A stretch of 64,000 nt of DNA from Clitopilus passeckerianus. Lineage: Eukaryota > Basidiomycota > Agaricomycetes > Agaricales > Entolomataceae. The notes beneath the pieces are model-generated. The model had not been told where the DNA came from. It made no database searches and was given only the letters and a program-made list of their open reading frames with translations. Shown piece by piece: positions 1 to 64,000 of the stretch (position 1 is its first letter; each line of letters begins with the position of its first letter). The stretch is taken from the NCBI GenBank assembly GCA_944990035.1, contig CALYLX010000082.1, forward strand, positions 186,001-250,000, given 5' to 3'. Both the position numbers and the translations under genes were made by a program.

Positions 1-1850
1 ACGGCGAGGATACGGACGCACATACCCTCCGTGGTCGTTCTTCCCCTATGAAATCCTCCTCCCCCGTCAAAGCCTCCTCTCCCCTGAAACCCCCGACTGC
101 AAAAGCTGGGAAAGGAAAAGCTACCACCACTACCACGTCTTCACCCCGTAGACCACCCATTGCTTCGTCCTCCTCGAAGCTGAAGATCAAACTGAAGATG
201 CCTCTTGGAGGCGGGAGCGCACCTGGAACCGCACCGCCAACTACTACGAACTCCAGTGCTTCAGCTTCCCGGAGCGGCTACGAGTCTCCAGACGAAGCTG
301 AGAGCGAGGATGCTGAGGGCGGGGCGGAGGAAGATGATGACGGAGAAGCCGAAGACGAAGAGGAGGATGAAGCTGAAAGTGAGGAAGATGAGGAAGATGA
401 GAATGATGAAGATTTCCAGGACGGCCCTCTTGTCAAGCCCTCTGCAAAAGGCAAAGGAGGGGTCGCAGCCCAACCATTAACTGCGTCCACATCTGCTTCA
501 ACTACCACTACTTCGACTACGTTGCCGACTAAGGGCAAGGGGAAGGCCAAGTCTGCGAGACCGATGACGACAAGGCAGGCCGTTCTTGCCTCGGTGTTGG
601 ATTCGTCGCATGTCGCTCTGGATGTTGATGGCAGTGGGGCCGGAATTGGCCTAGGAGGGAAGAAGAAGAAGGTGCTCAACGAGGAGGAGATGAGGCTTAG
701 GAGGGAGGAAACCGCAAGAAAGAGGAAGAACTTGAGCGAGAGGAGATTGGAGGATGAAAAGGTCGGTGTCGTTTTCTTTATTTGCACTTTTTTGCATGGA
801 CTTTCTCTACTTGGACAATTTCGCCTCTACGTATCACGTTACTCTTCCCTATTCCTCTTTGAATTACACATACCCACGAATGTGTTCTCTATTCTCCCAC
901 TTCTTTCCCTCTACCTCCCATTACTTCGCTCTTCATGTTGTTCTCTCCCCTCTTCCCCCAGTTTCTTCGTATTTCTACCGTCTTTGATCCTCGTTCGTGC
1001 CACCCGCCTCCTATTCCCCCTATTCCCCCTTTGCCTCCGCGTTGTCCGAAAACATGATGCTGACCGTCCTTCCTACTTACAGGCCGAAACTATAAACCGT
1101 CTCCTCAAGAAACAGTCCAAGCCCCGCAACAAACGAACCACCGCCCTAAACCGTCCTGAGGCCGGAGACGAATCTACTCTCCCAAATTCAGCGACAGGGA
1201 CCAGGGCCAATTCCGTGGCCAGAGGTCGCGGCCGACCCAAAACCGGGACATCTACTCCCACTGCTGCCAAGAAATCCAAACTTAAACCCACCATCGCTGG
1301 TGAAGATGCTGAGGAGGGCGAGGAGGTGGAAGGAGAGGAGGTGGAAGGGGAAGAAGGAGAGGATATGGAGGTTGAGGAGGAGGAAGGCGAAGAGGAGGAA
1401 GAGGAAGAAGAAAGGAATGTGAGGGTCCCAAGGATGTTCAGATGGGTGTCAACAAGTCGGTCGGCACCTACACCGGCCGTCTCGGTCGTTGCCGAGCAGG
1501 ACGGGAAGGAAGAGGGAAAGGATGGCGATGTGGACATGGCTCCTCCGCCTGGCGAGCAGAAGAAGGAAGAGAAGGAGAAAGAAATGAGGATTCTTTTCTC
1601 CGTCCCGCTATGTGCATTGCCCACACCACCAGCGTCTCCCCCTGCTACATCCGAACCCGACCCTGGAGCTGGACAAACACCCACAGGGTCTGCCATAGAC
1701 GTGAACCAGGCTCCCAAGAAGCTCCCACCGCTACATGGAACCTGCGCCAAGGAAGGATGTATGAACTTGGCGAAGTACAGGCTTGTCAAGGACTGGGAGA
1801 GAGGTGTATGTGGGGTCGTGTGCTGGAAAGTTGTCGAGGGTCCGTCATAG
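1..1850 (+). CDS. IES2: INO80 complex subunit B / Ies2-like protein (5' end outside window)
   Basis: Likely chromatin-remodelling subunit of INO80, acting in the nucleus. The N-terminal third is Ser/Thr/Lys-rich, then strongly acidic (Glu/Asp runs). A basic PAPA-1-like segment follows (RKRKNLSERRLEDEK joined to AETINRLLKKQ) once a 321-nt intron at 762-1082 is removed (AAG|GTCGGT ... TTACAG|GCC). The C-terminus carries a short HIT-type zinc-binding stretch, C-x4-C ... C-x3-C. PAPA-1 plus zf-HIT is the INO80B/Ies2 arrangement. The first ATG in the window is at 48, but the frame is open from base 3, so the true start may lie upstream. The intron length is a multiple of three and contains no in-frame stop, so the unspliced message reads through as a 600-residue frame; the inserted 107 residues are hydrophobic and clearly intronic in character. 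Family assignment is by motif. Confidence 0.72.
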   Translation, partial: GEDTDAHTLRGRSSPMKSSSPVKASSPLKPPTAKAGKGKATTTTTSSPRRPPIASSSSKLKIKLKMPLGGGSAPGTAPPTTTNSSASASRSGYESPDEAESEDAEGGAEEDDDGEAEDEEEDEAESEEDEEDENDEDFQDGPLVKPSAKGKGGVAAQPLTASTSASTTTTSTTLPTKGKGKAKSARPMTTRQAVLASVLDSSHVALDVDGSGAGIGLGGKKKKVLNEEEMRLRREETARKRKNLSERRLEDEKVGVVFFICTFLHGLSLLGQFRLYVSRYSSLFLFELHIPTNVFSILPLLSLYLPLLRSSCCSLPSSPSFFVFLPSLILVRATRLLFPLFPLCLRVVRKHDADRPSYLQAETINRLLKKQSKPRNKRTTALNRPEAGDESTLPNSATGTRANSVARGRGRPKTGTSTPTAAKKSKLKPTIAGEDAEEGEEVEGEEVEGEEGEDMEVEEEEGEEEEEEEERNVRVPRMFRWVSTSRSAPTPAVSVVAEQDGKEEGKDGDVDMAPPPGEQKKEEKEKEMRILFSVPLCALPTPPASPPATSEPDPGAGQTPTGSAIDVNQAPKKLPPLHGTCAKEGCMNLAKYRLVKDWERGVCGVVCWKVVEGPS

Positions 1851-2325
1851 TTCTGCAGATTCTTGGCGTAGTTGAGAAATGTACAGTTGGAATGTTGTAT
1901 TTGGCTTCACAATTTTAACGACAATTACCTAGACTTAAAACTCGTCAGGAAGTAGCCAACATCCCAGCGAGTGATGATCTGTATGACCGTGTTGAGCTGC
2001 TCCAGATCACTGTGTCAATCACTCGGTTCCTACTCCGTCTTCGTCTTTGCTGGTGTCCCCTTCTACACCATACATCTCTATGGCAGGTCTTTCTCCTCCC
2101 AGCGAAAAGCCTACTGAGCGCATGGTGTCGAAGCCATCAAGTAGGGCTCTGATCTTGCCGAATGCCAGTGATAGATGACTGACCGATAAGCATTCGATAA
2201 CCGCCCTTGGCAATCAAGTAGTCCGTCTAGATCCCACAGAAACCTTGGTCAGAACTCCCTCCACCCGTATTCTGACCAAGAGGCTATCTCAATAACCTGT
2301 CGCGACCTTGATTGAGGATGTAGAT
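1851..2325. other. intergenic, no gene seen
   Basis: Spacer between two plus-strand genes. I see no coding signal, RNA gene or repeat in it. It should hold the 3' end of the INO80B-like gene and the promoter of the F-box gene. Confidence 0.5.
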
Positions 2326-4654
2326 ATGCCGAATACCCAGAGATCAGCGGCAGGCGACTGTAACTGCAAAGGTTCACCCAAGGCATCGAGGGAACCAGTT
2401 CTGTTCATTGAGCTCCCGATAGAAATTCTCCTTGAGGTAATTTCACACTAGTACAACATAGGCTGCTAACAAATGACTCAATAGATATTTTGTAAATGTC
2501 ACCTCAAGACCTTGACGTCCCTTTATCGATGTAACAAGGGGCTTCGTGCCATTCTCCGGTCAGAATCGGCAGCATATGTATGGACAGCCGCTCGCCAATG
2601 CTCTAGGTACCCTGTGGTCCCAGAACCTCCTACCGGCCTCCCGGAGAAACGTTGGGCGAATCTTTTATATGGTACAACCAGCTGCTATGTAGGTGGCATC
2701 TTTAGGAGACGATCCCGACACGATCCAATACTGACGCTGAATAGACATGTAGAACTCCGTGCGACAAGTGCAAGGAAGAGGACCTGAACTTCGGCCTCCT
2801 TCGTCGCCATTGCGAAGCATGCAAACAAGAAAAGTACGTCCGCTGGAAGTTGCAATACCTTCTGGACTGACATCAGGAAACAGCACGGCGTCAAAGGAGA
2901 AAGTGAAAGAGTTGTTTCCAGATATCAACCCAATTGTTCTGGATCTTGTTCCGTTTCAGAATAAGATACCAGAGGATATATGCTGGATCCCAGATGTCCA
3001 ACGTGAAATCGCAACCTTGGAAAGATTGTGCCAAGGGGTCGGTCATGAGCTAAAATCGGAAGATAGTATCATTCAGTACAGGGAAGAAAGGATGGTACTC
3101 CTGAAATCCCTCAGCGAGGTGATGGCAGTTCATGTTGATGCAGCATTGGAGGAAGATTCTAACTTTCCACCCTCCAGAAAAGATGGTCATATACATTATG
3201 GAGGATGAAATGCTTGAATATACGAAAGGATGCAGCAAAGGAAATGCGACATCAAAGACGACAGGAGTAAGTAACAGAAATTCACGTTTACATCTCAACC
3301 AACCTCTTTAAACATTACTACCCTAGCATCAGAAGCAAACTCAGGAAACTGGGATACGTTGAAGAAGACTTCGAGAAAATCAAGGGCGAGGAATTTGTCA
3401 CTCGTGAGATCCCCCTCACGCCAGAAGGTGCTGCCAGTTCTCGTCCCCCCGTATATTCCTGTTGAAAGTTCTTCTCATTTTCAGACTTTGATGCTGCAAG
3501 ACCTAGCTTGAAGCAAAGATGGGGCCTGGAGGCGTTTCTCAAACACGCTATGCCCGTCGACGTGCTATAACCACGAGGCTTAAGCTTCACTTCCAATCCT
3601 TGCCCCCGAGTCAGCAACTTTGCTCACCGAGAATAGGTGACTTGCTGCGCCTCCCCCCGTTTGAATCAATGATCAAGATCAACGATCCGGCTCAAGCAGT
3701 CCCGGAGTCTGCATTGTCCGAAATTATGGAGCAGATCCCTCAGGCGGTCACTGAATGGCAGGAGAAGAGGCGGGATAAGGTATCTGAATATCTATTATTT
3801 GAGGCAAAGTGCGTCTATCTTTAATCAATTATTTGATACACCAACTTCTGCCGAGTACTTAGGCATTCTGGTGGCGCATATTCGGGGGTCGACATCATGG
3901 CCCTTGCGACTTTGGTGCTTTCGTGCTCTGACGCGTCACATTATGATTATGATAATCGGAGCTACAGCAAAGTCTTGAGGCGAAGGCTAGATGAGGTGGA
4001 GAGCCGCAAGGCCAACTTGCTCTTCGGCTGGGAGGATGTCAAGTCCCACTCGTGCAGGGAACATTATCGTGAATGGACGATGGCACCATGGTTTTGGCGG
4101 TCGGCATGGGCCTCCCAAATCGCTTCCAGGCTGATTCAATTATGCAGCCTTCCAGCGGACACCACAGTCTCTCAGATGGACTCGTTTGGAACCTACTTCG
4201 CTTGCATGGATTGTGATAACCTCGCTTACCAAACTCACATGAAGGGGAGAAAGTGGGTATATAATTGGAGGAGTGCGGTGAGCCTCGAGGCTTCATTTCT
4301 GAATCTCTCACTCTGACCAATCCTTGAGGTTGTGCATGGGTATAGAAAGAGACATCCCCACTGGTGTATCCTCACAGATGCGGAGAAAGAGAAGATTCAA
4401 CTGATTCCCGACCGAGAAAAGATGACAGCTGCTCGATGGTCCTGTGCACACTGCTCACGATATGTCTTTAATCGTCTCGAACGGTCGATGCTCGTGGATC
4501 ATTTGCAGAAACGGTAAGATTCGCTCGAAGGCCAACAAGAGTTAACTGATAGAACTGCAGGCATAAAATACCTGTGCCTGATGAAGGCGCTGACATGGTT
4601 TACTTTAGCAATCCTCGGTATTGTCGCCCTCCAGTTTGGATTTACGTACCGTAG
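2326..4654 (+). CDS. F-box protein with C-terminal Cys/His tail
   Basis: Probable substrate adaptor of an SCF ubiquitin ligase; substrate unknown. The start at 2326 puts an F-box in frame (FIELPIEILLE, intron 2437-2484, IFCKCHLKTLTSLYRCNKGL). Further exons give a Cys cluster (CRTPCDKCKEEDL), then LERL and IRSKLRKLGY segments characteristic of a large agaricomycete F-box family. The protein ends in a Cys-rich, HLQKRHK-containing tail closing with VYFSNPR. Frame continuity needs introns at about 2834-2885 and 3119-3178; the second has a CTAAC branch point and CTCCAG acceptor, and removing it joins LSE to KRWSY in frame. The stop at 4652-4654 follows a last intron ending ACTGCAG just before GCATAAAATA. 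Exon borders in 3430-3900 are less certain. I see no definite lesion. Confidence 0.7.
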
Positions 4655-4811
4655 CTCAGAAAGATCGCCACTTTGATGTGATAATACTGTAATAGGGGGA
4701 TTTATCTTTGGACAGATTCAGACTACTCCCAACTCGAATCAAAGCACACTCTGCATCCTTGTCACGGATGTGACCTAGGTTCTATATTCCAAACTCGAAA
4801 AGCCCCATGAA
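4655..4811. other. spacer, no gene seen
   Basis: AT-rich downstream flank of the F-box gene, leading to a tRNA-like element. Nothing else recognised. Confidence 0.4.
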
Positions 4812-4902
4812 GGCTGGTAGTGTAGCGGTTATCACCTTCGTCGAGTCGAGTTGCCGCTGTAACTGACCGAACGAAAAGCTCTGTTCGACTCAGAAACTGG
4901 CC
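4812..4902 (+). tRNA. tRNA-like element 1 (possible intron-containing tRNA or tRNA-derived repeat)
   Basis: A 91-nt segment with an A-box-like TAGTGTAGCGG and a B-box-like GTTCGACTC. The ends GGCTGGT and ACTGGCC can pair over seven positions if two G-U pairs are allowed. The T-arm is CTCTG/CAGAA around TTCGACT. The middle is about 18 nt longer than a normal tRNA and has its own stem (TTCGT/ACGAA), as a tRNA with an anticodon-loop intron would. I could not place a U33 or anticodon convincingly, so a pseudo-tRNA or SINE head is equally possible. A same-length relative lies at 7198-7288. Confidence 0.4.
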
Positions 4903-5139
4903 ATCCCAGGAGCTCTGCCTTTTTCTCCTATATTCTGATAGGATTGGTATCCACAACGGGTAAATATGTAAAAATTCGTAGATCCACTTAGAAACTGATA
5001 GCTGCACAGTAACGACATGGTATTCTCCCTACTGCACCCATCGTATGATTGTCCAATTTAAGGTAGTCCTGCCGAACGACATAACCCTTCTTTTCTGTAC
5101 TCCTCTCTTTCCACCCATCCTGCGGTTCTGGAACGGCCA

Positions 5140-7010
5140 CTACCGGGAAAACAAGCTCATGGGCTGACCGCTCCACCAACAGGTAAGCCCGCGGTCAGAA
5201 TCTTCATCTCTACCCTCAGCATGCCCTTCACCGTTCACATTCCTAACATCCTCCATATCTCCCCCCGAGCCCGCCCTTCCTCCCGGGGTAGACGTCTTCC
5301 TTGACGAAATCGTCTTCCAGCCCCGTTCCATGAATTGTCCTGGACTAACACAAGCTCCTCAAAGCGACGAGTAAATCGAGGATTGACAGTGACAGGGTGG
5401 ATGGGATGGAGACGAAGTAGCTCAGAGGAAGGTCCTTCTTCGATAAGCTGCTGAGAACTGGGATGGGCCAAGACCTGCCCTGCCCATGACATGGGCATGC
5501 TCCGGAAAGGGGTAGGCATTTAATTCGGCTGGGCCGAATGTGCGGATTCTATACAGGAGTAGCAAGGGGATGACTGGGGTGGAAGGGACTACCGGCGCCG
5601 TTTGCAGGGGCTATGGCGTAGGAGGAAGAACAGGCGTGGCAGCTAAGGCGCACTTCGAGGGGGAGGTTATGAATTTTGGGCTGCGTAAGTCCCCAACGTT
5701 GCAGAAACGGGTTTTCTTGTACCGCCTGACGCCCGTTGTCACCGAGTTTCTTCGTCTCGTTCACCAATCTCCACCCCTCCCTCATCCCAGCGGTATCCGC
5801 TACGGCCTCCCAGCTCTACCCACAAAGTGGAGACATGGGATGTTGTGGTCGAATGGTGTTGCCACACGTCGTGGCGCAAGAACTGAGCCCGAGTCTTTGA
5901 GTCAAAGGATGGCGAGAGGATGCTCGGGAGAAGGCAGGGAGGGTTCTAACATCATGCCTTCTGAAAGCGAGGGTCCCTGGGGATAACAACTTCGGTATCC
6001 GCAGGCATGGGATGTTTCAGAGAAACTTCTGGTTCTGTGGCTGAGATTTGCTTCAGCAGGGGTACGGCGTGGTGGATGAGGAGTATGGGCTGTGTTCGAC
6101 TACCGCCGACGGAGGAACGACTATAGGGGTCCGGGAAAGAATGTTCCAGGACTTCAGGATCCTCGGCATGGTAGTCCGGGGAAACGGCGGTTTGGCTTGG
6201 AGATGTGGCCCGTTCGTTGGCCATTCGTCAGAGAGGTTGGCTTTGGGCTCATGAATGCCATCTAGAATAGGCAAGGTCAGCCTTCGGGGTCGAATGTGTA
6301 GAAAAATCATCTGCTAACCTTCGCTGCAATCTCGTCATAGGCGGATGGGAAATCATTCAGACCAACGGAGACGCACGCTCCGTCTGCTTCCGCATACGCT
6401 CGTTGTTGGGGGCAATTAAACTTGCCACGGATCCATCTGGGATTTGGAGAATCTACCACCAGTCTCCAACTGCGTCTCAGCGTTTGCTCCTTGGGCCACA
6501 GGTTTGCTGTTCGTGGCGGCAGACTGCGGTCTGGTCAGTGCAGCCTGCTAAAGAAAAAGGGGTTAGAGTCAGGAAGGGAATGCAAGGAGCGATGGGCGAG
6601 CCTTCTTCAAGGGACCTCGATCAGTCATGTTCGCAAAAACAGATGCAGTACCATTAATCCTCTGCTCTTCTTGGCCTTCAGCAACACCTGCAAGAGAAAC
6701 AACGACCGGTCAGATAGGTCACTCGATAACGTACGCTCCCAATACCAACCTTCTGTTGGCGTACCCGCCATCTTCCATAGAGTCCCTGACCATGGTAGCG
6801 AGGCTTCAAAGCCTTAGCTTCTGGAGGTGCAGCAGCTTTGTGAAAGAATTTCACTGCCGCAGACGCCACCGCCACGCAGGAACGAGCGGGGCTACCCAGA
6901 GGCTTTGACTCGTCGACAGACGCCAGGATTCGCAGAATCCTTCGATTTATCTTCAGGAAGTCAAAGGGCTTGCTTGCACGACGAAGATAGTCATGGATGA
7001 AGGGTGGCAA
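5140..7010 (-). other. possible multi-exon minus-strand gene or gene remnant, unrecognised
   Basis: Several minus-strand open stretches look protein-like and are bounded by plausible splice sites, but I could not join them into one intact frame. The best are about 6760-7010 (a basic segment starting near PPFIHDYLRRASKPFDFLKI), about 6319-6411 (an exon ending SAYDEIAAK before donor GTTAGC), about 6430-6540 (ending KSQMDPWQV) and 5235-5519. Stops occur between them in every join I tried. It may be a real lineage-specific gene whose introns I misread, or a decayed gene. No family is recognised. Confidence 0.25.
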
Positions 7011-7197
7011 GCTGGTTCGACATAGAATCCCGCAAGCAGCCTCTCGTACTTGTGCTTGCTTTAGCTAGTGGTCTGGCGTAGCGGTTCGACATGGACGTTT
7101 GTAGAAAAGGACTTGGGTAACCCAGGGGGAGGCACGTCTTGATGGAGAAAGGTGACACCATGACATCGTTTTCCAATTGAGTTCGATGGTATTGAAA

Positions 7198-7288
7198 GGC
7201 CCGTAGTGTAGCGGTATCACCTTTACTGTTGCTGCGGTCGTAGGACCCGGCTCTCAGTGAATAGCTCTGTTCGACTCAGAGACTGGCC
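7198..7288 (+). tRNA. tRNA-like element 2
   Basis: Also 91 nt, sharing the flanks TAGTGTAGCGG..ATCACC and CTCTGTTCGACTCAG..ACTGGCCAT with the element at 4812-4902. The T-arm is fully paired (CTCTG/CAGAG). The central stem is TTTACTG/CAGTGAA, different in sequence from element 1 but in the same place, i.e. compensatory change. GGCCCGT/ACTGGCC pairs with one mismatch. It is either a divergent intron-containing tRNA or a member of a tRNA-derived repeat family. Confidence 0.38.
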
Positions 7289-8421
7289 ATGGGAGTGGGC
7301 CACTTCTGTAAAGACGACGCAGAATGTCATGTTTTGTTTGACATTGCTTGATTCAGAGGTCGCTGGACCGTCGGACCGATTATTTGGCTTGAAGCTCATC
7401 GTCGTCCTTTGGGCCACTCTCGACGTCGACAAGCCCTTGCACAACCACCACCCCACCGGAAGCTATGATCGTTTCGAACTCGTCTTCCATGACATCTTCT
7501 CCCACGCCATTTCCCGTCGTTCTGGCCAATTCATCAGCAAATCAACTTCTTTCTGCCCACCGTCCACCGACTCTTCGGCTTTCGATGGGCCCGTTCCAAT
7601 ACACCAAAAACCTTGAGAATTGGCATAGCTCGGGTATGTCAAACCTTAATCTGCTCATATAGTGCAGCTACCGACCCTATTATATTGCCTAGAATCCCGA
7701 CCCAACACATTCTACAACCTCAAGGCAGTTGGACTGACTTGACGAACTCAAACACCAACATCTGCTGCTGGACCCATGCTAATAACTGCTGTGAATGCGG
7801 GCGCGTCCTGTGGTCTTCGCGAAGAAAAACGAGGATGAAGGTATGTGTCCCTTCGCCTTGGGTTGTGGGCCATCACTGAGCCTTTTCTCCCAGCGCTACG
7901 TTTGCTTGGTTCTAGAGAACCTGAAAACTTCCTTGAAACGCATGTCAACTTCGACTGCTGGTACCGGGCAGGATCAATATTTACCAAGAACCCAGTTGCT
8001 TTCGAGATGGCACCACCCTCGCTTGATTGCTCCTATGCAAGCTTGGACGCTCGAGTTGTTCATAAATCCAATCGGGCCCAAAGCTTTAAGTGCAGGCCGA
8101 CCAAGCCGACTTCAAGAGCTGCGTTGAAAGCAGATGCTGCTATGATCAGGTATGTTAACCATTTCACTGACCCTCAGCGCCTACGAACCTATGAACTAAC
8201 CACCATCTTGCTTCAAGGAACCCATATTGTACCCTCCTCTTCCTCGTCCAGCACCCACCTCCTCTAGCATGACGTCTGCCATCGCGCCCTCTCTCCTACT
8301 CCATCTTCGCCTCCTGTACAAGCCGCGCAGGTGACCTATCCCCCTCCCCTATTCCCCAACCCATAAAGCGCGCCCCTCCCCATCGCCTCCTTTACTATCT
8401 TCTTGAACTCATACCACAACC
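7289..8421. other. unresolved stretch, weak plus-strand coding signal
   Basis: Contains open frames at 7465-7662 and 7845-8267 with plausible donor-like GT sites, but no recognisable domain and no convincing gene model. It might be a fast-evolving hypothetical gene. The last 120 bases are pyrimidine-rich, as expected for the promoter and 5' leader of the kinase gene starting at 8422. Confidence 0.2.
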
Positions 8422-11071
8422 ATGCAACAACATACCACTCCAGTTTCCGACGTCCCATCTGCCCTTCCCGGGTACGATGAGCAAGTCGGTGTTCTAGTAC
8501 AATCAGACGACCCTCAGTGGCCTGTTGGCCCAATTGTAAGTTTGCCCTTGCCCCTTTCCATTTCAACTATGACTGACGGCTGGAGCAGGATTACCAGCTG
8601 CGCTGGCGCCTCTTAGAATTCCTTGAAAGCGTCTGGGACGAAGACGAGGATTCTCTATACGAGGTGGCGCATGCTGAAGTTACTTTCGGGAATGACGAAG
8701 AACAAGTATGTGGCTCCTCTTTCACTGCATACACATTGGCTGAGCCTCTCCTTTGCAGATTCCCGACGACGACGATAATGAAGATACTCGAGTTGATATC
8801 ATCTTCGACGAAAAGGCAGTCGACGATTGGTCCGAAATCCCTGTCGTTGTACGACACATAACTCTTCCCGACTACGACGAGGTTGGTACTCGACACTTTT
8901 CTCCTATAACCCCGCAACTGAGGCCCTCTTTTCCTCAGGTCGCGGAAGACGGCGGTTACTTCATCCCCAATGACCTGTTTACACCAAGCCGGGCTATCAT
9001 CCATCATGGCCGAGAGCTAGTTTGGAGCGACATCCAGTCCATACACTCATCATGCAGTTCGCTCTCCTCTCTCGGCTCTGTGATCCTCAGTCGCTTTGGC
9101 GAGGATGGTCTCGGGGACCCTCCTTATGCAGCCGCCAATACCTCTTCGGCAGTAATGGTGTGTACACTTCATCCGATTTCTCATTTTCTGCCTTTCTGAC
9201 GTCAGATCTGTTCCTAGGGCGAACTTTATGATGTACACCACAACGTTCCTGCTCTCTCCTATTCGCCGGAGCCTCGTCCCTATTATCCTACCAACGCATC
9301 CTCAGCACTCAGCGTTACACCCCACGCCGGCGCCACTTCGGTCCCTCCATTTTCCCTCGACCAGTTCGATATCATCAGGGTCATTGGAAAGGGGTCGGAA
9401 GGACATGTTTACCACCTCGAACACAAGACTCTGAAAACCAACCACGCTTTGAAGGCTGTCTTGGACGTTTATGACGAGCAAGGGAACGAGAAGAAAACAG
9501 GCCAGATTTGGTGGTTGAGGGAGGAACAGGCGATTTTGAAGGCCCTTATCAACGTAGAGGGGTTTGTCAAGCTGGAGGCCTCGTGGAACGACACCAAGAA
9601 CTTCTACTTCCTTGCAGTACGTTTCTCCGCCGCTCGTGTTGGGACTTCACTAACTAAACATCGTATTAGCCTCTTTATGCCACCGACCTCGAACAGGAGA
9701 TCAAGAGGTGTGGTCGTATACCCAATGATCGCTCGCAGTTCTACTTCGCGCAGCTGGCATGTTCTCCTTCCCCAGCACCATGGCCCCTGACCTAATTCCT
9801 CCTATAGGTGATCGCCATCCAAACTCTCCATGCCTCAGGCATCATCCACCGCGACATCAAACCCTCCAACCTCATGCTCGATTTCAACGGCCACCTCGTC
9901 GTTGGCGACTTCGGCCTATCTGAGGATTTCGGCGTTGAGCCTACAATTGAAGAAAGGACCCACCAGCCTTATTGGCCGTATTGGGGTACAGACGTCGTCA
10001 GCGAAGAAACGCCAATCCGTCCTTTGGAGACCTTGCCTTATGTTATCGATTCGTATTGTGGATCGCCTCCGCATATGGCTCCGGAAATTTGGTTGAAGCA
10101 GCCTTACTCGTTCCCTATTGATTGGTGGGCTGCTGGGACGTGTTTGTATAATATGGTGACTGGACGGGTACGTACCTTTGGTGAATTCTTTGCATGCTGC
10201 TGTGCTGACGCCATCGCTTTAGTATCCATTCTGGGTTTCTCGAGAGGAGCTTGGAAAGAAGCTGTCGGACAAAGTCACCAACGAAGACCTCGAGTTCTTC
10301 CGCTTTGACATGATTGATGAAGTTACGCAGGATATTTGTCGCCAGGTAAGTTTTCGACCTCGTCTGTTTCTCTCATGGAATCTGATCCTCTCGTTTAGAT
10401 GCTTATGAAGAAGCCCGAGGAGCGTCTTCCTATCTTGAGCATCGAATCGCATGAGTACTTTCACGGAATGTAAGCACTGTCAATTCTTAAGCCCGATCAT
10501 GGCGCTTACCTTGATATCTAGTGACTGGGATGCCATGAGACGCCGAGAGGTGACACCTCCATATGTCCCTCCTGAGATCTTTTACGCCTCCTATGGGTCT
10601 ATCCAGCCCTTCGCTCGGGGTGAAGAGTACAAACAGGGAGCGAACGCTTACCCGGACTTCGAATACCTCTCCCCCACATTGACGGCCGCATATATGGACT
10701 CCTTCTCCCCCGTTCCAGAGCACCTCACGGGTGAAGAGGAGGGAGAGAATCCTCGGGATGAACGCTTTTGTTCTCCTAAAAGGCGATTGACCAGTCTGTG
10801 GAAGAAAGTCTTCAGAACCTCTCAACCTTCGGTTTTGTCTATACGTTCTCCCTCATTCTTCTCGCCCGTCTATGGCGAGCCCGCTCCCCAACCCACATCG
10901 TCTGGATACTCGAGTGTTGACAAAATCCCCTCGCCATGCATCGCGGAGGCTCCTAAACAGGTCGACGGAGCTCGCAGTCATCTCGAACGAATGAGGACTC
11001 GTATGAGGCATGCGTTCCTCCAGCGAGCCCGCCCTCTTCCTCCCAATAGTCCACGCCTTGAGCTGGATTGA
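8422..11071 (+). CDS. AGC-like serine/threonine protein kinase, paralogue 1
   Basis: Predicted Ser/Thr kinase. After an acidic N-terminal region the domain shows a glycine loop (GKGSEGHVY), the VAIK-equivalent lysine (HALKAV), a helix-C glutamate (REEQAIL), the catalytic loop HRDIKPSN, GDFGLSEDFG, an MAPEIW equivalent of APE, and the WWAAG helix. The tail DWDAMRRREVTPPYVPP is the AGC-kinase C-terminal signature. Introns: 8536-8588, 8706-8758, 8882-8938, 9158-9217, 9617-9669, 9757-9807, then three more before the last exon. The intron at 9757-9807 starts with GC, not GT (CAGCTG|GCATGT ... TATAG|GTGATC). The kinase paralogue at 30705-34098 has a GT intron at the same codon position. Stop at 11069-11071. 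An insert (YWPYWGTD...) between DFG and APE is shared with the paralogue. Target unknown. Confidence 0.8.
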
Positions 11072-11783
11072 GTGTCAGGGAATTTGCCGCGGACGTGTTT
11101 ATCACTATCAAATATGTTATATTTGTCTCTTTCTATACCTTCTCCACTTCGATACCGTAGGAATTTAATATCTATATCTTGCAATACACAATACTCCACA
11201 ATTTCATGCCTTTTCTCTGAACTGTTGTAAAATTGTCGACCACCTTTCCGAAAAAATCTTTGTCAAGCCTGGAATTACTGACTGGATGGAACGTCAGTTC
11301 ATCCGATACGAGCGTAGACCTTAGCGTCGGCCTCTGCGTCATGTTCTTCGGTTCTGTGGCCTGGTCTGCATATGGGTGTCCCATTGGCTTAAACTATGGT
11401 TCCTGATGGCACTCGCACTGAATCGAGTCCACTGCCCCTTCACGGCCTAAGAGGAATGGACTAGACCGCGTACCGTACGATTTCGTTTGCACACGTGGAA
11501 ATACCCCCTGATTCTAGGGCTACAGCTCGCCCAACTACACTCTTTGAGGAGTCAAATGAGAAGATGCGACTCGAGCAATTGAAATATGGATCAATAGTAT
11601 CAAAATCACATTCTACAGGCAAGCACAAGACGCATTCGAGCCAAGACAAGAAGAACAACGGTTATTTGTACTAGCAACCCCGAGACGTCCTTCATTCATT
11701 GGGTTGGACATCTCCACTGAAGAAAATAGTTAGAATAATCTCAAATTCGAACGACCAACTTACGATCATGATAGTGAATTCGA
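11072..11783. other. intergenic, convergent ends
   Basis: 3' flank of the kinase and of the opposing peptide-precursor gene. A probable 3'-UTR intron of that gene lies at 11717-11763 on the minus strand. No other gene seen. Confidence 0.4.
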
Positions 11784-12173
11784 TCACCAACTAACGAAGA
11801 CGATATCAGCATCGGACTCTCCACGTTTCTTTTCTTCACCCCAGTAGGTGAATACAAGGTCTTCCTTGGCCTCTTCGCGTTTCTGGTTCTCCTCACCCCA
11901 ATAGGTGAATACAATGTCCTCCTTGGGTTCCTCACGTTTCTGATTCTCCTCACCCCAATAGGTGAAGACTATGTCGCTGTTGGCCTCGCTACGCTTGCCA
12001 CTTGCTTCAGCCCAGTCAACGAAAACGATGTCGGAGCCGCTTTCTTCGCGCTAGAAAAGCATACCTCGCGGGTAAGCGACAGAAGGCTGCAATCCATTAA
12101 TCCATACCTTGACGGCGGGCGCAGCGTGAACGGCAGCAGCGAGGAGAGCGGCGAAGATCCGAGAGAATTGCAT
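11784..12173 (-). CDS. secreted Kex2-processed repeat peptide precursor (candidate fungal RiPP / KEP)
   Basis: A 110-residue precursor from two exons: 12108-12173 and 11784-12050, intron 12051-12107. Exon 1 is a classic signal peptide (MQFSRIFAALLAAAVHAAPAVK). The rest is five tandem units built on the core D(I/L)VF(T/V)(Y/D/S)W; units 1-4 end in Lys-Arg, the Kex2 protease site. Units 2 and 3 both contain DIVFTYWGEENQKR, unit 4 DLVFTYWGEEKKR, and the last ends at DIVFVSW-stop. This architecture (signal peptide, near-identical short repeats, KR between them) defines the KEP class, which includes the precursors of ustiloxin-, phomopsin- and asperipin-type cyclic peptides (dikaritins) as well as unmodified repellent-type peptides. 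The aromatic F-T-Y-W core resembles substrates of UstY-type cyclisation, but no UstYa (DUF3328) gene is visible in the window. The product is unknown; I recognise no named relative. Confidence 0.82.
11823..12010 (-). repeat. in-gene tandem repeat, 54-57 nt period
   Basis: Direct repeat inside the peptide-precursor gene. On the plus strand CGTTTCT begins at 11824, 11878 and 11935, giving spacings of 54 and 57 nt (18 and 19 codons). CTCACCCCAATAGGTGAA is identical in the last two copies. Near-identity at third codon positions suggests recent duplication or gene conversion between units. Confidence 0.85.
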
Positions 12174-12257
12174 GGTCGATGAGAGAATACTTAAGACTGC
12201 TGGGCTGCGAGCAACTTGAGAGGTAGCTCGATGCTGTTCGTTGTTGGTCGAGTAGGC

Positions 12258-12265
12258 CTTTTATA
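12258..12265 (-). promoter_or_regulatory. TATA box of the peptide-precursor gene
   Basis: TATAAAAG on the minus strand, 85 nt upstream of the ATG at 12173. The spacing suits a strongly expressed short-leader gene. Confidence 0.55.
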
Positions 12266-13752
12266 GATTTGCGAACCTTGGAGATTGCTCGAAGACCGGC
12301 AGGTCACGTAAGAGCAACATGGTTTCTGTGTGGCAAGTGACCCCTGGTGCACTAATGCTCCCAATAAGCTTAACGCTGTGGAGAATTCGTTCATTCAGAA
12401 GAGTATATCAATCCGAATCGTGCCTGCTGTTCGGGTGGAAGCTGTGATTTCATGGTTCGTAAACCTCTCGATAATCGAGGAAAGTTTTGCCCACCGTAAC
12501 AGCGAAAGAGGTTCCTATAACCTATAATATAATGCTTTTCTCGGCGAGTGAATGGAATCTTCATGAATAATAAAATGGGAGGAAATTCGTTGTGTTTAAC
12601 AAGTGTTTAGGCTGGGGCAAGCGCCTTGACCCCCCAATCTGCTTGCTCTTCTTTATGGATCTTGGATCGGATAAAGGCCGTGAGATCCTGCCATGGAGCT
12701 CCGAGGCCCAGATGACGAATTTCGTGTTCAGTTCTCTGGAGGCTTTAAGCTTCAATACCAGGCGATTCTTCACGAGGCTGAATCTAGAAGTCCTTGTGTA
12801 TCTCGAAAGGTGGAACTCTTCTTCATATCACGTCATCAACTGGTTCGCCAAACGTATTCCTCGGACCAGAGCTCGTTTTCGTAGAAGTATCGTGCCTCAA
12901 CTCATGACGATTATTTCTCTTGTCCTCGGGCTAGGGGCGTCTCCCGGGATTTCATTGCCAATGCGTTTGACCGTGCAGGAGATCGATCTAAGCTGGGCAC
13001 TGACGCCTAATTGCCACGGAGTGGGATGAATATCTCGAGAGCGAATGACGGTGGTGAGGACCGGGTTCCACGATGCGACAAAGGTAAAAGTAGCAAAAGA
13101 ACCTACTCAATTTGAGCTTTTGATACCCGATTGGGGACCAAGCGACTGCTGGAAAGATAATATATGCTTCCTGCGTCTAGAATTCTAGCCCCTATCAAAG
13201 GCTGCTGCTGTCAGGGCACTTCCAGAGCGAACTCGCCTCTGGAGGATGCATCCTTTCCAACTCGTGAAGTACGATTGATCATAAAGAAACGTGCATTTTA
13301 CAACATAATATGAGTGGGCCTGGTGCGGCAGAAATAGATATGCTCGGACTTTTTAGCCCATAATTCTAGCCTTACGCCTGAGACGAGGCCAGAAACTCTC
13401 GATAAGCTTGGGCAAGGTCGGACCGCACGAGTGACCTAAGCGCCTGCCGTTCTCGAGCAGTGGAAGTCCAATTATTGATAAGGGAAGCCACAAGAGCCCT
13501 TATAGCGCCACCACCGCAGAGAATGAAGTTTCATTGTAGATACAACATCGTATCTAATGAAGCTGATAAGCTTATAGGGGTGAGAAATCTCGTAAGAAGT
13601 TACAAGCATGACACGGAATTCAGTAATGGAAGGACCAAGTGGTGGGAGTCTCCGCATAGCATATCTCCGTCAGTAAGATGATCTCGATGAGCAAGTTTTC
13701 CAAGGGATTTTCGAACTTTCGAGCGACAGGTGGAACTGAAGCTTTGAAGCTT
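12266..13752. other. gene-poor spacer
   Basis: Carries open frames at 12592-13029 (plus) and 12561-12773 (minus) that overlap each other and show no domain, signal peptide or splice logic. I do not call a gene. Confidence 0.4.
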
Positions 13753-13765
13753 GAAGTTTCTAGAA
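13753..13765. promoter_or_regulatory. distal heat-shock element
   Basis: GAAGTTTCTAGAA is a perfect three-unit GAAnnTTCnnGAA Hsf1-type element, about 500 nt upstream of the small heat-shock gene. It may be too distal to act, but it is one of three such motifs in this stretch. Confidence 0.45.
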
Positions 13766-13988
13766 ATGGCTGGATCATGACGTTTTTGTGACAAGTCACG
13801 CGTTACCAGGCTTCTTGTTTATCTCTGTTTGGGAGGGCCAGGCCCTACCTCATGCCCAGGCTGAGGTGGGACCAAATTTAATCCTTCGACATGATATATA
13901 CCCCGCCCTTTACTTCTGAAATCTACCGTTGAAGATAAAGCACTTCCCCACTCATTGTGGATAATCGATGCGCGGCCTTTATTGATCG

Positions 13989-14001
13989 TTCGAGAAATTT
14001 C
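13989..14001. promoter_or_regulatory. heat-shock element
   Basis: TTCGAGAAATTTC matches TTCnnGAAnnTTC exactly, a three-unit Hsf1 site about 260 nt upstream of the small heat-shock protein start. Confidence 0.65.
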
Positions 14002-14116
14002 CAGGGAGTTCTCGCCTGGTGGCTCTCGTTAGAACTGTTCACGCTGTTTCAACAGGTTTGGAATGCGAATTACTCATCCGCCACGTCAACATAGTCTCAC
14101 CCAGCTATGCTCTCGT

Positions 14117-14166
14117 TTCTCGAAATATCTACTGACGTCGAGCAAGTCCCCTGCTTTGGGTATAAA
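14117..14166 (+). promoter_or_regulatory. proximal heat-shock element and TATA box
   Basis: TTCTCGAA (TTCnnGAA) at 14117-14124 precedes TATAAA at 14161-14166, about 97 nt before the ATG of the small heat-shock gene. The layout is that of a heat-inducible promoter. Confidence 0.6.
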
Positions 14167-14262
14167 GCCATGCCACCGTCGACTAGCATGCACATAATCG
14201 CAGCCTCTAAGTACTCACTCGAGCTCAGACAACCCACCGCGAAAGAATTCTAACGCTCTACT

Positions 14263-14845
14263 ATGTCTTCATCCTCTGTCTGGTTCTACGAACCTTTCTA
14301 TGACTTCGACCGCCTCGTTGACGGCCTCTTCTCGTCTCCTACTGGAGCCTCCAGTGGCCCACTAACCCGAAGGAACGAGAATGGAAATGTTGATGGTGCA
14401 GTTCGATCCATCCGCCCAAGGTAAGCAATGTCGTACCTCAACGGTTCGATTTCGAACTAACTTGCGATTAGGATGGACCTCCACGAGAACAAGGAGAATA
14501 ATAGTGTCACCGCCTCATTCGAGCTTCCGGGGTTCAAGAAGGAAGATGTCCAGATTGAACTCCATAACGGACGTCTCTCCGTGTCTGCAGAGAACTCGAT
14601 CTCGCAAGAAAAGGAGGAGAGTGGGTACGCTGTAAGGGAACGGAGGTACGGGAAGTTCTCCAGGACTTTGCGGCTTCCCGAGGGCATCAAGGTAAGTTTT
14701 ACGGTTCTCTACAGTTAAGTGAATTGTTTTCTAACGATGTTAACAGGAATCAGAAGTCAAAGCTGCCATGGATAATGGCATCCTCACTGTCACTTTCCCT
14801 AAGTCCTCTCCAGAGATGGCTCCGAAGAGGATCACTGTGGCTTGA
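14263..14845 (+). CDS. small heat-shock protein, alpha-crystallin (Hsp20) family
   Basis: ATP-independent chaperone that holds unfolded proteins. Three exons (14263-14420, 14472-14691, 14747-14845) encode 158 residues. The N-terminal WFYEPFYDFDRLVD precedes an alpha-crystallin domain with ASFELPGFKKEDVQIELHNGRLSVSAE, the strand RRYGKFSRTLRLPEGI, and the closing motif MDNGILTVTFPK followed by RITVA. These are the diagnostic A-x-x-x-n-G-v-L elements of the family, at normal length. Upstream heat-shock elements and a TATA box support heat induction. No lesion. Confidence 0.93.
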
Positions 14846-15175
14846 AGGACTAAGTTCTTACGAAATCCAATTCTCCTACACCTCCCGGTTCTAATTTCTT
14901 TCTTTTTCTTCTACATACAATATCCATATGATCTGGGGACGTTGGCACATCCCACCTAGGACATTTTCCCAATGTGCTACATTTCAATTTGTATCTGATA
15001 TTGACATCTGGATGTACTGGATATCATATGTTCTTCATCCATAAACGACTCCTAATATGATTTTTTCGTGGTGTTACCCAAACACTCGGTGAAGTCTGTT
15101 GCGTTCTGGTCCAGAAGGGAAAATCACGGTAAGTTTCGTATTCATTCTTTCTCAAGCAAGATCTTTCCAGCATTA
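14846..15175. other. convergent intergenic spacer
   Basis: 3' flanks of the small heat-shock gene and the opposing hypothetical gene. Nothing else seen. Confidence 0.4.
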
Positions 15176-16665
15176 TTAGAGTAGAGACGGAATGGTGTGG
15201 TCTAGGTGAAGACGATGAGATTTGATATGGAGACTAGACTGACGACGGACCTGCTTTAACTCTGTTACGTTGATTCCGTGCTGTGGAAGGAGAGCACGTT
15301 TCATGTCTTCAGATTTAAGCGGCTTTCTCTCTAGTGCCAGAGCCTTATAATATTGTTTACTCCCATCATCGGGCCACTTACCTTCATATTCGCTGGTGGA
15401 AGACACGATGTATGCCTGGAGCATGATTGGCCGATCACAGACAAGGATGTCGTCACACCTATTCCGAGGGGTTCTTCCAGTCAGCGTACAACGTTCGTCA
15501 AGTAGTGTGCAATTTGGTTACCCAAGAGACCCGAGATCAACGACTGGTAGGAATTGGTCGGTGTCTATACGAGTTTTATCGACGACACCTGTGGCGAAGT
15601 CAGTCATTGCAGGAGGTTGATTTGAAGTTTAAATGCGTACACAATGCGAATCGTTGGGACTGTGGCTGCTTATTGAGGATAGCGATGCTATCTGTATCCA
15701 TTGGCAGCTCCTCCTGTGAAGAGAGAATTGATGCCGTTTCGGCGTCCTCAAAGATAGCGACATGCTTCGGCTATGTTAGAGTCAGTAAGCAGTGGATGTG
15801 GTTCGGCTGATTGGGGCGTGCGTACTTCGACGGCGGCATTCAGGCCATCAGGTGACAATATTCCGCCGGCTTTCTCTTTGACAGTTGAGAATCCAATCCT
15901 GGAAGATGAGTAAGTGCCAAGGGTCAAGCGTGTAGCTTTCCCATCCCGTACTCGCTGTGCCACATAATGTCTTGGCGTCTGGCGACTGAAAAAGATGACG
16001 TTAATATCCGCTCAACGAAGTGGAATTTATTGAGCCTGCTACCTCCAGGTTGGAATGCGAGTTTCTGAATATTACGGATGTGGCGAAGGCGTTCTCAGTA
16101 AGAGACGGTCTCAATAAGTTGAATTGATCTCGTACCTTCCACACTATTGGAGGCCATGGCTGCCCAGATGGTGTGCTTCCAGGAGGGGTTAGAGTGAAAA
16201 CAATCTATAAAATCAGTCAGGAATGTGTGTGACCTCCAGCTGCCATCCCTACGTTAACAGTCGCCTTCAATTTCTTTCTAGCAATGTCGACGGCCGTAAA
16301 AATGACGAGGCGCCTTGTGATCGATTTAGGATTGACAACAGCCTGGGGAGCTGGCGCAACGTCATCACTGCTCCGGTGCTTTAGCGCTGGGTCACGTAAG
16401 ATTCGACCGTTTACCTCGATAGCCCGCCTTCTGGTTTCTCTTTATTCCCTTCCTTACTTCGTTGAGCAGTGTCTTCTATCTGCTTGATCAGTTCCCTCCA
16501 TTTCACCTCGTCGAATATCTGGCCGGCGGTGGAATCTATAGCGTTAGCAATGATTGTAACGTTGTACGTCGTCTGCGTGACCGCTAGATCACCAGCACTC
16601 GTGAGGGCTGTATTCTCGATGCTGAACTGTTGTGCATTGGCAAATGGGTCAGAAGGAGATGCCAT
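15176..16665 (-). CDS. hypothetical multi-exon protein
   Basis: I do not recognise this protein. The start at 16665 gives MASPSDPFANAQQFSIENTAL. A donor GTAAAC after EGGLSR leads to an exon beginning AVVNPKSITRRLVIF and ending LKATVN. Then come IVFTLTPPGSTPSGQPWPPIVWK, a stretch with FSTVKEKAGGILSPDGLN, HVAIFEDAETASIL, and a last part with KQYYKALALERKPLKSEDMK ending at 15176. Exons are separated by 50-70 nt introns with ordinary borders, so the gene looks expressed and intact overall, though the exons around 15450-15640 and 16000-16100 are uncertain. No transmembrane segment or signal peptide is obvious. Confidence 0.5.
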
Positions 16666-18115
16666 CAGTATCAAGTATGGTAAGACTGGGAAGGAAGGGG
16701 ACTAAGAGTTGACAGAATGCTTATAGGCGATCGCCGTTGAAGAGGAGACCAATTCAAAAGGAGAACCTTCCATCGATTTTGGCAATCGATAACTGAGGCG
16801 CCCATATGGGCCCAGCGCTAAAGCGACACATGTGCTTGCTCGGATGAAGACCTAACGAAGAAGTAGATCAGATGAAGGTCCTGCTTCCGCTAGCCAAACA
16901 AACACACTGGGAAGTTCTAGCGCCTGGGCCACAGACATTCAGAATGTTCTCATGAGTCATTAGTCATTGATATATACTCAATTCATTGATAGAACCGAGT
17001 CACTGTCGGGAAGGCTAGAAGCAACGACTATCATGACATGAGCGTCTGGATACCTAAATGAGGGGGGCAGCGTGATTAGACCCTCGTACGTAGTCCCGAG
17101 AAATGGAGGAAAGGCGGAAAATAGGCTTCGCGTCGGTTTTCACGATGATTTCCGCATGTCTGATATATTTGATACACGCACCAATAGGCATGGATTACCA
17201 TGAGGCTGGTGACGAACGATCGAACAATCTACGATCAGTAGATTGTATTAATGCACTATCACCGTTGTGAAAACCTGGTCCATGTGAAAGGACTGGCTGG
17301 AATGCATTGCCGAGAAGAATAAAAAGCGGTAGACAATCAAGGCGCTCGCGGGAGCTGAGTGTGAGCGCGTGTCATGTTCCCCTAGGTTGTAATCTGGCGA
17401 GGACCGCGGTCACGTACCGCTACAGGTTGAGGATTCATCCTAGTTCGGGTTGGGATCATGAATTTGAATGCCAGAAACGCCAGAATAAACACCGGCTCGT
17501 TCTATCCGAGATCCCGTAATGACGGGCTGGCGCCTGTTATCGGGGGTAAGAAAAAGCGCCCAGGGTCCGGGGGTTTCACACCTTGTCCTTAACCATCACG
17601 ATCATTGAGATGACAGTGAGCCACCTCCGATGACTCCGATGAATTATGATCTTGGGGACCCTATTTGCGCGAACGGGGATGGCGTTCTCTACTGCAAGAG
17701 AATCACATAGGTATGCAACCAGCTTACAAGAATTTATCTACTCAAAGCGTGATAGGCTCTGAATTGTTGGAGCCCCACGGCGATGGTGAAGCAGCTGCAC
17801 TCGGTTTCCAATTCACGGAGCTTTCCAATCTGTTACAAGGCCAAAAATCATGCATGCCAGCCCAGAAGCACAATTTAAGCCACCCGACCCTTTCTTGGCT
17901 TTCGTAAGTCATTCCATGCATTGTATGTCGATCTGCGCTTACTGGGAATGTGCGTCTATTCCACGCTGCATCCAGGCGGGTGAATTTGTTTCCCGAACAC
18001 TCCGGGCAACCCTTCTTCGCTTCCAGGCATATACTTAAAATGAGTATATATTCTCTTATCCCATGCCTATGTAACGTTGCAGCCGCCTACTCTCGTAGGT
18101 TGCCCACTACCCAGC
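16666..18115. other. intergenic, no gene seen
   Basis: About 1.45 kb with several short frames but no coherent gene, RNA or mobile-element signature. It probably contains divergent promoters for the flanking genes. Confidence 0.4.
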
Positions 18116-20055
18116 ATGCGTGTATACTTTTTCTTAACCACTGTTTCCCTCAACGTCTTCGTTGCCTCCTACGCTCTTCCCCCCCGATTGCCTATGGCAA
18201 ATCTCTCAAGGAATAACCTGACTCTTATACCGCGTCAGGGGAACGGGCAATCTTGTAGCTGCTCGACTATTGCGTCTGGTTGTTCAGGATGTTCCGCCGA
18301 TCAGATATGCTGTCTGGCTGGCGACGTTTGCTACGAGTAAGATAACTTCAATTCATGCCAACCATTAAATTGTCTGAAATATATTACAGCATAGGTTCTC
18401 AGCAAGGGCCAATTTTCAACCAGGATGCATGCTGCACAGGAAACGCCTGTAACGGAGCGGCCCCTCCTCCAAGTTCTTCCAGTGCTACCGATACAGCAAC
18501 GAGTACACCTCCTCCCACATCTACTACACCCATCCCCTCGTCGACGTCAAGCACTCCCACTGCTGAATCCTCTACCACGCCGGGTTCAGAATCGCCCGCT
18601 CCTACTGCCCCGGTGGCAGCACACAGTGAGCCGAAAACTGGTGCAATCGTCGGCGGTGCAGTAGGTGGAGCCGCCGCTGTCGGGGCAGGAATCCTGGCCT
18701 TTTTTACAGCAGAGCACCTAGGATATATCTTCGGAGTATTGGTGAGTGGGGTGCTTTGACTGGAAGTCATGCAAATCTAAGGAGAATATCAAGGCTGCCG
18801 CGTTGCTTGGCCTCTTCATCTTCAGATCCAGGCGGCTGGTATTCTCCGTCGATGAGGATGTCGGCCAAACACAGGTCGGTTTCCTTATATCATGCATAGC
18901 CTACCCACTAAGGTTGACACACCTCATTTCAGATATCCCTCTTTCTTACTCCTCATAAGAAGCTAGTCGATACTGCACTGGACGCCCCGGAGAAAATACT
19001 CGTGTGGAAGGTGTGTATACACTCTAGTCACTTACCAAGTTGGTACTCAAACCGCAGTCAATAGGTGTTCGACATCGGGCATGCACGTAAGTTAACTGAT
19101 CATCATCATGGCGTTCGCATTTCTCACTGGCTTTCAGAACGGCACTTCGACATAACCGTTCCTTGCACGTAGGTTGACTTAAGTGCTTCGGTGAAACGAT
19201 CCCTCACGATTCTGTAGCTACGGAGAGGGTATTCCAGAGATCGGATTCGGAACCATCGAAGACAAGGAGACCTACGTGAGGTGCTCAGACTTCAGTCCCG
19301 CACCGGTAGGATTTCTTTGAACTTAATTCATCTATAAAGTCAAATCTGATTCTTGGAACAGACTTATTTGGACGAGGAAGGCTGGCATCTAGATGATGAG
19401 AAGGAAAAGGAGCCAGCACCGGAAACCAAGCCAAAAAAGCTCCATCGCCCAAAACTACACGCTAGGAACCGCAGTGGGCTGGGTAGTAGGGTTGCCGTTG
19501 GTAGGTTTGTTTGCCCTGCCTCGTTTCTATGGGTTTCTTAGCTATTTGATAGGTACGATTGATGAAGGTGGCATGAACCCTTTCTTGCTTCTCGAAAGTT
19601 CTTTGTTTGGGTGAGTGTATTTCAACTCAAGTTGATCCATTACTGACTTTGTTTACAGCGAAGGCTCTGAATATCAAGCTGAAGGGGAACTCTACCTGCA
19701 CGTCTTTAGGAGCAATGGATATACCGGTGAGATGATCCTCTCTTCCCGTTAGGCTCTCGGCTGACTGGGTAAACAGCTGGAAAGTATGGCGACGCAATAG
19801 CAAAGGCCATCGAGGGAGATAGACTAACTCCCGAGGATGGCATACGAATCCAAGGCCTTCGTCCAGTAAGTCTTCATTGCTTCGCATTTTTGTCACTATC
19901 ATTAAGCCACGTTCTAGCTCACCTCTTGGCATATTCGCTCTGCGGGCAACGGGAAGCTCAAGCTAGAGGTCGTCGCGAATCGAAAGGAAGATGTCAAGAA
20001 ATATAAACACGAATGCAAGATCACGAAAGCGGCGAAAGCACCGAAATCCGGATGA
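18116..20055 (+). CDS. secreted/membrane Cys-rich protein with Ser/Thr stalk, internally frameshifted
   Basis: Function unrecognised. The start at 18116 gives a signal peptide (MRVYFFLTTVSLNVFVASYAL), then a Cys-rich domain (CSCSTIASGCSGCSADQICC ... DACCTGNACNG), a Ser/Thr/Pro stalk, a Gly/Ala membrane segment (GAIVGGAVGGAAAVGAGILAFF) and a basic FRSRR stop-transfer. A cytosolic part follows through short introns (ISLFLTPHKKLVD, VFDIGHA, RHFDITVPC, YGEGIPEIGFGTIEDKE, then TYLDEEGWHLDDEKEKEPAP). Exon phases agree up to about 19435. There the frame must slip by one base, at an A6 run in GCCAAAAAAGCTCC, to enter the next frame (NYTLGTAVGWVVG ... FLLLESSLFG), which continues to the stop at 20053-20055. 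No GT occurs nearby, so an intron cannot explain the slip. It is either a homopolymer error or a real mutation. It could also be two genes. Confidence 0.5.
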
Positions 20056-20904
20056 GCCTAAGCTATAGATTGAGACACGAATTGAACGGTTATGTAGCTA
20101 TCCTGCGTATCTTTGTTCCTATGCGGTTCTGGTTCTGGTGATGACCGACATGGTGCTGGGTCTAATTCTGTTCGTTACGCCTTTTAATGACATTACGACG
20201 TTTACGAGTTTTACATGTATCCCATATTTTTGTCCATATACAAATATATTCTGCTTCCTTCGGCCAATAAACAGTGCCATGGCAGGGCGATGAACGATCA
20301 AGCACCGTGGCGAGGATTGCCTTTGCATTGGCTTTCTCCAGGCGTTGACCATGCAAGGGAGGGTCGTGCAACAGGCCCCTACATGCTGAAAACATTAAGC
20401 GATCAGGCCTCGGATAATGACGGTCAGACGACCATACCTTTCTTGCTCGTCTGTCGCGCTCGTCCTTCCCTCCTGCTTCAGGCGTCGCCGAACTCGAGAG
20501 ATCTTTCCAACACGACATCAGAGTGAAAAAGCCCGACGAGGTCTGCCTTTCCGTTATCGTTGGCCTTCGGTAGTCAGAAAGGCTGGAGGACCAACGGTTT
20601 TTCCAGCTATGAGAACGTGAAGTTGGGGAAGCATTGAAGTGGGCGTAGCAGACTTCAAATCGCAAGTGCTGAAAATCATGGTTAATGCCTTTTATGAATA
20701 ACAAGCGTAAACAACTACTACTCCCCGGGCCGATCCAGGCGTCCCATAATACCGTCATATTTCGGTCACCAACCGTGTTGTTCAAATGTTTCTATCACCG
20801 CATATGCATATCATGTGGCTTTATCTGGGCTTTATAGCTTAACCTCCTTAATACCCACAGCTCGCCTTTGCTCTTCAGCACAGACTCATACAGGCCACCC
20901 AACG
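20056..20904. other. spacer with a long antisense open frame, not called
   Basis: A 207-codon minus-strand frame spans 20162-20785 without introns, but its composition (rich in Arg, Ser, Trp) is unlike nearby proteins and no domain is visible. The region also holds the F-box promoter. Confidence 0.3.
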
Positions 20905-22163
20905 ATGTACATACCTGAAGATGTACAATACCTGATCCTGGACCAGCTTTCCCGAGATCCAACCCAGCTCTTACGTCTGGCGACCATAAGCCGTGCATGG
21001 TTGCATCATTCTCGAGGAATATATTGCAATAGCTACTCATTTCGCCTCCGTGTCTCTACGCTCAGGAAGCCAAGCGTAGCATTAGGTGTGCTGAGCTCCC
21101 CACTTTGCACAATACGGGGGCGTATCAGATGCCTCGACATTTTCGGCCCAGAGGTCTCACCAACTGACGACATAATACGCCCACCGCTTCACGAGCTCTA
21201 CGAACGGTTCAACGAAGAACTTGCTCATTTGAGCGACATTTTTCCGCCTCTTCGCCGTCTTTCCTTCCGCTTTCCGACCTGGACCTACTGGTCCAAATCA
21301 ACTCTCGATCTACTCGCCATGCCCGGCAAACGGTTGGGAACTCTGGAATTCCGTAGTACTCGGTTTCAGAACTGGGATACCCCACTTTACTTCGCAGCTC
21401 AGTTCCCCAATTTACGGAAACTTTCTATATCTTCGGGAAGATTGGCAACATCCGCGACCTCAACTCCTTCTGCAAACGTTGACTTTCCCTCTCTTACCTG
21501 GCTAGTCGTCGACGCGGCTGCTGAAGAATCCCATACGCTGCTTCGCGGATTCCTTACCCAGTTCTCGAACCTAACGAAGTTGACGATTAATGAAGCATGG
21601 CTCAGCCAAAACCTCCGCCACGCAGGAGAGTTGATCGAATTCATTGGGCCGAGGCTCCGCCATCTGGAAATCGGAGTCACGAGACTAGGGCTAGCTCGTC
21701 AACTTGGTAAGTAGGTCATCTATGCAATATTCTCCGTCTTCCGACTGAATCCGCGGTATGAATAATAGAGGCAGATCTTCCAATTACGCTGAAGCATAAC
21801 ACCAACCTTGCTAGCCTCGAAATTGGGCCCTTGATGCTGCAGAAGGATCCTATTCCAATGACCTGGCTGTTGGAGTTAATACAGTCAATATCTTCCGAGA
21901 GCTTCGAGCAGCTTCGACTTCGCTTTATCCTTCCGGATTGTCAGCGTGGTGCTAACCAGTCCGGTCCCAACCCCCAAGCCTATAGACATCTCTTCGGATG
22001 GTCGAGCTTGGAACAGTCGTTGTTGTCGCATGAGGTTTTCCAATCGGTCCCTATGTTGTATATTGCGATAAGAAGGGGAGGAGATTTAGATTTGACGGCG
22101 GTGAAGGAGGGGCTCCCGGATCTCCATGCGAAAGGAAAGTTGACGGTCGTTCCGTATTCGTAA
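20905..22163 (+). CDS. F-box protein with leucine-rich repeat-like C-terminus
   Basis: Putative SCF adaptor. The start at 20905 is chosen because the F-box begins at once (IPEDVQYLILDQLSRDPTQL, LATISRAWLHHSR). The frame is open further up to 20815, but the extra residues are not F-box-like. One intron (21707-21768; CTTG|GTAAGT ... AATAG|AG). The body has irregular LRR-like units (LRRLSFRFPTW, LGTLEFRSTRF, LRKLSISSGRL, LTKLTINEAW, LRHLEIGV). About 400 residues. Its LRR architecture differs from the F-box gene at 2326-4654; they are not recent duplicates. Confidence 0.8.
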
Positions 22164-22377
22164 TGATGATGCAGTTATTGTACCCATCACCATGAATTGC
22201 ACGGCCCCAGCTGCAAATATCAATGCGTTGTGTTCATCGGATACGTTGTATTTGGTCTAAGGCATTAACATCTGAATTCTGACTCTCAAGGTGGTGTTGC
22301 AAAGGCAGTGTATATCGAGTACTCCAACATAACACAAGATACAGCAGTGGATGTGATCAGGAAGTCTGAAACTGAGA
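22164..22377. other. convergent spacer
   Basis: 3' flanks of the F-box gene and eIF3g; nothing else seen. Confidence 0.4.
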
Positions 22378-23575
22378 TCATCTGTTCTCTGGACGAGGTT
22401 CTGGAAAGGATAGCTCATGAGCACCTGTTCAGCATAGATAACAGCGGAACACTTACGACTCCACTGTACACTGAGAATAAGGTTATCATAACCCCTCCCA
22501 TTAACCTTATCAATAGCCTTCTGCGCCGCCAACCTATCCTCAAAGCTGACGAACGCAAATCCTTTCCCGGCGCCGGTCTCCCTGTCACGGCCAATGAACA
22601 CCCTCGCAACTCGTCCAAATACGCCAAACAGTTCGCGCAGATCGCTTTCTTGAGTGTCTTCCGAGATGTTGGTGACACGGAGGGTGGGCAGGTCTTCCCT
22701 GCTGCGCATGGTTTCTCCTGGTACGCGGGAGCCAGCGGGGCCACGCATGGATGGAGGAACGTATTTGCCACCAGTGGATGCCCCCACTGATGGTCCTGCT
22801 GCGTCGATGGCTGGTCCAGCTCCATCTTCGGGGGCTTCTGCAAATCAATGTCCGGTATCAGCAACGACCTTCATAGAAGTGAGGGAAGGGATGCAAACGT
22901 ACCCGTGGTCTCCAGAGCAGCCAGAGTATCCTTGTAAGGACATTTTGCGGTGAAATGGTCGCCTTTGCAAAGACGACAGACGACCTTGCCTGCACCTGAT
23001 TTTGCGAGGTTTTGTTTGACTGTGTCGTCTGGTGCTTCTTGCTCTTGTGTCTGCACCTTCATGTGAGCAAATTGCAGGCATATATGAGGAAGCTTGAACG
23101 TACCTTGTTCCCTGCACTGATCTTCAAAGCGACATTTTCACCGACTGTCGTTGTTGCACGATCAGGTCCGGGCTTGTTCCCCTTTTCTGCTCCAAACTTC
23201 GTCCATTCCCGGCGCTCTGCCACTGTATGGTCGACGATGGACTTTTGTAGTGTCCGTTTGGTTTTTCTTGTGATCTGTAGTTGCGGTATTGTGTCAGATG
23301 TAGATCGTATTCAACCAACCCAGTCGCTTACATACCTTGACCTTCTTTCCATCCTCGTTGATAGTATACTCTATGGTGGTCCTTATCCCATTTTCATCGA
23401 CGAAATCCTCGTTTTTGGTTTCTGCCCTGGTCGGTAAGAATGGCGCGTCGCAAGCTCTATTTGATCAGCACAAACCTAGCTCATCGACATCGTCTGCCCA
23501 GGATTTTTTCTGTGGTCTTCAACGTCGTTAGTGCAGCCTGCCTTGAAGCTTTAGGACGACTTACGAGGGTGCCAT
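22378..23575 (-). CDS. TIF35: eukaryotic translation initiation factor 3 subunit G
   Basis: RNA-binding subunit of eIF3, cytosolic, needed for scanning and reinitiation. MAPS is spliced to PQKKSWADDVDEL, then ETKNEDFVDENGIRTTIEY. The zinc knuckle CRLCKGDHFTAKC (C-x2-C-x3-H-x4-C, then PYKDTLAALE) and a C-terminal RRM (TLRVTNISEDTQESDLRELF ... RETGAGKGFAFVSFE) match eIF3g in order. The last intron joins VQWS to QPRPENR-stop (22378-22380). Exon 1 is only 11 nt of coding sequence (ATG GCA CCC TC), and frame requires the acceptor TTGAAG rather than the nearby CACAG. No lesion. Confidence 0.93.
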
Positions 23576-24201
23576 TTGGAGGTGCGAAGAGAGGCGTTGA
23601 GGCTTGGATGAACAATCAAAATCTGTCGGCAGCGAGCAGCCCACCTGTGGCGATTCACTTTTTCGCTTTGGCCATGCTTGCACCTGCTTGGCATGAGCTT
23701 TGGTAAGAAGCAAAAGTAACTCGATCCGAACTCCGAACAGTTCGGACTCTACGAGAGCCCATACGCCTCGAAGATCGGAAAAAACGCGCGATTCGAGCGC
23801 TGGACGCTCGGTGTCCTGTCAGCGAGCTTTCCTTTAATCGACAATCAGTACTCATGCCCTCTCTTGGCAAGCTTTGTGAGAAGACACATACTACCGCTCG
23901 GTACCGACCTTGCCCCGACAACAGATCCAAATCCTGCAGTCCGACTCGAAAGTTGGGGATCACCTCCTACGTTTATTGCATCTGTCCGCCATAAGACAGC
24001 GGATACGCGGAAACACGCAACGAGGAGATGCTTGTAAGGCGTCTTGGCCCAGTCTGTTGGCAGTCTGCAAATCCCGTCTGGGACCGTCCCACGCCAAAGC
24101 TTCTGATACAATCTGAGAACGTTCCAATCACAAAGTCAACGTGACCCAACAGAGGAATCGTATATATTGGGCTGAGGACGAAGCCCTCTCCACAAGACGC
24201 T
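23576..24201. other. divergent promoter region
   Basis: Between the eIF3g and P450 start codons. A TATATATT-like box lies near 24161. Short frames here have no coding character. Confidence 0.4.
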
Positions 24202-26439
24202 ATGGGACTCTCAGGCTTGACGAATCAGATCCTCATCGCGTCCACGACCTTAATCGTAGTTCTGTGGATCAAGCATAAGCGCAGTGCCAGGCGCCTTCCA
24301 CTACCTCCTGGCCCGAAGCGGCTTCCAATTATCGGGAACTTACTCGACTTGCCCAAGGAGAAAGAATGGGTCAAATATCATGAATGGTGCCGTGATTATG
24401 GTAAGGAGCTCAGTAGATCTCAATCAATGGATAATGGCTGAGAGGATGTATCGTGTAGGAACAGACGTCCTATACTTGAATGCTGCTGGGATGTCAATAG
24501 TAGTGCTGGACTCGGTGGAAGCGACAGTTGATCTACTGGACAAGAGGTCTTCGCTTTACTCTTCAAGGTACGAGCTTCCGCTTAGCACTACTCCCGATCG
24601 TACGACGTCGATAACCATTCACAGATTGTACCAGGTTATGCTTCAAGAGTTGATGGGCTGGAGTTTTAACATCGGATTTCTGGCATACGGTAAGTTATTG
24701 CCTTTCGTACGATACAAGACCTACCATCAAATTCATTAAAATTTCTAAGGCGATGCATGGTACGAGACATGACATGAACATTTTGGTTTCGGAGGTCTAA
24801 CTTGTACATAGGCGTCAAAGACTCCGCCTCACCCATCAATCCTTCAACGCAACAGCAGCCCTAAAGTTTAGATCTCACGAGCTAGACGCAGCTCATCACC
24901 TTCTACGAAGGTTCCTATCTAACCAAGCCGGTGTCATCCCCAACCTCCGCCAGTTCGTACCCTTCCCTCCTCCAGTCATACAAGTATACTAACATCTCGC
25001 TCGCATCTAGCATGGCGGGTCAAATCGTTATGAAAGTCGGCTACGGAATCGACATCCTCGAAGAAAATGACCCGTTCATCGCCACGGCAGAAACAGGGGT
25101 TCGCGCCTTGTTCATCGCTGCGATGCCGGGTGCCTTCTTGGTGGACGTCTTTCCATGGCTGAAGTACGTGCCAAAATGGCTCCCTGGGGCTGGGTTTAAG
25201 AGAAAGGCGGAGGTATGGAAGAAAGATGCGGAACGGATGGTGAATGCGCCTTTTGAGGCGGCGAAGAAGAAAATTGTATGTTTATATTTAACTTCAAAAC
25301 GGGATAGTGGCATACTGATGAGATTGGGATAATAGGATAGCGGGAAGGCTGTACATTCATTCGTCTCGGAGAGTCTACAAGAGGTGAACCCTCCAGGCGA
25401 TCCTGAGCAAGAGAAGGCTATCAAGGATGTCGCCGGGACGATGTACACAGGTACGTACTTCTACACTAAACCTGTATTTACTTGGCTAACTTGACGATAC
25501 GTGACTGCAGCCGGGTCGGACACAGTGAGTTCCCTCGAGGGATCTATGATGATAGCTCCTGCTCACCCTCACCTAGACGGTTTCTGCTATTGCGTCATGT
25601 ATCCTAGGACTTCTTGAACACCCGGAGAAGCTCAAGAAGGCGCAAGAACAAATCGATCGAGTTGTGGGAAACGACAGGCTACCGGATTTCAACGACTATG
25701 ACTCCCTTCCATACGTCACCGCTTTAATGAAGGAGTCACTTAGATGGAGGGACGTTGCGCCAATCGGTTAGTACTGCGCTATGTCTTCAGCTGAGGTTGT
25801 TTACAATCTATCTTTAGGTGTCCCACATATGGTTGAAAGGGAGGACGAATATAAGGGATATCGTATTCCCGCTGGATCAATGGTTATAGCCAACGGATGG
25901 TAAGCCTCCGTTCATCGCCTTCACTTACCGTTTTCTCACACCCATGCTATTAAGGGCTCTACTGCATGATCCAGAGACGTACCCAGATCCCTTCGAGTTC
26001 AAGCCCGAGAGGTTCTTGAAGGAGGATGGTAGCCTTAACCAAAACGTACGCGATCCTGCATCCGTCGCTTTCGGGTTTGGAAGACGGTAAGCAAGCGCTC
26101 CCCACTGGGAACCTCCGAATGCTACTTACTGACCCCTGGTGAAGCATCTGCCCCGGTCGATACATGGCCATGGACTCGATCTGGATCGCCTTAGCTTCTG
26201 TAATTGCAGTTTTCGACATCAAGAAGGCTGTGGACGAGCAAGGGAACGAGATCCCTCTTACTCACGAGTACATCTCTGCGCTTGGGATGTGAGCTTTTTT
26301 ACTACATCGTCCTGCCTGAATTGTGTTGCTGAATTGTGAATTTACTAGCCTCCCAGCACCCTTTGAGTGTGCTATCAAACCCCGCTCCAAGGAGGCTGAG
26401 GAGCTCATTAACGGGGCGGCCTTGGATCATTATGATTAA
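24202..26439 (+). CDS. cytochrome P450 monooxygenase (O-methylsterigmatocystin oxidoreductase-like)
   Basis: Membrane-anchored haem monooxygenase. N-terminal anchor ([13 protein letters not shown]), proline hinge [15 protein letters not shown], helix-I AGSDTT, ExxR as KESLRW, the PERF motif FKPERF, and the haem loop FGFGRRICPGR with its Cys ligand. About 500 residues, at least nine introns, stop 26437-26439. To keep frame, the segment ...[18 protein letters not shown] needs a 10-nt microexon at 24750-24759 (GCGATGCATG), flanked by introns 24690-24749 and 24760-24811. A later donor CA|GTTCGT joins LRH to [12 protein letters not shown]. All key residues are present, so it is likely functional. 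It lies directly upstream of a dead sesquiterpene synthase, suggesting terpene oxidation as its original role. Confidence 0.9.
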
Positions 26440-26953
26440 TGTGCAAGAGATAACAATAGACCTTAATTTGGATGGAACGCGTTCCAGTTTCATGAGCTTG
26501 GTGTCATAACAACCGGTTCCTTGTTCTTCGATTTCAAAAAAGCGTTCGTTCTTTCGCTTTCTCTTATGATGGTGAAACTTTGGCATCCGGACAAGAGCCC
26601 ATTCGAACGGTGGGCCGTTTAGGCTCTCTGATCATATACCCAAGCATACACATCTCAAGGTTCTGCCTACTAGCCAGGGAGACATGTCCTGAAGATACTC
26701 TAGAACGACCGGAATGATGGCAGAAGATCAAAGTACTCTGAGAAACGCGGGCTACCGATCATATATATATTGGCAAAGGGGAGAAAGGGCGTGGGTGTCG
26801 AATCCTGGTGAACGTCCATCCATGCCTTCAGATAGCCTCAGCGGCATCATTTCCGCATATCACAAGCGAAGTTCGGGGGCACCAGGTATATAGAGTGAAA
26901 ACACTGAATGGTGCAGAATCCTCCTAACTATCCCGCCTCAACACGCAGTGCAG
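26440..26953. other. intergenic between P450 and terpene synthase remnant
   Basis: Same-strand spacer of about 0.5 kb, presumably once the terpene synthase promoter. A TATATATATA run lies near 26761-26770. No gene seen. Confidence 0.4.
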
Positions 26954-29517
26954 ATGTCCGGCGCCTTCATTGTTCTGCCAAACCTAGAGGAAACCGTATA
27001 CTCTGCCTTTCCAGATCATGGAGTAAACCCGCACTACGAAGCCAATGTCCACATTCACGCGCCTGGATCAAGTCGTATAGCGACCCCATCTTCGGGCCGA
27101 AAATGCGCGACTTCATGGAGAGATGCAACTTTGAACTCTTCGCGGCGTACATATGCCCACGAGCTTCCCCAGAAGCTCTCAGAACAGCCATGGATATCGT
27201 GCGTCGCGCTTCCGAAATATGGTCGTTGCTGTGGCTGAACTCGGGACTTCCTAGGGCAACCTTCTGTGGCTTTATGACGAACTAGCCGTTACCCGTGCTT
27301 TGCACGGGCTGAAAGTGACTCAGCGTAAAAACCAATGTCATCGTTCGCGTGAAATACCCCTAAAATTAAGAAAGTAATGCTATGACAGATATGCTATGGA
27401 TGTGGTCAGAGGCCACCCGCGCAGTATCTGAACCCAAATTTCATAACCACAGTAGCTTGGAAACTCATTGAAAAAGAGTGTAGAAACCTTACCCGTAACA
27501 TTACCGAGAAAGATAACCCCCATCCCAATGACGGTGGACATGACGGTATGGACTCGCTGCGGCGGCATCTCCTATACCCGTGGTCCCCATGCAACTTGCC
27601 GACACTGGCATCCAGGGAGCCCCATAAATTCAGCATAAACGACGGGCCAACGCAGCTCACAAAGTGTCGCTAGATGAGGAACGTCAGTAACCTGGTTTGT
27701 ATGCTCCTTGAAATTGCCTTGAAAGAGCATGGGTTACCTTGACCAAAATCCATTATCGGTGCCAGACTGTTTGATACATATCGGCTGCTGTTGGTGGGAC
27801 TACGATGAAGACCCAGTTCACAGAACATAGCACCTACGTTCATTCCTGGTCGTAAGCCGTTGCGTCCCGTGTCGATAACCGTACCAATACCTAGCATGCT
27901 TTTCAAGTTTCAATCCGAGAAGGTAGAGCAATGCTAGCATTCCCGTAAGTCAGACTGCAGAATCCCGTGAAGTAGCTTTCTTACCTTGAACTTTGCAGCT
28001 CGATCCCTGGATCACAGGCTTGCATTCCCTATAACAGAGTAACTGGTTCGTGAATTGAGCCAGGTGGCCAACGTAACATCCAGTTTTGAAGGTTTGTTGA
28101 GGGGTCTGTTGGCCTCCAGTAAGCAAACAGTTGACTCAAGACAACAGATTACTTGCCGACGACTTGAGTCTAAGCCTTGTATCCGTCAGAGCGCGAAGAT
28201 TCACGCCATCTTTCTCGCCAATTTACTTGTAAAGTGTAATCCGAACACTAAATTGCAGGCCAATGAGCCAGCCGAGTCAGTGCCCTTATAGTTAAAGGGT
28301 TTAGAAAGCCAGAGAATACACACCGTCACATGCCTGTGTTCCTCTAGATGGCATGTTTTGCGCGAGCCACCTTAGCCGCCGAGTTGCACGCCAGTGATTG
28401 CGAGGTTTTGAGGTCCAAATTGCTGAATCCAAGGGTCAGTTTGCAAGACTTGAGTGCCCTTTACTGACCTAGCCGGCTAGATCGAGAGGTGTATCCTTGA
28501 ATAGCCAGTAGATCCCTTACGATCATAGGGACAGCTATTGGCTCAGCGAGAGAGAGGGAGAATCTACAGCCATCCCAGGCGTTAGAGGTCTGGTCCCTCT
28601 CATTGTGACAATGAAGGTTCGAGAAAGCCTACGCCATGAGCCGCGTCCGAAATTGAATCGGTTCGAGAAGGTTCTAGGAAACCGTTTTGCCGTTTGCTCA
28701 AGAGATGTGGTTGTACCGTTACCTCCGAAAGGCAAATTTCCTTTTCCGTTTGACGTTTATACCACGTGACTTAAAGTCCCAGCTCATTTATTATAATAGA
28801 TAATAGATAGATAGATAATAGATACACTGACGCTGAAGATAGTACCACTGTCAAAAAGGCGGAGGCTACCGTCATCCGTGCTCTCAAAGAACGCAGCATT
28901 GATAACGGCTCCTGGATTTGTCGTCTGGTGAAAGAGTGGGTGGCCAGAGCTATCGACCCACACAACGGGAAGGCTTACGCACTTCATGGCATCTAGCTTT
29001 CTTAATCTCCACATATTCAATAAAGCTGGGCCCAACGTCTCTCAGCGATTTGTGGAGCACTTCATTACCTATGTCGTACGAGTCAGCGACGAAGCGACGA
29101 AGCGAGAAAGACGCGTAGTTCTCGACATCGACGCCTACGTCGAACGTCGTCGTGAATCAGGTGCAATCCGACTCACATTAGTGAAGGGTGAGCGTCTAGA
29201 CCTGCAAGCTGCGGTAGAGTATGTCGCACAGCACTGTGAGGTGCTGGCTAGTCAATTCGTTGAAGCTCGAGCAACACTCTTGGCCAGAGCAGACCCCGCT
29301 TTCTCGGAGGACGCGCTCAGAGTCCTCGATGCATTCGGCGATGCTGTGATTGGAAACGACAGGTGGATAATCCCAACGCACACCATTGATACTTGATTGA
29401 TTGGTTCTTGGTAGATGGTCATTCGAGACGGAAAGGTATTTCGGTAAGGAGTATAAAGCCGTAAAGGAGTCCCGGATCGTCAAGCTTGTGGAGCACCACC
29501 AAGGAGCGCTTGGGTAG
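26954..29517 (+). pseudogene. sesquiterpene synthase pseudogene, split by a Helitron
   Basis: Class I terpene cyclase of the basidiomycete Cop/pentalenene-synthase type. Exon 1 (26954-27198) holds FIVLPNLEETVYSAF, NPHYEAN, then, one frame over, AWIKSYSDPIFGPKMRDF and NFELFAAYICPRASPEALRT. Exon 2 (from 27255) encodes GNLLWLYDE and breaks at 27281. The frame resumes at 28823 with YTDAEDSTTVKK. Later exons (introns 28936-28996 and 29363-29414) carry AGPNVSQRFVEHF, LDIDAYVERRRESGAIR, and the C-terminal GNDRW|SFETERYFG. Lesions: a frameshift near 27045-27062, a 1,541-bp insertion inside the DEYTD Mg-binding motif, and apparent loss of about 50-60 codons near 29172 that should carry the NSE/DTE metal-binding triad (SGAIR runs straight into LDLQAAVEYV). 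The enzyme cannot be active. The first lesion in time is unknown. Confidence 0.86.
27282..28822 (-). mobile_element. non-autonomous Helitron, 1,541 bp
   Basis: All Helitron hallmarks are present on the minus strand. The 5' end is TC (TCTATTATCTATC..., from 28822) and the 3' end is CTAG (27285-27282). A 7-bp hairpin, CCCGTGC-AAA-GCACGGG (27308-27292), stands six bases before CTAG. Insertion is between A and T with no target-site duplication or terminal inverted repeats (flanks A27281 and T28823 on the plus strand). Both ends are fixed independently, because removing exactly this interval restores an uninterrupted terpene synthase codon series (GAC GAA | TAC ACT GAC). No Rep/helicase domain or long open frame is visible inside, so it must have been moved in trans by a RepHel elsewhere. 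The 5' end is a TAGA-type microsatellite. Confidence 0.88.
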
Positions 29518-30704
29518 TAGGAATAGAGGATAGACAACCACAATCAAGCATTACCTCAACTACAGCTTTCATACCATGATTGAAGGCCATCCCAACGGCG
29601 GTTTGCAAAGCCGTTTAAAAAGTACGTAGAATTAAACGTAGAGTCTCTTCGAGGATCATCCGCCATAAACGTAGCGGTAAAGCGCTTTCAGATGCCGGGC
29701 TTTGAACGTGAACGTCTGATGAGAAGGATTTTCCAGGAAAGGGAACGATTCGGCTGACTCGTTTGGTGCTTGGTTGTGTTTAGAACAGTGGCCACTGCTC
29801 TTCGGGTTGCGGGCCGATGCTCTTGCTTTGAACCACCACACTCCATTGCTTGACGTTGAAAACACTCGTTTCTGCTGCTTTTGCACTCATACAAAGGCCT
29901 TCGGACGCGTGTTTAATACTGCAGCTACCACTACATCGCCATCTGATAATGTGAACCGGGATTTTCTGTGGGGTGTTCAACGTTGGCCTTGCGTTGACAG
30001 GATGCTCATTTGCGAGTACGTGAGGCATCGTTTCTCTAGATTGTCTTGTCTGACTCTAGCAAACAGGCTATTGCGGTAGCATGTCGACTTTACGGTGAAT
30101 GAAGAAGCTCTCACACCTCGCTTTCAACTTTCCAAATTGCAATGTATCGTGAGTGGGCGTCCTTTGCTGCGGGTTAGGCGCCATGAACCACTTTCCAGGC
30201 GTGCATTGGTCAGAATGCGCAGCTTGCAGAGAATGCAGTTCTTGATGCAGTGAAAGCTGGCCGGTCTTCCAGCGTATACTGTTGAGATGGTTATTTCCTT
30301 TGTACCCGAGTTGGAACTCTGACTTTGCAGTTCAAACTGACCATGACCGTACAGAAACCTATGGACTTCGGCTGAAGTTCTCTCGTCTCAATGAACTATG
30401 CCGACCCCGCGCTTCTCCTTCTGCATCATGCCATTGAAAGCAGATCAGCCCAGGCCAAAATTCGGCTCACCGTACTGCCTACCGAACATGACCGGTGGTC
30501 CTGGTCGTTTTCGCAATCGAGAGTCTATAAAATGCGACCATCCTCTGGACTCTCTTCCTCTTCCTTACCTTCACGAAGTAGCAAGAACTCCTATTCGTCT
30601 ACGGCAGACGACGAGGTCAACAAGTGTCCAAGCAACAGACACCCTCACGAGCCTGAGCGTATATTTATCACCAACTACCTTCATAATATACGCTGCTATC
30701 TATA
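29518..30704. other. intergenic, no gene seen
   Basis: About 1.2 kb. Open frames at 29656-29886 (minus) and 29774-30079 (plus) overlap and show no domain. The right part should be the promoter of the second kinase. Confidence 0.4.
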
Positions 30705-33700
30705 ATGCCTGTCTTCTCCAAGATCAAGATGTTATTCCGAAAGAAGGTAACAGACCTCCTCACCTTGCCATTCTTGCAACCACTCATAATGCGCGCCTTC
30801 TCAGGTCACCAATTCCCGCAACGCGACGCCTGCAAGCAACGACTCCGACCTCAAGCCTCTCGGTGTCGTTCAGGACAATTCTGCCAACAACCAATTGGCG
30901 TTTGCTTCAATCCGCACGCAAGATCCCGTTACGCCTGGCCCCGAAGTCAAGGAAATGGCACTGCAAGTCGCTCGGCCAGGTGCCCCTATTCCTCCCACTG
31001 TAGGTTTCCTTGACCTCCTTTTATTGCAACTTTGACGCTTACCCTACTGATACAGCCTTTCACTCATAACAAGGAGGAGGAAACCGAAGGGACTGTCGAC
31101 ATCGGCCAGGTCAATATTACCAGCACCTCTGATGGCAGCGTCCTCTACTCGTTCGGACATGAACTCGATGCAGCTGTCCACGACCCCAGTGCCCTTGACG
31201 CGATGAGTGGCAGGCGCTTTAGCCACAACACTGTCGTAAGTACCTGCACGTCCGAGCGGTCTGGCAGTTACTCATAGTACATTCCAGGAATTAAAGATCA
31301 ACAAGCTTGCCGTCTTCGAACTGAGCCCTGGCAGCCCTATCAATGACTCTCCTACCTTGGCCAAATCAACAACTGCTGGTCATCTTCTGTCAACCCCCGG
31401 TTCTCCTTCCACGCCTGCCACCAAGTCCAGCCCTGTCATTGAGGACCTTGCTGCCGTCTACTCCACCAACGGCAACGTTTTTAAGGAGCTGAAGAAAGAC
31501 GAGGACAAGGTTGAGGTTGAGGAGGTTTCGAGCAGATTTACGGAAGTTTTTGATGATGACGATGGAGATGGCGATGAAGATGGCAAGAACGAGGATGAAA
31601 CCACGGAGAATGACGACAGCTCCTTTGAGTCCGTTGAATTGGTAGGTTCTCCGTCCTGGCGTCAAGCCCATTTTCTCACCATTTCTCTCTAGGTTCATTA
31701 TCCCAGCAGGAACGAGCCCAATGTCAAGAACAGCGGTGCGGATTTCCTTGGAGTGCCCGCTCAACATGGCGAGGAGGTCAAGATGTCTCAGGCCAATGGT
31801 TTTCAGTTGGCCAAGAAGCTCCCAGCCCCTGCTTCGTTTACTTCGGTAAGTCTTCCTCGGAAGCGAAATTTTCTGCGCGGTATTGACCACGTCGAGCAGA
31901 CTCTTGTCTCCGACAGCCCTATCAATTCCACGAAGCCTGTCGCAGAGACTAGCCTTATCTCCGTTGTCGATATCGTCCAAGAAGAGGTTTCGTTTGAGAA
32001 TGTTCCTCCTTATAATGGGATTGCGGAAGAAACACCAATTTTACGCCGTCGCCTTTTTGCGAGGAAACCGTTTCGCAGCGTAAGTAGACATTCGTCCTGG
32101 GCCAGAATAGTGTCACTGACTCATCCTAGGCCTCTCGCTCTTTGTCTTCCTTGGGTTCACCTGTGTCTGCGAGATTGGCTGTTTTCAAAGAAAATGATAA
32201 TGCCCAGCCTGTTAAGAAGAGTTTCATGGTATGTCTCTTCTTCTTACTTTCGCGCCACGTAAATACTGAGATTGACCTTCTAGAAAATGATTACGTCTGT
32301 TGAAGAAGAGCTCCGTAAGCCCTATACCACCCCACCCACCAGTCAAGCCGCCCAACCGTCGCCTGCCGGAAACAGCTCCAAAGTCTCCTCCGTGGCTACC
32401 CCTCCTTGCAAGGTATCGCTCGACGACCTGGAGATCTTGAAGGTCCTGGGCAAAGGGGCGTCGGGTCAGGTTTATATGGTCCGGCACAAGAAATGGAACA
32501 CGAGGCACGCGCTGAAGATTGCTGTGGACATTTATGATACGAAGGGCCGAGAACGCCGGGGAGCTGTTGGCTTCCTAAGGGATGAGCAGGCGATTCTGAA
32601 GAAGCTGAACGGTGATGACGGGTTTTTGCGTTTGGACGCTTCTTGGAGTGATACTAGGAATTTTTATTTTATTTTCGTAAGTTTTTTCCTGTTCACTGCT
32701 TTCATAGGATTCCCCAGCCTGATGCCTCGTTTATCAGCCACTATATGCTACCGACCTAGAGAGTGAAATTCAACGCTGCCGTGGTTTCCCGGTTGAACGT
32801 GCTCGATTCTATTTTGCTCAACTTGTACGTTCTACCACCCTATTCTTGCCTCCTTTTTGGGCTCAACATTTTATCCTAGACCATCGGCCTACACACCCTC
32901 CACTCGCGTGGCATTATCCATCGGGACATCAAGGCTGCAAACATCATGCTTGACTACGAAGGCAACTTAATCATTGGAGACTTCGGTCTTTCCGAAGATT
33001 TTGGCATGAAGCCTTCCCTCGAGGAGCGAACATATCAACCTTATTGGCCTTACTGGTCCACAGACAACGTCGATGAATATACCCCACCTCGTCCCGTCGA
33101 CACTCTGCCCTTTGCCCTCACCCGCTTTTGCGGATCGCCCCACCACCTGGCGCCCGAGATTTGGCTGGAGCAACCATACTCCTTTGGGGTAGACTGGTGG
33201 GCGGCGGCTACGGTTCTGTTTGATATGGTGACCGGTAGAGTAAGTCATTTGCAATGGATAACGAAACTTTTTATTGACTTCTTTCCCGCAGCTACCGTTC
33301 TGGACTCCGTTGCCTGCACCTCAGGAGGATCTCAAGACCAAGATCATCTTAGAGGACATCCATTTCAGGATTGGCGAGCAGGTTGATGCCAACACCAAGG
33401 ACCTCCTTCGCAAGATGCTTAAGAAGAACCCTGAGGAACGCCTACCTATCGTGCAAATGGAAAACCATCCTTTCTTTGGTACAACGTACGCCCTCTCATT
33501 GCGCTCCTTTTCGCCTATACTGACTATTCGTCTAGTGATTGGGACGCCATGCGACGGCGCGAAGTTGCGCCTCCCTATGTGCCTCCTAGGCAGTCCACGC
33601 ATATCATCCACGAGCGTATTCATGAATTCATCCGAGGAGGCTGCTTCGCAGAGGGCGGCAACCCCTATCCAGAGTTCGAATATACGTCTCCTGATATGTT

Positions 33701-34098
33701 GTCCGGCACGTATGAAGAGAAGGAGAAGATGCAAGATGGAGATATCGAGGAGACCAACTTGATTGGATCCGAGAGGAAGAAATTGGAAATGGTTTCAGGA
33801 AGGCGGCTCGGGATCATCAGCGGCTTGGTCGAGAAGGTGTTCAAGCCATCCCGAGGGGAAGGAGTTGTGTTCTCATCCGCCACGTTTCTACCACAACGAG
33901 CCATCCGTCGGCATCGCCTCCTTCGTCGACGAAGTGTGCGTTGTTGGAAAGGCAGAACCTGATTTCATACCCCCTCTTTCCCGGACCCGACGCTCGTTTG
34001 AGCAGTTGCGACGCTGGAAGAACCGTGTCAAGTACGCGTTTATTCCGAGGGTACGCCCTCAAGCTGCAAATGGCCCTAGATTCGATCTGTTGGAGTAG
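30705..34098 (+). CDS. AGC-like serine/threonine protein kinase, paralogue 2 (tail frameshifted)
   Basis: Paralogue of the kinase at 8422-11071. A short first exon (MPVFSKIKMLFRKK) leads into a long low-complexity, acidic N-terminal region over several exons. The kinase domain follows: GKGASGQVYMV, RHALKIAV, RDEQAIL, HRDIKAAN, GDFGLSEDFG, LAPEIW, then DWDAMRRREVAPPYVPP. The same YWPYWSTD insert lies between DFG and APE. Introns fall at the same places as in paralogue 1; here the intron after FYFAQL is an ordinary GT-AG. In the main frame translation stops at 33960-33962. The frame that matches paralogue 1's C-terminus (KYAFIPRVRPQAANGPRFDLLE) lies one base off and ends at 34096-34098. A single-base slip around 33780-33900 is therefore likely. 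The kinase domain itself is intact. Confidence 0.78.
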
Positions 34099-34286
34099 GC
34101 GTTTTTAACAGACGATAGGTTAGGCTAGGATGCGAACTACTATACAACTTGAATATTATTTACGATTATATACCCATATACCATATACCACGATCTAGTT
34201 TAGGTTTAAAATGTTATACACTGCCCTTTCAGCGAGATTGGAGTCCTTCCAAGACCGTACTCTAGGACCCGACAACCGCTGCAATT

Positions 34287-35429
34287 CTAAGGGTTGACCG
34301 CTGCGAATCCTCCGTCGACTACGATCGTTTGCCCGTTCGTATATCCACCCCCTTCACTTGCCAAAAAGAGTGCAGCCATGGCGATTTCATTTTCTCTGCC
34401 CAGGTCAAGGTAATGAGTTTGTATTACTAGCAACTCTTATCAATGTGTACTCACTTGCCAGGTCGCCTCAAAGGAACAGGATGTAATGTCCCGGGCAATC
34501 TGGATTCCGTCACCTTCGTGAGGTCATCTTGGCTACTCGTCATCTCGGAGGAAAATAACCCTGGAGCTATTGCGTTTACACGAACAGGTACTTCTTTGAG
34601 AGCGTACTCGGTAGCAAGAGCGTGGGTGACGGTCTCCAGCGCTGCCTTACTGGCTTTAGACGCAAACTAGGTGGATGATGAACCTTTGGGCATGAATCCA
34701 CGGCGACAAGGAGATGAGACGGACCATATTCTGGGCAACATTCACATGAGCCACGGCGCTGGAAATGTTGATTACGCTGGAGGTCGAGCCCTTATTAACC
34801 GTCGCGCCAGTCCGAAGGAGCGCCAGAAAGGCATTCGTAACCATGAATGGTGCAACGGTATTGCTTCCGTAAACCTCCTCCCACCCCTCATAACTCTGGT
34901 GCTCGAACAAGTCTGTACCATTAAAGCTGGATTTATCTGCCATTTCGAAGGGCGAATCTTTACCAGAGATCCCGGCACTTTTCGCCAGATTTCAGTTGCC
35001 TTCACCAGGCTCAAGACTATGACACTCACTTATTGACCAGAATATCGAGTCTTCCGACATCCCTCTCGATAGTTGAAACGGCTGCTTGAATGGAACCCCT
35101 GGACGTGACGTCCATCTGGAGTCTTGGAATTGTCTCGGAATCAGTAGCAGAGCAGAGAACGAGTGAAACGTACGGTTTTAACAGCCCAGACCCGTCAGGA
35201 AGACGCGTCAAGACTGCAGATTCCAGTTTCTCCTGTCTTCTGCCAGTTATGTATACCGTAGCGCCATTAGATGCGAGGGCCTTGGCCAACATAAACCCAC
35301 TAGAGAGTAGGGGATCAAATTTTTGCTCTTCTTTAAGTTTCGAACATGCTTACATCCCCGTCCCCCCTCCGGTGACCAGAGCTGTCTATCGCGAAGGTTA
35401 CCGATCTGGGAGAGCCTCAAGTCTTCCAT
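34287..35429 (-). pseudogene. short-chain dehydrogenase/reductase (RhlG-type), probably inactive
   Basis: Rossmann-fold NAD(P)-dependent oxidoreductase. The start at 35429 gives MEDLRLSQIGNLRDR. One base is then missing before TALVTGGGTGI, which is spliced to GFMLAKALASNGATVYITGRR (TGxxxGxG). Later come LQMDVTSRGS, LVNN spliced to AGISGKDSPF (NNAG), SSVINISSAVAH, VNVAQNM spliced to FASKASKAALE, VRVNAIAPGLFSSEMT, and the C-terminal GGYTNGQTIVVDGGFAAVNP before the stop at 34287-34289. In relatives the active-site motif reads FAY-x-x-SK; here the codon expected for the catalytic Tyr is TCT (Ser). Frameshift plus loss of the catalytic Tyr argue for a pseudogene. An alternative 51-nt intron (35386-35436) would avoid the frameshift but leaves no start codon. 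Confidence 0.7.
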
Positions 35430-38307
35430 TTTACACTTGAAGGCGATGAGATGTGGGAATGCCTGGCTTTAGAAAGTCCAGGTAAATGGAACGAAGAGAT
35501 GCCCACCATCCATGCCCAGGTTTCTGTAAATAGTCGAGGAATGTCTAACTTCTGCTAATCATCGAGGGGACTAAGAACTACGTCACGAAGTTGGCGACTA
35601 AAGATCGGATGGATTCCACGCCCCGAGCCGGGCACAATGTGGGGCTCAATAAGGTAGGGCAAGGCACTTCATGTTGCTGCAATTCTGCTGTGGCCCAGTC
35701 TAAGGAGCGAAGTGGGTCGCTGACCCTCGAATTCCAACGAGCAACTTCAAATACATCGTCGCAACGAACCCCACCATCATCAACTGAGCCCTACAATTGT
35801 TTAGGTAGGCGTGTGGAAATTAAGACGAGCCACTGCGAAAGAGAAAACAGTGGCGTGGCGCAGACCTGTATTCCATATTCCGTGTCCAGGGCTTCTACCA
35901 GCCCTTCCCCGATGTGACGCGCGAACGAACACCCCACAGAGTAAGCATCGTCCCTTCGCTGTTAAAACCACGCGACGAGGCACCAAGGTTCTGAACATCC
36001 CTGCAGGCTCGGGTAGTCCTCATGTTTACTCATCGACGTGACACGGCCTTGCCCTGAAGCGTGGGGCTCTTCCCTGGTCTGTTTGCAAACGATGTTCCCA
36101 TCCTATCTGGAATCTCAGACCCTCTTGTAAGTATTACCGGAGGACCTTGCTGCCTTCTCATAACCCATCTACCTTTGAAGCCAGATGAAGCCGTGATCTT
36201 CGCTACATCAAGCTATCAGGTCGCTCTCTCACTATGGCTCCCAGTGGGCAGATTCGTCTCACGGAACCTGTAGACTGTCAAGAGATGCCATTCCGATTGC
36301 AGCATTCAATTGTGAATGGCATGTATGAGGATACCATATGCATCCAGCTTCCAAGAACTACTAACCGCCGGTCATTTTCCTCGGCTTCTTGCTCCACGGA
36401 TACATTGGACGTCAATTGAATGGCACGTCAGACAGTCAAGCTTATATTCATCAGCTGCCAAAACCAACATCTTTTTAACCGAGGTTTCCTCTTGACGATG
36501 AGAATGAATACCGGGGGCGCTAAACGATAAGAAGGACGACTCTCTTTTGGTCCTGGGACGCGATTGTTGAACCTGTTTAGTGGGCCGTATCAGTCCATTG
36601 GGGTTCTGGCACTTGTCAAACTCGGAGGCAGGCTGCCAAGGCAAAGGTCAAGTTGAATTATCACCGTTCTGTATGGCAGGCCTTCTGTGTGCGCACTATC
36701 TGAGCAATTGATACGTCCATACAGCGGATCGTAGCCGCACGCATGCTCAAAGTACTGTCGGTCAAGGCTACAGAAGCGGTGGACAGAATCTGACAGAAGC
36801 TGCCTGCGGAAATGCAGAGAACCTTGTCAGTAATAAATATCTTGATGCGAACCTCCATTCAGTCGCGTGCTGTGGCGACAGGGTGTGAGAGGAAATCTTT
36901 GATCTATGATACCGGTATTTAAATCGCTTAATCCAAATAAGGCACCGGCCGCTCACCGATTCTGAGATTTCATCGGCTTTTGTCGGCAGCAGTGGACAGA
37001 CTCCTTGTGCAGTCCCGACGTCCATTCCCCTAGTGATGGAAAATCGTCACCAATCCTCCTCAAAAGCTTTGATGGAAGCGGCGGCAGGAACTTTGTGCGG
37101 CTTTAGCTCTCGAAGATTGCATGTTGTACCGAACTGAGATTTTTGATTGTTCAAAAGGTGAGAATCAAACAGAAGGGTCTTGTTCGCTATCGGCTCACGG
37201 CACAGTAAACCTGGGTAGAGCTCGTTCATACGATGACGATTTGAATCTCTTGCCGAGCCTTGTGCCAAGTTATACGCCCTGGATGGTGAGCCCTCCAAGC
37301 ATGCGATAGAATACGTTTCACGAGATTGGCATGTGCTAGTGAACACAACAGGCCCTCTCAGCCCGCACAGAATCCTTTTACGATTACGTTGTAATGCAGC
37401 CTTCTTTTTCACATTTCTGAAGTCTGGACCAATGTGTTTGTGCCTTCGGTTGTCAGTTTATGTGAAGAGATGCAACAGACTTAGCGACGTGAGGATCACA
37501 TGCTCGGGCTATTTACACAGCGACGCAACGAATTCTGATTCTGCATAGCTGGGGATCTGCGAAGGGAAAGCAGTCGCCATCTTATCATTCCATCATTATC
37601 TTCATATGTAACGTCAAAATTTTAGAAGAACAATCCAACGTCAAATACTTTCTAGCAAAAATCAGACGATCTATATTCTCTCCGACAACAATTCAAAGAG
37701 GTGTTAAGCAGCTCAGACGAGGACCTTCTTGAAGAAGATCTCTCAGCTTTTGACGGAATGACTGATCGTGGTCAACGAGCCTGCTAGGGTAATCACACTT
37801 GCTTACGGGCCTTCTGCGGTGGCCTCCTGGCAACCCTCCTGTGGAAGGGGGCCCTGTGTCGTAGAGGGCAGGGTCTACTTTGTGTTTATGAACGGTATTT
37901 TGAAGAGCCTACAATCAGCTGGCACTGGAGTGGATTTTCTTAGCTCTTCCATTGCCCACTGGCTGAACGTTTAACTGTCGGTCAAACGTCGATCAGTATT
38001 TGGATGGAGTCAGCGATCTCCAGATCAATCTTGCCGAAAGGGGAAAGGCTTAGCACATATGTCGGGGCAACCTCTCCGACAGCCGCAACTTGTTCACTCC
38101 CACAGCCATCTGGTAACGCGACACGACTGTGTCCGGTGGTGTCTGGATTGGGACCCAGGCAGGAAGGGCTGGCGAAATCATGGATCAATACTATGTTCTT
38201 CACATAATTCCCATGGGGATCAGTGTGGCCCTCCCATATGGGCAAGTCGAAGTCAAATAAGACTTCACTCGTTTTTGGAGCAAGGTTACCTCCCTCCTCC
38301 CACTGTC
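35430..38307. other. 2.9-kb gene-poor region
   Basis: Many short frames (longest about 120 codons, minus strand, 37047-37412), none with a domain, splice pattern or signal peptide I can defend. No terminal repeats or RNA genes recognised. It could contain degenerate transposon or gene debris beyond recognition by eye. Confidence 0.35.
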
Positions 38308-40368
38308 ATGTCCGACGGATTACCGGTGCCACCACCGAACATACAGCTGCAGTATGTTGAGAGCGTGGTCTTTGGTCGCGAAGTTCACTAATGGATGGGC
38401 TTCAGGTATGGCCCCATGCTCATTGGGGTCTTCTTGAATATGATCTTGTATGGGGTACGTGGACTTGTGATAGAAGCTTCGCGTAAAGTGCTGACCCTAG
38501 GATTTCTATTACAAGGTGCTTATCGTACAGGTTAGTAGCGGCGCAGTTGGCATTCCGAGCCTGACTGAGCGTCCTCCCCGCCTAGACATACTCATACTAT
38601 CAGGAATACAAGAAGTGAGCGTTCTCGTTGCTCATGCTTGTCGACATTGCTAACAGATCTCAGGGATTCGACATGGATTAAGATCCTGGTAAGGCTTTAC
38701 CGTGATAGTACCACGTCGCGTTGAAACTCATATCCATAGGTTTACTATCTGTTCATCATCGAAACTGCCAATACCGCCTTCGATATGTTGGTTGTATATG
38801 AACCTCTGATTCTTCACTACGGTATGCACGCCCTTCCTATAGATCTCCGCATGTTCTTACAAGATCTCCAGCTCGGCCAATCGCTACTCAAAACTTTCCG
38901 AGGTGTACGTAGTAACGTCTGCCGAGGTGCTCGGCGAGAACTAACCATCTTCGTCGCATATTCCAGTTTTCTCCAGTGGTAAGTGTTTGATCAACACGTG
39001 CAATGCTCCGAGCTGAACACCTGCTCGCCTTCAGAACCATTCATCATTGTGAGTGATCGTTGGGTGATGATGATCCAAAGCCCAAGCTCAATGAGCCCAT
39101 TTTAGGTCGCGGTGTCAACTCCGATCCAGATGTTCTTCGCATGGAGGATTAAGAAACTGACGAAGAGCAATTGGATCGCGCTCCTGATCGTTCTGCTTGC
39201 TATCGTATCTCTTGGTGGGTCGGCATATATCTCTTCCAATGGGAACGCCACTGACGTGTGGAGGACTATTATAGCCGGCGGCATCTGGACAGGAACGATG
39301 ATCGTCATCCTCAAGGTATTCGCGAAGAAGCCTGAGCTTCATACTCCTGCTCTCGTGTGGTTCCTGTCATCGTGTGTGGCCGACATTATTATTACCCTTA
39401 CCCTCGTCTATAGCTTGGTACGCACTTGTTCTCTTCACTTCCGCCGTTCAGCACATCTTACGAATCCTTCCCAATCAGTCAAAGCGAAAGACCGGCTTCA
39501 GTGCGACAGATGATGCAATCTCCAAGATCATTCGCAGTACGTCCATTGCCAATTCAATTCACTCTTACGGTCCGACTAAACACATTTCCGACTAGCCACT
39601 GTGCAAACGGGCATGTTGACGTGTGTCCTTTTCCCTTTCACATCGGAACAAGACTGACATTAGTGCCAGTGCTATTTTTGCCGTTGGAGATGTTGTATTC
39701 TTCATGAGTGAGTATTTGTTGTCTCTAAAGCCGCACACGACTGATATATCGCTCTTACAGCTCTGCCGGTATGTGATTGTTCCGTTGGCTCATCTGACCA
39801 TGTTCTGATTTGCTCAATCTAATCACCTCAGCACACTGCACTGTAAGTCGCCACGGATCATCCACCTACGGGAAACGCCTAATTCCTTGTAGTAACTTCC
39901 TTTGGGATCTCGCGCTGTCCAAACTTTATGCCAATTGCCTTCTATCGACGCTCAATGCCCGACGGGCCCTGAAGGAAAAGGTCGTCAGCTCAAACGGCCA
40001 CAGGATATCAACGGCACCCAGGCGGCAGGTGAGTTTGTTCTGCTTCTTTCCGTGATCAACAATGGCTGATGTGCGTTATAGTTGGATACCTTCGAAAGCT
40101 CGCATGTTGTACGCTTCCATAGCTATTGCCGTTTGGCGTGTACTAACTCTTCCCCACCAACAGTTGAGCCCGACATACGAGCTCGATCATCAGAAAAACT
40201 TCGACCACACTTCTTCATATCCTCGCGACGTGGAATTTGGCATTACAGTGACCAAAGTACGTTATCCCAACTCTAATATCAGATTCAGGCTGATGATCAT
40301 CTCGATAGGTCGTGGAGACGATTCAAGATCCTTCGCCTCATGCACAATATTCACCTCACACCCAATAG
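38308..40368 (+). CDS. DUF6534 seven-helix-like membrane protein, copy 1
   Basis: Member of a large Agaricomycete membrane-protein family of unknown function. MSDGLPVPPPNIQ is spliced to YGPMLIGVFLNMILYG, then YYKVLIVQ, TYSYYQEYKK, WIKILVYYLFIIETANTAFD, STPIQMFFAWRI, WIALLIVLLAIVSLGG, GGIWTGTMIVILKVFAKKPE, WFLSSCVADIIITLTLVYSL, and the family signature KRKTGFSATDD before LTSASAIFAVGDVVFF. WDLALSKLYANCLLSTLNAR follows, then a polar tail ending at 40368. Small exons (some 15-40 nt) make internal borders approximate. It is followed directly by a second copy on the same strand. Confidence 0.78.
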
Positions 40369-41246
40369 AGCCGGAACCCACCCATTAACCTTATTCAGAG
40401 ACACTTGTATCATCGCTGTTCACCCCATGACTGTATAAATTGGAAATCGTGCATTACTAACTGATGTATGTTAGAGGCATCTTTATGCGGTTTTTAGTTT
40501 GAAAATCGTTAGCCTGACAATCATCTCATCCACTCCTTTGTATCGTAGCTTGCATTCCTTTCCAAACCGATTACTATCATTTCCTGCCTAAGCGCCCCCT
40601 GCCGCGCCTTTGACCCACTCGTAAGCCTTCGGTATGTGCTCCAGCGTTGAACGTCAAGAAGCCTTCAAGTGTCGATCAAGTGGACTTCGCCAGACAGATT
40701 AACCTTGTCTCTCCACCGCCTAGTGTCTGGTGAAGGCTTGGTAGCACTTAGGCTGGCCCGTTGCCGGAACCTCGGTCCATGATTGTCGTTTTGGGTTGGC
40801 GCTGAGAAGGTGCATGGAAACCCACCGGCAGGGTATCTACTCGTGACTTCCGTGAGAAAAGTTTATACTTTACGGGGTGACATCAAGTTCAGCAGACGAA
40901 GCTCATAGCTCAGGTCTTCAAAACGGCCTACGTTGTAGTATTCAGAATTCTCGTAAGTTGAAGGAATGAAGAAGCCTCCGTTTGGCTGATGGTTATGCCA
41001 CGGTTGGCTGTGTGGGGCTGATGTGCCTGATATATGTATTTGCGGACCACCCGATCGTCACGACCATATGCTCCAGTGGATCAGCTTCGACTGAACAGCG
41101 TTCGTGATGTCGGATTTTTCAGCCCATGACAGACTAGCCTTCTTCTCCAACGTCTGCCTCTCAAAACCCGTTGAACGTGGACGTCGACTGAACCTATAAG
41201 ACCATCGAAGGGGAGACGTTGTTGGGGTTCTCTATACCGACGTCGG
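40369..41246. other. spacer between tandem DUF6534 genes
   Basis: Terminator of copy 1 and promoter of copy 2. No gene seen. Confidence 0.4.
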
Positions 41247-43138
41247 GATGCCCTCCGTCAAGTTGCTGTGAGTGTTTGATGGTCGTCATTGCCCGTTTCG
41301 TGCTGAGTGCGGTTTTCTGAAGGTTTGGGCCAATGCTCATAGGTATTGCGCTCGTTTTCTGGTCGTTTCCAAGACTTACAATGGCGGATAGGCTCATTTC
41401 TGAACTGTATCTTGTATGGAGTGAGTTTTGGTTGGCCACTTGAAGTCAGCTAGCTCGTATTGACTCGACGCTTTACAGGTGATGGCAATCCAAGTGCGTT
41501 ACTTCAAGAATTCTGGGTGGTTTAATAGCTCATGACGTATATTTCTCAGATGGTCGTGTATTATCAGGCTTTTAAGAGGTACGACAGCTGTCAGTGTCAC
41601 TAGAACCCTGAGTTGGACTGACAAATTGCTACTCAGAGATGCCCGCTGGATGCGTCTCTTCGTAAGTGACTGGAAGTCTTCACGGATGGGCACGTGTATC
41701 TGAACGTTCGGCGACAGGTGCTATATCTCTTCGTCATTGAGACGGTGAACACCGGTTGTGTTATTGGGATGTTGTACGAGCCATTGATCGACAAATATGG
41801 TACGGGATAGGCTGCTACTTTATGCCCGCTAGTTCCTGACAGATTTCATCCGAAGCTACTCCTGAGGCCACAACATTCTTCCCTCTGCGTATGTCCAATC
41901 GTTCTTGAGCTTTCATGTCGTACTCACCTCATGGCCTTCAGTACTTCCCAGTGGTTGGTCAGCTTCCAGAACGTCGTGGATTGAGTCGCTAAACTACATT
42001 CCCATACAGAACCTCTCCTCGCCGTTTTGATTTCCACTCCTATCCAGATATTTATTGCCTGGAGGATCAGAATTATCAGCCGAAGTCGGATACTAGCAAT
42101 AACTATCTGCATTCTGGCATTGGCTTCTCTGGGTGAGTTATCCTTCAACACATTTGCTATCAGAGCACTGACTGCCCCCAGCCGGTGGACTATGGCTTAC
42201 AAGAACGATCACCCATGTCCGAATGTTCGCCAAGAAGCCTGAGCTACATTGGCCGGCTCTGCTCTGGCTACTCGCTTCGGGAATTGCAGACATCGTTATC
42301 ACAGTCTCGTTGACGTTCAACTTGGTACATCTTGTTCCTCTCGCGTTTCGAATCCAGGACACTGACCGGGAATATAGGCCCGCCGAAAAACAGGCTTCAG
42401 TGGAACGGATGATGTGATCAACAGGGTTGGTTCTGGTGCTGTCCTTATTTCTGATATTTCTCTAACGTCGTTCTTTGTGTTCTGTTCAGATTATCCGACT
42501 GACGATTCAAACTGGTCTCATCACCGCGGTTGTGGCGGTTTTGGATATCATCTGCTTCTTAGTTCTTCCGGTGAGTTCTCTCAGTACCTGCTTCAGATGT
42601 GAGGGCTCTAATTCCAATCCTCCCACAGCATACGACGATGTGAGTTCATATCATATTCGTGAAGACAGGGCAAATGATCTAAATCTGGGGTTAGAAATTT
42701 CGTCTGGGATTTCGCCTTGTCGAAACTCTACACGAACGCTCTCATGTCGACGCTTAACGCGCGTGCCGGCTGGACAGGCATGATCGCTAACGGCATGACT
42801 GGGCACAATGTGTTGTTTGGATCTGACGATAGCAGTAGCATACCGGAGGTGAGTACTACATTCATGCTAGCTAGGAGAGGTCCTGAAATAATTTGGCCAT
42901 TCAGTTTACGAGAACATATGCTTCTTCCTACGTGCCGACAACTCATCATGTGGTACGCGGGCCTCCTTCTTTCGTCATTTCGTAGAGAACTAATACTTCT
43001 TAGATGTCAATACATCGCGACCTCCGAGGCCCAACGGCTCCTGACCACACAGCAGCTATAAACGACGTCTCAGACGGTATCTCAATAACAAAAGAGGTTA
43101 GCACTATGGTCGACCCACCTCCAAATCACCATCCATGA
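41247..43138 (+). CDS. DUF6534 membrane protein, copy 2
   Basis: Same family and exon plan as the gene at 38308-40368. MPSVKLL is spliced to FGPMLI and GSFLNCILYG. Then come VLYLFVIETVNTG, VIGMLYEPLIDKY, STPIQIFIAWRIRIISRS, LWLTRTITHVRMFAKKPELHWPAL, LASGIADIVITVSLTFNL, the signature RRKTGFSGTDDVIN, LTIQTGLITAVVAVLDIICFLVLP and WDFALSKLYTNALMSTLNAR. Stop at 43136-43138. Divergence from copy 1 is large outside the signature motifs, so the tandem duplication is not recent. No lesion seen. Confidence 0.78.
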
Positions 43139-44882
43139 GTGGCCGAATATATTGCATCACATTATTTATTTGATTACATGCCTGTAGACCTTGCATTCCG
43201 GCCGTCAGCCGTTGTATTAATATACCCTGTATCATAGATAGAAGTGAGAAAACTTCTGGATCTAATTCTATACAAGAAGACCCAGGATGCTATTCGAGCA
43301 CATGGAATAGTACCCGGTCCGTCGGCGAATCCTGAATTCCATCTCTCCTACCCGCTCGATTGAAACGGTGTCGCCACTTTGCGGTGTATGGGACGAAATC
43401 TGATCTTGTGATCAGGGGATTTCCAGACAGAGTCTGGGAGTTTGGACTGTCCAGTTCTGTCCATAGCCATTTTGACAGGTCAAATGCTGATTTACTCTGC
43501 GAACACGAGGCAGTTTGGAGATCTCTCTCTCACGAGCGACGCATATGCTCTGGAGAGCTTCTTTGATGAGTATCAGCTGCGTTCATCCACGGTTACCCCG
43601 AATCGCCTTCTACCCGAGACCGCCTTCGTGGAGCGTGATAGGTGGACGCGGCGAGCCTGAACTAGAGTACATCCGCTCCACTCTCGTAGCTTCGCCAGAC
43701 ACGCGTCAAGAACGTCTTCATTAACGAAGGAATAGCGCTCGAGGATAGTGCGAGGGGCTGTTCATCTCCAAGATAAGATTGCGCCACGTTTTCCCCGAGC
43801 CTTCACCTACCAATCTGGCTGCCGATGACATGGTAACTCACAGGTAACTTAAGTAGTTAAATTGATATTCTTTCCGCCGGTCGACTGCCGTGGCTCAGAT
43901 ACCAAGGGAAAAAGATCCAGATAATCACGATGTCGATGAGCCCAGGTCGATTTAGCGAGCGAGAACTTCTCGCTGAGAACGCAAATGCGAATCGGCAGGT
44001 CCCAACAATCATGGCGTAACGAAGAAGTTTAGGCACCTTTCAGGAGTCGAGGGAAAACCAGGCACTATAGATCAAGCATTTCGAACGTCTATCGTACCAG
44101 AAAGTCGAATTCTCTCAGCCGTGTAGGCGCTACCGCGCAGCAAGACGGTCGAGACTTTGTTGCCCTAAGAACAAGTAGCGATAGCGATCTTTGCCAACAA
44201 GTAACTTCCCAACGAACGGTCGTCCCACCGCACAAAGATAACCAGGAGGGAGACCAGAGAACTGAGCGTATCTGGCAAATTTTACTCTGAATGTAAACGA
44301 TAGGCAAGATGTCATGCCGTCTGTTGAATCGTGAGTGAATTGGACTGAGCGTGCCTTTGTCTGGTTTGACTGATTGAGAATTGAAAATCACATCACTTGA
44401 TCCGGGGCAGGCAAAAATTATCATGCTCCCCACCTCGACGGTATTTCAGATTTACCTGCTGGTTGGCTCTGGAGTCATGGCTCCATCGGCCGTAAAGCTT
44501 GAAGCCAAGAGAAAGAATATTTTTTACCAGTAGCATATAGTAAAGGGGGCCTGAAATGACGGGTTCGTACCATGTCGCATTCGTATAAGCAAAATTTACT
44601 CAAACTCAAATCCCAGCGCTTCGATGTGTGCACACCGACACGAAGCATGGACAGGTTACAGTGTGGTGTGGCCCTGCAGAGATGCCATCGGACGTCCTGA
44701 CCGCTTGTTTGCCGCTGTTTGATCCACCTTAATTCGGACTTATCCCCGACCATCCGACAGTTCCCTCAGAACCTCGCAAAAACTGGCAATCAAGGTTTTG
44801 TCAGACCCGGATACATATTGAGTGCCATGGAGCATCTCCTGTCGTTACGCCCCCTTTCTATCTCTCGTCGTTGTCGGTCAGA
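43139..44882. other. 1.7-kb intergenic region, no gene seen
   Basis: Short frames at 43360-43724 (plus) and 44089-44753 (minus) have no recognisable features. The right end is the promoter of the transporter gene. Confidence 0.4.
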
Positions 44883-46769
44883 ATGGCAGAGAAGGCATCC
44901 CAACACTCGTCCAGCGATCCCGAGAAGCGCGCCGACACCAGCAGCGTTGGCAGCTATGGGGAAGTGACAGCCTCAGAGGATGACCCACGGATGAAGCATG
45001 TATGGCGGAAGATGGACTTGTACGTCTTGCCCGTCGTCGCCATGTTCTACCTGCTTTCCTTCTTGGTGAGAAGCTCTGCTCGGAAAGAAAGGCAACGACG
45101 TGCTTAATATGTTCAACTTAACTAGGATCGAACAAACTTGGGCAACGCGAAGGTTGCTGGTCTCCAGAAGGACCTCAAGCTTACCAACAACCAGTACAGT
45201 ATCGCACTGACTGTTACCTACGTCCCTTACATCGTCGCCGAGCTCCCCTCTAACCTCCTACTAAAGGTGAGCATAGCGTATACTTGACCATTGGTCCGAA
45301 AGCTGATCCGCTCCGTCTGTAGGCTGTCGGTCCCAACTTGCTCCTGCCGACTCTGTTGACACTATGGGGTGTTGTCACAACCCTGCAAGGCGTCGTGAAA
45401 TCGTATCAGGGGCTTTTGGCCTGCCGTTTCTTCTTGGGCTTGTGTGAAGGTTTGTTGATGCATATTCGTACTACTCCACAAACTCGGTGCTCATAAACTC
45501 CTGATTAGGCGGTGTCTTCCCCGGTCTCGTTCTTTACCTCTCCTTCTTTTATCCACGTCAGAAACTTAACTGGAGGTAAGCATCAGTGGTTTCTCATTCT
45601 ATCTCCTGGTTCTGATTCGAGTTTGATATTCAGAATTTCCGGTTTCTTCTCAACCGCCTCCATCTCCGGCGCTTTCTCAGGTCTTCTTGCATTCGGTATC
45701 ATCAACCTCGACGGCAAGGGCGGCAGACCTGGGTGGGCTTGGATCTTCATTCTCGAGGGTCTTTTCACCGTTCTCTTCGGCGCACTCTCCTTCTTCATTC
45801 TACCCAGCTCACCCGACCACTGCAAGTTCCTCAGCACCGAGGAGAAGGCTTACGTCGCACGCACCCTCAGGGAATGTGGTGCCACCGGTGACGAGGACTT
45901 TGATAAGTTCAGCTGGCGCGAAGTTGCAATGGCCTTCAAGTCCCCGCAAGTTATCTTGCTCGCTATCATCTTCTTCTTCGATGGTGCCATGGTGTATGGT
46001 CTTGCCTAGTACGTAAACCCTTATCGTGATACTTTTGGACTCGTGCTGATACGACCTGTCAGCTTCGCACCTTCTATCGTACAAGGGCTCGGATACACAG
46101 CCTCTCGTGCTCAGCTGTTCAGCGTTCCTCCGTTCGCTGCTGCCTTCTTTGGTATGTTATATTCTTGTCCATCACTTGCAGCATGTCATAATCTAACTTG
46201 AAATCCCCAAAGTTACGATGGTCTCGGCCTACGTTTCTGATCGTTATTCCGCAAGGGGTTTCGTCAGCATGTTCTGCGGCCTGATCGCCTTGATTGGTTT
46301 CGTCATGTATCTCGGTGAGCGCTCCTATCCATATCCACCTTAAAACTCAGAGTTAACTGACGCCATTCTCTCTGTAGCTGTCGACAACTACCACGTCAAA
46401 TATGGCTCCCTCTTCCTGACAATCTCCGGCGCTTACTGCGCTGCCCCTGCCCTCTCGACCTGGAACGCCAATAACTCGGCGCCCCATATTCGTCGGGCCA
46501 CTGCTATCGCCATTGGTTTCATTATGACCAACTCTGGCGGTATCATGGTTACTTGGCTGTTTGGCGCTCTCTCGCCACCACCCAAGTACACCAAGGCCAC
46601 CATTACGATGATCATCTTCTCCGTATTGACCATCGTTGTCAGCGGTATCAACGTTGCCTACCTGCACATGCAGAACAAGAAGAAGGCAGCGATCAGGGCT
46701 TCCTCGTCTCGCGAGAACGAGAGCCCAGATCTTGGAGACAAATCTGCTTGGTTCGTGTATAGCTTGTAA
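44883..46769 (+). CDS. MFS transporter, anion:cation symporter (allantoate permease/Dal5-like) family
   Basis: Plasma-membrane secondary transporter; substrate unproven, with relatives moving allantoate, nicotinate or other organic anions. A polar N-terminus precedes MDLYVLPVVAMFYLLSFL spliced to DRTNLGNAKVAGL, the family hallmark. TVTYVPYIVAELPSNLLLK, GLLACRFFLGLCEGGVFPGLVLYLSFFYPR and WAWIFILEGLFTVLFGALSFF follow. The second half has SPQVILLAIIFFFDGAMVYGLA, FAPSIVQGLGY, VSDRYSARG and IGFIMTNSGGIMVTWLF. The start is taken at ATG 44883. Eight or so short introns, stop 46767-46769. About 480-500 residues, full length, no lesion. Confidence 0.9.
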
Positions 46770-47437
46770 TCCATATTATCTAGTAAAAAGGGCTCAGTCG
46801 TGACATGGTCGGATGGCACGTGTATAATCGGTTGTTTATTATTCGTTATTTTTATTGCTGTTGTCGTGTTGTTCGTCCATTCCTTCACCACTATCCCTAC
46901 ATAGTACATAGGCACTCACTTGTAATCGTAGACTCTCAATAGGAAGATACATGATACCACTCCACTTCGGAGACCGCCATTCATGACCCGCCCGGCTTCA
47001 TATATCGGGGAAATGAAACGGAACACCTTTCCGTAAAGGTGGCGCTTCTCCCGCCCTTCGATGTGTACACGTTTTGACAAGCCTACAGAGGGTTCATGAC
47101 GGTTTATTCAGTCCAGCATATGGGTTTCCCTCATGAGACCTGGAATACTCCGTAATTTCTCAATGGGATTGTGTGTCGAACTCATATCCACCTTCCAGAC
47201 GCTCGAAAGCTGTCCAAACTGTCGCGAGCGCGGTACATCGAGCACGCGAGAGTGAGCAAATAATGTCGAGCGACCCATCACGTGACCATTTGTCAGCATT
47301 AAATCTGCTTGATTTCCAATCGCCGTACTCAGCAAACCCATTACGCTGACAAGGTTCTCGGCTCTTTAGACTATATAATACCATCGAGGCGTCGGTACTG
47401 CCTTCTATAATCAACCACCATCTTCCTCCCTTTCGAA
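46770..47437. other. intergenic / promoter of cystathionine gamma-lyase gene
   Basis: No gene seen. TATATAATAC near 47371-47380 is a plausible TATA box about 65 nt upstream of the ATG at 47438. Confidence 0.4.
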
Positions 47438-48799
47438 ATGTCGCCCTCCGTAGCCCCCCTCGTCGCCAACGGCCTCAGCCACCACGCCATCAATGGCGTC
47501 AAGAAGCCCGCTCAATTAGGTTTCGGAACCAGAGCCATCCATGTTGGATCTGAAGCCGACAGCAAGACTGGCGCTGTTATACCTGCAATCTCTCTCAGCA
47601 CGACCTACAAGCAAGATGCTATTGGCGTTCACAAGGGCTTCGAGTACTCGCGATCGGGAAACCCTAACCGAGACGCGTTTGAAGCAACCCTCGCTTCGAT
47701 CGAGGCTGGTGGCGCCTTTGGCCTCGCCTTTTCTTCGGGATCAGCAGCCACTGCTAATGTCGTTCAGTCGCTCGGTCCTGGTTCTCACATCGTCAGCGTG
47801 AACGACGTCTATGGCGGCACCTTCCGCTACATGAATCGGGTCGCTACTGAGCTTCAAGGAGTCGAAACTACATTCCTTGATTTGGAAAACATCGACGACG
47901 AGTCTGCCATTGCATCTGCTATCAAAGAAAATACCAAGGTATATTTTTTTTAATCCTTTCACGACGAGTAGATTGCTGATAACCTTCACCAGCTTATCTG
48001 GATAGAATCACCTACCAACCCTACCCTTCGCTTGATAGATATCGCCAAGGTCGCATCTATTGCCCGCACCCACCCTTCCAACCCCCTTGTCCTTGTAGAC
48101 AATACCTTCATGTCTCCCTATTACTCCTCACCCCTGCTCCTCGGCGCAGACATCGTCCTCCACAGTCTGACCAAATACGTCAACGGCCACTCCGATGTCG
48201 TAATGGGTGCCCTCATCCTCCCTGAGCACCGTTCCGCTGCTGCCGAGAAGCTTCGTTTCCTCCAAAATGCAACCGGCGCAGTGCCCAGCCCATACGACTG
48301 CTGGCTTGCCCAGCGTGGAGCCAAGACCCTCCACCTGCGCATGAAAGCCCACGGGACCAACGCTCTGGCAGTTGCCAAAGCACTGGAAAGGTCACCTCAC
48401 GTCGAGAAGGTGATCTACCCCGGACTGGCATCGCACCCACGCAACGAACTCGCCTACCGGAACTTGTCACCCCATGCACGCAAGTTCGTGGATGGGCTCG
48501 TTTCTGAGGATGGAGGATTCCCATTCGGTGGGATGGTTACCTTTAGGATCCGGGGCGGGGAGAAGGAGGCCGAGAAGTTCTTGATCTCGACGAAGTTGTT
48601 CACTTTAGCGGAGAGTCTGGGTGGTGTGGAGAGTTTGGCTGAGCACCCTGCGAAGATGACGCATGGGAGCATCCCGCCGGCGGAGAGGGCACTGCTGGGG
48701 ATTGGTGATAACCTCATCAGGTTGTCGGTTGGTGTAGAGGATGAAGACGACCTCGTTGCTGATGTTGAGCAAGCGCTAGAAGCTGCCGTGCAGCCTTGA
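47438..48799 (+). CDS. CYS3: cystathionine gamma-lyase
   Basis: PLP-dependent enzyme of reverse trans-sulfuration: cystathionine to cysteine, 2-oxobutyrate and ammonia, in the cytosol. Two exons (47438-47938, 47993-48799) give 435 residues, slightly long because of a 25-residue N-terminal extension. Seen: GFGTRAIHVGSEADSKTGAV, the YSRSGNPNRDAFE phosphate-binding motif, FSSGSAATANVV, LIWIESPTNPTLRL, VDNTFMSPYYSSPL, the PLP lysine in HSLTKYVNGHSDVVMG, FTLAESLGGVESLAEHPAKMTHGSIP, and LIRLSVGVEDEDDL. All hallmark residues of the Cys/Met-metabolism family are present. Cystathionine gamma-synthase and beta-lyase are related, but the overall sequence fits eukaryotic CGL best. Confidence 0.95.
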
Positions 48800-48940
48800 A
48801 CTTCTTATTCTGTATTAGAATTCACGGACACGGACAAGGATACCCCAATGTAGCATAGAATAGACAAATTAATTGCATTGCATACTCTCTATGATTGTGA
48901 TACTCCTAAGGATACGCGACAGGACAACCTAGGCTCTTGT

Positions 48941-49739
48941 TCATGATTGGTCACGTTTATCTAGGTACAGTCTCATAGACAAGGCATCCTCTCCATCGCC
49001 ATCTGTTCTCCTGTCAGCAACCAATCTCGGATCTTAGCCAGGCACTTACAATACTTCTCCTCGACTTTCGCAACCTTGAAACCAAGGGAATCCTTATACA
49101 GGCCGATTGCAGCCTTGTTCGTTTTCCGAACGTGCAAAGAAACATATTTTGCCTTGTAGATATCGATCATCGCCTCCTCTATAAGGTCACAGGAGAAACT
49201 AAGCAGAGAATCGTGCAAGGAAAACGGGAGACCTCACGGGATAGAAGCATGAGTTTCTTAGCTATCCCCAGACGTCGATATGACCGCAGAACAGAGATCG
49301 AATTGACATGCCCATGAATGGGCTCTTTCTCTTCTTCCTCAGGATCAGAGCTAAAGCGTGGTGCATGAGCTCATTCCACAGGAAAGCAACGAGAAACGTA
49401 CATCTTTGCTAGCACGTAGCCTACGACTCGACCTTTGTGGTCTTCGGCGATAAACGAAATCCCTGGCCATGTCATCGCATGGTAGATCCCTGTTGCTCAA
49501 TCAGCCATCATCCAAGCGAGGGTTAAATTTCCTTACAGAACTTCATCACGTAGTTTTCAGGCAGATTTTGCAGATTTGCAGCCTGCATGCCCAAGAGATC
49601 GTCCACCTATAGCAGCCGAACTCTTCAGAAGACTCGTCGGATTTGCGCGATTTTTACGCTACTACACAACCAATAATCAGTACATTTTCAAAGACATAAA
49701 CGTTGGTACTCACCGCACCGTAGCTAGCCGTATATTCAT
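48941..49739 (-). CDS. ARD1: N-terminal acetyltransferase A catalytic subunit (NAA10/Ard1)
   Basis: Ribosome-associated GNAT enzyme that acetylates nascent N-termini as part of NatA. The start at 49739 gives MNIRLAT, spliced with donor GTGCGG to [23 protein letters not shown], then [51 protein letters not shown] (acetyl-CoA-binding R/Q-x-x-G-x-A), [32 protein letters not shown] and [11 protein letters not shown]. Short introns; the last (from GTAAGTGCC) splits a Tyr codon. Stop at 48941-48943. The sequence parallels human NAA10 over its whole catalytic domain. No lesion. Confidence 0.92.
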
Positions 49740-51386
49740 GATTCTCTACGCGATCAAGGTGAAGGATGGCGTTGAATTGCTCATTGCACTCGGGGACAAC
49801 ATGGTTGAGGATCAACTGGGCCGTGGAAAATAATTACCTTATCGGGCCCGGCCCGCTTGCACAGGACCGTCAGCCGCTGAGAATTTTCTACTGAACCTCC
49901 ACGACGAACGCTTCATGTCAATGGGAAAACCTTTCGGATTTCGACAGACTGATCGCAGCAAATAACATGATTTCTGATGCTTATTTCTATCATTCAGCAA
50001 CCGTGTCCTCTTGTTCCTGGCTGTTGTAGAGTAGTCTAAACCAATAACCTGGCGACAACTCTGGATTTTGCCAGTCACAAGCTCGCTTTCGCCCTGAGAA
50101 CTGAGCTCATCGTCATTCACGAGCAACTAAGAGCGCTCTACCCTCCTTCCCGCCGGCCAGACTTGGTATACCTGTCACGAAAGAAGCACCATACATTTGA
50201 TTTACTTGAAAACTGAGGGACGGCTGTCCGAAAGGTCATGCTTACTGTCAACCATGTTCTGCAATATGCTCAGATGACCTCCATCTCTGCCCTCTGATAG
50301 CCCTAGGTGTGTTCCGTTACCTCTGTCCACCCGTTAGAAGTCCAGGAACTGATCGTTCACGGATGCAAAGGTTGAGGTCTTGGGACCTGTGCGTCATGAT
50401 TCTCGCAAGAAGCGTCAGAACAGGCGTTAACGGCCCCTAGCATAGCGGTGCGGGAAGCTTCTCCTGTTACGTGAAGTGGGCGCATTGAGGGCGATCTGCG
50501 GAAAACATTGTTTTGAAAAGACTGTGTGGGCACACTCGGAACCACCATGAGGATTGTCGATCTGGGGCACATATATCCTTCCATGTTCTGGAACGCTACT
50601 GTCTACATATAATCTTCGTGAAAGTTCTGCTCCACTTTCCCTTCTTAGCCCGAGTGCGACCGAATGTACATCGACAAGTTTAATTTGTGGAGCAAATCAG
50701 ACCAGGTGCACTCGTTCAGAAACACATGCTTGATGTGGGGACCCGAACATAGGCCATGTAACTTGGTTTTGTGAGAAGTTGAGTGACGATCGCAGAACCT
50801 TTAGGGATCGACGCCACTTCTAGGGATCGAGCGTGGCCATGCGCTTTGAATTCAAGTAAGTTCAGTTTTCGCAGTATTGCAAGCAAGCACAGCTGAGGTG
50901 AAATACTTTCATCCCTTCAAGCTCGCCGTGAATGCCGACTTTCACTTCGGTTACCCGTCAGAACGGACGGTCGACACCGCATCAATCTTCCCCAGTTTTC
51001 CCCAGGTCATGTGAATCGTACGGTGTATTGACTTCTTCGCCGTTACTACAGGTTACAGGACAGCTGACCTGCTTGTTTCTCATTGACAGCATGCCTCTGT
51101 TACTTTTTCAGAAAATCAACAGCCTTCGAACCTCTCAAGATCATTACTAGGTTCACTGATCGCTCCGCCTAACGAATTGTAATCAAAGTAATGCCATCTC
51201 GTGGCCAAAAAAACGAACGCGCGCCTTGCGTCAACTGCTTCCGTCAAGAAATAACGCGAAATTGCGAGGTGTTCCATTTCAAGATCTTTATTCTTCTCTG
51301 GGTATAAGAGGCGTGGAATAATGGCTCGAAGAAATCAGCAAACTACTCAGTTTCAGCCTCTCAGCCCAGCTTACAGTCTATTCATC
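49740..51386. other. intergenic, no gene seen
   Basis: About 1.65 kb. Frames at 49839-50126 (minus) and 50932-51150 (plus) are unsupported. TATAAGAG near 51303 is a likely TATA box for the HsbA gene, about 80 nt upstream of its ATG. Confidence 0.4.
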
Positions 51387-52086
51387 ATGCGCTTCTCTGC
51401 TCTCTTCGTCGTCGCTGCCGCCGTAGTCTCTGGCTTTTGCCAAACCGTTGCTGATGTTGAGGCCGATATTGCCAACATCTCGGATCAGGTCACTGCCCTC
51501 GACAACGCCATCACTGCCTTCCCCTCCACAGGCGGAACCTTGGCTGGCGCATTGGTACGTTACGATGAAGGACATTCATCTTCATACCAACTAACCTATT
51601 TACTCTTCAGGCCATCCACACCGCTGCCGGTACTCTTAAGACAACCATCGACGATGCCACCGGTGATGTCCAGGCTAGTACCTTCCTTTCCTTGCCAGTG
51701 GTATAGTTTACTAACTTGAATTCAGGATACACCAGGACCCATCTCTGAGGCTGATGGCCAGACAATCCTCGACTCCGTGACCGCCTTCGAGCCTACCATT
51801 GAACACGCTCTCGTCGGCATCGTCGCGAAGAAGCCCGCTTTCGACGCTCTCCCTCTCGGTGGTGTTTCCGCCCTCGTTAAGCAGGATCTTGCCGACCTCC
51901 GCACCAGCACCTACGCCTTTGCCACCTCTTTGATTGACGCTGCTCCCGTAAGTACTCTTGCTCAGCTATTTACTGTGGGATCGAGAATTCTGATATCTCG
52001 TTTAGGCTGATCTCAAAGATGCTGCTACTGCTCTCCGTAAGAAGATCGACGATGCTTTCGCTGTCGCTCAGGCTGCCTACGCTTAA
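51387..52086 (+). CDS. hydrophobic surface-binding protein A (HsbA) domain secreted protein
   Basis: Small secreted protein of the HsbA family, thought to adsorb to hydrophobic surfaces and recruit hydrolases. The start at 51387 gives the signal peptide MRFSALFVVAAAVVSGFCQT; the in-frame upstream ATG at 51321 would bury it. The mature part is helical and Ala/Asp-rich: DVEADIANISDQVTALDNAI, AIHTAAGTLKTTIDDAT, DADGQ-like SEADGQTILDSVTAFEPTI, VGIVAKKPAFDALPLGG, VKQDLADLRTSTYAFATSLI, ADLKDAATALRKKIDDAFA. Introns fall at about 51555-51610, 51675-51725 and 51949-52007. Stop 52084-52086. Normal length. Confidence 0.88.
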
Positions 52087-52798
52087 ATCGACTCTTGGGG
52101 GCAAGTCTTCGGGGTTTGGTTTTAGCTTGCTTAAAAGTGGCTCCGTAGTACTTTCGTATAATCTGTTTTCTTTCTGTGCTTCCAATATACCAATCCCGTG
52201 CTTCATTCGGAACACGTTTGACGATGTGAGCTGGTATATTATCTCGATAGTCATGCTTGAGCCAGTAGCGAGAATGCCACATGGTCTTTCGACGCTCAGC
52301 CAATGCCGCCGGATTTATCTCGTTAACTTGCCAGTTTTGAGATGGTAGAGCTGGCTTACTCAGGTGCCAATTCCGGCAGCTCTCGCTAGAACAACGAATA
52401 ACAATGTCGAATGCGACATTTCACATCTTTGTTGGAGCTCTGACGGGCCGGCAGCAAGTATACCTAACGCCACCGGCCCATCGGATTCACAGGGCACGTA
52501 CCTTGAGACATGGACCCCGACGAGCGCATGGAAAGCTGCCAGATTCTCCCAAGGATGTCTGGTTGCGCTTGCGCAACGAAATCGCATTCTAACTCAGGTA
52601 GCGCATATTCGTTATCTCTATACATACGTCCTCGCGAAAAGGTACTAACAATTGAATACCGATGCATAATGTGTAGATCTCGATAGAATCGTCTGGTTGC
52701 TAAAGGAAGTCCCATAGTTTCGGATACAAATAGGAATTTATGAGCAATACACAATCTAATAAATTATCACTCTAAACCGCCAGGAACCGATCCAGAGT
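52087..52798. other. convergent spacer, no gene seen
   Basis: Between HsbA and the HVA1-type gene. Overlapping short frames only. Confidence 0.4.
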
Positions 52799-53631
52799 TC
52801 AGTCCTGAGAGCGAGTATTCGCAGCCGGTGCTTCGTTGCCGGCGGCCTCAACGGCAGCCTGAGGGTGTTGATCGTTCATGGTTGGTGCGTCCGATATCTC
52901 TACAGCCACTTTGCCCCCGCCATCTCTCTCCTTGGTTTCGTCCACGGTCATCTTTTCAACTGCATCTTTCTCCTTTTCCGCAGCTACACTCGTCTCCTCA
53001 GGCTGAGCTGTTTTACCGCCGCGTCCCCTTCCCCTTCCCCTACCCCGACCTCCGCCTCTCGTCCCCTTTTTCGTCGTCTTGGCTTTTTTGGTGGGTTTTG
53101 GCGTTTCTTCTTCAAGCTGATCCTCCTCGTGCTCTGATCCAGTAAGGTCGTGAGCCCGCTTGTCTCCTGCCTTCGCAGAAGCGTCGGATTTCTTGCGCTT
53201 TCCATTGGCAGTCGACTTTGCTCCCTCTTTGACGGTCTCCTCAGCTTCTCCTGTGACCTCCCCTATACTTTCTGCCCCTTGAGTTCCATTTTCCTTCGTC
53301 GAATCGGGCACAGGCTCCTCCTCACCCTCAGCATCCTTGTCGGACCCACCCGAATCAGTCAGCTTTGTCAATTCGCTGGCTCTCTTGACTACATCGTTCC
53401 CTTCTCGCTCGACGTGAACTGCGGGATTCTCCGGGTCCGCGTTCTTGTGCACTTGTTTGCCCTTGCTCTCAATCTCGAGCTTGCCATGTGTCTTGATCTC
53501 AGCTGCGACGCCTGTCGGTTCCCCTCCTCCCCAGTTCCAGGAAACTAAACTCGTGAAAGATTAGATAGACCCGTCTGACCGGGGAGAATTTTCGTACCTT
53601 CGTCTCCTTCTTTGATATCCTTGTCGGCCAT
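52799..53631 (-). CDS. HVA1 (hypervirulence-associated) TUDOR-domain nuclear protein with RGG tail
   Basis: Family of small fungal and bacterial proteins with an SH3-like TUDOR fold (DUF2945). The start at 53631 gives MADKDIKEGDE, an intron, then VSWNWGGGEPTGVAAEIKTH, GKLEIESKGKQVHKNADPENPAVHVE and the closing NDVVKRASELTK, which cover the whole domain. A long acidic/basic low-complexity tail follows, with nuclear-signal-like KRKK and KKAKTTKKGTR and a GRGRGRGRG block typical of nucleic-acid binding. Stop at 52799-52801. The name comes from a Cryptococcus gene; nothing here implies pathogenicity. The role is unknown, and the RGG tail suggests RNA or chromatin association. Confidence 0.82.
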
Positions 53632-54023
53632 TTTCTTTCGAGTGTGTTAGGCGTGTATGAAAGGTTGTGGAAAGTAGATTGATGTGGTTGGCAACGAAGT
53701 TAGGAAATTGAGGGGAATACTGGAAAGGAGCTGCAATTATATAGGATCAGCTGGATTCGACATTCATCTAAGACAATTCAGTGTATGCATCGGGATGGCG
53801 TCACAGGGGTTAGTTGAGTCCCCGACTCTTCCTAATGCGGGGGACGCGTTATTTTGCTCCTATTTGAGCCAGGGGGTGGCACGTGCTGCTTGAGGAGTCG
53901 GTTCGTGGGGTTTGTCCAGATGTCCTGCAGCGACAGCAGTGTACTTCAAAGTTCAGTGCGTGGAGGAGAGAGGAACCAATATATTTTTAGACCTAATAAA
54001 TACGTAATCATGGTCTAGAAGAA
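53632..54023. other. spacer, no gene seen
   Basis: Promoter of the HVA1-type gene and 3' flank of the lyase gene, both on the minus strand. Confidence 0.4.
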
Positions 54024-57000
54024 CTACATGCAAAGAAAACGTCTCCACGCCCGCTCAGGTTTCTTGCCCTCATCCCTGGACCCTAATGGACTCCCACCAT
54101 CGACACCTTCACGGGGCTTTGAGGCCTTTTCATTCCCATCTTCGGAGCCTGCAAGTGTTACTTGGTCCCAAATCGAATTCCCATCCTCCACCTTCGCCTG
54201 ATTCTGCATGGCGACACTATTCGGCGCCAACTCTGGTGCAATTGCCATAACCGCGTATTCTGAAAGCGATAGCGATCCAGCGTCATTCGTAGCGAGATTC
54301 GCAATCTATTCAAGACAAGAACGTTATATCAGCCACGAGAACGAGAGATGTCAAGGAAAATGGAAAAACGAACCTCGTTTATGGGATTCAGCACATCCGT
54401 TCCTCCAACCTTGGTCACAGCGGGCCACACCCCAACCTTATTTGCAGCGATAACGTTCCACGCAGCTTGCTTGAGAGCAGTGTTGTTCGTGCGCTGACCA
54501 GCATATGCTTGCAGTTTAGCGTAGAGCTGTCATACAGTTGTCGTCAATAAACCTTCTCTACCGTATGAAGAATTAGCCAAAGCTTACCTGGTTAAACCCT
54601 CCACTCCCAAACGTCTTGCCGTATCTCGCAGTTTTCCTACACGTCAATTTGTTAGTTAGAAATCCTTCAAGCGGAAATATGACATACTCGGCATCAGAAG
54701 CATTATACAACTTGCAAAAATCGAGCCACGCAGCATCGAATTCAGGAGCGTCCGTGATGAGGTCCATAGCTTCCATGAGGAACTCGCCTCCACCGAACAG
54801 CATAGTCAAATGGTACCTGCAAAAGGTTCGTTAAGTCTTCGACCTTTATAGAGGAAAGCAAAAAGCGCTCACGAGCCTGCGCCCTCGTCCCCTATATCCG
54901 TCAGATGTGCAGTCTCGGCATCCCATCCCACAGCAGACGTGTTACCGGTGAACAACCCATACTTGAATCCTCCAATGTCTTTCTACAGAACATTCTCAGA
55001 ATCAGCGACGCCCTGTACCACGACAAACTGTAGAAACTTACCATCGACGTCAAAAGGCGATCTTTCCACTTCTGATCATTCTATCCATCCATCATCGTCA
55101 TCATCAGCATAAATCTCACTCCAAGTTCAAAGAAACCACTTACAGTTCTCTCCCACTTCGTGAACCAATTACCCGCCAACGTCGTCCAATCCGGTCCAAT
55201 CCTCAACCTCCCAGGGACGGAAGGCGGCGGCGGAGGTAACGCCTTCCTCAAGGGATCCCACCTCATGATCGTCTCGTCCGCTTGGAGGGTATAGTCCATG
55301 ATGTCGCCCATAAGCTCGTCAGCTGCAACAAATATCTTAGCCCTCCCTCCATCAGAAGAAAAGGAGGAAGGAAAGGACATACTGGTAAGATAATAAAACG
55401 GCCTCCTCAACGTACTCCCCGCCACCCTCGCCTCCTTCGCCCCATCTCCCCAATGCGACACATTATGTCTGCTCCCAATACCCGCATACGGCCCCGTATG
55501 GTGCGAGTCAACTTCCGAAATATGTCTCGTCATGGCGTGTGCGATACGGAAAACGTCCGCACGTCCGGTGCGGAGGAAGGACATCCATAGCCAGAGGTCG
55601 GTGCCTGCCATCCCAAGTAGTAGTCAGCATCAAGCTCCGGCCACAGGAAACATGGAAAACGGAAGGAGGGCGGAGGATAGACGACATACCCAACTCCCCA
55701 TTATCCCAAGCATACCCCCCCACATCATACCTCCACCCATGCCTCGTCTGGTCATACGTATGCATCACATCCCCATAATTCCAAAACCCATAAAACTTCC
55801 TCTGTTCAATCTCCGCGACGTAGAAATCTAGAAGGTCAGATTTGCGTTTTTCGATGGTGGCTAGTGAGGCGCGGGAGGTGTTGGGGACGTTCCTGGTGGG
55901 GAGGATGTCAGCTGTAGTTAAATGAAAAAAGACACGAAAAGCTCACCATCGACCACCGAAAATCTTATGGCTTGCGTAAAACGCAGGACTGGCAACGATC
56001 TGCGGGCTCTTCTCCTGCATCGCCCAACTCTCATTAGCACACCTCACCTCATTCTAGAAAAGCGGATAAAACCAACATTGACTTCCGCCAACTGCGCCAG
56101 AACACTCCTCGCCGGTGTCGCAGGGAACAGCTGCAACGAAACCTCATACGACCTCCCTATACCCGTTGGGTCCGGGTCTGGGTTCCCGACGTCTTCGTAC
56201 GCGAGGTCCAGCTGTTGGTGTCGTTAGCTTTAGCTTCGATTCGTAATAGCCGGGAAGGCTGGAGGGTTGGAAACGTACACCATGAGCAACAGTATCATAA
56301 TGCCTCATATCCATAGCCTCCGCTCTCGGACTGTACGCCCACAGCGTAACGGTGCTCGTATCCGTTCCTGCGTCGCGGATGTCGATGCTTCGGGGGGCGC
56401 CTTGCCAGAATTCTATTATTTCCATTCAAAATCGTAAATCAGCATCACATCCTCTCCCTTGTCGCTGGAAAGATAGAATAAGAAAACCAACACACCCTTC
56501 AAGGAAAACACAACACTCCCCCCAGTCGCACCCCCAACACACCCCACACCCGCCGCCCTCCTCCCAACCCCGCCCCCCGTATCACCCACCCACCCCGCCT
56601 TCCCACCCTTCGCATTAACCGTCCTCTTCCTAACCCCAAACCCCCCCTCACTCAACTGATCCAAACTATAATCACTCCACACCGGTAAATCCTTCACATA
56701 CGGCTGTATGGAAGTGGCCCATGTTGAAATGTCAGAGGTTTTGGTTCCGTCGAATTGGGGTTGGAGGACGGAGGAGGTGGCGTCGCGGCGGAGACCGGAC
56801 ATGACGAGGATGGGTTCGCCCCAGATTCCGCCTGAGGAGGAGAGGAAGCGGATGTGCCGGTTGTAGAGGTCGTCTGAAAGGGGTGTTTGGAAGCGGAGGC
56901 TCTGAGGTGGGGGAGACGTTAGTTAGCGGGAGGGAAGGGGAGGAGGGACGTACGATGCCTTTGATGAAGTCTTTACTCTGATCCGCATCCCAGATGAAGA

Positions 57001-57822
57001 AATGTACCATCCTCAACGCGGTGGCACCAGCTGCAATGTAGAACCGCACGGTGAAGGGGAGGAAGTTGTGTGAGCCACCTTTGTATTTTCCTGTCACCTT
57101 TCGAATAATTGTATCAGCTCCATACGGATAGAATGGTGGGGTAGGATGCGATACCTTTATGACAGCACGAACAGGCCCTTTCTGCTCAACGGTGACGGAG
57201 TCGATGGTACCGGTTGTAGCAGTGACCGTAGGACGAGGACCTTCGAGTTCGGGTTCGTCAGGTCCGTCTTGGACATGTATGATCAAGGTTCCGTTGGAGA
57301 CTTGGACTTTGCCTCCCAGTGAGAGGGAGGGTATGAGGGTGGTGCCTGTTTTGTTGAATTTCGCTATGTTACAGGGTTAGTAGGAGGACTTTGTGGGTGG
57401 ATAATAGAGAGGAGAGAGAACGAACCTGAGAAGCTACCGGTGGTCACTGTTACGTCGTTACTGGTTTCGGACACAGAAACTGGAGATTGAGGTTCCGCGG
57501 GTGTTCCAGTCTTCAGCGAAAGTTTGTCGGAAAGTCCAGCGTTTGCAGGAATAGTGTGTCCAGTCCATTTCAGGCTTCCATCTGGCCAGCTAGAACGACA
57601 AGGATTGTCAGATCACCCGAGAGCGAGAGGACGGAGAGGAACTCACTAAGCCAAAGGCCACGTCTGCACAGGAACCGATCCATTGGCAGTGGATAGACTG
57701 ATAGGTGTAGTCTTGTCGATCTCTCCCTTATTCCAGGGAACTCCAAAAGATGTCCCGGTAGGGGTGACCTTGGGTGCAGTACCATCGAGCCATTTCAACT
57801 CAACAGCAGCTGGGGTACTCAT
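54024..57822 (-). CDS. exo-rhamnogalacturonan lyase-like protein, PL26 (PcRGLX/YetA family)
   Basis: Predicted pectin-degrading lyase that cleaves rhamnogalacturonan I from an end. The order of segments fits the three-domain PcRGLX architecture. The N-terminal RIFT-barrel part has ELKWLDGTAPKVTPTGTSFGVPW, YWPDGSLKWTGHTIPA and VRFYIAAGATALRMVHFFIWDAD. The central beta domain has LPVWSDYSLDQLSEGGFGVRKR, EFWQGAPRSIDIRDAGT and YSPRAEAMDMRHYDTVAHG. The C-terminal alpha/alpha toroid has FWNYGDVMHTYDQTRHGWRYD, WLWMSFLRTGRADVFRIAHAM, HHTGPYAGIGSRHNVSHWGD, GDIMDYT and FLMEAMDLITDAPEFD. Many 48-65 nt introns. The start at 57822 gives no signal peptide; the frame is open upstream and passes through a hydrophobic stretch (ITILFPAYPFCLFYLP) without a nearby ATG. 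The polar C-terminal extension (ASKPREGVDGG...) is unusual. Confidence 0.82.
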
Positions 57823-58687
57823 GTTGGGTAGGTAGAACAGGCAGAAAGGATACGCCGGGAACAGGATGGTTATATGCTTCTTTCCATTCAAGAACAGTGA
57901 ACTTGGTCCAAAATTATCCAGGGAGGTCGGCGGCCCGATGGGTAGAGGAAGAAGTAATGCCGACGCGTCATGGGACCTTCTATGGAAGAGAGTCGGTGTC
58001 TGTGTATGGTGTGTCGGTATATCCGAATTTCGCACTAGTTGCGAGTGACGTATGGTGCAATGTGTTAAACGAGTTTGCATTAAATGGAGGCAAGTCTTGT
58101 GGCTTCAACATAGCGGGCCGGTTTGGTGTAAAGTTTCATGGAGGAGCGACCCTGCAGCTGGAAAAGCTCCCCTATCTTCCTTGTGAATGAACGTGGCTTT
58201 ACAGAGTGAATACTCGGTACGGTGGTCGTTGTGGTCGTGGTCAAGCTCAAAGCGAGGTCGCTGTGGCAGTGCATGCCTTTTCGTCCTTGGCCATCACCAC
58301 TGCCTGCCTTCAGGTCGCCCTTCAAGCTTTTTCTTTCAAGTTTACTCTAGGACTAGCTTGCGGAAATTCTGTGCGGAAATACAAGCGAAATATCCGAACC
58401 TCGTCCAGCTGGTCATGAGGTCCTCAGCAACCCAATCCGTCCGTGACCATCCCGCACCATTGGGCCGGACCGGTCGGAATGATTGATGTTGACGCTGCAC
58501 AAGACTCAAGTTGCTCATGATGCGTAAAATCTGGGAAAGCGTCGAGTTGAGCCTTCAGCGACCGAAGATCGGCCGTATGTAGCAGCGTACAGCACTCTAC
58601 ACAACTGCCTCTAAGTGCCTTAGCCTCTGTTTGCACCACCACCGACATCGTGGGTCCTCCTAGCGCCTCCGCCTCCACCACCTGATT
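57823..58687. other. divergent promoter region
   Basis: Shared upstream region of the lyase (minus) and the Atg27-like gene (plus). It includes an open minus-strand frame continuing up from the lyase start to 58080. No separate gene seen. Confidence 0.4.
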
Positions 58688-60188
58688 ATGCTAGGAAAGG
58701 CTGAAGTAATAGTGGCTCTTTGGTGCCTAATACAAGCTTATCTATCCGCCGCATCTCCCTCTCCCTCACCTCCTCCACATCCAGCACCCTTGCATCCAAC
58801 ATCCCAATGCAACTTCACAATCGGCTCATACACCTACGACCTCTGCCCCCTCTTCTCCTCCCACAAAACCACCTTCCAGCTCTCAATACTCCAAGAAACA
58901 CCCCCGACCCGAACTCAGCATATCTACTCCATCAACCTCTCCCAGCCTCTTTCGAGAGATGGGACGTTGCCTGCTGAGCTTCAGGTAAGCCCTACCCTTC
59001 GCCTCAGCCTCCGTACTCAGTAATCAGTATCGGGAGAGAGTGCATTCCGAATCCGCGAATATCCAACATGGGTCTGACTCCCTGAACTTCGTTCTAGTGC
59101 CCACCAGGAACCCAAATCTGCCTCTCAATACACAACACCCGGCCCAACCACCCCTCAGAGCCGGAGAGGGTTCTACAAGTCGTGCCTATAGCTTCGCAGG
59201 GTGGGCTTAAGCTGAAGGCGAAACTCGCGGTGGGGTATAACTCCTCCTCTTCCTCTTCCTCCTCGGGTGAGGAGGATGAACCAGGTATGTGTTTTCCATC
59301 TCACTCCAAAGATATGGTTGGAGGAGAATGTTGACGAGTGAGCCTTACGACAGCTCCACTCCAACTAACACTCCACGGCGGCCTCTATATGTCGCAGAAA
59401 CAGAAAGCTAGTTTCGTATTCCTCTGCGACCGCAATCAAACAAGTCACGCTACCGAACCGTCAACACCGACATTCCGGTATTCATTCAACGGGACGCATG
59501 CGTTTGAGTGGAAGGCGAGGGAAGCTTGTCCGAAGGCAGTGGGGCTACCTCCTCCTGGCGAAAATGATGGGAAAGGGGAAGGGGAGGGGGAGGGGGAGGA
59601 TGAAGATTCAGCTGAGGATCCTCCGGCTGACCCGGACGAGGAGCCAGAGCGGGATTCAGATAAAGAACGAGGAGGGGAAGGAGGGGAAGGAGGAACAGGA
59701 GGAGGAAGGTTCACACTTCTTCCACCGCTATATCGATTGACAGGAACGGGGTGGGGGGTGGTGGAGAGGGTGGTTGTGGTGTAAGTCCATCCTGGGGTTT
59801 AGTTGCTTCGTTCTGACTGTGCTGACGGTCGGTTTGGGACAGAATCTTGATTTATTGGGTTGTGAGGTTTTTTGTAACTCGCTTTCGCCGTCGCTGGCGG
59901 CATCGAACAAGACGACCGCAATCGCGTAGTCCTGGACTCAGATTGCCCTCCCTATCCATCCAACTCGCACCTATCCTTTCTCTCCTCAAGTTTTGGCGAT
60001 CTTCCTCGTACTCAGCCCCAAGCTCCCCCTCTTCAAGTTCCTCCTCGTCGCCACGGTACATCTTCGACTACGACGACGACGAAATCGGTCGAGAACCTGA
60101 TGAGCTTCCGTTGACGCCTAGTACGCCCATAATGTCAGGGGATACGTCGGGTGGTGGTGGGTATGGGAGTTTGGGGAAAGGAAGTTGA
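58688..60188 (+). CDS. Atg27-like MRH-domain type I membrane protein
   Basis: Probable autophagy/vesicle-trafficking receptor of the Atg27 type. Signal peptide (MLGKAEVIVALWCLIQAYLSAA), then a mannose-6-phosphate-receptor homology domain: CNFTIGSYTYDLCPLF, CPPGTQICLSIHNTRP, KAKLAVGY, LTLHGGLYMSQKQKASFVFLCD, and FRYSFNGTHAFEWKAREACP with the conserved W-x(n)-C-P. A long Gly/Glu/Asp-rich insert precedes the membrane segment (VVERVVVV spliced to ILIYWVVRFFVTRFRRRWR). The cytosolic tail is Ser-rich and ends with an acidic YIFDYDDDEIG motif and ELPLTPSTP. Introns at about 58984-59099, 59285-59353 and 59782-59842. A decayed copy of the tail lies downstream at 60560-60716. Confidence 0.75.
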
Positions 60189-60559
60189 TGTTAGTTAGGC
60201 GGTGTTTGGGTTGTACTGGTATGCAATGGAGAGATACGCCTGTAAATTGTCGTCTTTTGAAGGGATTAATACCTAGAGCCTGCTCTTCATCCGCTGAGTG
60301 CAACCCGAAACGTTTTAAGAACGTTTAAGCATAGTAAATGGTCGAAAAATGATAGAAAAAATTAAAAACACGAGATGCGCACATCTTACTGTGCGGTCCG
60401 AATCATGAAGATCTACGGAAAACATACCGTTTGCATGGTCAGAGCGCAGCGGTGCGCGTCACCAACTTTTTTGATATATAACATTATGAGCGACTTCAAT
60501 CCTCCAAACCCTGTCTGAATCCCTTCCTATCAAGCGGGCCCCGACATGGACTTCCTATC

Positions 60560-60716
60560 CCTGTCCCTCTGACTCGCACCTCAGGCCGTCCTTTCGTTCG
60601 TCGTCCTTTGGCACTCGTTCCAAACCCTATATCTTCTCTTCGCCGTCGCCGTACACCTTCGACTATGATGATGGCGAAGTTGGTGGAGAGCCCGAGGAGC
60701 TTCCGTTGACGCCTGG
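60560..60716 (+). pseudogene. degenerate duplicate of the Atg27-like tail exon
   Basis: A stretch reading SPSPYTFDYDDGEVGGEPEE then LPLTPG in one frame. This mirrors the tail of the gene ending at 60188 (YIFDYDDDEIGREPDELPLTPS). The DNA shares GAGCTTCCGTTGACGCCT and the upstream TTCGACTA..GA repeats. No signal peptide, MRH domain or membrane segment accompanies it, so it is a partial duplication. Confidence 0.65.
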
Positions 60717-61068
60717 TAACTTCAGAGATTTTCGAAGCTACGAAAGAATAATAAGAAGGAAAAGAACGAGAAGTAGCTCACACGAATGCATATGGCGGTA
60801 GCCTGTTATTAACCAATTTTTGGCGTCTACAAGCCTCTAATGCGACCTTCTGAAGACCCGTAAATGCCAGCCTGCTCTTCGGACCGTTAATTATATGCCA
60901 GATCATGTGGTCTCTGGTATCTGCTTACGTCAGCGGCAAAGCATACATGTTGGCTCGGCCAAGTCTACTTACGCTTCTGCCTCATAAAAGGCCATTCAAC
61001 GTTCAGCTTTTGTAATCTTACGGTTATCTGTTCGGAACTCCGGATACGTCTCCCAGAGGCCATTGAAA
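60717..61068. other. spacer, no gene seen
   Basis: Upstream region of the Mgm1-like fragment; nothing recognised. Confidence 0.4.
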
Positions 61069-61796
61069 ATGCTTCCGGTACTCAGGCGACAGCTCGCAAC
61101 AACACTAGGACCGAGAAAAGCTGTACCTTACGGGATACAGCCGAGCGCAAGAATCACTGAAGCTGCTCGACCTAGCCATCGCCAACATGGGACGCTCTAC
61201 GCCTCGGGATCGCTGAGGAGACGAAATGCTATGCCTCCATTTGCTGCGCTTAGGCAGATGCATATCAGGGGGTTCTCGTCTTCATCCATTCCACGTTCCG
61301 TCCTGGCGGTCGCACGCGCCTTTCGAGTACCAATAGCAGCCGGAATTGTTGTAGCTGGAGGGCTTGCGTATGCTAATTACAAGTTTGAAGGTCGGTAGTC
61401 TGCTGCTGTAATTCTAGGATCGCTTCTGACATCAATATTCCAGAACTCAAGCGAAAAACTATTGGTTGGATAAACACCGCGACCACAGCATATGACATAT
61501 ATGGTACTGCTACAGATGGTGTTGATGCCGTCCGGTCACGCCTCTCTGGAATCAAGCTCCCTGAAATCAACTTCGAGGCTCCCAACGTAGGGCAATATTT
61601 CAAGGACTTGTTTGGCTCAGAAGGAGAGAAGGGCAAGCTTGAGGGCAAGAGCGCTATTCCAGAACACAAGCAAAAAACTACTGGTTGGATAAACACCGCG
61701 ACAGAAACGGCCCATGATATATATGGCCCGAACCGTTTATCGTCGTACAATGGAGTGTTCAAAGTACTGTACCTGGCAGGGACTAAGGATATGTGA
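61069..61796 (+). CDS. truncated Mgm1/OPA1-like mitochondrial N-terminal fragment without GTPase
   Basis: The N-terminus is a mitochondrial presequence (MLPVLRRQLATTLGPRKAV, Arg/Ser-rich). Then come RGFSSSSIPRSVLAVARAF and a membrane anchor (VPIAAGIVVAGGLAYANYKFEG), the pattern at the start of fungal Mgm1. After one intron (GAAG|GTCGGT ... TTCCAG|AACTC) the spacer helix region follows: KTIGWINTATTAYDIYG, GVDAVRSRLSGIKLPEI and YFKDLFG. It then repeats itself (KQKTTGWINTATETAHDIYG) and stops at 61796, where Mgm1 would enter its dynamin GTPase. About 225 residues against roughly 900 in Mgm1. It is a partial gene duplicate that still encodes an importable, anchored product. The intact parental gene is not in the window. 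Confidence 0.62.
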
Positions 61797-61876
61797 GGCA
61801 GATTGTGATTAAATGCAGCATTGATCGACTATGAAGAACCTGAAAAGACTGCCCGAAACCAAAAGAATGTGCATGA

Positions 61877-64000
61877 TCATGGCAGAGGAACCGACGAGAT
61901 ATTAAGGAGGAAAACACGGCCATTTTTGCATCCCACGGCCACCACCGTTCCTTGAGAGTTCACTGCAAACTTGAGAGGCTCCACATTGGGTGGAAACCAG
62001 CAAATCGGAACGATTTGAAGTTCCCCATCCGCATCGACATCTGTGGAGACTGCGAGCCCATATAAGTATGGAGATTGGCGTTGCTTGACGGATAGAAGAA
62101 AGCGTGAAGGGCGACCATGGTTGCCAGGCGTGGTTGTTTGTGACGATTCTGAATCCGCCGACGAGACGAAGAACGTGCACTCAAGAACGCTATGCCTGTA
62201 CGGGAATGAGACGTGTGAACCTGATTCAACATCCCACAGCCGTATTTCGTTGCCCTCGGATACGGATACTAATGCTGAACCATCTGGGTAGAATGAAATG
62301 GTCTTGGAACCGCGATGGAGGCCGTAAAGAGTGCGGAGGGGGAAGCCCGATTTGACATCCCATAACAGGATCGTCTGGTCGGAGGAACCTGAGGCCAGCT
62401 GTGAGCCATCGGGCGAGAATGCAATACAGTTGATTTCGTTGGTATGTCCTCGAAGAGTGAGGATGTGATCACCCTCTTTTCCATGCCAAAATCGGACTGT
62501 TTTATCGGGGGATCCAGATCCAGATGCCAGCAGGGAACCCTTTGGAGAGAATGCAACGCAGGTGACATTGGCTGTATGGCCGTTAAAATGTGGAGTAATG
62601 CGCCGGATTTTGCATCCCAAACTCGGATTGAGTTGGAATCGGTTCCTGAGGCTAGTCGTAAGCCATCTGAAGAGAACGTGACAGATAGCATTCGACGACT
62701 ACTTTGGCCGGAAAGGGTTGAAAGGTGCGAGCCCGATTTTGCATCCCATAACCTGATGGTCATATCAAGAGATGCCGATGCAGCTCGTGAGCCGTCCGGG
62801 GAAAATGCCACATATTTCACCCTACGACTGTGGCCGTGGAGGGTCGAGAGGTGTGATTCCAGGTCTCCGTCCCACAGCTGCATTGTGTTGTCCTTCGATC
62901 CAGATGCCAACCGCGTGCCATCTGGAGAGAACGAGATGCATATAACTTCGCGAGTATGGCCATGAAGGGTAGAGAGGTGGGAGCCCGACGTGCTATCCCA
63001 CAACCAAACCGTGCAGTCATTGGAGCCAGATGCCAGGCATGTGCCATCAGGCGAGAATGCTACACACGTAATTGCATCGTTTTGGCCAAGAAGAGAGATT
63101 AGGTGTGAGCCCGATTTTGAATCTGATAGCCACACGATGCCATCATACGATCCAGAGGCTAATCGTGAGCTGTCTGGAGAGAAGGCGATACATGTTATGA
63201 TATCATTGTGGCTTTGAAGAGTGGAAAGATGTCTGTTCGACTCTGTATCCCACAAGCGCACCGTGAAGTCGTTAGACCCGGATGCTAGACGTGAGCCATC
63301 TGGAGCAAAGGCAATGCATGTCACCGCATCATTATGGCCGCGAAAGACGGAGAGAGGAAAGCCAGATTTTCTATCCCACAGCTGGACTGTGTTGTCCTTT
63401 GATCCGGACGCCAACCGAGAGCCATCTGAGGAGAACGCAATACATTGAACCTCCTGGGCATGGCTACGCAGGGTGGAAAGAAGTGAGCCCGACGCCCCGT
63501 CCCACAACCTGATTGTCCGATCCTTGGATCCGGAGGCCAAAAGTAAGCCGTCTGGCGCATATGTTATACAGCTAATACCGCTGGAATGATCAGCAAGGAC
63601 GGACAGATGTGAGCCCGATTTTGCATCCCATAGCCGAATAGTTGTGTCGTTGGACCCGGATGCTAGGAGTGAGCCATCGGGCGAAAATGCAATGCAAGTG
63701 ACACCGCTACTGTGACCCTCAAGGTTGGAGATTTGTGCACCTGATTTTGGATCCCAAAGCCGAACTGTCCCGTCACTCGATCCTGAGGCCAGTCGTAGAC
63801 TGTCGGGGGAGAACATGGCGGATATTACTTCATCGGCGTGTCCGGATAACACAGCCAATGCAGGGCTCCAATGCTTTTCGGCGCCCAACAACAAGCGTAT
63901 GTTGGCCTTTCTGTGGTATAGTTGGTAGATGGAGGTCTCAGTCGGCGTGAATGGAATCCCAGACCCGTAGACATGCATCGGAGAGTGCCTGAGTAGTAGG
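61877..64000 (-). CDS. WD40-repeat C-terminus of a large NLR-like (NACHT-WD40) protein, frameshifted, partial
   Basis: The frame is open to the right edge, so the N-terminus lies outside. HVYGSGIPFTPTETSIY followed by LLGAEKHWSPALAVLSGH is the linker that precedes the WD40 domain in fungal NACHT/NTPase proteins. At least twelve WD40 units follow, of the form GHxxxVTCIAFSPDGSxLASGSxDxTIRLWDxxSG. At about 62580 the frame drops one base: LLHIL in one frame is followed by GHTANVTCVAFSP in the next. Two more WD units and a degenerate C-terminal blade then run to the stop at 61877-61879. Both frames are clean WD40 sequence, so there is one indel (mutation or sequence error). Probable non-self-recognition or signalling platform; the NACHT domain itself is not visible here. 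Confidence 0.75.

Follow-up and report, generated by a model that had tools for sequence, protein, structure and literature searches.

A putative Kex2-processed repeat precursor of Clitopilus passeckerianus and its UstYa-linked and unlinked relatives

The gene studied here, on the minus strand at 11784..12173 of the window (the whole 64-kb stretch of Clitopilus passeckerianus DNA that was analysed), is probably an unclustered member of a basidiomycete family of Kex2-type repeat precursors (KEPs), whose acidic peptides would be secreted in linear or minimally modified form and would have an outward-facing role. KEPs are a described class, with 7878 of them reported from 1345 strains (PMC7329392). 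The member described here, with its D-I-x-F-x-x-W cores, has both UstYa-linked and unlinked relatives. The sequence itself shows the anatomy of the gene, its family, selection on the protein, the linkage of relatives to UstYa and Kex2-type matches elsewhere in the genome; for the window gene we infer splicing, secretion, cutting, modification state and function.

The gene model runs from ATG to TGA and encodes a precursor of 110 amino acids. A TATA box (TATAAAA; 12259..12265, minus strand) starts 92 nt upstream of the ATG. Exon 1 (12108..12173, minus strand) encodes a segment which resembles a signal peptide and ends in ...APAVK; judged by eye, the precursor may possess an N-terminal signal peptide. 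Exon 2 (11784..12050, minus strand, TGA included) contains the five repeat units and the stop codon. The two exons are separated by a predicted phase 0 intron of 57 nt (12051..12107, minus strand; GTATGG..TTCTAG). Lys-Arg pairs start at residues 22, 41, 60, 79 and 97 and precede all five units. The first of them straddles the predicted splice junction (K22|R23), so the predicted splicing of the 57-nt intron would create the Lys-Arg ahead of unit 1.

The units, all on the minus strand, are EESGSDIVFVDWAEASG (unit 1, 11997..12047), SEANSDIVFTYWGEENQ (unit 2, 11940..11990), EEPKEDIVFTYWGEENQ (unit 3, 11883..11933), EEAKEDLVFTYWGEEK (unit 4, 11829..11876) and GESDADIVFVSW (unit 5, 11787..11822), the last being the C-terminus. 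Their cores begin at residues 29, 48, 67, 86 and 104 (spacing 19, 19, 19 and 18) and are, in order, DIVFVDW, DIVFTYW, DIVFTYW, DLVFTYW and DIVFVSW; Tyr is present in three of the five. At the nucleotide level, TRF reports three copies of a 57-nt unit at 11822..11987 (score 207). The spliced model thus bears out the layout proposed in an earlier note made from the sequence alone, namely five units around D[I/L]VFxxW with Lys-Arg after units 1–4, and adds a further Lys-Arg before unit 1. The five repeat units, where a KEP needs at least three near-identical ones, are each preceded by Lys-Arg and support the reading of the gene as a Kex2-type repeat precursor, and their differing cores support the release of several peptide variants from one precursor. 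The pattern D[IL][VF]F..W occurs five times in the six frames of the window and is absent once the gene is removed; its mean chance rate is 0.04 per 64 kb (100 first-order Markov sequences). Across the 17 stretches examined, nine have no occurrence and the other eight contain family cores. After Lys-Arg the units open with EE, SE, EE, EE and GE, and none of the five carries the STE13 signature (an XA or XP dipeptide after Lys-Arg). The predicted peptides are strongly acidic, with a net side-chain charge of -3 to -5, and in this they differ from cationic antimicrobial peptides.

Concerning other KEPs in the window, six frames were scored and none new was accepted in a scan that was not intron-aware and covered the window and seven other stretches. 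The six comprise the KEP itself, another KEP frame and four judged false (two long and of low complexity, two short and inside a WD-repeat gene). Among the neighbouring genes, a probable cytochrome P450, recognised by eye from its FEFKPERFL and FGFGRR stretches, lies at 24145-26292, 12 kb from the KEP; one open frame of this candidate had no match in Pfam. A protein kinase open frame (Pfam: Pkinase) is found at 9808-10308, about 1.5 kb past the 3′ end of the KEP.

The assembly consists of 64.8 Mb in 160 contigs and looks dikaryotic, since the family is present in contig pairs (C82/C83, C142/C93 and C59/C139) which look like two haplotypes. It also contains 108 DUF6533 matches and 33 STE3 exon matches, which would mark a basidiomycete. 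Genome searches with three members as queries gave five related loci of two copies each, ten copies in all. The window locus comprises L001 (C82, the window gene) and L002 (C83). Its tandem sister comprises L004, on C82 at 24 kb from the window gene, and L003; their cores are DIVFVSW and DIVFSGW. The loci L005/L008 and L006/L007 have the cores DIFFYNW, DIFFYDW, DIFFYSW and DIFFYQW, and one DIFFYDR. L045/L046 is a weaker relative (E 0.009 and 0.012) with cores such as DATFLYHW and DAIFVHNW, which contain one additional residue between F and W (DAxFxxxW); one of its units diverges further. It is a probable member of the family, accepted because it has in common with the others the MKLS start, a short intron predicted near the 5′ end, the place of the TATA box and units that open with KR-EE. 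The gene is therefore not the orphan that the earlier note took it for: four further related loci, three clear and one weak, are present in the same genome. Outside this genome no relative was found in a protein collection (E ≤ 0.01; E ≤ 0.1 in a second search), and in a scan of viral contigs one stretch fitted the pattern but encoded no relative; these absences say little, because the searched collections may hold few fungi. In Pfam the window precursor had only two matches, both under the cut-off, and the L007 precursor had none.

In each of the ten copies D..F..W cores recur and a short intron is predicted near the 5′ end, of the GC-AG type in L005/L008; the models have hydrophobic starts (MQF, MQI, MQL or MKLS), with the signal peptide judged by eye only. 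The predicted intron of the window gene is found in the same place in the L003/L004 models, and TATAAAA or TATAAAT is found at -84 to -95 from the ATG in 10/10 copies. L001–L008 together have 40 units that fit D[IL].F..[WR]. The W is kept in 39 of them; D and F are kept in 40/40 because the search pattern fixes both. The residue preceding W has six forms across these units, and Tyr is found at position 5 in 21/40 and at position 6 in 5/40. Conserved-core sites changed in 2/76 cases, versus 44/344 elsewhere (Fisher p 0.008), a comparison which is partly circular because the motif itself defines the sites. The residue before Trp changed in 4/19 cases (p 0.014 versus conserved sites), a value that rests on few events. 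AP follows many, but not all, of the Lys-Arg sites in L005–L008.

On comparison with its counterpart L002, the window gene behaves as coding sequence. The identity of the two copies is 92.5% (308/333) in the CDS, 75% (42/56) in the intron, 86% (812/944) in the upstream flank and 82.5% (482/584) in the downstream flank, and all 10 Lys-Arg residues are identical. The dN/dS of L001/L002 is 0.17 (Nei-Gojobori; computed without the two codons at which L002 has a stop). Four copy pairs were covered, L045/L046 being left out, and the other values are 0.29 (L006/L007), 0.27 (L005/L008) and 0.12 (L003/L004), a range of 0.12–0.29 which gene conversion among the repeats might skew.

There are also signs of decay. 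L002 contains two stop codons (E37* and Q59*), and L003 terminates early. In the sister locus L003/L004 alternate boundaries lack a dibasic site and others are Arg-Arg. One boundary is KQ in L006 and L007, another is KIR in L007, and the first boundary of L008 is KKG; in the last unit of L005, Arg replaces Trp. Loss of the Lys-Arg spacing in homologues, which the earlier note regarded as evidence against its reading, is thus found in part, namely at L003/L004 and at single boundaries in L006–L008. These losses and the stops of L002 weigh against the preferred reading. Because of the missing alternate dibasic sites in the sister and the two stops in L002, the window locus may be dispensable or decaying.

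UstYa (PF11807) has at least 68 exon matches genome-wide. The nearest match is 744 bp away at L005 and 940 bp away at L008, and for L045 and L046 the distances are 1907 and 1675 bp, so that two of the five loci, those with DIFFYNW and DAxFxxxW cores, have UstYa within 0.7–2 kb in both copies. The UstYa matches near these copies contain HxxHC motifs and have Pfam scores above the cut-off. By this arrangement of a precursor beside UstYa/DUF3328, the two loci look dikaritin-type. Only 0.25% of the genome lies within 2 kb of a UstYa match, and under a uniform model the chance of two of five loci being that near is P about 6e-5; the true P exceeds this value because both loci sit on one UstYa-rich contig. 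Regions with many UstYa matches are located at 44-201 kb of C142 and 35-188 kb of C93. Two similar small genes, both with YPANG....MEFS..GAQ-like stretches, are found near the DIFFYNW cluster (L010 8960-9775 and L011 1553-2388); L010 8960-9775 and L011 1553-1879 had no match in Pfam.

Three loci have no UstYa nearby, namely that of the window gene, the tandem sister and one other. There is no UstYa match at E ≤ 0.001 on C82 and C83, and none at E ≤ 1 in the window, in the 30 kb upstream of it on C82 or in the stretches of C83, C59 and C139 examined, with three UstYa fragments from C142/C93 as queries. The earlier statement that the window contains no UstYa is borne out by both searches. L006 and L007 lie 131 and 107 kb from the closest UstYa match on their own contigs. 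Matches to DUF3328, which the earlier note proposed to look for near homologues, lie beside L005/L008 and L045/L046, and none was seen near the other three loci. No KEP was seen in the UstYa neighbourhoods L048 (the C66 stretch examined) and L049 in a scan that was not intron-aware; a UstYa gene of this genome thus does not always have such a precursor beside it. One UstYa group is found about 20 kb from STE3-type pheromone receptor matches on C66 (1228670-1234328; 1183964-1208385), and another about 19 kb from STE3-type receptor matches on C69 (10761-16398; 35225-62585).

The KEPs of other Agaricomycetes, as far as they are described in excerpts from PMC9769878, PMC7329392 and PMC6339444, resemble the window gene in their signal-like start, short repeats, dibasic sites and short precursor. 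The L. edodes KEP peptide SGTGEASAADW has a C-terminal Trp, as has the last unit of the window gene (PMC9769878). The window gene differs from them in its D-I-x-F-x-x-W core, whose Trp is internal in 4/5 units. Searches of the literature with six core strings gave no match, in line with the earlier note's remark that the core resembles none known; supplementary KEP tables and figure logos lay outside the scope of these searches, so earlier cataloguing is possible. Dikaritins (ustiloxin, phomopsin, asperipin-2a) combine a KEP with UstYa/DUF3328, and the characterised ones described in excerpts from PMC9233826 and PMC12048977 come from ascomycetes. Two of our loci are alike in this respect, which makes the comparison with dikaritins closer than the earlier note supposed; the window locus differs in lacking UstYa, and in the family Tyr is unconserved while Trp is nearly conserved. 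In Basidiomycota, DUF3328 is reported near 103/1680 KEPs (PMC7329392). Pleurotus ostreatus, a basidiomycete like the fungus studied here, has 16 UstYa-like genes, six of them developmentally expressed and 'probably' involved in dikaritin production, but the excerpted text names no precursor peptide (PMC8893723).

In the proposed pathway, the precursor would enter the secretory pathway, Kex2 would cleave behind each Lys-Arg in the Golgi, and a Kex1-type carboxypeptidase would remove the basic residues. The gene anatomy and two Kex2-type P-domain matches on C125 (PF01483, P_proprotein) point to cutting in the Golgi. The predicted products are acidic peptides of about 17, 17, 17, 15 and 12 residues with the core D-[I/L]-V-F-x-x-W; their calculated linear masses are 1796.774, 1987.844, 2111.932, 1843.815 and 1323.598 Da. 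If AP were trimmed as by STE13, those L005–L008 peptides in which it follows Lys-Arg would begin with EEHAED. This start would align with EEPKED and EEAKED in the window gene, where no STE13-like trimming would be needed. The window peptides would most likely be secreted linear or minimally modified, as were the KEP peptides detected in agaricomycetes (PMC9769878).

The alternative that UstYa encoded beside the C142/C93 paralogues cross-links the window peptides in trans, in a dispersed dikaritin pathway, is possible but doubtful. Two relatives are UstYa-linked, W is retained in nearly all L001–L008 units, and the units suggest a common mature N-terminus, EE-x-x-E-D, seen in window units 3-4 and, provided that AP is removed, in many units of C142/C59. 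However, neither C82 nor C83 has a UstYa match, Tyr is found in just three window units and in 0/9 units of the sister locus, and its position shifts (6 in the window core, 5 in DIFFYNW). We judge linear secretion more likely than modification in trans, given that the window locus has no linked UstYa, that Tyr is not conserved and that agaricomycete KEP peptides in the literature are linear. A further reading, which we consider rather unlikely, is a basidiomycete dikaritin family centred on the Trp of D-I-x-F-x-x-W, in which Tyr would be dispensable, UstYa from one or two clusters would act in trans on satellite precursors and the residue before Trp would be diversifying.

Another alternative, in line with the earlier note's stand-alone secreted peptide family of possible signalling or defence use, is a linear endogenous signal, similar to an alpha-pheromone or hormone and sensed by the fungus itself. 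The precursor layout does resemble that of alpha-pheromones, and a hormone or pheromone role has been suggested for basidiomycete KEPs that carry the STE13 signature (PMC6339444), but that dipeptide is missing from every window unit and the copy on C83 is null, and we regard this role as improbable. The UstYa matches so close to two related loci make a signal family that stands wholly by itself less likely. A search for STE2 gave no match, its controls being silent as well. It is quite unlikely that the gene is a paralogue in decay that has lost its function: the stops in L002, the boundaries lost in the sister and the early end of L003 fit such a history, but L001 is intact and retains five Lys-Arg, the TATA box and a low dN/dS versus L002. 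A secreted repeat protein that stays uncut or is structural, like the repellent Rep1, is very unlikely. It would account for the repeats, the signal-like start and the tolerance of missing dibasic sites in the sister locus, but not for short acidic units or for Lys-Arg residues all equal in L001 and L002.

For the preferred reading, that of linear or minimally modified secreted peptides, analogy with the literature suggests a role towards other organisms and not in growth. Most mushroom KEP peptides have no known function according to excerpts from PMC9769878, where knocking out six kep genes of C. cinerea gave no phenotype; its authors prefer roles that concern the biotic environment. If the Trp-centred dikaritin family were real, each dikaryon would possess an allelic peptide repertoire. 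The presence of UstYa-linked and unlinked precursors with a common core in one genome offers a direct comparison, by which it may be asked whether the peptide is altered by the oxidase, whether the enzyme works in trans, and what goes missing in its absence.
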